From NCBI GenBank assembly GCA_937966115.1, contig CALCKX010000071.1, positions 1 to 48,605 of the forward strand: 48,605 nt of DNA. Direction: 5' to 3'. A model generated the notes under the pieces. That model worked only from the letters and a program-made list of their open reading frames with translations. It was not told the origin of the DNA and did no database searches. The translations under genes were made by a program, and so were the position numbers. Each line of letters opens with the position of its first letter. Positions within the stretch are counted from its first letter, which is position 1. Source of the DNA: an uncultured Chloracidobacterium sp. (GTDB lineage Bacteria; Acidobacteriota; Blastocatellia; Chloracidobacteriales; Chloracidobacteriaceae). This document shows positions 1-48,605 of this stretch, in pieces.

Positions 1-474
1 TTGCGCCGGCGCTTCTCCTTTCTGGAGCCTGGCGGCGCGCCGGACGGCGGCGACGATCCGCTGATAGGTTCCGCACCGGCAGAGGTTTCCGGCCAGCGCG
101 GCGGCAATGTCTTCATCGGATGGATTGGGTTGTTTCGCCAACAGCGCGGCAGCGGCCATGATTTGACCGGGCTGACAGTAGCCGCACTGCGCCACATCCT
201 CCGCCTGCCAGGCGCGCTGCACGGGATGCGTTCCGTCTGGCGACAAGCCTTCGATGGTCGTGACTTGCTTCCCTCCAACGCTCGACAACGGCGCGAGGCA
301 GGCGCGCGTCGCGGCGCCGTCCACATGAACCGTGCAGGCGCCGCAGAGGCCAATGCCGCAGCCGTATTTTGTGCCGGTCAGCCCCAGCGTGTCGCGCAAC
401 ACCCATAACAAAGGCATCTCCGGCGGCGCGTCACAGGACTGCCTAACGCCATTGACCATGACCGTGATTGGCAT
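1..474 (-). CDS. (2Fe-2S)-binding subunit of a molybdenum hydroxylase (IorA-like), 3' end cut by window
   Basis: This is the small iron-sulfur subunit of a xanthine-oxidase-family molybdenum hydroxylase of the isoquinoline 1-oxidoreductase alpha / aldehyde dehydrogenase type. It passes electrons from the molybdopterin subunit to an acceptor. I translated it by hand from ATG at 474; 158 codons stay open to base 1, close to full length for the family. The plant-type ferredoxin cluster ligands are visible as CGIGLCGAC (Cys39, 44, 47) and Cys59. The second, helical cluster motif follows as QCGYCQPGQ (Cys97, 100) and LCRCGTY (Cys132, 134). A GAGGGG ribosome-binding sequence precedes the start. The large catalytic subunit would be expected beyond the left edge. 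The physiological substrate cannot be told from this subunit. Confidence 0.9.
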
Positions 475-708
475 GCCCCCCCCTCGCGACTTGTCGCCCG
501 ACTCGCTTTGAACACAGCTCGCTTTGAGCGCGGCCTGCGCCGCGCTTTGGTGTCGCGCTTCTACGTCACTTGACGGCAAAATACAACCTCCAGGCGCGCC
601 GCGAGCAGCCAAACATAGTTCACGGATGCGCTAAAAGTGTGCTAAGTAACATTGCGCCTGTCACCCCTTCGCATCTTGGCCCGATACAGCTTAATATTGA
701 GCGCGCTC

Positions 709-2190
709 ATGCCGGAACAAAACGCTTCGCCTTCATCGCCCAAGCCGCCAGTTCAGACGCCGCCCGCTCCGGCGCAGCCATTCGGCCTGCCGACGGACTT
801 GCCGGGCAACCGCAGCGAGCGCTTCGCTGGGCCGGGCGGCGCCGGGCGCATCAACTACGCGCCTCCGGTCTATGCCCCTAACCCTTACGCGGCGCCGGGC
901 GGCGGCTACGCGAGCGGCACGAAGCCTTGGTGGCAAAAGGTTTCGCGGCGCGGGTGGATCATTGGCGGCGCCACCGCCGGCGTCGTCGCCATTGGCGGCA
1001 TCGCCGGGCTGGTCGCTTTGTTTGATGAGAAGGAAATAGACGCCGACTCGCTTGAAATCCAGAGAAAAAGCGGATGGAACGTTGGCTCGGAAGACCGCCC
1101 GCTGACGTTCAGCGTTCCCAAAACGCAGATTGACTCGCGCAACAGTCAGGAATGGAAGAAGTACCTCGACCAGGACGCCATGCTGCGAGCCTTTGAGCCG
1201 CGAGGTCAATGGCAGCCCTACTTCGTGCCGACGCTCATTCAGTCGCTGCAGTCCGCCTCGCTCCGAGAGCAACTCAGCCCGATTTTCGCGCCGAGCATGG
1301 AAGCGAGCTATGGGCGCGGGCAGGGGCTGGCCGAGGATGTGCTCGCCAACGCTTCCAACCCGAAGGAAACCGCCATCATCGTGGACCTCATCGGGCGCGA
1401 CAGCCTTGCCTACGCGGCCGGGCTGGCGTCGCGCTGCCGCCTCGTCACGACGTTTGACAACTATCCGCACCCGCTCGGCGTCACGCCGTCGCATGAAACC
1501 CTAGCGTCAATGCTTTACTACGCCGACGAGATTGCCGCCAAGCAAGCGACGCTGCCGGAAGACGCGCCGCCGGCGTTTCTGCTCGACGCCTATCGTCTCA
1601 ATGAGTACAAGGACGCCGACAATCAGTTCGACAACCGCTACCTGGCCAAGCTTCCGCCAGCGGACAAGCTCCGCGCCGCCGGCATCAAGAACATCATTTA
1701 CGTGCTGCCGGACAGTTCGCGCAAGGTCGAGATGGACGACCTCAACGAAGACTTCGTGGAGTATAAAAACGCTGGCATTCAGATCGCCATTCTCCCGGCG
1801 AACGAGTTCGCGCCGGATCCGAACCAGACGACGGCGACTGGGAGTCGCCCGCGTTACTACTATGGCGGGCATCCGATGGGCAGCGTATGGTTTTTCTACG
1901 CCTACCCGTTCTATGCGCCGTCGCCGGTTTACGTCAGCCGCACGCCCTACTACCGGACGGTCACGCCGGCGACCAACCCAATGGCCGGGCGCGTGCCGAG
2001 TTACACGCCCGCCTCGCGGCCAACCATGTTCTCGGCTTCGCGGATGGGCGGCGCGCGCGGCGTCGGGCGGAGCAAGCCAAGCGGCTTTGGGCGGAGCACC
2101 GTCCGGGTTGGCTCCGGCGGGCGTATCACTGGAACGCGCGCCGGGCGCTCTGGCTCCTTCGGGCGCGGAGGCGGCTTTGGGTTCGGATGA
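709..2190 (+). CDS. Glycine-rich-tailed, membrane-anchored protein of unknown function
   Basis: I do not recognise this 493-residue protein. The N-terminal 75 or so residues are Pro/Ala/Gly/Asn-rich and probably disordered. A single hydrophobic segment at about 83-106 follows a basic WQKVSRRGW stretch and looks like a membrane anchor. Residues about 130-390 form a folded alpha/beta-looking domain with strands such as AIIVDLIG and KNIIYVLP. The last 100 residues are Tyr-, Ser- and then Gly/Arg-rich, ending in GFGFG. I chose ATG 709; an in-frame TTG at 652 would add 19 residues but has no better ribosome-binding site. The next gene starts 40 bases downstream and may be co-transcribed. Confidence 0.75.
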   Translation: MPEQNASPSSPKPPVQTPPAPAQPFGLPTDLPGNRSERFAGPGGAGRINYAPPVYAPNPYAAPGGGYASGTKPWWQKVSRRGWIIGGATAGVVAIGGIAGLVALFDEKEIDADSLEIQRKSGWNVGSEDRPLTFSVPKTQIDSRNSQEWKKYLDQDAMLRAFEPRGQWQPYFVPTLIQSLQSASLREQLSPIFAPSMEASYGRGQGLAEDVLANASNPKETAIIVDLIGRDSLAYAAGLASRCRLVTTFDNYPHPLGVTPSHETLASMLYYADEIAAKQATLPEDAPPAFLLDAYRLNEYKDADNQFDNRYLAKLPPADKLRAAGIKNIIYVLPDSSRKVEMDDLNEDFVEYKNAGIQIAILPANEFAPDPNQTTATGSRPRYYYGGHPMGSVWFFYAYPFYAPSPVYVSRTPYYRTVTPATNPMAGRVPSYTPASRPTMFSASRMGGARGVGRSKPSGFGRSTVRVGSGGRITGTRAGRSGSFGRGGGFGFG

Positions 2191-2230
2191 GCGAGCGGCT
2201 GAAAGAGCGGGCTGAAGGAGCAGGTCGAGG

Positions 2231-2725
2231 ATGACCGTAACGGACGAGACGTTCTTTCGGCTGGATAGCAAGCGCGGCCGATGCGCGGACGCGACGGGCG
2301 CGCCCAGCATGGCCGCGCCCGACCTCAGCGACCTGCTGGCTGCGCTGCGCGAAATGGAAACCGACGCGCCGGATTGCTTGCGCGGCATTGGGCAAGCGTG
2401 GGGCAAGCGCGTGGCGGAGCGGTTCGCGCGACTGCTCGCCGAGCGAACTGGCCGCCCGGCGACGTTGGCGCAAGCGCCTCTCGAGGCTTTTCTCGCGCTA
2501 TGCCGCGACTATCTCGGCGCGCACGGCTTTGGGCAGTGCGCTTTCGTTGAAAGCGAGCCGACGCTGGCCATTCACATCCAAGGGGGGCAGCCTGGCGCCA
2601 GCCCTATGCTAGCCGGCTTCTTCGAAGCGCTCATCGCCGGCGTTATCAATGCGCCCGTCCTTTGCCGGATGCAAGCGCCAGAGCCAGAGCGCGTCATTTT
2701 GCAGGTTTTCCAGGGCGAAAACTAG
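2231..2725 (+). CDS. Hypothetical protein, 164 aa
   Basis: This is a soluble protein of unknown function with no signal peptide or membrane segment. The first 25 residues look like an unstructured leader, and translation could instead begin at the internal Met27 (MAAPDL). The C-terminal half (GFGQCAFVESEPTLAIHI, then a Pro/Gly turn and GFFEALIAGVI) has the alternating strand-helix look of small ligand-binding domains such as V4R, but the match is too weak to name. ATG 2231 has a purine-rich GGTCGAGG directly upstream. It lies 40 bases after the glycine-rich protein and 37 before the Cys-rich lipoprotein, in the same direction. Confidence 0.65.
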   Translation: MTVTDETFFRLDSKRGRCADATGAPSMAAPDLSDLLAALREMETDAPDCLRGIGQAWGKRVAERFARLLAERTGRPATLAQAPLEAFLALCRDYLGAHGFGQCAFVESEPTLAIHIQGGQPGASPMLAGFFEALIAGVINAPVLCRMQAPEPERVILQVFQGEN

Positions 2726-2762
2726 TTGTCTTCGCTTTCGGCTTCGGGGTAATGTTTTCTCC

Positions 2763-3329
2763 ATGATGCGCGCTTCTCGCTGGTCAATGCTGATTTCAGG
2801 GCTAATCGCGGCAAGCCTCTGGGTGTCGCCGCTGACCTGCGCGCTGACCTGCCTGCTTGGCGGCTGCGCGTCGGCCGCTCGCGCGGCGCAACCCGCGGAG
2901 GCTTGCGCCGCGGTCACGTCGCCGCTGCCGGAGACCTCGGCGACGCCAGAAGCCAAGCCAAACAAGCCAAAGCGGGCGCCTGCCTGTTGCGCGGCAAAGA
3001 AGCCCAAAGCTTCCCCGCTTGAGCCGACCGTCCGGCCGAAGGCGAGCGATTCACAGGCGGCTGACGCGACTTTCAATGTCGAGCGCGACCGGCGGACGGC
3101 TTGGTTCATCGAAGGAGAGACAACCGGCTGCGGCTGTCACCATCCCGCCGAGTCAAGTCGCTTCGCCATATCGCCCATCTTCGCGTTCAACGCGCCGCTC
3201 GCGCCCGCGCCGCTCCCGCTGACGCCGCGAGTAGCCAGCATCCGAGCGAACCCGCCCCCCCGGGTGCGGGCGACCTATCTTCCGTCGCGCCGGGAAACTT
3301 ACCTAAAGCACTGTGTCTTCAGGATTTAA
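2763..3329 (+). CDS. Exported Cys-containing (lipo)protein, hypothetical
   Basis: A 188-residue putative exported protein. The N-terminus has a basic start, a hydrophobic stretch at about 9-22 and a possible lipobox LLGGC with Cys35 as the lipidated residue. Two more Cys (26 and 30) precede it, giving an unusual C-x3-C-x4-C spacing. The mature part is Pro/Ala/Lys-rich and carries an ACCAAKK motif like those in the next gene. A GCGCHHP cluster (Cys123, Cys125, His126, His127) could bind a metal. The tail is basic and Pro-rich. I chose ATG 2763, since the longer open frame has no signal peptide at its start. Metal binding or sequestration is only a guess; the sequence does not establish a function. 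Confidence 0.6.
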   Translation: MMRASRWSMLISGLIAASLWVSPLTCALTCLLGGCASAARAAQPAEACAAVTSPLPETSATPEAKPNKPKRAPACCAAKKPKASPLEPTVRPKASDSQAADATFNVERDRRTAWFIEGETTGCGCHHPAESSRFAISPIFAFNAPLAPAPLPLTPRVASIRANPPPRVRATYLPSRRETYLKHCVFRI

Positions 3330-3427
3330 TACCATAGCGTGAATAGGTTGCCGGTTTGACGACGGCGGCCCAGGCTGGGGCGCCGTAACCTTCACGACTT
3401 GGTTACTTGAAAATACGGAGACACATC

Positions 3428-3700
3428 ATGCTGAAAGTCATTGTTCCTGCGCTGTTCCTCGCCGCCACGACCTTTGGCGGCGCTTTCGTCGAAGCCAAAA
3501 CGCCGAAGGCCGCGAAAAAGGCCCCGGCGACTTGCTGTGCGACCAAAAAGAAGGAAAGCTCGGCTGCCTGCTGCGCCAAGCCTGACTGCTGCTCCGCTCA
3601 GTCTTGCGACATGGGCGCGGCATGCTGCGCGCCGGGCAGCGACTGCTGCGCGGATGGCCAGTGCGCCGCCGACAAGAAGGGCAAGCGCAACGCCCGCTGA
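3428..3700 (+). CDS. Small Cys-rich exported protein with repeated CC pairs
   Basis: A 90-residue protein with a clear signal peptide (MLKVIVPALFLAATTFGGAF, cleavage likely near VEA-K). The mature region is Lys/Ala-rich and contains 12 Cys, ten of them in five Cys-Cys pairs (TCCA, ACCA, DCCS, ACCA, DCCA). ATG 3428 is preceded by CGGAG at a good distance, so the upstream TTG at 3407 is less likely. No catalytic motif is present. The composition suggests a periplasmic metal-binding or disulfide-rich protein. It lies about 100 bases after the Cys-containing lipoprotein and shares its ACCA motif. A strong hairpin terminator follows. Confidence 0.75.
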   Translation: MLKVIVPALFLAATTFGGAFVEAKTPKAAKKAPATCCATKKKESSAACCAKPDCCSAQSCDMGAACCAPGSDCCADGQCAADKKGKRNAR

Positions 3701-3744
3701 GCATTACCGATCTTCAACCGTAAGCTTCCAAGCTGACTTTTCCG

Positions 3745-3769
3745 ATGCGCGGGGGATTCCCCCGCGCAT
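3745..3769. terminator. Hairpin terminator between convergent genes
   Basis: A perfect 11-bp stem (ATGCGCGGGGG paired with its complement) closes a 3-base ATT loop and is followed by TTCGCTTGTC. It lies between the stop of the Cys-rich protein (3700) and the stop of the pseudouridine synthase on the other strand (3787), so it can end transcription from both sides. The T run is weak. Confidence 0.7.
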
Positions 3770-3786
3770 TTCGCTTGTCGCGCCCT

Positions 3787-4743
3787 TCATAGGTCCGGGC
3801 CAGCGAAAGCCTGTAAGCAAGCCTCCAAATCGGCTGGAAGCGGAGAGCTGAAGCGCATCGGGCGCCCATCTATCGGATGCGCGAAGGCCAGTTGCGCGGC
3901 GTGGAGAAACTGTCGCCCCAATCGCTCGACTGCCCGGCGCTGCGCTGGATCGCGGAGTTGCCGATCTCTTCCCAGCCCGTACAGCGGGTCGCCGGCCACT
4001 GGATGCTGGATGTGCGCGCAGTGGACGCGAATCTGATGGGTCCGTCCAGTTTCAATTCGGACATCGAGCAACGTCGCCGCGCCCAGCCGCCGAAGCGCGG
4101 CATAACTCGACCGGGCCGGGCGTCCGGCGGGATCGACCGTCATCTTGAGACGATTTTTTCGGTCGCGGCCGATTGGGGCGTCAATGACGCCGGAGCCGCT
4201 GACATCGCCGTGCACCAGCGCCACATAGCGCTTTTCCACGGCTCGCGCCCGAAACTGCCCGGCGAGATGCTCAAGCGCCGCGTCAGTCTTGGCCACGACC
4301 ATCACGCCGGAAGTGTCACGGTCGAGGCGATGGACAATGCCCGGACGTAACGCCGCGCCGCCCGGACGCCGCCCGCCAAAGTGAAACGCCAGCGCATTGG
4401 CCAGCGTTCCGCTGACGATGCCGGCTGCTGGATGCACGACCTGTCCAGCCGGCTTGTCGAGCGCGATAATGGCTTCATCCTCAAACAAAATCGCGAGCGG
4501 CAGGTCTTCAGGCTGGAGGTCGGTCGTGACCGGCGCGGGGATTTCAGCGTCGATTTCGTCTCCTGGCTCGACTCGGTAACTCGGACGCAGGACCCGCCCA
4601 TTGACCCGCACCTCGCCAGCGGCAATCGCGCGCTGAATACGCGCCCGGCTCACGCTCAACCGCTCGGCCAAAAACGCATCGAGCCGCGCCCCGGCCGCTG
4701 CGGGAGGCACCTGACACCAATCCGTTTCAATGGCGGCATCCAT
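3787..4743 (-). CDS. rluD: RluD-family 23S rRNA pseudouridine synthase
   Basis: A 318-residue RluA/RluD-family enzyme that isomerises uridines in RNA; RluD modifies helix 69 of 23S rRNA. An N-terminal S4 RNA-binding domain (about 15-75, with LDAFLAERL and GEVRVNGRV) precedes the catalytic domain. The signature HRLDRDTSG holds the catalytic Asp141. The later GRTHQIRVH and HPVAGDPLYG motifs are typical of the family. I chose ATG 4743 because it falls 8 bases after the upstream gene's stop; the longer frame from 4809 would overlap that gene by 58 bases and adds a non-homologous leader. Co-transcription with the zinc-ribbon gene is likely. Which uridines are targeted cannot be decided from sequence alone. 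Confidence 0.92.
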   Translation of the reverse strand: MDAAIETDWCQVPPAAAGARLDAFLAERLSVSRARIQRAIAAGEVRVNGRVLRPSYRVEPGDEIDAEIPAPVTTDLQPEDLPLAILFEDEAIIALDKPAGQVVHPAAGIVSGTLANALAFHFGGRRPGGAALRPGIVHRLDRDTSGVMVVAKTDAALEHLAGQFRARAVEKRYVALVHGDVSGSGVIDAPIGRDRKNRLKMTVDPAGRPARSSYAALRRLGAATLLDVRIETGRTHQIRVHCAHIQHPVAGDPLYGLGRDRQLRDPAQRRAVERLGRQFLHAAQLAFAHPIDGRPMRFSSPLPADLEACLQAFAGPDL

Positions 4744-4751
4744 CGGCAGAC

Positions 4752-5954
4752 TCACAAGCTCGCTCCGGGAAGCAGTCTCGCAATTGCCTGAAACGTTGCC
4801 GTCAGCCAATCGCCAAACTGCTCAGCGGGCAGATGCTCATCGTAGGAAAGATGGTAAATGACCCCGTTGGGCGTTGACTTAGACTGTCCGCCAAGGCTTT
4901 TCACGCGTTCCTCGCGCAGCAGCGGGGCTTCGGCAATTTCGTATAGGTCAACCGAGGTGATGAGTTCATAAACCGGCTTGCGCTGCAAGATGATTGCGAG
5001 CGGAAACGTTCGCGGCGCGCCCAAACAGCGAAAGGCGATGTCATAGCGGTGCATGAGGTGGTCTTCCTGGTTGCTATGCCCCTCGGCGACGCGAGCCTTT
5101 TTCGGATCGAGGCGCTGAATGAATTGCTGGATGGCTTTTTTGCGCTCGTTGAATAGCTTGAAATACTGCACGGCGGTGAGCCGCTTCATGGTGGGCGACG
5201 GCGGCGAGACGAGCGCTGGCGCGGCCGAGGGGGTTGGGCTGCAGGTCGGCGGCGGCGCGGTCGCCGCCTCGGGCGGCGGGGGCAAGCGCGCGCTGCTTTT
5301 CTCGCCCAAGTCGAGAATGAAGCCCAGGTCATCATCCGGCGACGCTGCCGGCGGCAATGGCGGCGGGTCGGCTGGAGCCGCCTGTCCCAACTGCACGATG
5401 GTGGCTGAGGGGTCGAGACGGGATGTGTCCGACTCCGGGATGGCTGTTGTCAATGGAGAGCCGCCATCGGCCAAAACAGAAGCGACGGTTGCGGCCGGCG
5501 ACTGCGCGTCCGCTTGAGCCTGACTCGGGGCGCCGCCTTCCGCAGGCGGGACAACCGCCGGCGGCGCGAGCGAGGGAGCGGCGAGCGGCGGAAGCGCCGA
5601 GGGCGGCACCACAATCGTCGGCGGAATAAGCAGGTCCAGCTCGGCGGCCGGCGCGTCGTTCCTGAAAGACTTGGCGGTCGGCGGGTCCTCGATGGAGAGC
5701 GCCTCCGCGACAAGCGGCGCGGGCGGCGGCGTTTCGCCCGCAGCGGCGCTCGTCTCAGCCAGCGCGGATGCCGGAAACTGCGGCGTAAACAGCTGCGCCC
5801 GCTCCTGCTCGCTCATTCTGACGGTTGGCTCGGCGTCCGCGGCGGCCAGCGGCGGACCGACCGCTTCCGGCGCGGGCAGGAGCGGCAGTCCGTGGTAGGG
5901 ACAGAACCGCTTGCCATCGTCCCATAGCGTTTCACACTGCGGACAAGCTTTCAT
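4752..5954 (-). CDS. Zinc-ribbon protein with long Pro/Ala linker, hypothetical
   Basis: A 400-residue protein in three parts. It begins with a short zinc-ribbon-like motif, CPQC followed by CPYHG (residues about 4-20). Then comes a very long low-complexity Pro/Ala/Ser-rich linker to about 250. The C-terminal domain of about 145 residues (from MKRLTAVQYF to the end) is well folded in appearance, with a charged helix (FNERKKAIQQFIQRLD) and beta-rich segments. I do not recognise this domain. Zinc-ribbon plus Pro-rich linker architectures occur in acidobacterial and myxobacterial regulatory proteins, but no kinase or receiver domain is present. The pseudouridine synthase follows directly and is probably co-transcribed. 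Confidence 0.75.
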   Translation of the reverse strand: MKACPQCETLWDDGKRFCPYHGLPLLPAPEAVGPPLAAADAEPTVRMSEQERAQLFTPQFPASALAETSAAAGETPPPAPLVAEALSIEDPPTAKSFRNDAPAAELDLLIPPTIVVPPSALPPLAAPSLAPPAVVPPAEGGAPSQAQADAQSPAATVASVLADGGSPLTTAIPESDTSRLDPSATIVQLGQAAPADPPPLPPAASPDDDLGFILDLGEKSSARLPPPPEAATAPPPTCSPTPSAAPALVSPPSPTMKRLTAVQYFKLFNERKKAIQQFIQRLDPKKARVAEGHSNQEDHLMHRYDIAFRCLGAPRTFPLAIILQRKPVYELITSVDLYEIAEAPLLREERVKSLGGQSKSTPNGVIYHLSYDEHLPAEQFGDWLTATFQAIARLLPGASL

Positions 5955-5975
5955 TGCGCAGACTCGCCTCCGCGC

Positions 5976-5999
5976 CCGGCGCCGCCTTGGCGGCGCCGG
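5976..5999 (-). terminator. GC-rich hairpin downstream of the redoxin gene
   Basis: An 11-bp perfect stem (CCGGCGCCGCC with its complement) and a 2-base TT loop lie 30 bases past the stop of the redoxin gene, before the start of the zinc-ribbon gene. There is no U tract, so it is a terminator-like hairpin and not a canonical one. Confidence 0.4.
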
Positions 6000-6029
6000 A
6001 TAGGCTAACGAAAAGCGAACAAGACGGGT

Positions 6030-6554
6030 TCAGCGGGCCGGTATCCGCCCCAGCGTTGCGTCGAGCGGCGGATGATTCGGCACAAGGTCGCAGAGGTAAC
6101 GTTCGACGACTCGTCCGCCACCGTCAATCAAAAACTGCGCCGGCAGCGGCACGCCCAGGGCCGCGCCCGCGCCGTACCCCTTGAAAACCGCCCAGCCAGG
6201 GTCGCTCAGCAGCGGATACGGAAGAGCCAAATCCTCCGCGATGAGCCTTGACGTAGCGACATCCGTGCTCGTCACCACGACGACCTCCGCCCCCTTGGAC
6301 TGAAACTCGGCGTATCGTTCGCGCAACTCGACCAGTCGCGGGTAGCAGAACGGTCAGATAAAGCCGCGATCAACGATGCGCGTCAGGTAAAGCAAGCACC
6401 ACCGCGGCTCAACCGCCGATAGCGTGAACGACCGCCCCTGCGTGTCCGGCAGCGTGAAGTCGGGCGCGAGCTGACCGGCCTCGACCAGCGACCGACTTGG
6501 ATAGGGAATGAAATTGCCCTTGAACGGCAACTCTAGGATTTTGGCGATGTCCAT
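6030..6554 (-). CDS. Peroxiredoxin-like (AhpC/TSA, redoxin) selenoprotein candidate with in-frame UGA
   Basis: Read through one UGA, this is a 174-residue thioredoxin-fold redoxin. The N-terminal APDFTLPDTQGRSFTL is the AhpC/TSA signature. The strand before the active site, CLLYLTRIVDRGFI, leads into U-PFC, where UGA (6356-6354, residue 67) sits exactly where homologues have the first Cys of a CPFC/CxxC motif; the second Cys is 70. Helix RLVELRERYAEF, strand AEVVVVTSTD and PAQFLIDGGGRVV follow in the same frame, ending at a second UGA (6032-6030). Both halves are needed for the fold and no frameshift is present. A SECIS-like hairpin begins 2 bases after the internal UGA. The likely role is thiol/peroxide redox chemistry. 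The alternative is a nonsense pseudogene. The gene begins 28 bases after the stop of an unknown gene. Confidence 0.8.
6316..6352 (-). promoter_or_regulatory. SECIS-like hairpin after the internal UGA
   Basis: Counting from the base after the UGA, positions 2-6 (CGUUC) pair with 34-38 (GAACG). After an asymmetric internal loop, 14-19 (CGCGAC) pair with 27-32 (GUUGCG, including one G-U pair). The apical loop is UGGUCGA. The GGU of the loop falls 21-23 bases after the UGA. In E. coli fdhF, as I recall it, the SelB-recognised loop AGGUCU has its GGU at 19-21. A lower stem, a bulge and an upper stem with GGUC in the loop are what SelB-type recognition requires. The fold was worked out by eye. Confidence 0.7.
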
Positions 6555-6582
6555 AGCCTAACTTCCGCCCGCGCGCGGCCGC

Positions 6583-7053
6583 TCACCGTTCCTCTTCCGG
6601 GTGAAAGCCGCGGGTTTTCTTGCTCTTGTACGCCTCGCCATAAAGCTTGAGCCGCGTCCGCAAGCCTTCCAAGCGCTCGCCATGGCCTGGATAGCGGCGG
6701 ATGAGCTTTTCCAGGTTGACCATGTACCAGGCGCCGAACATCTCGCGCAGTTCCGGCAAGAAAGGCTCGATCTTGGCAAACACGGCGAAGCACTCCGTAT
6801 TGGTATCGAAAAACAGCGCCTCGTCGAGCGTCCCGTGGTTGACGAGCGCGGCCGTCATGTCCCAGTAAGTCGTCACCTGCCGCCAGTACGCGCCATGCGT
6901 CGGATTGCGCTTGTCAAAGAGCAGGTCCTTGATGTCCTGCGCCGACTCGGGAAAAAACTTGAAGGCGACAAAGTCCCGCGCCTCGCGCATCACCGGATCG
7001 CGGCGCAGCTCGTACAGCTTTAGAATCAGTTGAGCGTCTTCATGGGTTGCCAT
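6583..7053 (-). CDS. Hypothetical soluble protein, 156 aa
   Basis: An all-helical-looking cytosolic protein with no signal peptide or membrane segment. It is rich in aromatic and charged residues (KFFPESAQDIKDLL, YWRQVTTYWDMTAALVN, MFGAWYMVNLEKLIRRYPG) and ends in a charged tail, KSKKTRGFHPEEER. I do not recognise the family. ATG 7053 is the only good start. It lies just upstream of the selenoprotein-candidate gene on the same strand, with 28 bases between stop and start, so the two are probably co-transcribed. That neighbourhood does not by itself reveal a function. Confidence 0.7.
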   Translation of the reverse strand: MATHEDAQLILKLYELRRDPVMREARDFVAFKFFPESAQDIKDLLFDKRNPTHGAYWRQVTTYWDMTAALVNHGTLDEALFFDTNTECFAVFAKIEPFLPELREMFGAWYMVNLEKLIRRYPGHGERLEGLRTRLKLYGEAYKSKKTRGFHPEEER

Positions 7054-7069
7054 GCGGCGCAGCCTCTTT

Positions 7070-7113
7070 CTCGTCTAGAAGTCTCAGCTAGCTCGTCTAG
7101 AAATCTCGGCTAG
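7070..7113. repeat. 22-bp tandem duplication in a divergent intergenic region
   Basis: Two adjacent 22-base units (7070-7091 and 7092-7113), each beginning CTCGTCTAGAA and ending GCTAG, match at 20 of 22 positions. They lie between the start of the 156-aa protein (minus) and the giant kinase (plus). CTAG occurs repeatedly within them. Confidence 0.8.
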
Positions 7114-7332
7114 AAACCCGCTAGGAATCCGCCTTGCCAAGAGCCGGCACTATAGCTCAAGCGCCCTGGCGCATGGAATCCGCTCGCTCGCCCTTTGAAC
7201 CGCCTTTGGCGCTGAACCCGCCCTTGGTCTTGCGCGCAAAGCGCCCGCGCGACAGCCCGCCCTAAACTTGTCTCTTTTCTGGCTGGACTTGAAGTATAGT
7301 TGACGAACTTCCCTGGATTGTCGAGCAAAGGC

Positions 7333-10300
7333 ATGCTGGCTTACGACTGCGCGCCGCCGGGCTACGTGATTTCGACTGAAGTCTATCGCAGCGAGCGGAC
7401 GCTGACGCTTCGGGCGCAGCGGACGGAGACGGGCGAGGCGGTCATCATCAAAACGACCACGGAAGTCATCCCGCCGCCGACGCTGACGCTGCGCTTTCAC
7501 CATGAGTGGTCGCTGCTGACGGCGCTGGCGGATCGGGCCGACGCGCGCCAGCGCATTGTGCGCGCCTATGACCTTGCCCGCGCGGGGCACCGCCCGGCGC
7601 TCATTTTGGAGGATTTCGGAGGGCAGGCGCTGCGTTACGCGGCGGCCTCCTACGCCGACCTGCCGCTTGCCGAGCGTCTGGATATCGCCATCGCCATTCT
7701 GGACGGGCTGGAGGCCGTCCATGCCGCCGGCCTGCTGCACAAGGATGTCAACCCGTCGAATGTCGTCCTCAACCGCGCCACCGGACAAGTCAAGCTCATA
7801 GATTTCAGCATCGCGGCGCGGGGTCGGCGCATCGCGGCTCAGCGCGGGGCGGACGAGACGTTTGAAGGCACGCTGGCTTACATCGCTCCGGAGCAAACCG
7901 GACGCCTGAGCGGCGCCATTGACGCCCGGGCCGATCTCTACTCATTCGGCGTTTTACTTTACGAGCTGCTGACCGGGGAGTTGCCGTTTCAGGCGAGCGA
8001 CGCGCTGGGAATGATCCACGCCCATTTGGCGCTTCCGCCGCCGGCGGCCCATCAGCGCGATCGGCGCGTGCCGCGGGCGCTGTCAGACATTACAGCCAAG
8101 CTGCTCGCCAAGTCGCCGGATGACCGCTATCAGACGGCCGCCGGCGCGCGCGCCGACCTCGCGGAGTGCCTGCGTCAACTGAGCGGCGGCGGCGCGCCGA
8201 CGGGGATCGCGCCGTTTCCATTGGGGCGGCGCGATGCCGCGCTCTTCGTCGTGCCCCAGCGGCTGTATGGCCGCGAGCGCGAAGTCGCGCTTCTGCGCGA
8301 GGCCTTTGAGCGCGCTTGTCAGTCTGGGCGCGAGATGGTTTTGGTCGCCGGGGCGTCAGGGATCGGGAAAACCGCGCTGATCGCCGAGCTGCACGCGCCC
8401 GTGACGGCGCGGCGCGGCTTCCTGGTCAGCGGAAAGCACGACCAACTGCGGGGCAATACTCCGTATTCGGCCATCAGCGCGGCGTTCCGGCAACTCGTCC
8501 GGCAAATCCTCGCGCAAAGCGACGCCGAGCTTGACGCCTGGCGAGCCGCGCTCTCCGAAGCGCTTAGCGCGTCCGCCGCCCTGCTGCTCCCGCTCATCCC
8601 GGAACTGGCGCTCCTGGTCGGCGATGTCGCCCTGGCGTCTGAAATCCCCGCTTTGGAGGCGCGGCATCGCTTTGAGCGGGCGGTTGAGGCGTTTCTCGGC
8701 GTCTTTACCGCGCGGCAGCGGCCGCTGGCGCTATTCTTGGACGATGCGCAGTGGGCCGACGCCGCCTCACTCGACCTCTTGTCGGCCTTGGCGCGCAGTC
8801 GACAAAGCTTCCAGATGCTGGTCATCCTGGCGTACCGCGATCAGGAAACGGCGGCCGGTCATCCGCTCTCGCTCGCGCTCGACGCCACCCGCAGCGCCGG
8901 CATGGCGATGACTTACGTGACGCTGTCGCCGCTCGATCTCGAGGGCGTTACGCAGCTCACGGCGGCAGCCATGGACAACGCGCCCGAAGCGCCGGCGGTA
9001 GCGAGCATCGTTTACCGCAAAACCGGCGGCAATCCGTTTTTCGCCCGCGAGCTACTGGAACGGCTCGCCGCCGACGGTCGGCTGACCTTTCAACCGGGCC
9101 GCGGCTGGAGCGCTGACCTGGAAGGCATCGCCGCCGCCGACCTGACAGATAACGTGGTGACGTTTCTGCTTGAGAAGCTGCATCGCTGCTCGCTGGATGC
9201 GCAGCGGCTCTTGCACGTGGCGGCCTGCTTTGGCCACGCTTTCGCCGCCGCGCAGGTCGCGGCGGCGGCCGAAACTGACTTGCCAAGCGCCCAGGCGGCG
9301 CTGGAAGCCGCCGCGGAAGCCAACCTGATCCTGAGCGAGGCGGCGCCCGGCCGCTTCCATTTCGTCCATGACCGGGTTCAGCAAGCGGCTTACGAGCTGG
9401 CGCCGGAAGACGCGCGGCAGGCGCTTCACTGGCGCATCGGGCGCAGCCTGCTTTCGGAATCGAAGTCGCGCGCCCCGGAACCCTCGACGACCAGCTTCGC
9501 CAGCCGCTTGTTCGATATCGCCAACCACCTCAACCGCGGTCGCCGCCAAGCGAGCGAAGCCGAGCGCAAAGAGCTGGCCCACCTCAACCTGTACGCCGGA
9601 CGCGCGGCTAAAACCGCGGCGGCGTTCGGCCCGGCGCTGGAATATCTGCGCATTGGCATCGAGCTGCTGCCCGCCGACGCCTGGTCAGCCAGTTACGATC
9701 TCACGCTTCGCCTCCACCTCGAAGCGGCCGAGGCGGCTTTTTTCAGCGCCAATCCGAGCATCGCCCAGGAAATCGCGCAAGCTGTTTTCAGCCGGGCGCG
9801 AGCGTTGCCGGATGCCCTGCCAGCCCACGAGATGGCGATCTTGGCCTACTCAGCGCAGTACCGCTTCCACGACGCGCTGGCGCACGCCCGCGCCGTCTTG
9901 CAGCGGCTTGGCATTGATCTGCCGGAGCATCCTTCCCCAACCGATATCGGCGCGGCCTGGAACCGCATCAAGTCGCGCCTGACCGCGCTTGACGCCGACG
10001 CCATCCTGGCGCTGCCCGAGATGAGCGACCCGCAGGCGCTCGCGGCGTCGCGCTTGCTTTATCGGATGTCCGTTCCAGCTTTCCTGAGCAACAGCGCCCT
10101 CTTCACGCTAATCGTTTTCTGGCGCATCGAGTTGACTCTCAAGCATGGCGTCAGCGGCTTGGCGGCAGCCTCCTTCGCGGCGCTGGGCGTGGTCGTCAGC
10201 GGCGGCTTCCAGGACCCAGGCCAAGGCTACGCTTTCGGCAACTTGGCGCGCCGCCTGCTGGATCGCCTGCCTTCCAGCGAAGGACGCGCCAGGACGCTGA

Positions 10301-12666
10301 TCTCGTACTACTTTTTCCTTCACATCTGGCGCGAGCCAGCGCGCACCGCCATCGAGCCGCTCCGCGCGGCGTACCGGGAGGGCCTTGAAGCCGGCGATCT
10401 CGAGTTCGCCTCGACCGCGCTCCTCGCTATCACTTGGATTGGCATCTTCATCGGTCAGCCGCTCGATGCGCTCGAGCGCGACGCCAAGGCCCACAGCGAC
10501 GCCATCCGAGCGCTATGCCAAGAGCGGAACTACCGAACCGTCGAGCTGTGCCTCGCTTACGTCCGCAATCTGCGCGTCGAGACTGACAATCCGCTCTGGA
10601 TCGCCTGGGGCGACAGCGAAGCGGATGATGCCGCCCTGGCGGCGACCGGCGACCAGGGAACGCTCGGCACGCTCGCCTATTTGCGCATGAAGCTGGCCTA
10701 TCTGTTTGGCGACTATCAGCGCGCCTATGAGCAATCCATCCTCTGCGAAAGCAACATGTCCGGCTTGCAGTCGTCCTGCCTGCAACCGAACGCGTATTTG
10801 TTCGGCGCGCTGGCCCGTCTGGCGCGGTTGCGGGCTGGAGACCTGGACGCGCAAGCCGCCGAAGCCATGTGGGCTTGGATAGACGGCATCCGCCCGCAAA
10901 TGGCGCGCTGGGCCGAGTTGTCTTCGGCGAACTACGCGCAGAAGCTGCACTTGCTCGATGCCGAAATCCAGTCCCTCCGCGGCGATGTCGGCGCGGCGCT
11001 GGAAGCCTATGACCGGGCGATTGCCTTAGCGCGCGAGAACGGCTTCATCCACGAGGAAGCGCTGGCCAACGAGCGCGCCGCCCGATACTTCCTTGACCAG
11101 GGGCGGAGCAAGATCGCGCGCGCCTATGCCGCCGACGCGCGGCGGGCTTACGAGCGGTGGGGCGCAACCGAGAAGGCGCGGCGCCTCGCCGAGCAATTCG
11201 GCGCGCCGCCGAGCGAGAGCGACTCGCTGCGCTCGACGGGCGCGCACTCGACGCTGAAGATCATCGGCGCGACCGAGAAGGCGACGACCGGCAGCGGGGG
11301 CTTTGACTTTGCCAGCGTGATGAAGGCGGCGCGCGCGCTGGCCGGCGAAATCGTGCAGGAGCGGCTTCTGGACACCCTGCTGCGGATTGCGCTGGAAAAC
11401 GCCGGCGCGACGCGCGGGGCGCTCGCCCTGCCGCGCGAGGATGGGGCGTGGTATGTCGAGGCGGAACGCGATCTGCGCGACCCGGGCGCCGCGACGCAAC
11501 CGCCGCGCCCGCTTGACCAAGTCGCCTCCCTGCCGCTGAGCGTCATCAAGTTCGCGCTGCGAACGGGCGAGAGCGTTTTGCTGGCGGACGCCACCGAATC
11601 GCCCGACTTCGGGCGAGACGCCTACGTTCAAGCGGCGGGGCTGCGGTCGGTCATCTGCCTTCCGGCCCGACATCGGGGGCAGGTGCGCGCCATCGTGTAC
11701 CTGGAAAACCAAGCCGTGGCCAATGTCTTCACCCCGCAACGGCGCGAGGCGCTGACTATCCTTGCCGCGCAGGCGGCGGTTTCCCTCGAAAACACGCGCC
11801 TTTACGCCAGTCTGGAAGAGAAAGTGCGGCAGCGGACGGAGGAATTGGCTGAGAAAAACCGCCAGCTGGAGCAAACCGCCATCGAAATCCTGGATGGGCT
11901 GCGCTATGCCGAGCGGATTCAGCGCGCCATCCTGCCGACCGCCGAAGAGCTTGCTAAGGCCTTTGCCGAGCATTTCATCCTCTGGCGGCCGCGCGGCATC
12001 GTTTCCGGCGACTTTTACTGGCTGCGCTACTGGCCCGGGAAAGGCCGCGAAACCCGCTGGCTGGCCGTGGCCGATTGCACCGGCCACGGCGTTCCCGGCG
12101 CGCTCATGGCCATGATTGGCAATGAGCTGCTCAACCAGATCGTCATCGAGCGCGGGATTGAGTCGCCGGCGGCGATTCTCGACGCGCTCGACGCCGGCAT
12201 CCGCGCCGCCCTGCGCTACGACGCCCGCCACGACGGGCAGCGGGACGGCATGGACATCGCCCTGTGCCGGCTTGACGCGGATGGCGCGGTGACGTTCGCG
12301 GGCGCCGGGCGTCCGCTCTACGTCATCGAAGGCGGCGCGTTGACCGAAGTCCGGGGCGACCGGGGCGGGATCGGCAGCCGCGCCAAGCAGCGGGGCTTCA
12401 CCGAGCGCCAGCTCCACTTGCCGCCAGACGCCCTGCTTTACCTAAGCTCGGATGGCTTCGCCGACCAAAACGACCCGCTCGGCCGACGCTACGGCTCGTC
12501 CGCCCTGAAGCGGACGCTGCAAGCGCTGTCCCAGCAGCCGCTGCCGGTGCAACGCCAACGGCTGGAGCAAAGCCTGGACCGACACCAGGGGGGCGAGCCG
12601 CAACGCGACGACGTGACGCTGGTCGGGATTCGCCTCCAGTCCAGCGCGCCGCCCGAGAAGATGTAG
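7333..12666 (+). CDS. Giant Ser/Thr kinase-like / AAA ATPase / GAF / SpoIIE-type phosphatase fusion
   Basis: A 1777-residue cytosolic signalling protein. Residues about 10-275 form a protein-kinase fold with ATP-site VIIK, a catalytic loop HKDVNPSN (HRD changed to HKD) and a magnesium loop DFS in place of DFG, then APE (IAPEQ). A STAND/MalT-like AAA ATPase follows, with Walker A GASGIGKT near 340 and Walker B LFLDDAQWAD near 468. A long helical repeat region runs to about 1300. A GAF domain spans about 1322-1489, followed by a coiled coil (EEKVRQRTEELAEKNRQLEQ). A PP2C/SpoIIE phosphatase occupies about 1544-1775, with SGDFYW, ADCTGHGVPGALM and LSSDGFADQND. Kinase-AAA-GAF proteins usually end in a histidine kinase; here the end is a phosphatase. 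I chose ATG 7333 over the upstream TTG at 7300. It stands alone. Confidence 0.9.
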   Translation: MLAYDCAPPGYVISTEVYRSERTLTLRAQRTETGEAVIIKTTTEVIPPPTLTLRFHHEWSLLTALADRADARQRIVRAYDLARAGHRPALILEDFGGQALRYAAASYADLPLAERLDIAIAILDGLEAVHAAGLLHKDVNPSNVVLNRATGQVKLIDFSIAARGRRIAAQRGADETFEGTLAYIAPEQTGRLSGAIDARADLYSFGVLLYELLTGELPFQASDALGMIHAHLALPPPAAHQRDRRVPRALSDITAKLLAKSPDDRYQTAAGARADLAECLRQLSGGGAPTGIAPFPLGRRDAALFVVPQRLYGREREVALLREAFERACQSGREMVLVAGASGIGKTALIAELHAPVTARRGFLVSGKHDQLRGNTPYSAISAAFRQLVRQILAQSDAELDAWRAALSEALSASAALLLPLIPELALLVGDVALASEIPALEARHRFERAVEAFLGVFTARQRPLALFLDDAQWADAASLDLLSALARSRQSFQMLVILAYRDQETAAGHPLSLALDATRSAGMAMTYVTLSPLDLEGVTQLTAAAMDNAPEAPAVASIVYRKTGGNPFFARELLERLAADGRLTFQPGRGWSADLEGIAAADLTDNVVTFLLEKLHRCSLDAQRLLHVAACFGHAFAAAQVAAAAETDLPSAQAALEAAAEANLILSEAAPGRFHFVHDRVQQAAYELAPEDARQALHWRIGRSLLSESKSRAPEPSTTSFASRLFDIANHLNRGRRQASEAERKELAHLNLYAGRAAKTAAAFGPALEYLRIGIELLPADAWSASYDLTLRLHLEAAEAAFFSANPSIAQEIAQAVFSRARALPDALPAHEMAILAYSAQYRFHDALAHARAVLQRLGIDLPEHPSPTDIGAAWNRIKSRLTALDADAILALPEMSDPQALAASRLLYRMSVPAFLSNSALFTLIVFWRIELTLKHGVSGLAAASFAALGVVVSGGFQDPGQGYAFGNLARRLLDRLPSSEGRARTLISYYFFLHIWREPARTAIEPLRAAYREGLEAGDLEFASTALLAITWIGIFIGQPLDALERDAKAHSDAIRALCQERNYRTVELCLAYVRNLRVETDNPLWIAWGDSEADDAALAATGDQGTLGTLAYLRMKLAYLFGDYQRAYEQSILCESNMSGLQSSCLQPNAYLFGALARLARLRAGDLDAQAAEAMWAWIDGIRPQMARWAELSSANYAQKLHLLDAEIQSLRGDVGAALEAYDRAIALARENGFIHEEALANERAARYFLDQGRSKIARAYAADARRAYERWGATEKARRLAEQFGAPPSESDSLRSTGAHSTLKIIGATEKATTGSGGFDFASVMKAARALAGEIVQERLLDTLLRIALENAGATRGALALPREDGAWYVEAERDLRDPGAATQPPRPLDQVASLPLSVIKFALRTGESVLLADATESPDFGRDAYVQAAGLRSVICLPARHRGQVRAIVYLENQAVANVFTPQRREALTILAAQAAVSLENTRLYASLEEKVRQRTEELAEKNRQLEQTAIEILDGLRYAERIQRAILPTAEELAKAFAEHFILWRPRGIVSGDFYWLRYWPGKGRETRWLAVADCTGHGVPGALMAMIGNELLNQIVIERGIESPAAILDALDAGIRAALRYDARHDGQRDGMDIALCRLDADGAVTFAGAGRPLYVIEGGALTEVRGDRGGIGSRAKQRGFTERQLHLPPDALLYLSSDGFADQNDPLGRRYGSSALKRTLQALSQQPLPVQRQRLEQSLDRHQGGEPQRDDVTLVGIRLQSSAPPEKM

Positions 12667-12711
12667 CCGGCGAGGAGCAAGCTGCGGAGCGGGCCATCGC
12701 CGGCGGGCGCG

Positions 12712-14607
12712 CTATGGCGCCGCCGCCCGGCGCGCCGGGCTTGCGGCGCGGCTTTCAGCGCGCGGCGGCGCGGCGCGATACTGCAACTCGTAAAGCCGGC
12801 GATAGATGCCGTCCGGGCGGGCCACCAGCTCCTGGTGCGTTCCCATCTCGCGGACCTCGCCCCGATGCAGGACAATGATGCAATCCGCCCGGCGGACGGT
12901 GGACAGCCGATGCGCAATCACCACGCACGTTCGCCCAACCAGCGCCCGCTCTATGGCCGACTGGATAATGGCTTCGGTTTCGCTGTCAATGCTGGCGGTG
13001 GCCTCATCCAGAATGAGAATCCGCGGATTGAACGCCAGCGCCCGCGCCAAGGCGATGAGCTGTTTCTGCCCAACGGACAAGGTCGCGCCCCGCTCCTTCA
13101 CCTCGGCCTGATAGCCGCCGGGCAAGCGCCGGATGAAGTCATCAGCCTGCGCCTCGCGGGCGGCCGCCGCCAGGCGCTCGTCGCTGATGTCGGTCGCCCC
13201 GAGCCGGAGGTTGTCGGCGATCGTTCCGGCAAAGAGCGTCGGATCCTGCAGGACGACGCCGAAGTAGCGCCGCAGCTCGCGGAGGTCGAATTCCCGAACG
13301 TCCACGCCGTCAATCAAAATTTGCCCGCGCTGCGCATCGTAAAAGCGCATGAGCAAGTTGCTGATGGAGGTTTTCCCGGCCCCCGTCGCGCCGACCAGCG
13401 CCACGGTTTGCCCCGGCGCGACGCGGAACGAAACATCCCGCAACACCCAGTTTTCGTCCCTGTAGGCGAACCACACCCGCCGAAACTCGATTTCGCCGCG
13501 CCGAACGGGCGGCGCTTTCGGCGCGGGCGGCGATGTGATCACCAACGGCTCATCCAGCATTTTGAAGACCCGCTCCGCCGCCGCCATCGCCGCTTGCAGG
13601 ATGTTATATTTCTCGCTGATGTCCTGAATTGGCTCGTAAAAGCGCTGCATCGCCTGGATAAAGAAGATCAGCGCGCCGAGCGAGAGCGCGCCGGTCAGCG
13701 CCTGCCCGCCGCCATGCCAGATGACCAGCGCCACGCCGATATTGCTGACAAAGCCAATTGCCGGATAGAATACGGCGTAATAGAAGATGGTCTCAATGTT
13801 GATGCGGCGGTGCGCGTCGTTGATGACGTCAAAAGCGCGGCGCTCGCGCTCCTCGCGGTTAAACAACTGCACCGTCGCCATCCCCGACAGATGCTCTTGC
13901 AAAAAGGCGTTGATGCGGGCGAGCCGGGTTCGGACCTCGCGATAAGTTCGGGTGGCATTGACCCGAAACCAGGCGGTCACCGCCGTCAGCAATGGCACGA
14001 CCACGAGACTCGCGAGCGCCAACCGCCAGTTGACCAAAAAAAGAAAGCCGAGAATGCCGACGAGCACGACGACATCGCTCAACAGCGTCACGAAGCCCGA
14101 CGTGAACAGCTCGTTGAGCGCGTCCACGTCGGAGGTCAGGCGCGTCGTCATGCGGCCGATGGGCGTCCGGTCGTAGTAGCTGAGCGGCAGCCGCTGGGAC
14201 TTGGCGAACAGCTCGCGCCGCAGGTCGCGCATCACGAACTGCCCCGTCCCGTTGAGCAGGAGGGTTTGCCAGTAGGTCAGCCCGAAGACAACCAGCATCA
14301 GCCCCAGATAAAGGCCGCCGATCAGGCTCACGCCGTCCAGCGGCGATAGCCGCCAGCCAAGACCTTCAAATCCGGCGGACAGCAGGCGCGGAAAGATTCC
14401 TAGCCGGGCGGGGTCCGGCGGCAGCAGAAACAGGTCCACCGCCGCCATGGTCAGGTTGAGCGCCAGCAGCTCGAAGCCGGCCGTGAAGGCGATGAGCGGG
14501 AGGGCGAGCGCCACCCGCCCGCGATAGGGCTTGAGATAGGTCAATAGTCGCTTGGCCAGGCGGTGATCGTAAGCTTTGCCAAGCGCCTCGTCGTCCGGCT
14601 GACTCAT
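12712..14607 (-). CDS. ABC exporter, fused permease and ATPase (MsbA/MdlB type)
   Basis: A 631-residue half-transporter of the ABCB/MsbA family that would act as a dimer to export a lipid, peptide or drug. The transmembrane domain of six predicted helices spans about 30-340, including ALPLIAFTAGFELLAL and VVVLVGILGFLFLVNW. The nucleotide-binding domain has Walker A GATGAGKTS (near 405), Q-loop VVLQDPTLF, the signature LSVGQKQ, Walker B ILILDEATA (near 530) and the switch His in VIAHRLSTV. The short C-terminal tail is Arg/Ala-rich. Only one half is present here, so it is probably a homodimer. It is divergent from prfB. The substrate cannot be inferred. Confidence 0.9.
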   Translation of the reverse strand: MSQPDDEALGKAYDHRLAKRLLTYLKPYRGRVALALPLIAFTAGFELLALNLTMAAVDLFLLPPDPARLGIFPRLLSAGFEGLGWRLSPLDGVSLIGGLYLGLMLVVFGLTYWQTLLLNGTGQFVMRDLRRELFAKSQRLPLSYYDRTPIGRMTTRLTSDVDALNELFTSGFVTLLSDVVVLVGILGFLFLVNWRLALASLVVVPLLTAVTAWFRVNATRTYREVRTRLARINAFLQEHLSGMATVQLFNREERERRAFDVINDAHRRINIETIFYYAVFYPAIGFVSNIGVALVIWHGGGQALTGALSLGALIFFIQAMQRFYEPIQDISEKYNILQAAMAAAERVFKMLDEPLVITSPPAPKAPPVRRGEIEFRRVWFAYRDENWVLRDVSFRVAPGQTVALVGATGAGKTSISNLLMRFYDAQRGQILIDGVDVREFDLRELRRYFGVVLQDPTLFAGTIADNLRLGATDISDERLAAAAREAQADDFIRRLPGGYQAEVKERGATLSVGQKQLIALARALAFNPRILILDEATASIDSETEAIIQSAIERALVGRTCVVIAHRLSTVRRADCIIVLHRGEVREMGTHQELVARPDGIYRRLYELQYRAAPPRAESRAASPARRAAAP

Positions 14608-14872
14608 TGCAAAAAAGGCGTCCTCGCCAGCGTTCCTCGACTGGAACCAAACGTTGACTCACGCTACAGTAGCGGAAAGGCTAACCGCGTGAATAGGCGA
14701 GAGCGCGGGCGTCGCCGCGCCGAGCGCCGGTCATCCCCGCCGCCGCCCTGGACGCTCGAAATGACGTTTTCCGCGTATTTTTTCCGATTTTCCAAGCCTT
14801 GCGCGGTTTTCAGACAGGGCCGTTTAGTTTAGTTTCAAGTCGCCGAATAACGATGCGGAAAGGTCACTCGCC

Positions 14873-16004
14873 ATGCCGGATTTGATTGAGCTTCGCCAAG
14901 CTTACAATGCCCTTCTCGAGCGGATTACGCGCCTGCGGAGGTTTCTTTGACCCCGACGGCAAGCGTCCGCGCCTGGAAAGGCTTGAAGCCCGCGTCGCTG
15001 ACCCGCGCTTCTGGGATGACCAGGAGCAAGCCCAGAAGGCGCTTCGGGAGCGGCGGCGACTGTCCGACGCCATCGAGCTGGCGGCGTTTTACGACCGCGA
15101 GCTGGCTGACTTGGAGGTGCTGCTCGAGTTCGCCGCGGCGGACGCCGCCTCGCTCGCCGAGCTGGAGCAGCGCCTGAGCGCCCTGCGCGCCAAGGCGGAA
15201 GCGGATGAGGTTCAGATGTTGTTGTCGGGGCCAAACGACGCCAACAACGCTATCGTCCGCGTGCAGGCGGGCGCCGGCGGCACGGATGCGCAGGATTGGG
15301 CCGAGATGCTCCTGCGGATGTATCTGCGCTGGTGCGAGCGGCGGGGGTTCAAAGCCAGCGTCCTCGACCTGCAGCCGGGCAAGGAAGCTGGCATCGCTTC
15401 CGCGGAATTCACGGTTGAGGGCGACTATGCCTACGGCTTGCTTTCGTGCGAAAGCGGCGTGCATCGGCTGGTGCGAATTTCGCCGTTTTCTTCGGCCGGC
15501 ACGCGCGAAACCAGCTTCGCCTCGATTTTCGTGACGCCTGAAATCGAAGACGACATCGCGATTGAAATCAACGAGAAGGACTTGCGCGTGGATACTTATC
15601 GCTCATCAGGCGCGGGCGGACAGCACGTCAACGTCACCGACTCGGCCATTCGCATCACGCACCTGCCGACCGGCATCATCGTATCGTGCCAAAATCAGCG
15701 GTCGCAGCACCAAAACCGCGAGGTGGCGATGAAGGTGCTCAAGTCGCGGCTCTATGAAATGGAGCTTGAGCGGCGGCGGGCGGAAAGCGCCAAGCTGGAA
15801 GCCTCCAAGCGCGACATCTCCTTTGGTTCCCAAATTCGCAATTACGTGCTACACCCATACCGACTCGTCAAGGACGCTCGCACCAAGCTGGAGCGCAGCG
15901 ACGTGGAGAACGTTCTAGACGGCGAGCTAGACGATTTCATTCAAGCCTATCTTGTCGCCAAGAGTCGTCAGCCAGACGGCGTGACGGCCGGCGATGACGC
16001 CTAA
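14873..16004 (+). CDS. prfB: Peptide chain release factor 2 with programmed +1 frameshift
   Basis: RF2 recognises UGA and UAA stop codons and triggers peptidyl-tRNA hydrolysis. It starts at ATG 14873 and reads 25 codons (MPDLIELRQAY...RRFL) to an in-frame TGA at 14948. Translation must then slip +1 on CTT (14945-14947), skip T14948 and resume at GAC 14949 to give a 376-residue product. The stop-recognition tripeptide SPF (RISPFSSAGTR) and the catalytic GGQ (GAGGQHVN) are both in the second frame. An ORF starting at 14886 in the second frame lacks the true N-terminus. The frameshift is autoregulatory in bacteria: low RF2 favours slippage. ftsK starts 40 bases downstream, so the two may be co-transcribed. 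Confidence 0.95.
14937..14950 (+). promoter_or_regulatory. prfB: prfB programmed frameshift signal
   Basis: GGAGG at 14937-14941 acts as an internal Shine-Dalgarno, three bases (TTT) before the slippery CTT, followed by TGA and C. This has the geometry of the classical prfB site (SD, 3 bases, CTT TGA C). The first frame ends at the TGA and the second frame contains the SPF and GGQ motifs. Confidence 0.93.
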
Positions 16005-16044
16005 CCCCCCGGCTTGGAACAGTCATTTTCGCTAGCGCGCGACC

Positions 16045-18927
16045 ATGAGCGATTCCACGATGACCAAGAGCTTTTCCTCCGCCGCAGCGGGTTCCAATTC
16101 GGCTAGCCTCGTTTCCTCGCGACTCGGCGAAGCTATCGGGCTGGTTCTTGGGCTGTGCGCGATGACGCTCGCCATCGCGCTGGCGTCCTTTCACCCCGAC
16201 GATGTTTCCTGGAGCGTCAGCGCGATGGCCCGCCCGCCGCGCAACGCGATTGGCGTGGTCGGGGCGAACGTGGCGGACGGCCTGCTTCAGGGGCTGGGAT
16301 TGGTCGCCTACGCCCTGCCGGCGCTGATTGGGTTCCATGCCGTCAATGTTTTTCGCGGACGGGCGCTGCTAGTATCGGCCGAGCAAGCCGCCGGCAGCGC
16401 CGGCCTGCTGCTCGCGCTGGCGGGCGGGCTGTCGCTGTTCCAGGAGCTGCCCCTGTTTCAGGGGCGCATTCGCCTCGGCGGCTTCATTGGCTTCGCGCTT
16501 GCAAGCTGGCTCGAAAGCAGCCTCAACCCGCTCGGCGCGGGACTCGCGCTGTGCGGCCTCGCCCTGCTGTCGCTGATGCTAGCCACGACCTTCTCGCCGC
16601 GGCGCTGGCTGCTCAAGTGGCGGCGGGAGCTTTCCTTCGGCCAAGCGCAGCCGCATTCGGACGCCAGCGCCCAGCCAGACGCGACGCCGCCCAACGGCGG
16701 CGCGCCGGCTTCCGCTCAGCGCCGCTGGATGCCAGTCAACGGCCATCTGGCCGACGACAGCGCGAGCGACAAGAGTCGTCACGAGCAGCGTATTGCCGAA
16801 GCGCTCTATGGCGATGAAGCGCCCGGCATCGTTTCCGGCGCGCGCCGCGCCCCGGCCCCGCGACCTGAGCCGCCCGACAAGGCGCCCGCGCTCGCCCGAA
16901 CGGAAACGCCAAGCGATGCGCCGGCGGCCAACGAGTCCGGGGCTGCGGGCGAAGCCGCGCTTGCGCCTCCCCAAGCGGAGGCGCCGCCGCCAAGCCCGCC
17001 GGCGCCCCGCGTCGAGCCGCCGCGCAGTCCCGGCGCGGACGTGCGTCGCCTGGCCCGCGAGGCTATCGAGCGGCGTAACAGCGGGAGCAACGCGACCGTC
17101 CGGGAAAAGAGCGATGGCGCGCCCAAAGTCGCCTCCGAAGCCTTGGCGATTCGCCGGCGGCTGGCCGCCGAGAGCCCGGCCCGCAGCGCCCAGCAGGAAG
17201 TCATCAAAACGGTCCAGGGCGCTTCCATCGTGCGGCGGCAGCCTACGCCGCCCGCGGGACTGCCGGCCGCTCAGGCTGGAGGCGCCGCTCAGGCTGGAGG
17301 CGCCGCTCAAGCTGGAGGCGCGCCGCTGCGCGCCAGCCAATCCGCCGAAGCCAGCCGCTTCGGCGAAGCCAGCCGCTTCGCCGAAGCGAGGCCGCCCGTC
17401 GCTAGCGACGGGGCGACCGCCGCGCCGGCTCTGGCGTCAGGCCCAGTCCCCGCCGAAGCCGTCTATGCCCTGCCCTCGGTGAACATGCTGACGCCCGCCC
17501 CGCCCCAAACCAATCAGTCCGATGAAGAGCTGCGCGCCCGCGCCCGCTTGCTGGCGGAGAAATGCCGCGAATTCAACGTCATTGGCGAGATTCAGGAGAT
17601 TGAGCCGGGGCCGGTCGTCACAACGTTTGGGTTCAAGCCGGATCCGGGGATCAAGTACAGTCGGGTGGTCGGGCTGGTGGATGACCTCTGCCTTGGGCTC
17701 CAGGCCGAGTCGGTGCGGATTGACCGCGCCGCCGGCAAGGCCACCGTCGGCATCGAGGTGCCCAACGCGCGCCGCGACACGATTTACCTGCGCGAAATCA
17801 TCGAGTCGGAAGCCTTCCGCGCCAATCCGGGTCGGCTCCCGATCGCGCTCGGCAAAACCATCAATGGCGAGCCTTACGCGGCCGACTTGGCCAAAATGCC
17901 GCACCTGCTGATTGCCGGCTCGACCGGCTCGGGCAAATCCGTCATGATCAACTCGCTGATTTGCTCGATTTTGTTCAGGTCCACGGCCAACGACGCGCGG
18001 ATGATCCTGGTGGACCCGAAGCGCGTCGAGCTGGAGCTTTACGCCGGGATTCCGCATCTGCTGACACCCATCATCACCGACCCGAAGCGCGCCGCCAATG
18101 CGCTCAACTGGGCAGTGAGCGAAATGGAAAACCGCTACAAGCTGCTGGCCAGCGTCGGCGTGCGCAACATCGAGGGCTTCAACCGCGCCGTGAGCGAGCC
18201 GCCCGATCCGGCGCGGTTTCGGGACGGAGCGCTGCCGCGCCTGCCCTATATTCTCATCGTGATTGACGAGCTGGCCGACCTCATGATGGTGGCGTCAAGC
18301 GAAGTGGAAACCGCCATCGCCCGGCTGGCGCAAATGGCGCGAGCGGTCGGGATTCACCTGGTCATCGCCACGCAGCGGCCGTCGGTGGATGTCATCACCG
18401 GTCTCATTAAGGCCAACTTTCCGGCGCGGATTTCCTTCCGGGTGTCCTCAAAGGTGGACTCGCGCACGATTCTCGACACAAACGGCGCGGAGCAGTTGCT
18501 GGGGCAGGGCGATATGCTTTTTTCGCCCGGCTCGTCGCGGCTCATTCGCATTCACGGGGCCTACGTCAGCGAAGCCGAAATCAATCGCATCACGGACTTC
18601 ATCAGGCAGCAGGGCGCGCCGCAGTACGATGAGAGCGTCCAGATGTCGGAAGAGGAAGCGGAAGCGGCCGAGGCCGGGGTTGGGGAGCGCGACGCCCTTT
18701 ACGACGAAGCGGTTCGGATCGTCGTGCAGATGGGGAAAGCGTCCACTTCGGTGCTTCAGCGGCGGTTGCGGATTGGCTACGGGCGAGCGGCGGCGATTCT
18801 CGACATGATGGAGCGCGAAGGCTTTATCGGCCCCATCGATGGGAGCAAGCCGCGGGTGGTTAAGCAGGCGGCCTACGACTACGCGGAGATGCTCGACGGA
18901 CACGCTCTCCTGCCCGAAGACGAGTAA
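16045..18927 (+). CDS. ftsK: DNA translocase FtsK/SpoIIIE
   Basis: A 960-residue septal DNA pump that clears and aligns chromosomes at division. The N-terminus (about 30-190) has four or five membrane helices. A linker of roughly 300 residues is Pro/Ala/Glu-rich and contains 18-bp tandem repeats. The alpha/beta motor begins near 490; Walker A is GSTGSGKS near 630 and Walker B is LIVIDELADLMM near 733, followed by IATQRPSVDVITG. The C-terminal gamma winged helix (about 890-945, with VLQRRLRIGYGRAAAILD) would read the KOPS-type polar sequences. ATG 16045 is preceded by a purine-poor region, so the ribosome-binding site is weak. Order prfB-ftsK is on one strand. Confidence 0.95.
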   Translation: MSDSTMTKSFSSAAAGSNSASLVSSRLGEAIGLVLGLCAMTLAIALASFHPDDVSWSVSAMARPPRNAIGVVGANVADGLLQGLGLVAYALPALIGFHAVNVFRGRALLVSAEQAAGSAGLLLALAGGLSLFQELPLFQGRIRLGGFIGFALASWLESSLNPLGAGLALCGLALLSLMLATTFSPRRWLLKWRRELSFGQAQPHSDASAQPDATPPNGGAPASAQRRWMPVNGHLADDSASDKSRHEQRIAEALYGDEAPGIVSGARRAPAPRPEPPDKAPALARTETPSDAPAANESGAAGEAALAPPQAEAPPPSPPAPRVEPPRSPGADVRRLAREAIERRNSGSNATVREKSDGAPKVASEALAIRRRLAAESPARSAQQEVIKTVQGASIVRRQPTPPAGLPAAQAGGAAQAGGAAQAGGAPLRASQSAEASRFGEASRFAEARPPVASDGATAAPALASGPVPAEAVYALPSVNMLTPAPPQTNQSDEELRARARLLAEKCREFNVIGEIQEIEPGPVVTTFGFKPDPGIKYSRVVGLVDDLCLGLQAESVRIDRAAGKATVGIEVPNARRDTIYLREIIESEAFRANPGRLPIALGKTINGEPYAADLAKMPHLLIAGSTGSGKSVMINSLICSILFRSTANDARMILVDPKRVELELYAGIPHLLTPIITDPKRAANALNWAVSEMENRYKLLASVGVRNIEGFNRAVSEPPDPARFRDGALPRLPYILIVIDELADLMMVASSEVETAIARLAQMARAVGIHLVIATQRPSVDVITGLIKANFPARISFRVSSKVDSRTILDTNGAEQLLGQGDMLFSPGSSRLIRIHGAYVSEAEINRITDFIRQQGAPQYDESVQMSEEEAEAAEAGVGERDALYDEAVRIVVQMGKASTSVLQRRLRIGYGRAAAILDMMEREGFIGPIDGSKPRVVKQAAYDYAEMLDGHALLPEDE
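17269..17382 (+). repeat. Two 18-bp tandem repeats in the ftsK linker
   Basis: Three copies of an 18-base unit GCTCAGGCTGGAGGCGCC (17269-17322, third copy with two changes) encode AQAGGA-type repeats. Two copies of GAAGCCAGCCGCTTCGGC (17347-17382) encode EASRF repeats. Both keep the reading frame and lie in the disordered linker, so they probably vary in number by slippage. Confidence 0.85.
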
Positions 18928-19026
18928 CCGCCCTTTTGACCGGCGGGCTTCCCTTTCAGCCCTGAGAAAACAGGTCTCGCTCCGTTCGCCGGGCAAGCGA
19001 GCGGTCTGGCGCGCCCGCCCGGAAGC

Positions 19027-19065
19027 GTCCGCCGCCCGCCCGCTTGAGCCAGCCGGGCGGCGGAC
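19027..19065. terminator. GC-rich hairpin between convergent ftsK and gap
   Basis: GTCCGCCGCCCG (19027-19038) and its perfect complement (19054-19065) form a 12-bp stem with a 15-base loop. It sits in the 232-base gap between the stops of ftsK and gap, and could terminate both. There is no U tract. Confidence 0.45.
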
Positions 19066-19159
19066 TAACCCGCTTGACGCAATGAAGGCAAAGCCGGATG
19101 TTCCGCAAGGGAAGCGAATCCAGGCCCGCCGGCTGGCGATGGCCACGCCGTTTCTCGCG

Positions 19160-20173
19160 CTAAATGCCTTTCTCGACCAGGAGCCGGATGAGATCGCGCA
19201 CGCGACAGCTATAGCCCCATTCGTTGTCGTACCAGGCCAGCGTCTTCACCAAATGCCCGCCGATGACGCGCGTGAACGAGCCGTCCACAATGGACGACCG
19301 ATCATCGCCGCGATAATCAATCGAGACCAACGGCTCTTCGGAATAGCCCAGAATCCCCTTGAGCGCGCCTTCTGCCGCTTCGCGCAGCGCGGCGTTGACG
19401 CCGGCTTTGTCGGTGGCTTTCGCCACTTCAAAGGTGACATCCACAAGCGAGACGTTTGGGGTCGGCACGCGCACGGCGATGCCGTCAAACTTGCCCTTGA
19501 GTTCCGGCATGACCAGCTCGACCGCCTGCGCCGCGCCGGTTTTGGTGGGAATCATCGAAAGCGCCGCCGCTCGCGCCCGTCGCAAGTCGTCGTGCGGCAG
19601 ATCGAGAATCCGCTGGTCGTTCGTGTAGCTGTGCACGGTCGTCATGATGGCTTTCTCGATGCCAAAGACCTCATGGATGACCTTTGCCACGGGCGCGAGG
19701 CAGTTAGTCGTGCAGGAAGCGTTTGAAACCACGTGATGCCGCGCCGGGTCGTAGGCGGATTCGTTGACGCCGAGCACAATGGTCAGGTCCTCGTTTTTAG
19801 CCGGCGCGGAGATGATGACTTTTTTGACCGTGTCGCGCAGGTGCCCGACGGCCTTGTCTTTGTTGGTGAAAAGTCCCGTGGATTCGACAATGATTTGCGC
19901 GCCGGTCGAAGCCCAGTCGATTTCAGCCGGGCTACGGACCTTGAACACGCGAATCGGATGCCCATCCACGGCGATGGTCTCGTCATCCGGCGCAGCGACG
20001 GCGTGATTTGTCAAGTTGCCGAGAATGGAATCGTACTTGAGCAAATGCGCCAGAGTCTTGGAATCCGTGAGGTCGTTGACAGCGACAAACTCGATGTCGT
20101 CGTAGCCAAGCGCCGTCCGAAGAATGTTGCGACCGATGCGGCCGAACCCGTTGATGCCGACTTTGACTGCCAT
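19160..20173 (-). CDS. gap: Glyceraldehyde-3-phosphate dehydrogenase
   Basis: A 337-residue GAPDH that oxidises glyceraldehyde 3-phosphate to 1,3-bisphosphoglycerate in glycolysis. The NAD-binding start VKVGINGFGRIGRN is complete. The catalytic motif SNASCTTNCLAP has Cys154, and the later WYDNEWGYSCRV is canonical. I chose ATG 20173, giving the usual MAVKVGINGFG start with GAGGC upstream; the longer frame from 20230 adds a non-homologous leader. Phosphoglycerate kinase and triosephosphate isomerase, often neighbours, are not here. The gene is divergent from the membrane protein at 20302. Confidence 0.97.
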   Translation of the reverse strand: MAVKVGINGFGRIGRNILRTALGYDDIEFVAVNDLTDSKTLAHLLKYDSILGNLTNHAVAAPDDETIAVDGHPIRVFKVRSPAEIDWASTGAQIIVESTGLFTNKDKAVGHLRDTVKKVIISAPAKNEDLTIVLGVNESAYDPARHHVVSNASCTTNCLAPVAKVIHEVFGIEKAIMTTVHSYTNDQRILDLPHDDLRRARAAALSMIPTKTGAAQAVELVMPELKGKFDGIAVRVPTPNVSLVDVTFEVAKATDKAGVNAALREAAEGALKGILGYSEEPLVSIDYRGDDRSSIVDGSFTRVIGGHLVKTLAWYDNEWGYSCRVRDLIRLLVEKGI

Positions 20174-20301
20174 AGTGCCTCCGTTTGGAAAAGGAATCAG
20201 AACTCGGAAAGGAAACGAATGCGTGACCAAGCTAACACAACGCGCTGGCGAATGCGCCCTGTCGCGCTTCCAGGCATCCGTATGGCGCGGAGGCGCGACA
20301 C

Positions 20302-20760
20302 ATGCTTGGTAATCCGACCTGGTGGGCGCTGAGTCTCAACGCGGCGGCCGCGCTCTACATGACGGGCGTCATTTGGCTGGTGCAGCGCGTTCACTATCCG
20401 CTGCTGCGCTATGTCGGCCCGGAGAGCTTCGCCGACTATCACCACCGGCATGTCGCGGCAATTTTTCCAGTCGTGGCGCTGCCGATGCTGGCAGAGGGGG
20501 TCGCCGCCGCCTGGCTGGCTTTTCAGCCGCCGGCCGGCGTCTCGCGCTGGGCGCTGTGGGGAGGCCTGGCCTGCGTCCTGACCGCTTTTGGCGTCACGGC
20601 GCTTGTCTCGATTCCCTGCCACGACCGGCTGGCGCAGGGCTTCGACGGCGCGACGCTGGAGCGGCTGGTGCAAACCAACTGGCTGCGGACGCTGGCCTGG
20701 ACGCTCCACGGCATCCTGAGCCTCGCGGCGCTCGTGCAGTTCGGTTGCCAAAAGCGCTAG
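20302..20760 (+). CDS. Four-helix membrane protein, DUF1772-like
   Basis: A 152-residue integral membrane protein with four hydrophobic segments. Conserved-looking features include WLVQRVHYPL in the first segment, YHHRHV before the second, and IPCHDRLAQGF in the third-to-fourth loop, followed by NWLRTLAWT. This pattern of small loops with His residues and an NWxRT motif resembles the DUF1772/anthrone-oxygenase-like family of four-helix proteins, of mostly unknown role. ATG 20302 opens directly after a divergent intergenic region shared with gap. The next gene, an SDR, starts 70 bases downstream on the same strand. Confidence 0.7.
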   Translation: MLGNPTWWALSLNAAAALYMTGVIWLVQRVHYPLLRYVGPESFADYHHRHVAAIFPVVALPMLAEGVAAAWLAFQPPAGVSRWALWGGLACVLTAFGVTALVSIPCHDRLAQGFDGATLERLVQTNWLRTLAWTLHGILSLAALVQFGCQKR

Positions 20761-20830
20761 AGAGCTGCATATACTCGCCCGGCAGCTTCCCGCGTCGGCG
20801 CGGGGCGGCAAGGAGGCAAGGAGTAAGCGC

Positions 20831-21673
20831 ATGAGCGATTCGCCGCAAGCCTGGTTCATCACCGGCGTTTCAACGGGCTTTGGTCTGGAGCTGGCCAAAA
20901 TGCTGCTTGAGCAAGGCCGCATCGTCGCGGGCACAGCCCGCCGCCCAGAAGACTTGGCGGCATTTGAAGCCCTCGCGCCTGGGCGCGCGCATGCTTTCCG
21001 CCTCGATGTCACCGAGGCCCAGGCAATCGCGCCGCTGGCGACGCAGGTCATCGAGCGGCTCGGCCACGTAGAGGTCATCGTCAACAACGCCGGTTACGGC
21101 ACGGCTGGCGCCATCGAGGAGGTGACGGACGAGCAAATCCGTCGCCAGATGGAAGTCAATTTCTTTGGCGCGCTAGCCGTGACGCGGGCGTTTCTGCCGC
21201 ACCTGCGAGCGCGCCGCCGCGGGTGGATTCTGAATTTGTCCTCGATTGCCGGCGTCATCGCCAATCCGGGGCTAGGTCTCTACTGCGCGAGCAAGTTCGC
21301 GCTGGAAGCAGCGTCCGAAGCGCTCGCCAAGGAAGTCGCCCCGCTTGGCATCAAAGTCGTCATCATCGAGCCAGGACCGTTTCGGACGGACTTTGCCGGA
21401 CGGTCCCTGGCGATCGCGCCGGTCATCTCCGACTACGAAGCGACGGCCGGCGTCATGCGGCGGTACTTCGAGCAAGCGGATGGCAAGCAGGCTGGCGATC
21501 CGGTCAAAGCGGCGCGCGCCATGATCGAGTTGGTCAACCTGCCTGATCCGCCGCTGCGCCTGGCGATGGGCAACCGCGCCGTGGACATTATCCGCGCCAA
21601 GCTGGAAAGCCAGTTGGCCGAACTAGCCAAGCATGAAGCCTGGGCGCGCTCGCTTGACTACGAAGCTTCATAA
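20831..21673 (+). CDS. Short-chain dehydrogenase/reductase
   Basis: A 280-residue classical SDR that would use NAD(P)H to reduce or oxidise a carbonyl/hydroxyl substrate. The cofactor motif TGVSTGFG lies at about 11-18, NNAGYG follows at about 85-90, and the catalytic YCASK (Tyr-x-x-x-Lys) at about 152-156 is preceded by the active-site Ser in LNLSSIAG. The PGPFRTDF stretch after the active site is typical of the family. AGGAGTAAGCGC lies just before ATG 20831. The substrate is not evident. The efp-like gene starts 33 bases downstream on the same strand. Confidence 0.9.
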   Translation: MSDSPQAWFITGVSTGFGLELAKMLLEQGRIVAGTARRPEDLAAFEALAPGRAHAFRLDVTEAQAIAPLATQVIERLGHVEVIVNNAGYGTAGAIEEVTDEQIRRQMEVNFFGALAVTRAFLPHLRARRRGWILNLSSIAGVIANPGLGLYCASKFALEAASEALAKEVAPLGIKVVIIEPGPFRTDFAGRSLAIAPVISDYEATAGVMRRYFEQADGKQAGDPVKAARAMIELVNLPDPPLRLAMGNRAVDIIRAKLESQLAELAKHEAWARSLDYEAS

Positions 21674-21706
21674 CCCGGCTTCATCACCCATAGGAGCGCA
21701 ACCGCC

Positions 21707-22279
21707 ATGCTCTCGACTTCCGATTTCAAGCGCGGCGCTTACATTCTGGTGGACGGCGAGCCGTACGCGGTGCTCGACTGGACGGTGCAGACGCCTTCGG
21801 CGCGCGGCGCGGCGACGCTTGTGCGGACGCGCGCGCGGCACGTCCTGACCAACGCCGTCGTGGAAAAAACCTTCAAGTCCGGCGACAAATTCGATGAGCC
21901 GGATGTTGATCAGCGCGAAGTGCAGTTCTTGTACGCGTCGGGCGGCGAGCATTACTTTCTGGACCAGGAAAGCTACGAGCAACACGCCCTCCCCGCGTCG
22001 GCGCTGGAGAGCGTGAAGCCCTACCTGACGGAAAACGCCCAACTCAAGGGGCTGTTTTACGAAGGCAACCTGGCGAGCGTCGAGCTGCCGCAGTTTATGG
22101 AGTTCGAAGTCGTCGAGACCGAGCCGGGCGCGCGCGGCGACACGGCGGCCGGCAAGGTGACGAAGCCGGCCAGGATTTCGACGGGGGCGACTGTCAAAGT
22201 CCCGCTTTACATTGAGGCTGGGGAGCGGATTGTCGTAGATACGACGACTGGCGCCTTCGCCCGTCGAGCGAAAGCGTGA
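21707..22279 (+). CDS. efp: Elongation factor P family protein with EfpL/YeiP-type loop
   Basis: A 190-residue EF-P family protein, which relieves ribosome stalling at proline stretches. It has the three beta domains (KOW-like N-terminal, middle OB, C-terminal OB) and ends in a normal EF-P C-terminus, VPLYIEAGERIVVDTTTG. The tip of domain I is QTPSARGAATLV with Arg33 at the tip, not the usual PGKGxA with Lys34. Among family members this loop looks like E. coli YeiP/EfpL (SPTARGAATL). No EpmA, EpmB or EarP gene lies nearby. AGGAG precedes ATG 21707 at good spacing. It may be the only EF-P of this genome or a second paralogue. Confidence 0.88.
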   Translation: MLSTSDFKRGAYILVDGEPYAVLDWTVQTPSARGAATLVRTRARHVLTNAVVEKTFKSGDKFDEPDVDQREVQFLYASGGEHYFLDQESYEQHALPASALESVKPYLTENAQLKGLFYEGNLASVELPQFMEFEVVETEPGARGDTAAGKVTKPARISTGATVKVPLYIEAGERIVVDTTTGAFARRAKA

Positions 22280-22425
22280 CCCGCGCCCGCAAGCTTCTTT
22301 TTTCGGCGGGCATTGTAGCGGGCAAGCTCAGCCGGCGCCGGCCGCCGTTCCGCGCCTGTCGCCAGGCTCGGCGCTGCGCGCCTGGGGGCGCTCGCGGCCG
22401 CGCGGACAGCCATCGGGAGCGCCCA

Positions 22426-22455
22426 TTGACACAGCTTGCGCCAATTCAGTAAAGA
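22426..22455 (+). promoter_or_regulatory. Sigma-70-like promoter upstream of the A-type Fe-S carrier
   Basis: A perfect TTGACA (22426-22431) is followed after 18 bases by TAAAGA (22450-22455), a weak -10 match. It lies about 50 bases before ATG 22503 in a 223-base gap after efp. The rest of the gap is GC-rich and shows nothing else recognisable. Confidence 0.4.
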
Positions 22456-22502
22456 CCCAATAGATTAGAAATTTCTCAGCTCTAAAGGCGAGGCGCTCGG
22501 TC

Positions 22503-22838
22503 ATGGTTGTTTTGACACCCAAAGCGGTAGAAGAAGTGAAGAAGTTTATGGCGGCTGAAAGCATCGGCACGGAAGGCGGCTTGCGCGTCCGCGTCATGCC
22601 GGGCGGCTGCTCAGGCTTCCAGTACGGGCTTGACGTGGAAGACGCGCCGCGCGAGGACGATGAAATCATCGCGCGCGATGAAAACGGCGGCATCCGTCTC
22701 TTCATCGACCCATTCAGCGGTCAATATCTCGAAGGCGTCGAGATTGACTACGTGTCCAGCGTGATGGGCTCGGGCTTTACGTTCAAGAATCCGTCGGCGA
22801 CTGGCTCGTGCGGGTGCGGCACGTCGTTCACGGTCTAG
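22503..22838 (+). CDS. erpA: A-type iron-sulfur carrier (ErpA/IscA family)
   Basis: A 111-residue HesB/IscA-family protein that holds and hands on Fe-S clusters. The three ligand cysteines are in place: Cys36 in MPGGCSGF, and Cys103 and Cys105 in SCGCGTSF near the C-terminus. Spacing and length fit ErpA/IscA/SufA. I prefer ErpA because it stands alone, with no isc or suf genes around it, but the sequence does not exclude SufA or IscA. It has its own TTGACA-type promoter and ends at a strong hairpin terminator. Confidence 0.93.
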   Translation: MVVLTPKAVEEVKKFMAAESIGTEGGLRVRVMPGGCSGFQYGLDVEDAPREDDEIIARDENGGIRLFIDPFSGQYLEGVEIDYVSSVMGSGFTFKNPSATGSCGCGTSFTV

Positions 22839-22864
22839 CCAAAGCCAGCCAACCGCAACAGCCA

Positions 22865-22898
22865 AGAGGCGTTTGGAGTCGCGACTCCAGACGCCTCT
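22865..22898. terminator. Strong hairpin terminator after erpA
   Basis: A 34-base near-perfect palindrome: AGAGGCGTTTGGAGTCG pairs along its whole length with the following 17 bases, with one T-G wobble and almost no loop. TTT follows. It lies between the stops of erpA (22838) and the TerB-like gene on the other strand (22975), so it can serve both. Confidence 0.8.
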
Positions 22899-22974
22899 TT
22901 CGTCTATGGCTTTATGGCTCAACCGTCCTGGGGACTCAGCGAAGCCGGCGATCCGCAAGCCCAGGTCGCGCCAG

Positions 22975-23454
22975 CTAGAGCTTGGCGATGATGGAGGCGC
23001 CGCGCTGCTCGATAGCGATGCTATCAAGCGTCCACTGGATGAAGTCTCGCGCAGCGTCGGAGTTGAGACCAAACAAGCCGGCAACCTCGACGAGCTTCAG
23101 CCGCTCCTCGTCGGACAGATGGCCGTCGGCGAGCGCCACCTCGACGCAGGTCTGATACAGCGCGCGCCGGAGGAGCGGATCGGTCACGGGCTGAATCACT
23201 TTCTCGATTGGGGAGGGCCCGGCCAGCTCCGCCTCGATGGCGGATTTGACATCTTCATCGAGGATTGAGAGCCCTGTCTGGCGAATTAGCCCGTAGAGCA
23301 TCGCGCGCTCTTCCTCAGTTATCTTGCCATCCGCGGCCACGATGTTGGCGACGCCGCGCACAAACGCCAGCAGTTGCGCCCGCGGGAAGCCGGCAAAAGG
23401 CTCGGCGTCAGTCGGCTCGTGAGTCGGAGGCATATCAACCACATTGTCTTCCAT
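22975..23454 (-). CDS. TerB-like protein
   Basis: A 159-residue protein with the TerB/DUF533-like fold of two helical repeats. Each half carries an acidic loop: ADGKITEEE near 41-49 and ADGHLSDEE near 108-116. These D-G-x-[IL]-[ST]-x-E-E loops resemble metal-binding sites seen in TerB. The N-terminus is acidic and unstructured. It is the last gene of a minus-strand run behind a Ser/Thr kinase (128 bases upstream). A tellurite role is not implied: most stand-alone TerB-like proteins have unknown functions. Confidence 0.8.
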   Translation of the reverse strand: MEDNVVDMPPTHEPTDAEPFAGFPRAQLLAFVRGVANIVAADGKITEEERAMLYGLIRQTGLSILDEDVKSAIEAELAGPSPIEKVIQPVTDPLLRRALYQTCVEVALADGHLSDEERLKLVEVAGLFGLNSDAARDFIQWTLDSIAIEQRGASIIAKL

Positions 23455-23582
23455 AGAGCGGAAAACTCCCTTCAGACGCTACTCAGAATTGCGCGCTCGA
23501 AGAATCAAAGCGAATGCTGGGACGATACTTGGACAGCGCGCTTGAAACAAGGCTTTTCCAAGCCAGAAGTCGTTGGCGAGGA

Positions 23583-25409
23583 TCACGGCCCGGCTCGGTC
23601 GCGGAGCGCGGCTTCCGCCCGGCGGGCGTCGCGCCAAGCGTTCTCAAGCAATAGACGATCGCGCTTGAGGTCTTCGCGCTCCGACTCGGCGAATCGCTCG
23701 CGCGGCTGCGACATGTCGAAATCCGTTCGCGCAAAGGCGTTCGCTAGATTCCGCGCCGACACGCCGTAGTTGTGGAGCGCGTCCCGAAGCTGCTGGTAAC
23801 GCTCGACAAGCTCCCGATGGCTGGCGGCATAGGCATCCGGGGGGCTTACCGTTGACCAACTGTGCGCGGCTTGCGCCAGTTGGCTCTCGGCGTTTTCCAC
23901 TTCGCGGCGGCGGGCCTCGATGGTCGCCGGGTTGAACCGAGCGATGTCCCGCAGCTCCTGTAAAAGCGGGTCATCTTGGCTATCCTGCACAACGCGCTCC
24001 ATCGCCTGATGCGCCTGACGCGACACCTGGTCTAGTCGCTCGCGGTAGGCGCGCTGCGCCGCGCCGGCATCGCCGCCGGTCTCGCTTGCATCGCTGCGCG
24101 ACTCTGAAGATGCCGGGGAGGGCTTCGCCGCCGCGTCCGAAACGGCGGCCGTCGGCCTGGTAGCGAAATACACCGCGCCAGCCGCCAGGACCAACCCCGC
24201 CGCCAGCAACAACGCCAGCGCTACGGCCCAGACCGGAATGCCAAGCTGCGGCGACGCCGGAGGCGGGACAAATCCGCGGCTCGTCGCTTCAGCCGGCGAC
24301 GACTCTCCCTTCGGCAAGTCGCCCCCCAAACGAGGGCTGCCCGCGGATGGCAGGGTGGGCGGAAGGCTCGCGGATGGCTTGGGCGCGCCGCTCACCGTCG
24401 TCACATCGCCTTTCTGGTCGGTCCAGGCCAGCGGCGGCGCGCTGCCAAGCGTCGGGCTGGCGGGCGGCGCCAGTGCGCCGGCAATGAGGTCCGTCGCGCT
24501 GCCCAGAAGCGGCAGGCTGCTTTCTCCGGCGATGACGCCCCGGCAAGCGGCTCGGAAGCCGGCCAGGAAGTCGAGGGCCGTCGCAGGTCGCCCGCCTGGC
24601 TGCTTGGCCAGCGCGCCAAGGATAAACGCCTCCAGCGGCTCGGCCAGCTCCGGCGCATGGGCGCGAAGCGGCGGCGGCGGCGCGGTGAGATGAAGCGAGA
24701 TGATTTCGCCAACCGTTTTACCCTGGAAGGGCAACGCGCCCGTCAGCATGCGGTATAAGATCACGGCCAGGCTGTAGAGATCGGCGCGCGCGTCAATGTC
24801 GCCCCCATGCACGAACTGCTCGGGCGAGGCGTACAGCGGCGTGCCTATCGCCTGGCTCACTTTCCCCGCGCCTTCTTCCAGCGACTTGGCAATCCCAAAG
24901 TCCAGAATTTTGACTTGCTCGCTCAACTGACCCGCGCCAACGAGGCCAATGTTAGCCGGCTTGAGGTCGCGGTGCACGAGGCCGGCGCTGTGAGCGTAAT
25001 GCAGCGCGTCGCAAATCTGGCTCAACAGGCGCTCGACACGCTCCAGCGGAAAACGCTTATTGCGCTGAAGCTCGTCTTCGAGCGTCGGGCACTCCAGCAA
25101 TTCCATGGCGATGAATGGCGTGCCATCGGGCAGCGTGTCGGCATCCGTAACGGAAATGATGTTGGGGTGCGACAGCCCGCCGGAAATCTTGGCCTCCCGA
25201 TGAAAAGCCTCGGCAATCGCGGCGTCAGCGGCAACATCCGGCTTGAGAACCTTGAGCGCCAGGTTGCGATTGATGCCTGTGTGGCGAGCCAGATAGACAA
25301 TGCCCATGCCGCCGATGCCCAAGACCTCGTCCAGCCGATACTTCCCCTGAATGACAGTTCCCACCAGGCGATAAGGGTCTTTCAAGTTTCGACGCGACGC
25401 ATCCGACAT
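23583..25409 (-). CDS. Transmembrane Ser/Thr protein kinase (PknB type)
   Basis: A 608-residue eukaryotic-type kinase. The catalytic domain (about 20-280) has GIGGMGIVY (Gly loop), ALKVLK (ATP Lys), HRDLKPANIGL (catalytic loop), DFGIAKS and SPEQF, so it should be active. A Pro/Ser/Ala-rich juxtamembrane linker leads to one membrane helix at about 392-416 (WAVALALLLAAGLVLAAGAV). The extracytoplasmic part (about 440-605) is helical, rich in Glu, Arg and Ala, and probably a coiled coil; there are no PASTA repeats. ATG 25409 has AGGGG upstream. It lies between the exported nuclease-fold protein and the TerB-like gene. The signal it senses is unknown. Confidence 0.93.
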   Translation of the reverse strand: MSDASRRNLKDPYRLVGTVIQGKYRLDEVLGIGGMGIVYLARHTGINRNLALKVLKPDVAADAAIAEAFHREAKISGGLSHPNIISVTDADTLPDGTPFIAMELLECPTLEDELQRNKRFPLERVERLLSQICDALHYAHSAGLVHRDLKPANIGLVGAGQLSEQVKILDFGIAKSLEEGAGKVSQAIGTPLYASPEQFVHGGDIDARADLYSLAVILYRMLTGALPFQGKTVGEIISLHLTAPPPPLRAHAPELAEPLEAFILGALAKQPGGRPATALDFLAGFRAACRGVIAGESSLPLLGSATDLIAGALAPPASPTLGSAPPLAWTDQKGDVTTVSGAPKPSASLPPTLPSAGSPRLGGDLPKGESSPAEATSRGFVPPPASPQLGIPVWAVALALLLAAGLVLAAGAVYFATRPTAAVSDAAAKPSPASSESRSDASETGGDAGAAQRAYRERLDQVSRQAHQAMERVVQDSQDDPLLQELRDIARFNPATIEARRREVENAESQLAQAAHSWSTVSPPDAYAASHRELVERYQQLRDALHNYGVSARNLANAFARTDFDMSQPRERFAESEREDLKRDRLLLENAWRDARRAEAALRDRAGP

Positions 25410-25477
25410 GGCAACCCCTGGAAAAGCGATGGGCGGGCAAGCCTTGGGCAGCGACCAGTTTTGCCCGCCGGAAAGGG

Positions 25478-26863
25478 TTACAACGGAAAGCGGAAGATCT
25501 TCGTCGCCTTGGCATCCGTGAACTGAATCTCCTGGACGCCAATGCTGCGCAGCAGCGGCAAGTTGCCGCCCTCGCTGATCGCCAGCGCGCGATAAAGCTG
25601 CTCCGCTCCAGACTGATCAATCAAGTCATGAGAGATGCGCAGGACGCTTCGATCATCCCCAACCAGCTCGACGCGGGCGCCGGCGCGGCCGAACTGCTCG
25701 CTCATGGCTTTTGTAATTGAGGCTCGGATGCGGTCCAGCGAGGGCGTGCGCGGGATGTCATTACGCCAGCGCGGGCCGGACTCGCTCAAGCGGGCGCTGT
25801 CGCGAGCGGTCAGCATGGACATCTTGTGCTTGTAATCATAGCTGATGTCCACGTCGGCAATGCCGCGGGCGACGATTTGCAGGTTCAGCAGCGCGCCATC
25901 GGGAAGAAAAGCGTAAACCAGCAAGCGGCCATCCCGATCCTGATGCCCGCGCGAGGCGTTCACTGGATCGTATTCAAACCGCAGGCGCTTCCCCTGCAAC
26001 AGCTTAGCGGTCTCCACGCGGGACGCCTCGCCGGCCTTGCCGGTGCTGTTCTGAACGCCAATCAGCGTCACCTGGCCAAGTCCCGGCACATCAAGCAGGG
26101 CGCAGCTCTCGACGCGGACGTTACCATAGGTCGCCTTGGCGTCCAGCGGCGGGGCCGCCGCGACGGTCTCGCGCTCCGACGCATCCATTGCCGCTTCCGG
26201 GGCGCCCATCCGCTCCTTGACTGGGCTGGCTTGGCTTGCGGCGGCACCCGCGTCTTCTTCAGGGAGCGTGAAAGCCGGCTCCTCATAAACGCGCCCCTCG
26301 CGCTTGGCGATGGCTTCGGGCGACTCGGTCGCCTGCGCCCAAATGCCGCGCTTTGCCTGACGGGCTTGATATTCGGCGGCCAGCAGAGTGTTTTTCGTCC
26401 GAACGTCGACGAAGTGCTGATTGAAGAAGAAAGCGTCGCCGTCGCGGAGGAGCTCGGCATTGAGCAGCTTTCGCGACGGCAGCAAGTAGATGTAGGAGAG
26501 TTGCCGCCCATACTTGTCGCGGTGGCCAAGGTCCTGGTTCTGGTTTTCGAGCCATACCTCGACGGTCTTGCCCAAAATCAGTTGCTGCGCGCGCGCGCGG
26601 GACTGCTCGGCGGCTGGCCCGGAAGAGGGCGCCAGGATGCCGATCAAGCGCACAATCGTGCCGTCTTGCAAGATGACCGTATCCCCTGTCAGGGCTTGCT
26701 TCACCGTCGTGATTTTGGTCGAAGTGCCGGTCACGACTTGCGCCGGCGCTGGTGACGAGACAGCTTGGCCCAGCAGAAGACCGACGAGGGCCGCCAAAGC
26801 CCTTCGCGTCCATTTAGCTTGTCCTGAGACCCATAGCTTCGACATAGCACACAGTTTCGACAT
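25478..26863 (-). CDS. Exported protein with two SNase-like (thermonuclease-fold) domains
   Basis: A 461-residue exported protein. A signal peptide (RRALAALVGLLLGQAVSSPAPAQ) precedes a first staphylococcal-nuclease-like domain at about 50-180, with GDTVILQDGTIVRLIGI, RDKYGRQLSYIYL and LNAELLRDGDAFFF. A linker follows, then a second, more divergent SNase-like domain at about 235-345 (RVESCALL...DRDGRLLVYAFLPDGALLN). The C-terminal 100 residues are a further unknown domain. The Arg of RLIGI and of DKYGR match SNase catalytic positions, but the usual acidic residues are not clearly conserved, so activity is uncertain. Start: ATG 26863 has GAGGG upstream; a tandem duplication offers another ATG at 26845. 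Confidence 0.75.
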   Translation of the reverse strand: MSKLCAMSKLWVSGQAKWTRRALAALVGLLLGQAVSSPAPAQVVTGTSTKITTVKQALTGDTVILQDGTIVRLIGILAPSSGPAAEQSRARAQQLILGKTVEVWLENQNQDLGHRDKYGRQLSYIYLLPSRKLLNAELLRDGDAFFFNQHFVDVRTKNTLLAAEYQARQAKRGIWAQATESPEAIAKREGRVYEEPAFTLPEEDAGAAASQASPVKERMGAPEAAMDASERETVAAAPPLDAKATYGNVRVESCALLDVPGLGQVTLIGVQNSTGKAGEASRVETAKLLQGKRLRFEYDPVNASRGHQDRDGRLLVYAFLPDGALLNLQIVARGIADVDISYDYKHKMSMLTARDSARLSESGPRWRNDIPRTPSLDRIRASITKAMSEQFGRAGARVELVGDDRSVLRISHDLIDQSGAEQLYRALAISEGGNLPLLRSIGVQEIQFTDAKATKIFRFPL

Positions 26864-26868
26864 AGCAC
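26835..26868. repeat. 18-bp-period duplication covering a start codon
   Basis: AG-TTTCGACATAGCAC (26853-26868) and a copy with one change (26835-26850) lie 18 bases apart. The duplication creates two in-frame ATG codons, 26863 and 26845 on the minus strand, both preceding the signal peptide of the nuclease-fold gene, giving the repeated AMSKL in the N-terminus. Confidence 0.8.
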
Positions 26869-26947
26869 GCAAGCCCTCATTGGATTGAAAAGCGGAATGC
26901 CGCGCAGGAAAGCCGCCGCCCGGCGCGGGGACGACTCAAGCCCGTGG

Positions 26948-26975
26948 CGCTTATCGCGGACCGCTTATCGCGGAC
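26948..26975. repeat. 14-bp perfect tandem duplication at the esterase stop
   Basis: CGCTTATCGCGGAC occurs twice with no gap (26948-26961 and 26962-26975). The TTA inside each unit is a stop on the minus strand. The esterase stop (26965-26967) lies in the second unit, so the duplication spans the gene's end. Confidence 0.9.
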
Positions 26976-27735
26976 CGTAGGCATGGAAAAGACGCGGAAC
27001 GTAAAGGTCGAGCATGCGCCGCCACCACGGCCAATCATGATTCACGTCATGACCCCACAGATCGAGCGAATGCGGGATGCCGCGACTGTAAAGCACCCGC
27101 GACAGGTCGCGCGATCGCTCTGGCGCTTCATACGCCCCCTGCCCTGAAACAATGTGGATGTCGGACTGGTAGCGCAGCAATGGCAGAAAGTAATCGTCAT
27201 TGAGGTGCTGCAAGTACTCGATGGGATTATTGAAGTACACATCGTCGTTATGAAAGCCGTCGCACCAGGGGCGAATGTCATACGACCCCGACATGGCGAT
27301 CAGCGTGTCAAAGCTGCCGGGATTGCGAAATACCGAGTTGGCGGCGTGGTAGGCTCCAAAGCTCGCGCCCGTCGCGGCGATCTTGACTGGCGAGCCGCCG
27401 CAGTCGCTGCGGATGAAGGGGCATACTTCATGCGATATGTAGTTGCTGTAAGCCATCTGACGCGCCGCTCGCTGCGCCGGGTGAATGCGGTCGTTCATCC
27501 AGCTCTCACGGTTGATGCTATTGATGGAATACACTTTGACGATGCCGGCGTCGAGGTATGGCCGCAGCACGTCAATCACCAGAAACCGCTCATACTCTTC
27601 AAAATCAGCGGCGGCGGTCGGAAACATCAGCAACGGCTTGCCATAGTGGCCATAAACGGCAATTGGCATTTCCGCGCCGAGATGAGGGCTAAACCAACGG
27701 TGAACTTGCTTGCGCACAGGCTTCCAGATCTCCAA
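26965..27735 (-). CDS. Esterase (putative, EstA/D-like alpha/beta hydrolase)
   Basis: A 256-residue alpha/beta hydrolase of the 'esterase' type. The nucleophile elbow GASFGAYHA places Ser near residue 125, and HDVNHDWPWW near 236-245 supplies the His. YGHYGKPLLMFPTAAADFEEYERF at the start is characteristic of a conserved bacterial group. No signal peptide is visible, so it is probably cytosolic. ATG 27735 begins MEIWKPVRKQVHRWF. It sits between the TPR-receiver-DUF4388 regulator and the exported nuclease-fold gene on the same strand. The substrate is unknown; the catalytic Asp is likely near 210. Confidence 0.82.
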   Translation of the reverse strand: MEIWKPVRKQVHRWFSPHLGAEMPIAVYGHYGKPLLMFPTAAADFEEYERFLVIDVLRPYLDAGIVKVYSINSINRESWMNDRIHPAQRAARQMAYSNYISHEVCPFIRSDCGGSPVKIAATGASFGAYHAANSVFRNPGSFDTLIAMSGSYDIRPWCDGFHNDDVYFNNPIEYLQHLNDDYFLPLLRYQSDIHIVSGQGAYEAPERSRDLSRVLYSRGIPHSLDLWGHDVNHDWPWWRRMLDLYVPRLFHAYGPR

Positions 27736-27841
27736 GGGAAGAATTGGCAGGATAAAGCTGACTTGCGCGCGACGATAGCATGGATTGCGGGGCGATGCGC
27801 AGGCTGTTTTCAGTCGCGCGCTTGGCGACCAAGCTTGGCGA

Positions 27842-29368
27842 CTAGAAGGGCGGCGGCGAGTCAGGCAGCGGTTCCGGCGGCGCCGGGACGAGCAGCCCCT
27901 CGCGCCGCAGCTCGGCGATCATGACCATCGCTTCCAGGTCATCTTCCAGAGCGCGCAGGCAGTCGCCAAACGAGCGCCGCCCGTCGAAGAGCGACTTGAG
28001 AAAGCTGATTTCCGTCTTGAAGTCATCCGGCACGGATAGGCGCGCAAAGGCCTCGCTGACAATGTAGGGTCGGTCGAGGCTCGGCTCGGATTCGAGCAGC
28101 GACTGCGATTCGTCATAGCGTCGCACGGCTTCCATCAAAAGCTGCTGGGTGGAGAGCGCGATGCGCGCCGGGCGCTCCACGGGCGCGCTCCGAAACGCAA
28201 ACTCGCCCCGTAGCCAGCGAATGACGACATAGGCCGTCCGCTCGCCCTGGCAAGCCTCCAACTCGGCATCCAGAACCTGCCCTTCCCGAATGTAGAAGGT
28301 CGCCTCGCGTCCGTCGGAAACCACCTTGAGGATGCCGCTTTTGCGCCCTGCCTCGATGATTTGCAGGATCTCCGCAAAGGAAACCTCGTGGAGATTGCCG
28401 CGAAAGTCGGCATTGGGCTGCAGGCGCCGGAGCAGGTTTTTGACGCGGAATGTCAGCTCGGCGGCGCTAAACGGCTTGACCCAGTAGTCCTCGACGCCGC
28501 GCTCGAAAGCGGCGAGTCGCTCCTCCTGCTGTCCGCGGGAGGATAAGCAGACAAAGGGGACCTCCCTGAGCAGCGGATGACGGCGCGTCCAGTCAAAGAA
28601 TTGCCGACCGTCCATGCGCGGCATGAGCAGGTCGCAAATGATGAGCGACGGACGCCACTGCAAAGCGACTTCCTGCGCTTGCTCGCCGTCCTCCGCCGTC
28701 ACGACGCGACAGCCCAGGCGGCGCAGGCACAGCGTCAGCAACTCGCGCGCCCCCGGCTCGTCATCCACCACGAGGATGGTTTGATCTGGAAATTGCTCGC
28801 GCCGCTCCAAGCGCGGCGGGCGCCCGCCCGGCTCGTCAAGCCAGGTGCCGCGCGCGCCCTGCGCCCACTCGGGGCGACTGAGGTTGACCAGGTCAACCAG
28901 CTCCTTGCGGTACCTGGCATGGCTCTCGCCTAGAGAAGGCAAGGCTTCGACGTAGCCGCGCGCCGCCGCCAGCTCGTCATGGGACAAAAGCATCTCGACC
29001 ACTTGGCGAGCGCGCTCAAAAGCGTCGGCGTAGCGCCCCAAGCCGACCAGCAAATCGACCATGACGCGTAACAGCCGGAGGCGCTCGTCGCTCGCAGCCA
29101 TCCGCTCCGCCCGCCGAAAGTATGCCAGCGCGGTCTCGCTATCTTTCCGCGCCTGATAGATTTCGCCGATCCGGCAGAGCAGGCCCACCGCGCGCCGTCC
29201 CTGACCCGCGTTCTGGTAGGCGTCGCTCAACTGCTGCATGAGGACGACGTCTTCCGGGGTCGCCGCCAGCCTCCGCTCCAACTCCTCGATGTCCTGCCGC
29301 TGGCGGATATCCCCAATCAGGGCAGCGACTTGCTCCCGCATCGAGCGAACTTTGTCGAACAGGCCCAT
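27842..29368 (-). CDS. TPR, response-regulator receiver and DUF4388 (PATAN) protein
   Basis: A 508-residue soluble signalling protein. An N-terminal TPR-like helical region (about 20-170, including LAATPEDVVLMQQLSDAYQNAG) leads to a receiver domain at about 195-320 with VVDDEPGARE and phospho-acceptor Asp246 in LIICDLLMPRMDG. The DUF4388/PATAN domain (about 330-430, from FRGNLHEVSFAEILQIIEAGRKSGILKV) follows, and a helical C-terminus ends Pro-rich. No DNA-binding output domain is present, so it likely acts by protein interaction. DUF4388 with receivers and TPRs is common in Acidobacteriota and Myxococcota. Cognate histidine kinase is not adjacent. Confidence 0.9.
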   Translation of the reverse strand: MGLFDKVRSMREQVAALIGDIRQRQDIEELERRLAATPEDVVLMQQLSDAYQNAGQGRRAVGLLCRIGEIYQARKDSETALAYFRRAERMAASDERLRLLRVMVDLLVGLGRYADAFERARQVVEMLLSHDELAAARGYVEALPSLGESHARYRKELVDLVNLSRPEWAQGARGTWLDEPGGRPPRLERREQFPDQTILVVDDEPGARELLTLCLRRLGCRVVTAEDGEQAQEVALQWRPSLIICDLLMPRMDGRQFFDWTRRHPLLREVPFVCLSSRGQQEERLAAFERGVEDYWVKPFSAAELTFRVKNLLRRLQPNADFRGNLHEVSFAEILQIIEAGRKSGILKVVSDGREATFYIREGQVLDAELEACQGERTAYVVIRWLRGEFAFRSAPVERPARIALSTQQLLMEAVRRYDESQSLLESEPSLDRPYIVSEAFARLSVPDDFKTEISFLKSLFDGRRSFGDCLRALEDDLEAMVMIAELRREGLLVPAPPEPLPDSPPPF

Positions 29369-29464
29369 GCTTGAAGCGCTCCAAGCTTCTCAACGTTGTC
29401 GCCTATCGGATTGGATTCGCCTGCCGCTGGCCTGACTCGTCGCTTCTCAGCTATATTTTTCCAG

Positions 29465-29492
29465 GCTAGCGCCAGCTTAGGCTGGCGCTAGC
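29465..29492. other. 12-14-bp stem hairpin in a divergent intergenic region
   Basis: GCTAGCGCCAGC (29465-29476) and its perfect complement (29481-29492) flank a TTAG loop; a G-T wobble and an A-T pair extend the stem to 14. It lies between the start of the TPR-receiver gene (29368, minus) and the cupin (29616, plus), so it is upstream of both. It may be an operator, a 5' UTR hairpin or a terminator; an A/T-rich run (TATATTTTT) is on its left. Confidence 0.5.
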
Positions 29493-29615
29493 TTACCACA
29501 AGCCTATTACAAAAGGCTTTCCCAGGCGGCCGCGGGGTCGGCCGCTAGCCGCCAGCGCGGCGCATTGCAATCGCAGCCGCGGATCAGGCAGGATTCGCCC
29601 GCTGAGATCAAGGCT

Positions 29616-29999
29616 ATGGCGACTTCCGCGAACACAACCGAACGCTGGCGAGCGCTCGAGCGCGACGCTCGCCCCTGGGGAGAGTACATCGTCATTGACG
29701 AAGGCGCTGGCTACAAGGTCAAGCGCATCGAGGTCCTTCCGGGCAAGCGCCTGAGCTATCAGAAACATGCCCGGCGCGACGAGCGCTGGGTCGTCGTGCA
29801 AGGCTGCGCCCAAGTGACGCTCGACGGCAACGAACGACTGGCGCGGGTTGGCGAGGCGGTGCATGTGCCGGCTGGCGCGGCGCATCGGATTGCGAATCCG
29901 GGCGCGGAATTGCTGGTGCTGATTGAAATCCAGCTCGGCGATTACCTTGGCGAGGATGACATCGTCCGCCTTCAAGACGACTACGGGCGCGTCGCCTAG
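29616..29999 (+). CDS. Cupin of the mannose-6-phosphate isomerase type II / GDP-mannose group
   Basis: A 127-residue single-domain cupin matching the C-terminal (isomerase) domain of type II phosphomannose isomerase/mannose-1-phosphate guanylyltransferase. RPWGEY near the start, KRIEVLPGKRLSYQKHARRDERWVV (first cupin motif; note KHARRDE) and PAGAAHRIANPG (second) are the metal-site motifs. The guanylyltransferase domain is absent, so it would act as mannose-6-phosphate isomerase only, or bind another sugar nucleotide. I chose ATG 29616 because the earlier start at 29565 adds a non-homologous leader. Its stop overlaps the stop of pncB on the opposite strand. Confidence 0.88.
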   Translation: MATSANTTERWRALERDARPWGEYIVIDEGAGYKVKRIEVLPGKRLSYQKHARRDERWVVVQGCAQVTLDGNERLARVGEAVHVPAGAAHRIANPGAELLVLIEIQLGDYLGEDDIVRLQDDYGRVA

Positions 30000-31462
30000 C
30001 GCCCGCCGCCGCGCGCTTGCAGAATGAGTCGCGTCTTCAAGTCATACAGCGACTCCTCCAGCCCGACCGGGTAAATGTGCGGATTGACGAACCGCTTCAG
30101 CCCCGGCGACAGCCGCGCCACTGCCGATTGCGCCCGATGGCGCGCCGCGGCGAGCGGCGGCGGCTCGTAAACGAGCGCGCCGCGCCGGAAGATTGGCACC
30201 AGCAAGTCCTCGCGGGCGGCTTCCCGCGGGATGCGCTTCCGCCGGGTCGGATCGAGCGGGTCAACGATGACGCAGCCTTCATCGAGATTGGAGTGGACAT
30301 CGTAAATCGCGTCCCCGATTAACTCGCCATCCACGCTGAAGCGGCGGACCTGAAGAATCCCCGGCGTTGAGATCTTAATGGCCTGCTCCGACAGCTTGAT
30401 GCAGTAGCGCCAGTCCTCCGCGGCGCGGTCGCGCAGCGCGGTCAGCTTGTAAACGCCGCCCAGGGTCGGCTGGTCGTAGCCGGTGACGAGTTTCGTGCCG
30501 ACGCCCCACATGCCGATGCAGGCCCCCTGTTGCTTGAGGCTATTGATGATGGTCTCGTCAAGGTCATTGCTGGCGACGATGACGGCGTCAGGGAAGCCGG
30601 CCGCGTCGAGCAGCTTGCGCGCCTCGATGCTCAAATAGGCCAGGTCGCCCGAATCGAGCCGGATGCCAGACAGCTCATGCCCCTGCTCGCGCAGCCAGCG
30701 GCCGACCTCGATGGCCTGCCGGACGCCTTCCAGGGTGTCATAGGTATCCACCAGGAAGACGCAGTTGTTGGGCATCGCCGCGGCATAGGCTTGAAACGCC
30801 TCGCGCTCGTTGTCAAAGGACATCACCCAGCTATGCGCGTGCGTGCCGCGCACGGGGATGCCGTAAGCTTTCCCGGCCAACACGTTGGAGGTTCCCACGC
30901 AGCCGCCGACATAAGCGGCGCGGCTGGCCGACAGGCCGCCATCGGGCCCCTGCGCTCGGCGCAAGCCAAACTCAATGACCGGCTCCCCTTGCGCAGCCAG
31001 ACAGATGCGAGCCGCCTTGGTGGCGATGAGCGTCTGGAAGTTGATAACGTTGAGAATAATGGTTTCCAGTAGTTGCGCCTGCGCCAGCGGGCCGGTCACG
31101 CGCACCAGGGGCTCAAACGGGAAAACGACCGTTCCTTCAGGGATGGCGTCAAGGTCGCAGGCCAGCCGGAAGTCGCGCAGGGTATCCAGAAACGCGGTCT
31201 CGAAAAGCGGTCGCCCGTCGTGTCCGGCGAGGGTTGCCAAGTAGGCGAGGTCGCTATCGTCAAACGTCGCCTGGGTCAGGATGTCAATGAGCGAGTGCAG
31301 CCCGCAGGCTATAGTGAAACCGCCGTCAAAGGGATGACGGCGAAAAAACATCTGAAAGACCGCTTCCCTTTCGCCGCGCCCGGACTTCCAGTAAGCTTGG
31401 GCCATCGTGAGCTGATACAAGTCGGTCAGCAGCAGGGACGAAAGCGGCAACATCGTTGACAT
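29996..31462 (-). CDS. pncB: Nicotinate phosphoribosyltransferase
   Basis: A 488-residue enzyme of NAD salvage, converting nicotinate and PRPP to nicotinate mononucleotide. The N-terminal SLLLTDLYQLTMAQAYWKSG is diagnostic of the long bacterial form. Later motifs include FGLRRAQGPDGG, GTSNVLAGKAYGIPVRGTHAHSWVMSF (catalytic His region) and IRLDSGDLAYLS. ATG 31462 is preceded by GGAG at 9 bases; the ATG 31477 would leave that motif inside the gene. An in-frame 17-base duplication lies just upstream. The gene is convergent with the cupin, with the two stop codons sharing CTAG. Confidence 0.95.
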   Translation of the reverse strand: MSTMLPLSSLLLTDLYQLTMAQAYWKSGRGEREAVFQMFFRRHPFDGGFTIACGLHSLIDILTQATFDDSDLAYLATLAGHDGRPLFETAFLDTLRDFRLACDLDAIPEGTVVFPFEPLVRVTGPLAQAQLLETIILNVINFQTLIATKAARICLAAQGEPVIEFGLRRAQGPDGGLSASRAAYVGGCVGTSNVLAGKAYGIPVRGTHAHSWVMSFDNEREAFQAYAAAMPNNCVFLVDTYDTLEGVRQAIEVGRWLREQGHELSGIRLDSGDLAYLSIEARKLLDAAGFPDAVIVASNDLDETIINSLKQQGACIGMWGVGTKLVTGYDQPTLGGVYKLTALRDRAAEDWRYCIKLSEQAIKISTPGILQVRRFSVDGELIGDAIYDVHSNLDEGCVIVDPLDPTRRKRIPREAAREDLLVPIFRRGALVYEPPPLAAARHRAQSAVARLSPGLKRFVNPHIYPVGLEESLYDLKTRLILQARGGGR

Positions 31463-31480
31463 TGGTCGGGTCTCCATCGT

Positions 31481-31514
31481 TTACAAGCTGCGCCCGCTTA
31501 CAAGCCGCGCCCGC
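31481..31514. repeat. 17-bp tandem duplication upstream of pncB
   Basis: TTACAAGCTGCGCCCGC (31481-31497) is followed directly by a copy with one change (31498-31514). It sits in the short divergent region between pncB (minus) and the DUF427 gene (plus). Confidence 0.85.
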
Positions 31515-31582
31515 GAGTCGCGCCGGCGGGGGCGTAACTGTTTCGCGTCGGCGTCATTTTCGCAAGCGCTCCTTTCGGTATC

Positions 31583-32083
31583 ATGCCTATGTCGCCCAAG
31601 CCTATTGCGCCTCAGCCGGGACAGGAATCCGTTTGGGATTATCCGCGCCCGCCGCGCTTGGAACGCGTCGCAAAGCGCCTGCGGGTCGTTTTCGGCGGCG
31701 TCACCATCGCCGACACGACCCGCGGGTGGCGGGCGCTCGAAACCAGTCACCCGCCTGTCTATTACTTCCCGCCGGACGACATCCTTCCCGAAACGCTCAT
31801 CGCCAGTCCGCGCGCGTCTTACTGCGAGTGGAAAGGCGCGGCGCGCTACTACGCGGTTCGGGCAGGCCAGCGCGTGGCGCCGGATGCCGCCTGGGGCTAC
31901 CCCGAGCCGACGCTCGCTTTCGCGCCAATTGCCCGGCATATCGCTTTCTACGCCGGGGCGATGGATGCCTGCTACGTGGATGACGAACTGGTCGTCCCGC
32001 AACCAGGCGGCTTTTACGGCGGGTGGATCACGCGAGACATTGTCGGACCGTTCAAGGGCGTTCCCGGCTCATGGGGCTGGTAA
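31583..32083 (+). CDS. DUF427 domain protein
   Basis: A 166-residue soluble protein of the widespread DUF427 family. ESVWDYPRPPRLERV near the start, VVFGGVTIADTTRGWRALETSHPPVYYFP, YCEWKGAARYYAV and the PE-x-x-x-AFAPIARHIAFYAGAMDACYVDDE stretch all fit. The family has no agreed biochemical role. The start at ATG 31583 (MPMSPKP) has an alternative Met three residues later. A FliR-like gene begins 18 bases downstream on the same strand. It appears unrelated in function. Confidence 0.92.
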   Translation: MPMSPKPIAPQPGQESVWDYPRPPRLERVAKRLRVVFGGVTIADTTRGWRALETSHPPVYYFPPDDILPETLIASPRASYCEWKGAARYYAVRAGQRVAPDAAWGYPEPTLAFAPIARHIAFYAGAMDACYVDDELVVPQPGGFYGGWITRDIVGPFKGVPGSWGW

Positions 32084-32101
32084 TCGCCCGCTGCCTGACG
32101 C

Positions 32102-32944
32102 ATGACTGATCCGATCGGCTTCATTGACGCCCTGCTCCGGCTGCTCGACGTGCAGATCTCGGTCATGTCGCTGCTCGCGCTGGGCGGTCTGGTCTTCGCC
32201 CGCATGCTGGCGTTCGTGACGGTCGTGCCGTTTTTCGGCGGACAGAGCGTTCCCAATCAGGTCAAGGTGGCGGAGGCTGTGGCCTTTGTCTTGCTCATCG
32301 CCCCGGGACTCAGCGCCAGCGCGCCGGAGCTGGCGGTCCGCGGCGGCGCGTTTGGCTTCGCCATTCTCGCGCTCAAGGAAGTCGCCGTCGGCTTCACGCT
32401 GGGGTTTGTCGCTTCGTTGGTGTTTGAAGCCATTCAGGTCGCCGGGCGTATCATTGACGCGCAGCGCGGGGCGACGATGGGCGAAATGCTAAATCCAATG
32501 CTCCAGGAGCAGGTTTCCGAGCTTGGGCAGTTCAAGCTCCAGGTCGCCATCGTCATTTTTCTGGCCCTGGGCGCGCACCGCTTCGTCATCGAAGGGCTCT
32601 TCCGCAGCTTTGAGATCATTCCTGTCGCCGACTTCCCCAAGCTTGGCGCGGGACTGTCGCCCGGGCTTGCCAGCGTCACCCTGCTGACGGGCGAAGTCCT
32701 CGCCCTGGGCGTTCGCTTGGCCGCGCCGGCAATGGCCGCGCTACTGCTGACGGATGTCTTCTTTGGTCTCATCAATCGCGTCGCGCCGCAGTTCAACGTG
32801 TTTTTCCTCAGCATGCCGGTCAAGATGGCGCTTGGGATTTTTATTGTTATGCTGGCGCTGCCAATTTACGCTGAGCAGTACCAAGCGGCCTTCAAGGAAG
32901 CGCTCCAGGCGTTTGAGACACTCATGCGTCAGCTCGCGCCATAG
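32102..32944 (+). CDS. FliR/SctT-family export-apparatus membrane protein
   Basis: A 280-residue inner-membrane protein of the FliR/SctT family, which forms part of the core channel of type III secretion and flagellar export. Six or so membrane helices are visible. ARMLAFVTVVPFFGGQSVPNQVKV at about 34-58, the amphipathic GRIIDAQRGATMGEMLNP and the late QFNVFFLSMPVKM are the family's conserved segments. In bacteria it is normally flanked by fliP/fliQ or sctR/sctS and flhB/sctU; none is here. It could belong to a dispersed flagellar or type III set. Bacterial FliR is usually about 260 residues, so the length is normal. ATG 32102. Confidence 0.85.
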   Translation: MTDPIGFIDALLRLLDVQISVMSLLALGGLVFARMLAFVTVVPFFGGQSVPNQVKVAEAVAFVLLIAPGLSASAPELAVRGGAFGFAILALKEVAVGFTLGFVASLVFEAIQVAGRIIDAQRGATMGEMLNPMLQEQVSELGQFKLQVAIVIFLALGAHRFVIEGLFRSFEIIPVADFPKLGAGLSPGLASVTLLTGEVLALGVRLAAPAMAALLLTDVFFGLINRVAPQFNVFFLSMPVKMALGIFIVMLALPIYAEQYQAAFKEALQAFETLMRQLAP

Positions 32945-33140
32945 CGAGCGGACCAGGGCGCGAGCGAGAAAGCCGGCCGCGGCTAGCGCCAGCGCCTCCC
33001 CACAGTTTTGGATAAACCGATGAAAGCTTTTTCTAGTCAAGGTTTTTACAAGTCAAAAGTTTCTCAGGCGGGGTCTTTCAGCCCAGACAAAGGAATAACG
33101 ACTCGACAATTGACTTTCGCTATCGCCAGCAGCTCATTTG

Positions 33141-35558
33141 ATGAACTCCCTGAAGACGAATCCATCTTGGAAGCCAGACGAGCGCGCGCTCAAGCGCGAC
33201 CTCGGGCTGGTTCAGCGACTGCGCTGGCTGTATTTCGCGGCGCTGGTCACCCTGGCGGCGATGACCATTGGCGGGCAGGTCGCCGTGCAGCAGCTTATCC
33301 TCAGCCAGCAGGATGAAGCTCGCGCCATCAATATCGCCGGACGCCAGCGCATGCGAAGCCAGCGCCTGACCAAGTGCCTGCTAGCCTGCCAACTGAGCGC
33401 GACGCCAGCCGAGCGACAGCGCTACCTGGACGAGCTGCGCAGGACGCTCGAGCAGTGGAAAATCGCTCATGGCGCGCTCCAGGATGCGGGGCCGGAAACT
33501 GGCGTGACAGCGTGCTGCGCGCCGCGCGTTCAAGCGGCGCTAGCGGAAACGCGGCCAAGCTTCAACGCGCTCGTGACGACGTTCGAGAGCGCTTTAACCC
33601 TGTCGAGCGCCGCCGGCGACGCCTCTCCGGACCTGACGGCGCCAATCCAAGCGGCGCTCGAGGAGCAGGCCAATTTTTTGGCAGCCATGGAGAACGTCGT
33701 CGACGCGCTTGAGACGGAAGCCAATCAGCGCCGCATACAAATGCAAGCCTTCGGATGGGCGTGGCTGGGGATTGTGCTGGGCATCTTCAGCCTCGAGGGG
33801 GCGTTGATCACGCGCCGGGCGCTGTCCAAGACGGCGGCCGTGATTCGGGAAATCTCGCTGGCGCGCGACCGCCTCGCCGGGCTGAACCTGCGGCTTGAGC
33901 GCGCCCGCGATGAAGCGCAGGCAGCCGCGCGCGCCAAGTCGGCGTTTCTGGCGAATATGAGCCATGAGATTCGCACGCCGATGAACGGCGTCATTGGCAT
34001 GTCCGCGTTGCTGGCGAACACGCCGCTGACCAAGGAGCAAAGCGAGTATCTGGAGACCATTCGCTTCAGCGCGGAGAGCCTGCTGGCGATTATCAACGAC
34101 ATTCTGGACTTCTCGAAGATCGAAGCCGGCGCGCTCCAAGTTGAGCAAGTGCCCTTTGATCTGCGGGAGTGCATCGAGAAAGCGCTCGACCTCATCGCCG
34201 ATGCGGCCGGACGCAAGCGCCTGGACGTGGCATACCTGATTGAGGACAACGTTCCGCCGACAATTGTCAGCGATCCGACGCGGCTGCGGCAAATTCTGCT
34301 CAATCTGCTGAGCAATGCCGTGAAGTTCACCGAACAGGGGGAAATCGTGGTGACGGTCAGCGCCGCGCCGCTGGACGAGTCGCCCGCCGCCGCCCCGGAG
34401 CGACCTCGCCCGCAGCCATCTTGGCATGAGGTGCAGATTACCGTCCGGGACACCGGCATTGGCATCCCGCCGGAAGCCCGCGAGCGCGTGTTCCGTGATT
34501 TTGAGCAGGCGACGGAGACGACGTCGCGCATGCACGGCGGCACCGGCCTTGGGTTGGCAATTTCCAAGCGCCTGGTGGAAATGCTCGGCGGCGACATTTG
34601 GCTCGACAGCGAAGTTGGGAAGGGGAGCGCCTTTTACTTCACGCTCCGCTGCAAAGCGGCGCCGAGTCAACTGCGGCGGTATGTGCGCGGCCTGCTACCG
34701 GAGCTGGAAGGCAAAGTGGCGCTGGTCGTGGATGACAACGCGACGAATCGGCGCATCCTGGAAACCCAGCTTCGCGCCTGGCAGGTGACGCCGATCCTGG
34801 CCGCCACGGCCGAAGAGGCCTTGCGCTGTCTGCGCTCCGAAGCCAAAGTGGATGTCTTGGTTTTTGACATCCAGTTACCGGATATGGATGGCACGGCCCT
34901 GGCGCAAGCGGCTCGCCAACAGCCAAGTTACGCGCGAACGCCAATTCTTTTCCTCGGCTCGGCGATAGAGGACGGGATCAGGTCCAGCGTGCGCGCGCTA
35001 GCGCCAGCGAAGCTCCTGACCAAGCCCATCAAGCCGACCAGCCTCCAACGGGGTCTGGAGGAGCTGCTCGCGATGCCATCCGCGCCGACCGCCGCGCCCA
35101 AGCCCCAGTTCAACGCCGGGCTGGGGCAGCGGCACCCGTTGCAGATCCTCATCGCCGAAGACAATGCCGTTAATCGCAAGGTCGCGGCTCGCACACTGGA
35201 AAAGCTCGGTTATCAGCCTGGCCTGACATCGGATGGCATTGAAGCGGTCGAGGCCATTTTGGGCGCGGCGGCTTGCGACAAGCTCTATGATCTGGTGTTC
35301 ATGGACTTGCATATGCCGGGCAAGGACGGCCTCGAGGCCATTCGCGATGTTCATCAGGCGCTGCCGCCGAACAAGCGCCCGCGCTTCGTGGCCCTGACGG
35401 CGGCGGCGTTGCCCGAGGAGCGGCAGGCGGCATTCGAAGCCGGCGTGGGCGACTATCTATGCAAGCCTTTTACCATAGCGGATTTAATCAGGGTCATCGA
35501 GGAAACCGCGCCGCTCGGCGACCGCGCCAGGCAGCCACAGTCCGGGCAGCCACAATGA
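33141..35558 (+). CDS. Hybrid histidine kinase with PilJ-like sensor and two receivers
   Basis: An 805-residue membrane-bound hybrid kinase. The N-terminus has a membrane helix ([17 protein letters not shown]) and a type-IV-pili-sensor (PilJ/NarX-like) periplasmic domain with the [11 protein letters not shown] signature, bounded by a second helix near 200-220. HisKA carries [10 protein letters not shown] with His275; HATPase has [19 protein letters not shown] and GTGLGLAI. Two receivers follow, with phospho-acceptors Asp576 and Asp722. The periplasmic domain has several Cys (KCLLAC, ACC) that are unusual in this sensor. ATG 33141; a TTG directly before it is also in frame. It is monocistronic or leads into msrQ 16 bases later. 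Confidence 0.93.
35530..35554. repeat. 15-bp-period direct repeat at the hybrid kinase 3' end
   Basis: GGCAGCCACA occurs at 35530-35539 and 35545-35554, period 15. It gives the C-terminal RQPQSGQPQ of the hybrid kinase, just before its stop. Confidence 0.7.
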
Positions 35559-35574
35559 AGGGACATTGCCGCGC

Positions 35575-36210
35575 ATGACCCGACCGGCGCAATCCGCAAG
35601 CGGCGCCGCTTCCAGCTTGGCGCGGCGACTGGCGCTCATCAATGGGCTCTGGCCACTCGTCCTCTGTGGCTGGGATGGCGCGCTGGGCAGGCTGGGCGCC
35701 AACCCGCTGGAGTTCATTCTGCGACTGACCGGCATGCTGGCGCTCGCGTTCCTGACGCTCACGCTGCTGGTCACGCCCGTCGTCACCTGGGGCGGCCCGG
35801 CCTGGCTTGTCAAGCTGCGCCGGACGCTCGGGCTATTCGCTTTCTTCTATGCCGCGCTGCATCTGCTGTGCTACGTCTGGTTCGACCGGGCCTTCGACCT
35901 TGCGGCGGTCGGCGCGGACACGCTGCGCCGCCCGTTCATCCTGTTTGGCATGACGGGCTTCCTCGTCATGATTCCGCTTGCCGTCACATCAACTAACCGG
36001 ATGATCAAGCGCCTGGGCGCGCAACGCTGGAAGCGACTCCATCGCTTGACCTACGTCGCCGCCGTCGCCAGCGTGATTCATTTCTACTTGTTCGTCAAAG
36101 CCGATACGACCCTGCCAACCGCCTTTGCAGCCGTCGTCGGGCTGCTCCTGGTCCATCGCTGGCTGCAGGCGCAGCGCGTCACCACGCTAGGACTCGACCT
36201 CAAGCGGTGA
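35575..36210 (+). CDS. msrQ: MsrQ-like heme-binding membrane protein
   Basis: A 211-residue member of the ferric-reductase-like MsrQ family, the heme b membrane partner that delivers electrons to the periplasmic methionine sulfoxide reductase MsrP. About six membrane helices are present. Conserved His residues are in YAALHLLCYVWFDRAF and in the YVAAVASVIHFYLFVKAD segment; KRLHRLTYVA and the RRTLGLFAF motif are diagnostic. MsrP is not in the window, which is unusual as the two are normally adjacent. I chose ATG 35575 over an in-frame TTG at 35566; AAGGGA lies upstream of both. The gene follows the hybrid kinase closely. Confidence 0.85.
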   Translation: MTRPAQSASGAASSLARRLALINGLWPLVLCGWDGALGRLGANPLEFILRLTGMLALAFLTLTLLVTPVVTWGGPAWLVKLRRTLGLFAFFYAALHLLCYVWFDRAFDLAAVGADTLRRPFILFGMTGFLVMIPLAVTSTNRMIKRLGAQRWKRLHRLTYVAAVASVIHFYLFVKADTTLPTAFAAVVGLLLVHRWLQAQRVTTLGLDLKR

Positions 36211-36227
36211 ACGGCAGGCGGAATAAC

Positions 36228-36256
36228 TTGAAAACAGTTTTCAATTCACATAGGGT
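36228..36256 (+). promoter_or_regulatory. feo promoter with an overlapping Fur-box-like operator
   Basis: TTGAAA (36228-36233), 17 bases and TAGGGT (36251-36256) fit a sigma-70-type promoter. A perfect dyad TTGAAAAC-A-GTTTTCAA (36228-36244) covers the -35 and half the spacer. In 7-1-7 form, TGAAAAC-A-GTTTTCA agrees with the Fur consensus TGATAAT-N-ATTATCA at 10 of 14 stem positions. Position and target (feoAAB) fit iron-dependent repression. Confidence 0.65.
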
Positions 36257-36309
36257 TTGTCTCTGGTCTTTTTGGCCATGAAACCTTGCCGGTCGAGGCT
36301 CATCGCCCT

Positions 36310-36585
36310 ATGAAACGCTGGCTCGCCGCCTTTCTTCCCTCCGCGTCGCCGGTAGCCGCCGACCATCCGCTGACGCTGGCGGATGTCGCCGCCGGCCACC
36401 GGGCGCGGGTTTGTCGGTTGCTTGACGTGGTCGGCGCGGAAACCCTGCGCGAGCGCGGGCTGCGCGAGACGGCTGAAGTGCGCGTCATTGCGGACGGCGA
36501 TCCGCTGGTGTGTTCCGTCCTTGGCGTCCGAATGACGCTCAACCGCCAAACGGCGCGGGGCGTTCTGGTGGAGCGCTTGTCATGA
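36310..36585 (+). CDS. feoA: FeoA family protein (first of two)
   Basis: A 91-residue protein with the SH3-like FeoA fold after a 20-residue leader (MKRWLAAFLPSASPVAADH). Core motifs are LTLADVAAGHRARVCRLL, LRERGLRETAEVRVIADGDPL and VRMTLNRQTA. FeoA binds FeoB and is needed for ferrous iron uptake. It is the first gene after the Fur-box-like promoter. Its stop overlaps the start of the second feoA (ATGA), indicating translational coupling. ATG 36310; a TTG at 36286 would add eight residues. Confidence 0.85.
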   Translation: MKRWLAAFLPSASPVAADHPLTLADVAAGHRARVCRLLDVVGAETLRERGLRETAEVRVIADGDPLVCSVLGVRMTLNRQTARGVLVERLS

Positions 36586-36806
36586 CGCTTGACGCGCTTG
36601 AAATTGGCGCGACGGGACGCGTTGAGCGCGTGCGCGGCGACCGCGCCATCGTTCAGCGCCTTCAGGAGATGGGCTTGACAACGGGCGTCACGGTCAAGGC
36701 GATTCGCGTCGCGCCGCTCGGCGACCCGCTGGAAGTCGAGCTGCGGGGTTACCGGCTGTCGCTGCGCAAGGATGAAGCCGCGGCGGTTGAAATTTCCGCG
36801 CTGTGA
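36582..36806 (+). CDS. feoA: FeoA family protein (second of two)
   Basis: A 74-residue canonical FeoA: MTLDALEIGATGRVERVRG, VQRLQEMGLTTGVTVKAIRVAPLGDPLEVEL and YRLSLRKDEAAAVEI. Unlike the first copy, it has no leader and matches the plain FeoA consensus. ATG 36582 overlaps the first copy's stop and is followed by the feoB GTG nine bases after its own stop. An operon feoA-feoA-feoB is likely. An earlier in-frame ATG (36510) lies within the first feoA and is not preferred. Confidence 0.93.
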   Translation: MTLDALEIGATGRVERVRGDRAIVQRLQEMGLTTGVTVKAIRVAPLGDPLEVELRGYRLSLRKDEAAAVEISAL

Positions 36807-36815
36807 GTTTGGGCT

Positions 36816-39017
36816 GTGGGCGAAGACCAATCCCTGCGCCGCTTGGCGCTCGTCGGCAATCCCAACTGTGGCAAAACGACGCTGTTCAACGCGCTGACCG
36901 GGCTGCGCCAGAAAGTCGGCAACTATCCCGGCGTAACCGTCGAAAAGAAGGAAGGGCGCTTCGCCGTCGGAGCGACCGAGGCGGTTGTCATCGACCTGCC
37001 CGGCGTGTACAGCCTTTCCGCCCGCTCGCTCGACGAGCGGATCACGCGCGATGTCGTGCTGGGGCGACAAGCGGGAACCGATCCGCCGGAAGCTATTCTG
37101 GCCATCGCCGACGCCAGCAACCTGGAGCGCAATCTGTACCTCGTGACCCAGGTCCTGGAGCTGGGGCGACCGGTTTGGCTGGCGCTCAACATGATGGACG
37201 TAGCCGACGCCAAAGGGCTGACGCTCGACCTGGAGCGGCTTTCGCAGGCGCTTGGCGTTCCGGTCCTGCCCATCGTCGCCAGCAAAGGCGCGGGGCTGGC
37301 GGCGCTGCGCCGCCAGCTCGCCGCGCCGCTGCCGCCCGCGCCAATCCGCCGGTGGCGATTGCCACAGGTCATCGAGACGGAAGTCGCCGCGCTGGCCCAG
37401 CGGCTGCGCGCCAGCCGCTGGGCCGATGGCGCGGCGGCGGAGGGCGAGGCCATTCGGCTATTGCTCAACGACGCGGCGGAAGATGACCCGCCGCAGCCGC
37501 CGGACATCCAAATCGCGATTAAGACCGCCCGCGAGCGGCTGGAAGCCCTGGGCATCGAATGGTGGGCGGCGGAAGCGGAAGGGCGCTACGGCTGGATCCA
37601 GACGATCTGCCAATCGGTCATCCGCCAGCCGGAGCAGTTTCAGCGGACGACGAGCGACCGCATCGACGCCGTCGTGACGCACCGGCTGTGGGGGCCGCTG
37701 CTGTTCGCCGGACTGATGCTTTTCATTTTCCAGAGCATCTTCGCCTGGGCGCAAGCGCCGATGGACGCCATCGGCTGGATAATCGACCAACTGTCCGCGG
37801 CGACGCGCCGGGCGCTGCCGTCCGGCGCGTTGAGCGACCTCATGGCGGATGGCGTTCTGGCCGGGGCCGGCGCGGTCATTGCGTTTTTGCCGCAGATTCT
37901 CATTCTGACCTTTTTCATCGCCCTGCTGGAAGACACCGGCTACATGGCGCGGGCGGCGTTCATCATGGATCGCCTGATGCGTCGGGTGGGGTTGAGCGGC
38001 AAATCCTTTATTCCGCTCTTGAGCTCGTTCGCCTGCGCCATTCCGGGCATTACGGCGACGCGGACGATAGAAAACGCCAAGGACCGGCTGGTGACGATTC
38101 TCATCGCGCCGCTGATGAGCTGTAGCGCGCGACTGCCGGTTTACGCCTTGATGATTGGCGCGTTCTTTCCGCCCAACCAGCGCTTGTGGGGGTTTCTTTC
38201 GACGGCTGGCGCGATGCTGTTCGCCATGTACGCCCTAGGCATCGTCGCGGCGATTGCCGTCGGATGGCTTTTCAAGAAGACGCTGATTCGGGGCGCATCG
38301 CCGCCGCTCATCATGGAACTTCCGCCCTACCGCGTGCCCTCCCCGCGCGCGGTGTTGCTGACGATGCTTTCCGCAGGCGGGCAGTTTCTCTACCGCGCCG
38401 GGACGATCATTCTGGCGATTTCGATCGTGCTGTGGTTTCTGGCGACGTACCCGCGGCAGGTCGCGCTGAGCCGCGACTATGCGGCCGAGCGGTCGGCCAT
38501 CGCGGAAACGGTCCAGCGCGGGCAGGCGACGGAAGATGCCGCCGCCGCCCAGCTTCGGACGCTCGAGCGGCTCGAGAAAGCTGAACGCCGCGAAAAGAGC
38601 TTCATCGGGCAGGCCGGCAAGCTGATCGAGCCGCTCATCGCCCCGCTGGGCTTCAACTGGAAAATTGGCGTCGGCGTCATTTCGGCCTTCGCGGCGCGCG
38701 AGGTCTTCGTGGGCACGCTGGCGATTATTTATGGCGTCGGCGATGACGAGGAAGCGTCCGGTGGCCGCGCCCTTCAGGCGGCGCTTCAAGCTGACCGCTA
38801 CCCCAATGGGCAACCCGTTTTCTCGCCGCTCGTCGCCGTCTCGGTCATGGTGTTTTTCGTGCTGGCGATGCAGTGTATGTCCACGCTGGCCGTGGTCCGG
38901 CGCGAGACGAATGGCTGGCGCTGGCCAGCAGCGATGCTCGCCTATATGACGGTCCTGGCCTATGTCGGCAGCCTGCTCGTCTATCAGGGCGGGCGCTGGC
39001 TCGGCTTTGGGAACTAG
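36816..39017 (+). CDS. feoB: Ferrous iron transporter FeoB
   Basis: A 733-residue Fe(II) transporter. The N-terminal G domain has G1 GNPNCGKTT, the switch region NYPGVTVEKKEG, G3 DLPG, and G4 LNMMD, then the GDI domain. The membrane part begins near 290, with SFACAIPGI and SCSARLPVYALMIGAFF as the two Gate motifs. It begins with GTG at 36816, nine bases past the second feoA. Iron repression via the upstream Fur-like box is likely. The gene converges on copA across a perfect 34-base palindrome. Confidence 0.96.
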   Translation: MGEDQSLRRLALVGNPNCGKTTLFNALTGLRQKVGNYPGVTVEKKEGRFAVGATEAVVIDLPGVYSLSARSLDERITRDVVLGRQAGTDPPEAILAIADASNLERNLYLVTQVLELGRPVWLALNMMDVADAKGLTLDLERLSQALGVPVLPIVASKGAGLAALRRQLAAPLPPAPIRRWRLPQVIETEVAALAQRLRASRWADGAAAEGEAIRLLLNDAAEDDPPQPPDIQIAIKTARERLEALGIEWWAAEAEGRYGWIQTICQSVIRQPEQFQRTTSDRIDAVVTHRLWGPLLFAGLMLFIFQSIFAWAQAPMDAIGWIIDQLSAATRRALPSGALSDLMADGVLAGAGAVIAFLPQILILTFFIALLEDTGYMARAAFIMDRLMRRVGLSGKSFIPLLSSFACAIPGITATRTIENAKDRLVTILIAPLMSCSARLPVYALMIGAFFPPNQRLWGFLSTAGAMLFAMYALGIVAAIAVGWLFKKTLIRGASPPLIMELPPYRVPSPRAVLLTMLSAGGQFLYRAGTIILAISIVLWFLATYPRQVALSRDYAAERSAIAETVQRGQATEDAAAAQLRTLERLEKAERREKSFIGQAGKLIEPLIAPLGFNWKIGVGVISAFAAREVFVGTLAIIYGVGDDEEASGGRALQAALQADRYPNGQPVFSPLVAVSVMVFFVLAMQCMSTLAVVRRETNGWRWPAAMLAYMTVLAYVGSLLVYQGGRWLGFGN

Positions 39018-39045
39018 AGTGGCAACCAAAAAGAAGCGGCGACAG

Positions 39046-39079
39046 CGCCTAGGCCCGGCGCGCGCGCCGGGCCTAGGCG
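39046..39079. terminator. Perfect 34-base palindrome between feoB and copA
   Basis: CGCCTAGGCCCGGCGCG (39046-39062) is followed directly by its exact complement (39063-39079), a 17-bp stem with no unpaired loop beyond steric need. It covers the copA stop codon (39073-39075) and lies 28 bases after the feoB stop. On the minus strand a CTTCTTTTTGG stretch follows about 8 bases later, fitting a terminator for copA. Confidence 0.7.
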
Positions 39080-41346
39080 GGCGGCTGCCAGCGCTGCAAG
39101 CGCAGCGCGTTTGTCACGACAAACAAGCTTGACAAGCCCATGGCGGTCGCGGCGAGGATTGGCGAAAGCAAGACGCCATACGCCGGGTAGAGCGCGCCGG
39201 CGGCGACTGGTATTAGCGCCGCATTGTAAGCGAACGCCCAGAACAAGTTCTGACGAATGTTGCGCATCGTCGCGCGGGCCAGCGCGATGAGGCTCGGCGC
39301 GGCGTTCGGGTCGCCGGACATCAAGACCACATCAGCGGCTTCAATGGCGATGTCGGTTCCGGCGCCAATCGCGATTCCGACATCGGCGCTCGCCAGCGCG
39401 GGCGCGTCATTGATGCCATCCCCGATGAAGGCCACGCCGCCGCGCTTCCGAAACGCTTGCACGGCCTCGGCCTTGGCTTCCGGGCGGGCCTCCGCGATGA
39501 CCTCGGCGATGCCGAGCCGGGCTGCCATTGCCTGCGCAGCTTGCCGGTTGTCGCCAGTGACCATGGCGACATCCAGTCCGGCGGCGCGCAAGCGGGCGAC
39601 CGCGGCGGCGGCCGTCGGCTTGGCTTCGTCGGCTACGGCCAACAGCGCGACCAGTCGCCCGTCAAGCGCGGCGTACATTGGCGTTTTCCCGGCGCCCGCC
39701 AGGCCGTCCACGACCGGCCTTGACCCGTCGGCGTCTATGCCCAGCGTTTCCATCAGTTGGCGCGAGCCAACCGCCATCTGTCGCCCGGCAACCGTCGCCG
39801 TCACCCCCAGGCCGGGCAGCGCGGCGAAGTCGGCTACGCTGGGCTGCGGCCAGCCGGCGGCGGCGGCGGCGGTCACGATGGCCTGCGCGACCGGATGCTC
39901 TGAATGCCGCTCGACAGCCGCAATCCAGCCAAGCACCTCGGTTTCGGAAAGCCCCGGCGGCAACGCCACAATCCGCGCATCCGTGAGCGTCGGGCGGCCG
40001 ACGGTCAGGGTGCCGGTTTTGTCAAAAACCACCGTCCGCAGACTGGCCAGCGCCTGCACGGCGCGCCCCTTGCGAAACAGGATGCCAAGCTGCGCGGCCT
40101 TGCCGGCGCTGACCAGAATCGAGGTCGGCGTCGCCAGCCCCATCGCGCAGGGACAGGCGATGACCAGGACGGCGACGGCGTTGACCACCGCCAGGTCGAG
40201 CGACGCCAGCCGCCACCAAAGGCCAAAGGTCGTCATCGCCGCCAGCAACGCGGTCGGGACGAGCCAGCCCACGACGCGGTCGGCCAAGTCCTGGATGGGC
40301 GGCTTCGCGCCCTGCGCCGTCTGCACCAAGCGCGCGATGCGCTGCAGCGCGGCGTCCTCCCCGACGCGCTCGACCCGGAAAGCCAAGCTGCCCCGACCGT
40401 TGACCGTTCCGCCGATGACCTCGCATCCGACGGATTTTGCCGCCGGCAGCGGCTCGCCGGTCAGCATGGATTCGTCCACGAAGGAAGCGCCCTCCGTCAC
40501 GACGCCATCCGCCGGGATGCGCTCGCCGGGGCGAACCGCGACGAGGTCGCCCGGACGGATCGCGGACACCGGCAAGTCAATGACTTGTTGGTTGCGAATG
40601 ACCCGCGCGGTTTTCGGCTGCAAGTCGAGCAGGCGCCGGATGGCCGCGCCAGCTTGCCCTTTGACGCGCGCTTCCAAGTATTTGCCAAGCAGCGTCAGCG
40701 CGATGACCATCGCCGCCGCTTCGTAGTAAAGATGTCGCGTCCCGGCGGGGAACGCCGTCGGGAACAGCGTCGCCGCCGCCGAATAGCCGTAGGCGGCAGT
40801 CGTTCCCAGCAGGATCAGCGTATTCATATCCGGCGATCCGGCGCGCGCCGCCGCCCAGCCTTTCCGATAAAAGCGCCAGCCAGGGCCGAACTGGGCGAGC
40901 GTCGCCAGCGTCAACGACGCCCGCTGAAGCGCCGCTTCGCTGACCAAGGCCAGGAGCGCGTGATGGAGCGCCGGAATGAGCATTGGCAGCATCTCCAGCG
41001 CGAAGAGCGGCAGCGCCAGCAGCCAGGCCAGCAGCGCCGCCCGACCCAGCGCTCGCCGCTCGCTTCGCGTCGGCTCGGCGAGCGACCGTTCAGGCGCGTC
41101 GGCGACGGTTGGAACAACCGTGTAGCCGGCTCTTTCAATCGCGGCATGTAGCGCCGGCAAGGCGACGGCGGCCGGGCGAAAGGTCACAACCGCCTGCTCC
41201 GCCGCAAGATTGACCGCCGCCGCCGTGACGCCTTCCGCCCGGCGCAGCACGCGCTCGAGGCGACTGGCGCAGGCCGCGCATGTCATGCCGCCGACGCCAA
41301 TCACTTCCGTGACGGCGGGGGGCGGCGCAACTGATTTCGATGTCAT
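39073..41346 (-). CDS. copA: Copper-translocating P-type ATPase
   Basis: A 757-residue P1B-type ATPase for Cu(I) export. One HMA domain has GMTCAAC (Cys23 and Cys26). The transmembrane metal site CPC is at 398-400 and the phosphorylation motif DKTGTLT starts at Asp442. TGES-like TGEPLPAAK and [10 protein letters not shown] are intact. Eight membrane helices are expected, and the ending [12 protein letters not shown] carries the MSS-like M7/M8 residues (GLSSLFV). I chose ATG 41346; the GTG at 41364 adds six residues. copZ lies just upstream on the same strand, making a copZ-copA unit. Confidence 0.95.
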
Positions 41347-41368
41347 CAATGCGTCTCGCTTCACCTCT

Positions 41369-41403
41369 GCGGCTACCTTGCGCGGCCGCGGCTACCTTGC
41401 GCG
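41369..41403. repeat. 16-bp repeat, period 19, between copZ and copA
   Basis: GCGGCTACCTTGCGCG occurs at 41369-41384 and exactly again at 41388-41403, with GCC between. It fills part of the 149-base gap between the copZ stop and the copA start. Nothing else was recognised in the gap. Confidence 0.85.
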
Positions 41404-41495
41404 CCGCGCCGGAAAGCGACCGGAAGCCGCGCCGCCCGAAGCGGCGCTTCAGCCGACGCCCGTCGATTCCCTCGACATCGCCCGCCGTCTTCCAG

Positions 41496-41696
41496 TCAAG
41501 CGACCTGAAAGCCGGCTTCCTCGATAGCCGCGACAATCCGCGCCCGGCTCGCGGTTTCAGGCGCGTAGGCGACGACGGCCCGCCCGACTTCCACCCGGCG
41601 CATCTCGACGCCGGCGAGCGAGCGCAAGGCGGCTTCAACGGCGCGGACGCACTGTTCGCAACTCATGCCTTCAATCTCGATTATGTCTTCCTGCAT
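41496..41696 (-). CDS. copZ: Copper chaperone CopZ (heavy-metal-associated domain)
   Basis: A 66-residue single HMA domain with the metal motif GMSCEQC (two Cys) after DIIEIE. It would carry Cu(I) to CopA. ATG 41696 follows a strong AAGGAG at seven bases, so the upstream Met at 41717 is not used. It starts 54 bases from the divergent NHL-lipoprotein gene and ends 149 bases before copA. Confidence 0.93.
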   Translation of the reverse strand: MQEDIIEIEGMSCEQCVRAVEAALRSLAGVEMRRVEVGRAVVAYAPETASRARIVAAIEEAGFQVA

Positions 41697-41750
41697 TGCG
41701 GCTCCTTGAAATGTCATTCAATCTTGCCAGACCCGCCGCGGCGCCGCACC

Positions 41751-43784
41751 ATGCGCGGCATGAAACGTCTCTGGCTTTCTTGTTCTATCACGCTTCTCGC
41801 TTGCCTGGCGCTAGCGTCGTCAACGGCGTCCCGAACGGCGAGTTCCTGGACTATGGCGACACGCTCCACGCTGCAAACGGGACCGATTCGCGCCCCTGAG
41901 CTGGAAGGCGGCGTCGGGTGGCTCAACGCGCCAGGCCCGCTATCGCTCGCGGCGCTGCGCGGGAAAGTCGTCCTGCTCGACTTCTGGACCTATTGCTGCA
42001 TCAACTGCATGCACGTCATCCCCGACCTCAAGGCGCTCGAAGCCAAGTATCCCAATGAGCTGATCGTCATCGGCGTTCACTCGGCCAAGTTCACGAATGA
42101 GAAGGACACCAACAGCATCCGGCAGGCGATAGCGCGCTATGACATTCAGCACCCGGTTGTCAATGACGCCAATTTCGCCATCTGGAACGCCTACGCCGTC
42201 CGCGCCTGGCCGACGCTGACGCTGATTACGCCCGACGGCTACGTGGCGAGCCAGTATTCCGGCGAAGGCCACTATGCAGCCCTCGACCGCGACATCGCGG
42301 CCATCATCGCCGAGGCGAAGCGCAAGGGGACGCTCAAGCCGGGGACGCTTGAAACCGCGCTAGAGCCTTTCAAAGAGCCTGACCGCCCGCTGCGCTTCCC
42401 AGGCAAGGTGCACGCCGACGCGGCGAGTCGGCGCGTGTTTATCGCCGACACCGGCCATCATCGCGTCGTCGTCGCCGGCTTTGACGGAATGGTTTTGGAC
42501 ACCATTGGCTCCGGCGCGCCCGGGGCGCGGAACGGGCCGTACAGCTTCGCCGAGTTTCGCCATCCGCAGGGACTGGCGCTCGACGGGGACTTTCTCTATG
42601 TCGCCGATACCGGCAATCACCTCATTCGGCGCGTCAACCTCAAGACCAAGGAAGTTGAAACCGTCGCCGGCACGGGCAAAAATGAGCGCGGCGCCCAGAT
42701 GGGGTTGGGAACGAGCATTGGGCTTAGCTCGCCGTGGGACCTTGCTATCCACGAGCGAACCCTGTTCATCGCCATGGCGGGGGCGCACCAGATCTGGCAA
42801 TACAACCTGGACACCGGCACCATCGGCTGGTACGCCGGCGCGGGCGGCGAAGGCCGCCGGGATGGCGCGCCCGAGGTCGCGCTGTTCGCCCAGCCTTCGG
42901 GACTGGCGACCGACGGCAAGCGGCTGTACGTCGCCGATAGCGAAATCAGCGCCATTCGGGCAATTGACCTTGCCGACGGAAATGTGACGACGCTGGCCGG
43001 CGGCGACTTGTTCGATTTTGGCGATGTCAATGGCAAGGGCGAGAACGCCCGCTTCCAGCATCCGCTTGGCGTGGCGGTGGCCGAGCGGCGGCTATATGTC
43101 GCGGATAGTTACAACCATAAGATTCGCGCCATTGACCTGCGCTCGCGATTCGTCTCGAACCTTATTGGCAGCGGCAAGCCGGGACTGCAAAACGACATCC
43201 CGGCGCTGTTTCACGAGCCGGGCGGCGTGTCCTTCGCTGACGGGAAGCTTTTCGTAGCGGATACAAACAACCACGTCACGCGCGTGGTGGAATTCGAGCC
43301 GACGCGGGTAAGCCTCTTCCCGCTCGACAAGCTCGCCGCGCCGACGCCGGTCAAGCGCAAAGCCGACGCCCTGCCCAACGAGGAGCAAGTCGGCGTGCCA
43401 GCCCAGCGACTCGCGCCGGGGGCGGGCGAAATCATCGTGGATGTCAAGCTGCCGCCAGGCTTCAAGTACGCGCCAGGCGCGGAGCAGCGTTACTTCGTGA
43501 GCATCGAAGCCGGCACGGAAGGCTTCACGGTGCCGGCCAAAGCGATGGCCATCACAGGGGAAAAGCTGCGCTTCCCGGTGACGATCCCCTATGCAGTCAC
43601 GGCAGACGGCATGGGCGCGTTTGACGTGGTGGCGTCCGTCACATACTGCAAGGAAGGCAATGAGGGCTTCTGCGCCGTGACGACCTACCGCTTTCATGTG
43701 CCATTCATCGGCCGCGCCAAGGGCGGCATCAAGCGTCTCGCCCTTCAGAAGCAGATTCCCGCGCCAACGTCCCCGGCGCCGTAG
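41751..43784 (+). CDS. Exported thioredoxin-like / NHL-repeat protein (NHLRC2-like)
   Basis: A 677-residue NHLRC2-like protein. A signal peptide with a lipobox-like LLAC lies at the N-terminus. The thioredoxin-fold domain (about 50-210) has FWTYCCINCMHVIPDL, with the active-site pair Cys83 and Cys86 (CINC) following Cys82. NHL beta-propeller blades run from about 215 to 545 (for example VFIADTGHHRVVV, LYVADTGNHLIRRV, LYVADSYNHKIRAI). The C-terminal domain of about 120 residues resembles a DsbD-like beta sandwich. The ATG 41760 is an alternative start three codons on. It is divergent from copZ and ends near a stem-loop. Confidence 0.88.
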   Translation: MRGMKRLWLSCSITLLACLALASSTASRTASSWTMATRSTLQTGPIRAPELEGGVGWLNAPGPLSLAALRGKVVLLDFWTYCCINCMHVIPDLKALEAKYPNELIVIGVHSAKFTNEKDTNSIRQAIARYDIQHPVVNDANFAIWNAYAVRAWPTLTLITPDGYVASQYSGEGHYAALDRDIAAIIAEAKRKGTLKPGTLETALEPFKEPDRPLRFPGKVHADAASRRVFIADTGHHRVVVAGFDGMVLDTIGSGAPGARNGPYSFAEFRHPQGLALDGDFLYVADTGNHLIRRVNLKTKEVETVAGTGKNERGAQMGLGTSIGLSSPWDLAIHERTLFIAMAGAHQIWQYNLDTGTIGWYAGAGGEGRRDGAPEVALFAQPSGLATDGKRLYVADSEISAIRAIDLADGNVTTLAGGDLFDFGDVNGKGENARFQHPLGVAVAERRLYVADSYNHKIRAIDLRSRFVSNLIGSGKPGLQNDIPALFHEPGGVSFADGKLFVADTNNHVTRVVEFEPTRVSLFPLDKLAAPTPVKRKADALPNEEQVGVPAQRLAPGAGEIIVDVKLPPGFKYAPGAEQRYFVSIEAGTEGFTVPAKAMAITGEKLRFPVTIPYAVTADGMGAFDVVASVTYCKEGNEGFCAVTTYRFHVPFIGRAKGGIKRLALQKQIPAPTSPAP

Positions 43785-43801
43785 CGCGCGTCATCGGCAA
43801 C

Positions 43802-43822
43802 CTGCCCCCGCCAGAGGGGCAG
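43802..43822. terminator. Stem-loop between convergent NHL gene and phaC-like gene
   Basis: CTGCCCC (43802-43808) and GGGGCAG (43816-43822) make a 7-bp stem with a 7-base loop. A second small stem, CGTCGC/GCGACG (43845-43861), follows. Both lie in the 79 bases between two convergent stops and could act as a bidirectional terminator. Confidence 0.4.
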
Positions 43823-43863
43823 CGCTTCGGGAGGGCGACGCCGCCGTCGCTTCCGGCGACGCG

Positions 43864-45078
43864 CTAGCCGGCAAGCCAGGACTGGACGGTTGGCCAAACA
43901 GTCGCCGTCGCGCCTCGCCCAACGGCTAGCGCCAAGTGTCCAAGCGGCGCCCGGCATTCGGCATATCGCTCCGCGGGAAGCCGCTCCGCCAAAGCGGCGG
44001 CGCTGGTCGGGTGGACGACCTGGTCCAATGCGCCAATCACGTTGAGCGTCGGACAGCGAATGTCGTCAATCGCCGCCCGCCGCCCGCCAATCTGGAGCTT
44101 CCCTTCCCACAGAGCGTTTTCTCGGTAGTAAGCGGTCACGAAGTCGGCGTAAAACTGTCCAGGGAGCGCCACGGCGTCCGCCAGCCAGACCTCGACCGCC
44201 AAATGCGTGTCGCGCTCCGCGGCGTCCAGCCAGATCAGCCACGGCTTGGTCGCATAGGCTGCCGGCTTGACGCCGCGAAACGACGCGCTCACCAGCCAGC
44301 CGGGCAGATTCCCAAACACTTTGGCCATCCGTTGCGGATGGAACGTCGGCGCCGTCAGCCAGGCGCGCAGCGGAAGATCGCGCGCGAAGTCCGCCGGCGT
44401 TCCCAGCAGGATGAGGCTGGCCGTCCGCGCCGGCTCGAGCGCGGCGTAGGTTGTCGCCAGGGCGCCGCCCATCGAATACCCAAGCAGATGCGCGGCGCTT
44501 GCGCCCGTCGCGCCGCAGACCGTTTCCACGGCGCGCCCGACGACGCCCACCGCATCCTTCAGCCGCCACCGCCGCGCCGCCGCCTCGGGAACGCCCCAGT
44601 CCAGGGCGAAAACCTCATGACCGTTCGCCGTCAGATAGGCGATGAAGCTGCGTCCGGCATGGAGGTCGAAAATGTAGTGGCGGTTGATGAGCGAGTTGAC
44701 AATGAGCGCCGGCGCGCGCCGCGAAGCGGCGACGCGCCCGCCCGCCGACGGCGGGTAACGGCGCAGCCACGTATGGGCCGTCAGCGGCGCCACCGCGCAG
44801 GGCGTTGTCGCGGTTGGCGGCGCGACGGCGCGCGCCGCCGCCAGCAGCGTCGCCTGCCGCGCTTCCTGGGTCAGGGCCAGGGGATGCCAAGCCGCCGCCG
44901 CGCCGGTCAGCGCCGCCCAGTCGAGCCAGCGATCGAGCGTCCAGCCAGCCGCGCGCGCCAGCGCCGGCTGCCCGGCGACCCGCAGCAGCCAGTCGTCCAG
45001 CTTCCATTGCCAATGCTCGACAAACGCGCTTGGGCGCGGCGCTTCGGTCTTCATTGACTCTTCATGACGATTCTTCAT
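43864..45078 (-). CDS. phaC: PhaC-like PHA synthase / alpha-beta hydrolase with Ser nucleophile
   Basis: A 404-residue protein of the PHA-synthase alpha/beta-hydrolase type. PHA synthases polymerise hydroxyacyl-CoA from a Cys in a lipase-like box GxCxG. Here the box is GYSMG with Ser202, confirmed by codon TCG. The other triad residues look present: Asp352 in GALDQVVHP and His381 in PLGHLAL. INRHYIFDLHAGRSFIAYLTANGHEVFALDWG matches PhaC N-terminal sequence. ATG 45078 overlaps the stop of the PhaE-like gene (ATGA), so it is translationally coupled. It may be a low-activity synthase, a depolymerase-like or an acyltransferase. Context (PhaE-like, phasin, PhaR) supports PHA metabolism. Confidence 0.8.
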   Translation of the reverse strand: MKNRHEESMKTEAPRPSAFVEHWQWKLDDWLLRVAGQPALARAAGWTLDRWLDWAALTGAAAAWHPLALTQEARQATLLAAARAVAPPTATTPCAVAPLTAHTWLRRYPPSAGGRVAASRRAPALIVNSLINRHYIFDLHAGRSFIAYLTANGHEVFALDWGVPEAAARRWRLKDAVGVVGRAVETVCGATGASAAHLLGYSMGGALATTYAALEPARTASLILLGTPADFARDLPLRAWLTAPTFHPQRMAKVFGNLPGWLVSASFRGVKPAAYATKPWLIWLDAAERDTHLAVEVWLADAVALPGQFYADFVTAYYRENALWEGKLQIGGRRAAIDDIRCPTLNVIGALDQVVHPTSAAALAERLPAERYAECRAPLGHLALAVGRGATATVWPTVQSWLAG

Positions 45079-45082
45079 GACG
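45060..45082. repeat. Direct repeat at the phaE/phaC junction
   Basis: CTTCATGACG occurs at 45060-45069 and 45073-45082, period 13. The second copy contains the minus-strand overlap TCAT where phaE stops and phaC starts; the first copy carries an out-of-frame extra CAT (ATG). Confidence 0.75.
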
Positions 45083-45572
45083 CGGATTCAGCGTCGGCGG
45101 AACTCGCGGCGGCGCCCGCAGCCGACTTGCGCGCCGCCCGCTTGCGACCGGACGGGGCGACGCTCTTCCGGCCGGGCGCCTTGCGCTCGACAGTCGCGGC
45201 TTTTCGCTCGACAGTCTTGGGCGTGGCTATCGTGCGCGCGGCGCGCTTCGGCGGCGGCGCGTCTTCCCGGACAAGTTGCGCCGTCAGCTCGTCCAGCCGG
45301 TCATGAAGCGCCGTCAGCTTGTGGTCGAGCGCGGCAATTTCCTCGCGCGTCGGGAGGTTAACCATCCGCAGCCCAAGCCCGGTCAGCGCCCGCAGGCGCT
45401 CCAGGAGCGTTAGCGCGCCATTGATGTAGAGCGCTACCGGGCGTAAAAACCAGGGACTCCGCAGCAGCGCGTCCCACTGGGTCGCCGAAGCTCGGGCGAG
45501 CGTGTCATACAGCGCTTGCGGCAACGGCTTGGCGGGCCGGCGCGGCTTTGGGTCGGCAGCGGCTTTGGCCAT
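45075..45572 (-). CDS. PhaE-like PHA granule protein with Lys/Ala-rich tail
   Basis: A 165-residue protein. The N-terminal 110 residues (LYDTLARASATQWDALLRSP, then NLPTREEIAALDHKLTALHDRLDEL) resemble the C-terminal region of class III PhaE synthase subunits and phasins, ending in a short coiled coil. The last 55 residues are a basic tail rich in Lys, Ala and Arg (RAARTIATPKTVERKAATVERK) like histone H1 or the tails of PhaF/PhaM, which tie PHA granules to DNA. The gene is translationally coupled to the phaC-like gene downstream. Whether it is a synthase subunit or a granule-segregation phasin is open. Confidence 0.75.
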   Translation of the reverse strand: MAKAAADPKPRRPAKPLPQALYDTLARASATQWDALLRSPWFLRPVALYINGALTLLERLRALTGLGLRMVNLPTREEIAALDHKLTALHDRLDELTAQLVREDAPPPKRAARTIATPKTVERKAATVERKAPGRKSVAPSGRKRAARKSAAGAAASSADAESAS

Positions 45573-45671
45573 AGCCGTAAGCCTCGAAAGTATGGAGGTT
45601 GGAAAATGCGGCGGCGCTCATCGGCGTCAGAGCCAGCCAGATCAGCGCCGCCGGGAATGTCACTCGGGATT

Positions 45672-46046
45672 CTACTTGACGAGCTGGCTAACTGGAAACG
45701 CCATCAGCTCCATTTGCTTACGCAGACTTTCGCTGACCAGCGCGTTCCATTGCTCGAGCGTGGCGCGCATGGCGTCGTTGCCGGCGACCACGACTTCGCG
45801 GGCGGCGTCGCCGGCGGCGGCCGTCGTTCGGTCGGCTCCGGCGATCATGGTCATCGTCGATTTGAGGACCTCTTCCTGGACGGCCAGGCTCGCGCGCAGG
45901 CTCGTGAAAGCGACGCTGCGCGTCGCCGCGGCGGCATCCAGCATGGCATCCGTCGCGGACTGCATCGCCTTGGTCATGGGATCTATCAGGGTCGGCTGCC
46001 GCTCGGCAGCTCCGTTGGCTTTGTCGGTTGGCTTTGGCTGCGCCAT
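45672..46046 (-). CDS. Phasin-like protein
   Basis: A 124-residue helical protein that fits the phasin (PHA granule-surface) family. Amphipathic helices run through [40 protein letters not shown] and NDAMRATLEQWNALVSESLRKQ, with a hydrophobic end. ATG 46046 gives MAQPKPTDK; the longer frame from 46148 runs into the promoter. A TTGACA-type promoter sits about 50 bases upstream. It is the first gene of the leftward set phasin, phaE-like, phaC-like, and is divergent from phaR. Confidence 0.75.
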   Translation of the reverse strand: MAQPKPTDKANGAAERQPTLIDPMTKAMQSATDAMLDAAAATRSVAFTSLRASLAVQEEVLKSTMTMIAGADRTTAAAGDAAREVVVAGNDAMRATLEQWNALVSESLRKQMELMAFPVSQLVK

Positions 46047-46098
46047 AGCTTTAGGGTACTCCTCGTCGAAAAAGGTCAAGGCCGGTTGGCTGGCCTCG

Positions 46099-46127
46099 AC
46101 GCTACCCCCTATAACGCGGCGTGTCAA
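46099..46127 (-). promoter_or_regulatory. Phasin-operon promoter
   Basis: On the minus strand TTGACA (46127-46122), 17 bases, TAGCGT (46104-46099). The expected start is near 46092, about 46 bases ahead of the phasin ATG. The 276-base gap between phasin and phaR is markedly AT-rich compared with the rest of the window. Confidence 0.55.
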
Positions 46128-46233
46128 TGCTTTTTTTCGCGCTTGCACAAAAAAGACTTCAAATTATTGGTATGAAAAGCTTTAGATTACAGCAATTCTC
46201 ATCAATGAAAGAGCTTTCGGCTAAAATGACGCG

Positions 46234-46249
46234 CTTTTGCATCTGCAAA
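46234..46249. promoter_or_regulatory. Candidate PhaR operator in the phasin-phaR gap
   Basis: TTTTGCA-TC-TGCAAAA is a perfect 7-2-7 dyad (46234-46249) in the AT-rich divergent region. PhaR of Paracoccus and Rhodobacter is reported to bind TGC-containing dyads (CTGC-N3-4-GCAG type). This dyad has TGC/GCA half sites and lies upstream of both phaR and the phasin. The link is inferred. Confidence 0.4.
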
Positions 46250-46322
46250 ATTCAAAACAAAGCTTTGCTCTTCAGCATTTTAAGAAAAGGCTATTGACGA
46301 GCTTCAAGCTGATTGCGTAAAC

Positions 46323-46853
46323 ATGATCATGACGCGAAGCACGCCCATGCATAACGCGCTCACCATCAAGCGGTATGGCAACCGGCGGCTTTACGACACG
46401 GAATCCGGCGGCTACCTGACCAATCAGGATGTCATTGACATCATCCGGCAGGGGCGCGATATCCGCGTCGTGGACTCCCGCACCGGCGAGGACATCACCA
46501 AAATGGTGCTGGTCAACATCATCCTTGAAGAGGAAAAGCTTCGGCGGAACCTCCTGCCGGTGTCGTTTCTCTTTCAGCTCATCCGCTTACAGGGCGAAAC
46601 CCTGCAGGACTTTTTCCAAAACTACCTCACGGCGAGCCTGGAAGCCTATCTCAAGACGCGCCAGGAGTTTGATCGACGCTTCCGCGAGTGGCTCGACCTT
46701 GGCGCGGCCATGACGGAGTTCGCCAAGCCGCCGCAGCCCCTTGACGCGACCGATGCCGCGGGCGGCGCCGCGCCGGAGCGCGCCGCGCCGCGTCGGACGC
46801 CGCGCAAGACCGCCCCGAAACGTCGCTCCAAATCCTCGTCCAAGCCCTCATGA
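46323..46853 (+). CDS. phaR: Polyhydroxyalkanoate synthesis regulator PhaR
   Basis: A 176-residue repressor of PHA genes. The N-terminal PHB/PHA accumulation DNA-binding domain is clear: IKRYGNRRLYDTESGGYLT, VIDIIRQGRDIRVVDSRTGEDIT, then the PHB_acc_N-type LILEEEK region. The middle LPVSFLFQLIRLQGETLQDFFQNYL is the granule/PHB-binding segment. The C-terminus is basic and Pro/Ala-rich. ATG 46323 is used; another ATG follows at 46329. Its stop overlaps the start of the acyl-CoA synthetase (ATGA). Confidence 0.93.
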   Translation: MIMTRSTPMHNALTIKRYGNRRLYDTESGGYLTNQDVIDIIRQGRDIRVVDSRTGEDITKMVLVNIILEEEKLRRNLLPVSFLFQLIRLQGETLQDFFQNYLTASLEAYLKTRQEFDRRFREWLDLGAAMTEFAKPPQPLDATDAAGGAAPERAAPRRTPRKTAPKRRSKSSSKPS

Positions 46854-48394
46854 CGCCCGCAACGCCGCCTTCCCCGATAAACTGGCTGGCGACACGCGCC
46901 CGCCTGTCGCCGGATGCGACGGCGCTCATAGATGCCGCGCAGGCGGACTCGCCGATGACCTATGGGGCTTGGTTTCAGCGCGTCAACCAGACGGCGCGCT
47001 TCCTGCGCGACCGGCTAGGCGTCACGCCGGGTGATCGCGTGGCTGTCCTGGCGCGCAATCGGATTGAGTACCTTGACGTATGGTTTGCGCTCGGCGCCAT
47101 CGGCGGCGTTCTTCAAAATCTCAACTGGCGACTGAGCCGACGCGAGCTATCGGCGATTATCGCCGACGCCGCGCCGACCGCCCTGCTCTACGACGCCCCG
47201 CATGCGGCATTGGCGGCTGAACTCGTCGCCGACCAGTCGCGCCCTCTGCAATGCGTCGCCTTTGACGCGCCCGCCGCCGGGCTGGCATTTTCCGAGCGCG
47301 CCGCCTTCTCCGACGAAGCCCTGCCGCCGCCGCCCATCGCCGCCGAAGCGCCCTGGGTGATCTGCTACACCGGCGGCTCGACGGGGACGCCCAAGGGAGC
47401 GATGCTCTCCCACCGCGCTGTGTTCGCCAACGCCGTCAACACCGTGCTGTCCTGGGGACTGCGGCCCGATGACGTGACGCTCCTTGACGCGCCGCTCTTT
47501 CACGCCGGCGGACTCAACGTGTTGACCGCGCCGCTGGTCGCCATCGGCGGCGCCAGCATCGTCACGGGCGGCTTCGCGCCTGACCAGACCTTTGACGCCA
47601 TCGAGCGTCACGGCGTCACCATCCTGTTCGGCGTCCCGACGATGTTCATCGAGCTTCAGCGCCATCCGCGCTGGGCGACCGCCGACTTCAGCCGTCTGCG
47701 CTTCGTCATCAGCGGCGGCGCGCCCTGCCCGATGAGTGTCTTTGAGGCTTTTTGGGCGCGGGGCGTCGCGTTCAAAACCGGCTATGGGCTGACCGAAGCC
47801 GGTCCGAACAACTTCTGGCTTCCCGCGGAGCAGGTCCGGCGCAAGCCTGGCGCGGTGGGCTATCCGCTCTGGTCGGTCGAAGCGCGGGTTATTCGCTCAG
47901 ACGGCGCCGAGACCAACCCCGATGAAGTCGGCGAGCTGTGTCTGCGCGGGCCGCACCTGTTTTCCGGCTACTGGAACAACCCGCCCGCGACCGCCGCGGC
48001 GGTGGACGCCGACGGCTGGCTGCACACCGGCGACCTGGCGACGCGTGACGCCGACGGCTGTTTCCGCATTGTCGGCCGTCTCAAGGACATGTTCATTTCA
48101 GGCGGCGAAAACGTCTATCCGGCCGAAGTCGAAAGCGTCCTGCACGAGCATCCGTCTGTGATCGAGGCGGCGGTGATCGGCATCCCCGATCCCAAGTGGG
48201 GCGAAGTCGGCGCGGCGTTTCTCGTTCTGGCGGCAGAAACCGGCGACGACGAGCTGACGGCGTTCTGCCGAGCGCGGCTGGCAGGCTACAAGGTGCCGAA
48301 ACGTTTCGCGCGCCTCGCGGCGCTGCCCCGCACCGGCGCGCACAAGGTTGACAAACTGGCGCTCCGCCGCCACATCACCGAAGAAAGGGCGTAA
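46850..48394 (+). CDS. Acyl-CoA synthetase (AMP-forming, class I adenylate-forming enzyme)
   Basis: A 514-residue ligase that activates a carboxylic acid with ATP and CoA. The AMP/P-loop motif YTGGSTGTPKGAML (near 174-187) and the later GYGLTEAGPNNF, GELCLRGPHLFSGYWNNP, DGWLHTGDLATRD and GRLKDMFISGGENVYPAEVE motifs are all present. The fatty-acid/long-chain type is likely from overall likeness, but the substrate is uncertain. ATG 46850 overlaps the phaR stop. Coupling to phaR suggests it supplies acyl-CoA related to PHA turnover. A hydrolase gene starts 3 bases after its stop. Confidence 0.92.
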   Translation: MTPATPPSPINWLATRARLSPDATALIDAAQADSPMTYGAWFQRVNQTARFLRDRLGVTPGDRVAVLARNRIEYLDVWFALGAIGGVLQNLNWRLSRRELSAIIADAAPTALLYDAPHAALAAELVADQSRPLQCVAFDAPAAGLAFSERAAFSDEALPPPPIAAEAPWVICYTGGSTGTPKGAMLSHRAVFANAVNTVLSWGLRPDDVTLLDAPLFHAGGLNVLTAPLVAIGGASIVTGGFAPDQTFDAIERHGVTILFGVPTMFIELQRHPRWATADFSRLRFVISGGAPCPMSVFEAFWARGVAFKTGYGLTEAGPNNFWLPAEQVRRKPGAVGYPLWSVEARVIRSDGAETNPDEVGELCLRGPHLFSGYWNNPPATAAAVDADGWLHTGDLATRDADGCFRIVGRLKDMFISGGENVYPAEVESVLHEHPSVIEAAVIGIPDPKWGEVGAAFLVLAAETGDDELTAFCRARLAGYKVPKRFARLAALPRTGAHKVDKLALRRHITEERA

Positions 48395-48397
48395 CGC

Positions 48398-48605
48398 ATG
48401 CCATACGTCACGACCAATGGCATCAACCTCTACGTCGAAGACACCGGCGGCGACCTGCCGCCGGTCTTGCTCATCGCCGGCCTGGGCTATGACGAGTGGT
48501 TCTGGACGGAAACGGTCGTGCCGTTGCTGCGCAACCGCTACCGTTTGATTACCCCGGCCAATCGCGGCGCAGGGCGCAGCGACAAGCCCCCCGGACCTTA
48601 CACGA
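48398..48605 (+). CDS. Alpha/beta hydrolase, 3' end cut by window
   Basis: The first 69 codons of an alpha/beta-hydrolase-fold protein. It begins MPYVTTNGINLYVEDTGG, followed by VLLIAGLGYDEWFW (oxyanion-loop strand) and ITPANRGAGRSDKP, which is the loop before helix A in such enzymes. AAAGGG lies upstream of ATG 48398. It runs on past the window, so the catalytic Ser is not seen. It is co-directional with and 3 bases after the acyl-CoA synthetase. A role in PHA or ester hydrolysis is only suggested by position. Confidence 0.8.
   Translation, partial: MPYVTTNGINLYVEDTGGDLPPVLLIAGLGYDEWFWTETVVPLLRNRYRLITPANRGAGRSDKPPGPYT

Follow-up and report, generated by a model that had tools for sequence, protein, structure and literature searches.

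Bacterial selenoproteins of the peroxiredoxin (Prx)-like kind, in which a UxxC motif takes the place of TxxU, have been described several times. The accessible part of PMC1088965 reports 22 such Sargasso Sea sequences, filed under COG0450; that of PMC1794560 lists eight genes for a 'Prx-like thiol:disulfide oxidoreductase' and credits Acidobacteria with three families and four selenoproteins; that of PMC2398784 gives 225 sequences of 'Prx-like 1' (pfam00578, UxxC); and that of PMC13188914 includes, in its table 1, Prx-like UxxC selenoproteins assigned to PF00578. The statement in a preliminary description of the present locus that such proteins are known in bacteria thus agrees with the accessible text of three of these sources (PMC1088965, PMC2398784 and PMC13188914).

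The proposed read-through gene and its conservation

The DNA analysed here (48,605 nucleotides, hereafter the window) belongs to a draft genome (2.80 Mb, 151 contigs, completeness 85.2%) of the genus Chloracidobacterium, whose members are phototrophs. On its minus strand, positions 6554-6030 form a read-through frame in a single phase, running from the ATG at 6554 through 174 codons to a terminal TGA at codon 175, and the only other stop within it is the TGA of codon 67 (6354..6356). The preliminary description had joined two same-phase frames, 6554-6354 and 6326-6030, into one redoxin with the UGA as its sole interruption, and this arrangement is borne out by the frame; the 6326 of the second is simply the first listed TTG start past the UGA, the frame being open from 6353. 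The read-through product matches PF00578 (AhpC-TSA) over residues 27-151 (E 2.7e-23, 82.7 bits, cut-off 26) and PF08534 (Redoxin) over residues 26-159 (E 8.1e-15), with the UGA inside both matches. The sequence around the UGA reads FI-U-PFC-YPRLVELR, which puts the UGA, as had been claimed, at the first Cys of a CxxC motif and makes codon 70 (6345..6347) the putative resolving Cys of UPFC. The product very probably belongs to the known Prx-like UxxC selenoproteins (PF00578).

Two genes, both on the minus strand of the window, flank it in all seven genus genomes: upstream, one for a DUF4760 protein (PF15956; 6583..7053; 87-92% identity in the other six), and downstream, one for a protein rich in Pro and Ala whose N-terminus carries a C-x2-C...C-x2-H stretch (4752..5954; 55-66% identity in the other six), for which a Pfam search gave no match. 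Elsewhere in the window, a plus-strand frame of 1788 amino acids at 7300-12666 appears, as judged by eye, to be Ser/Thr kinase-like with ATPase, GAF and phosphatase-like parts. At 14873-16004 (plus strand) lies a gene that we take to be prfB (RF2), in which 25 codons run from an ATG at 14873 to CTT, a TGA follows at 14948-14950 and the main frame continues in +1, with CGGAGG just 5'; the arrangement resembles the classic programmed frameshift and would put another recoded UGA less than 9 kb from the proposed selenocysteine (Sec) UGA.

A single orthologue occurs in each of the seven genus genomes searched (E 8.9e-117 to 1.9e-96), and every copy has a single inner TGA. This TGA is codon 67 (window numbering) of a U-P-F-C motif with the same flanking residues in every case, nearby codons varying at their third positions. 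The other six orthologues share 82-91% identity with the protein of the window, and at this distance the retention of TGA in all seven is more than chance. Codon differences are mostly synonymous on both sides of the TGA in all 21 genus pairs (between the window and genome G005, 26 synonymous and 7 not on the 5' side; 46 and 15 on the 3' side), and, judged from these comparisons, the stretch 3' of the UGA is under purifying selection; codons 68-76 are invariant at the protein level in all seven. Outside the genus no match of orthologue grade was found, the best E value being 1.5e-16 among 51 non-genus genomes and 6.4e-19 in a 297-genome phylum sample (threshold E 1e-12), and plasmids gave no homologue of the protein at E 1e-8.

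Homologues were sampled as 56 loci (30 plus 26 new), not as all matches. Ten were dropped from the tree and the hairpin counts: eight represent the same places as kept loci, and the other two (L098, L100) are TxxC/SxxC rows of PrxQ type from other genomes. The 39 homologues from beyond the genus in the tree comprise 13 distinct places with UGA at the codon-67 position, four with Cys there (L085, L092, L096 and L031, among which CPYC occurs twice and CPFC and CPSC once each) and 22 of the T/SxxC PrxQ type; Trp occurs at this position in none of the homologues examined. These are the residues that the preliminary description had expected of homologues at position 67, Cys or Sec, beside the 22 T/SxxC rows. 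In three UGA loci (L089, L091, L097) the aligner displaced the UGA by three columns next to a gap; since P-x-C directly follows it, we counted it at the shared position. The 13 UGA-bearing loci outside the genus are acidobacterial Prx-like genes (L028, L029, L030, L036, L084, L086, L089, L091, L094, L097, L103, L104, L107), and the phylum sample held more inner-TGA matches beyond those loci.

The 46-row tree unites the 22 T/SxxC rows in one group (100/99) and the seven genus rows in a separate one (100/99), with the UGA and CxxC rows interleaved outside both. As far as the aligned sequences go, the genus protein is therefore a clade of its own among its relatives; its placement beside L029, L030 and L104, on long branches, is unsupported (83/38).

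A conserved hairpin 3' of the UGA

Across the seven genomes, all six codons from 72 to 77 are free of synonymous change. The background outside this block is 10 identical codons among 112 that are degenerate and invariant in amino acid, and the longest other run of frozen codons is two; with that rate taken as independent, a frozen block of this kind has a probability of about 5e-7, a figure for a block that was picked after looking. The frozen codons coincide with a hairpin, CGCGACU-GGUCG-AGUUGCG (6322..6340, minus strand), a putative bacterial SECIS element (bSECIS) whose 7-bp stem begins 13 nt past the UGA and whose 5-nt loop, GGUCG, has G first and lies 20 nt from the UGA. All seven pairs are formed in all seven genus sequences. 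The 23-nt stretch 6322-6344 folds with -8.9 kcal/mol (z -2.46; 3 of 200 shuffles equal or better). In the accessible text of PMC13188914, the bSECIS model sets the loop at 3-9 nt with G in its first two positions, the stem at 4-16 bp, the distance between UGA and loop at 16-37 nt and the minimum free energy at -7.5 or lower, and the hairpin fits these limits in loop, stem, loop sequence, spacing and energy.

The signal is weaker in a 46-nt context, where four folded sequences gave z scores of -1.23, -1.06, -1.85 and -0.19 and were equalled or bettered by 24, 32, 12 and 80 of 200 shuffles, respectively; in the last of these, from G005, the best fold differs from the hairpin. When 52 nt past the UGA were folded, the inner 6-7 bp were present in the best fold of all seven genus sequences.

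The hairpin is invariant within the genus, and the covariation signal comes from the distant homologues alone. In an alignment of 19 of the 20 UGA sequences (L020 and L021 being identical there), the genus register pairs in 78.2% of cells, and none of six slid registers pairs in more than 42.1%. Cells changed on both sides number 10 against 4.2 in shuffles, a count that none of 500 shuffles reached. Over the same 19 sequences, two other measures are unremarkable: how many pairs show double changes (100 of 500 shuffles as high) and how many pair types occur (319 of 500). Twelve of the 19 lack the outermost pair and seven lack pair 22-30, and a few homologues pair better with the register moved by one or two. 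In several of the 13 distant UGA genes, the fold suggests a hairpin 3' of the UGA. At the gathering threshold, Rfam returned nothing in the window; to our knowledge Rfam has no general bSECIS model, so this result does not bear on the hairpin.

Sec machinery and the reading of the UGA

The preliminary description had pointed to the Sec genes as a check on its proposal, and three of the four were found in the draft: selA (512.3 bits, cut-off 267.9), selD (E 1.2e-114, 382.6 bits, cut-off 125) and tRNA-Sec (64.7 bits, gathering score 47), to which ARAGORN assigned the anticodon tca (UCA), the same as in all six congeners. The fourth, selB, gave no match over 242.25 bits in this 85%-complete draft of the window's genome. 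It exceeds the cut-off in all six congeners and in three of three family relatives, as do selA, selD and tRNA-Sec in each of the nine.

In the nearest relative (G002), selB lies at about 11879-13765 of locus L115, and the window's draft lacks the L115 sequence between about 6046 and 13856, short weak matches apart. At the left edge of the missing block the match stops at base 1 of contig C80, and at the right edge it resumes in contig C70 in an order reversed relative to that contig's own continuation. Positions 392-2707 of L114 (G000:C70), which correspond to L115 13857-16182, are inverted relative to the right flank and adjoin the expected selB site; this may be either a real inversion with respect to G002 or an assembly fault. 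Since the UGA and the hairpin are intact beside selA, selD and tRNA-Sec, selB is likelier to be missing through an assembly gap, loss of the gene in this strain being the less likely alternative.

Given the conserved UGA, the frozen hairpin and the presence of selA, selD and tRNA-Sec, the candidate selenoprotein of the preliminary description has held up, and UGA-67 almost certainly encodes Sec. We propose that, at UGA-67, SelB bound to Sec-tRNA(UCA) and to the downstream hairpin would insert selenocysteine, and that termination by RF2 would thereby be averted.

Two other readings of the UGA were weighed against this one. In the first, a TGC or TGT would have mutated to TGA or been misread as it, leaving a dead or truncated redoxin. 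A single base does separate TGA from a Cys codon, and selB was not found in the window's draft, but TGA stands in all seven assemblies, three of which are two-contig genomes of 99-100% completeness, the stretch 3' of it is under purifying selection, and the lack of synonymous change coincides exactly with the hairpin. We consider this reading extremely improbable and, with TGA conserved in seven of seven, reject it for the genus; the sequencing correction of TGA to TGC for which the preliminary description had allowed is excluded in practice because the seven assemblies agree. Hardly more credible is a selenium-free product, whether by decoding of UGA as Trp, by chance near-cognate decoding, or by re-initiation of the C-terminal half at TTG 6326. 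Such a start exists, and the codon is UGA in all seven genomes, never UAA or UAG, as Trp read-through would have it. Against these routes, codons 68-76, which lie 5' of the TTG, are invariant at the protein level in all seven; the distant homologues put Cys at this position in L085, L092, L096 and L031 and Trp in none of those examined, on which grounds we reject Trp or non-specific read-through; and the genome carries selA, selD and tRNA-Sec genes. The explanation that best covers the whole is, with very high confidence, a 174-residue selenoprotein of Prx fold, into which Sec would be inserted by way of SelB and the hairpin and in which Cys70 would be the partner of Sec.

It may further be asked how much of the genus's Sec machinery serves this one protein. 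SelD matches lack an inner stop in all ten genomes, so that SelD looks, by sequence, like the non-Sec form; no formate dehydrogenase alpha match reaches the cut-off in the seven genus genomes, and none of the matches listed has an inner stop; and the protein's other matches in these genomes number 30, the 16 listed having no inner stop either. These are pointers to a main or only selenoprotein. We nevertheless regard it as doubtful that the protein both represents a new subfamily specific to Chloracidobacterium and accounts mainly, or perhaps alone, for the retention of the four-gene Sec machinery in the genus.

Predicted chemistry and relation to known families

For the structural analysis, six of the seven genus sequences (L021 was left out as near-identical to L020) were aligned with 17 U/CxxC homologues from Acidobacteria, giving 23 rows that include none of the 22 T/SxxC rows. 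The genus protein shares 30-42% identity with the 17 relatives, and its residues 1-22 lie outside most of their BLAST-cut stretches. Invariant in this alignment, whose rows were picked for U/CxxC, are P31, L35, residue 67, C70 and D118. A structure predicted from the 23 sequences (pLDDT 83.5, pTM 0.82) was used in place of an earlier, poor prediction from seven (pLDDT 61.4). In the model, U67 comes just ahead of helix 70-79, within a stretch of lower pLDDT (around residues 61-70, mean 62). Foldseek ranked the ResA thiol-disulfide oxidoreductase first (E 1.1e-12), with AhpE and other peroxiredoxins among the best matches; the ResA matches have TM scores by query length of 0.65-0.70 among the rows listed.

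The classical Thr of peroxiredoxins is absent: U, not Thr, stands three residues before the conserved Cys in seven of seven (U-P-F-C), and with U67 itself in the catalytic role, the corresponding position, residue 64, holds Gly. U67 is thus at the first-Cys position of CxxC and not at the catalytic Cys of TxxC, which favours disulfide exchange or thiol-dependent peroxide reduction via a selenenylsulfide. To call the protein a peroxiredoxin is therefore loose.

A true selenoprotein acting as a Prx-type peroxidase instead of a thiol-disulfide oxidoreductase is possible, though we think it unlikely. It would accord with the AhpC-TSA and Redoxin matches, with top PDB folds that include AhpE, Bcp, PrxQ and 2-Cys Prx, with a sequence-profile search of the PDB that puts a peroxiredoxin-like protein first (3.3e-11) and ResA next (5.9e-11), and with the alignment of Cys70 to the Prx catalytic Cys and of U67 to the Thr of TPxC rows. 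Against it are the missing Thr of TxxC, the separation of the genus clade from the single T/SxxC group, and the ResA CxxC proteins that come first in both NCBIfam and Foldseek. On balance the chemistry is probably of the oxidoreductase type and not that of a classical peroxiredoxin. In the oxidoreductase reading that we prefer, Sec would occupy the first-Cys position of a thioredoxin-type CxxC, right before the helix, with Cys70 as its partner, in a thioredoxin-like enzyme, either a thiol-disulfide oxidoreductase or a thiol-dependent peroxide reductase. Its Sec selenolate would attack a substrate disulfide or peroxide, Cys70 would resolve the Sec intermediate to give a selenenylsulfide, and the latter may then be reduced by a donor of thioredoxin or glutathione type.

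A literature search, judged by titles or the starts of abstracts, found no paper on a Chloracidobacterium selenoprotein, and automatic databases such as RefSeq may carry the protein. The locus adds a genus-wide selenoprotein to this lineage and, with its signature at synonymous sites, a clean example of a natural bSECIS; the understanding of the Sec insertion mechanism is unchanged. Gene callers that treat UGA as a stop end the protein at residue 66, so that a redox enzyme present in all seven genus genomes searched could be annotated in pieces or missed.

With the known Prx-like UxxC selenoproteins, as the accessible parts of the sources present them, the genus protein shares the Pfam family, UxxC in place of TxxU, the existence of Cys homologues and a SECIS position right after the UGA; it is diverged, at the identities given above to 17 acidobacterial relatives. 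The proteins of the classical Sec-peroxiredoxin group (PxxxTxxU; PrxU, NF040737) have the same AhpC-TSA fold, but Sec here is at the T position and not the C position, and the PrxU model scores 28.1 bits at best against a cut-off of 270. The SelL-related model NF040769 is the second best NCBIfam match in all three proteins scanned, with 35.6, 37.2 and 43.1 bits against a cut-off of 120. The motif of SelL is UxxU, which is absent from the genus protein. ResA resembles it in fold and in the position of CxxC, and its CxxC model is the best NCBIfam match; that score does not exceed 44.5 bits, the cut-off of NF002854 being 170, and, unlike ResA, the genus protein has no obvious signal or membrane segment at its N-terminus, as judged by eye. 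Membership in the PrxU, PrxQ, ResA and SelL-related NCBIfam families was rejected, all scores lying far below the cut-offs, and it is the described Prx-like UxxC selenoproteins of PF00578 that the genus protein most probably joins.
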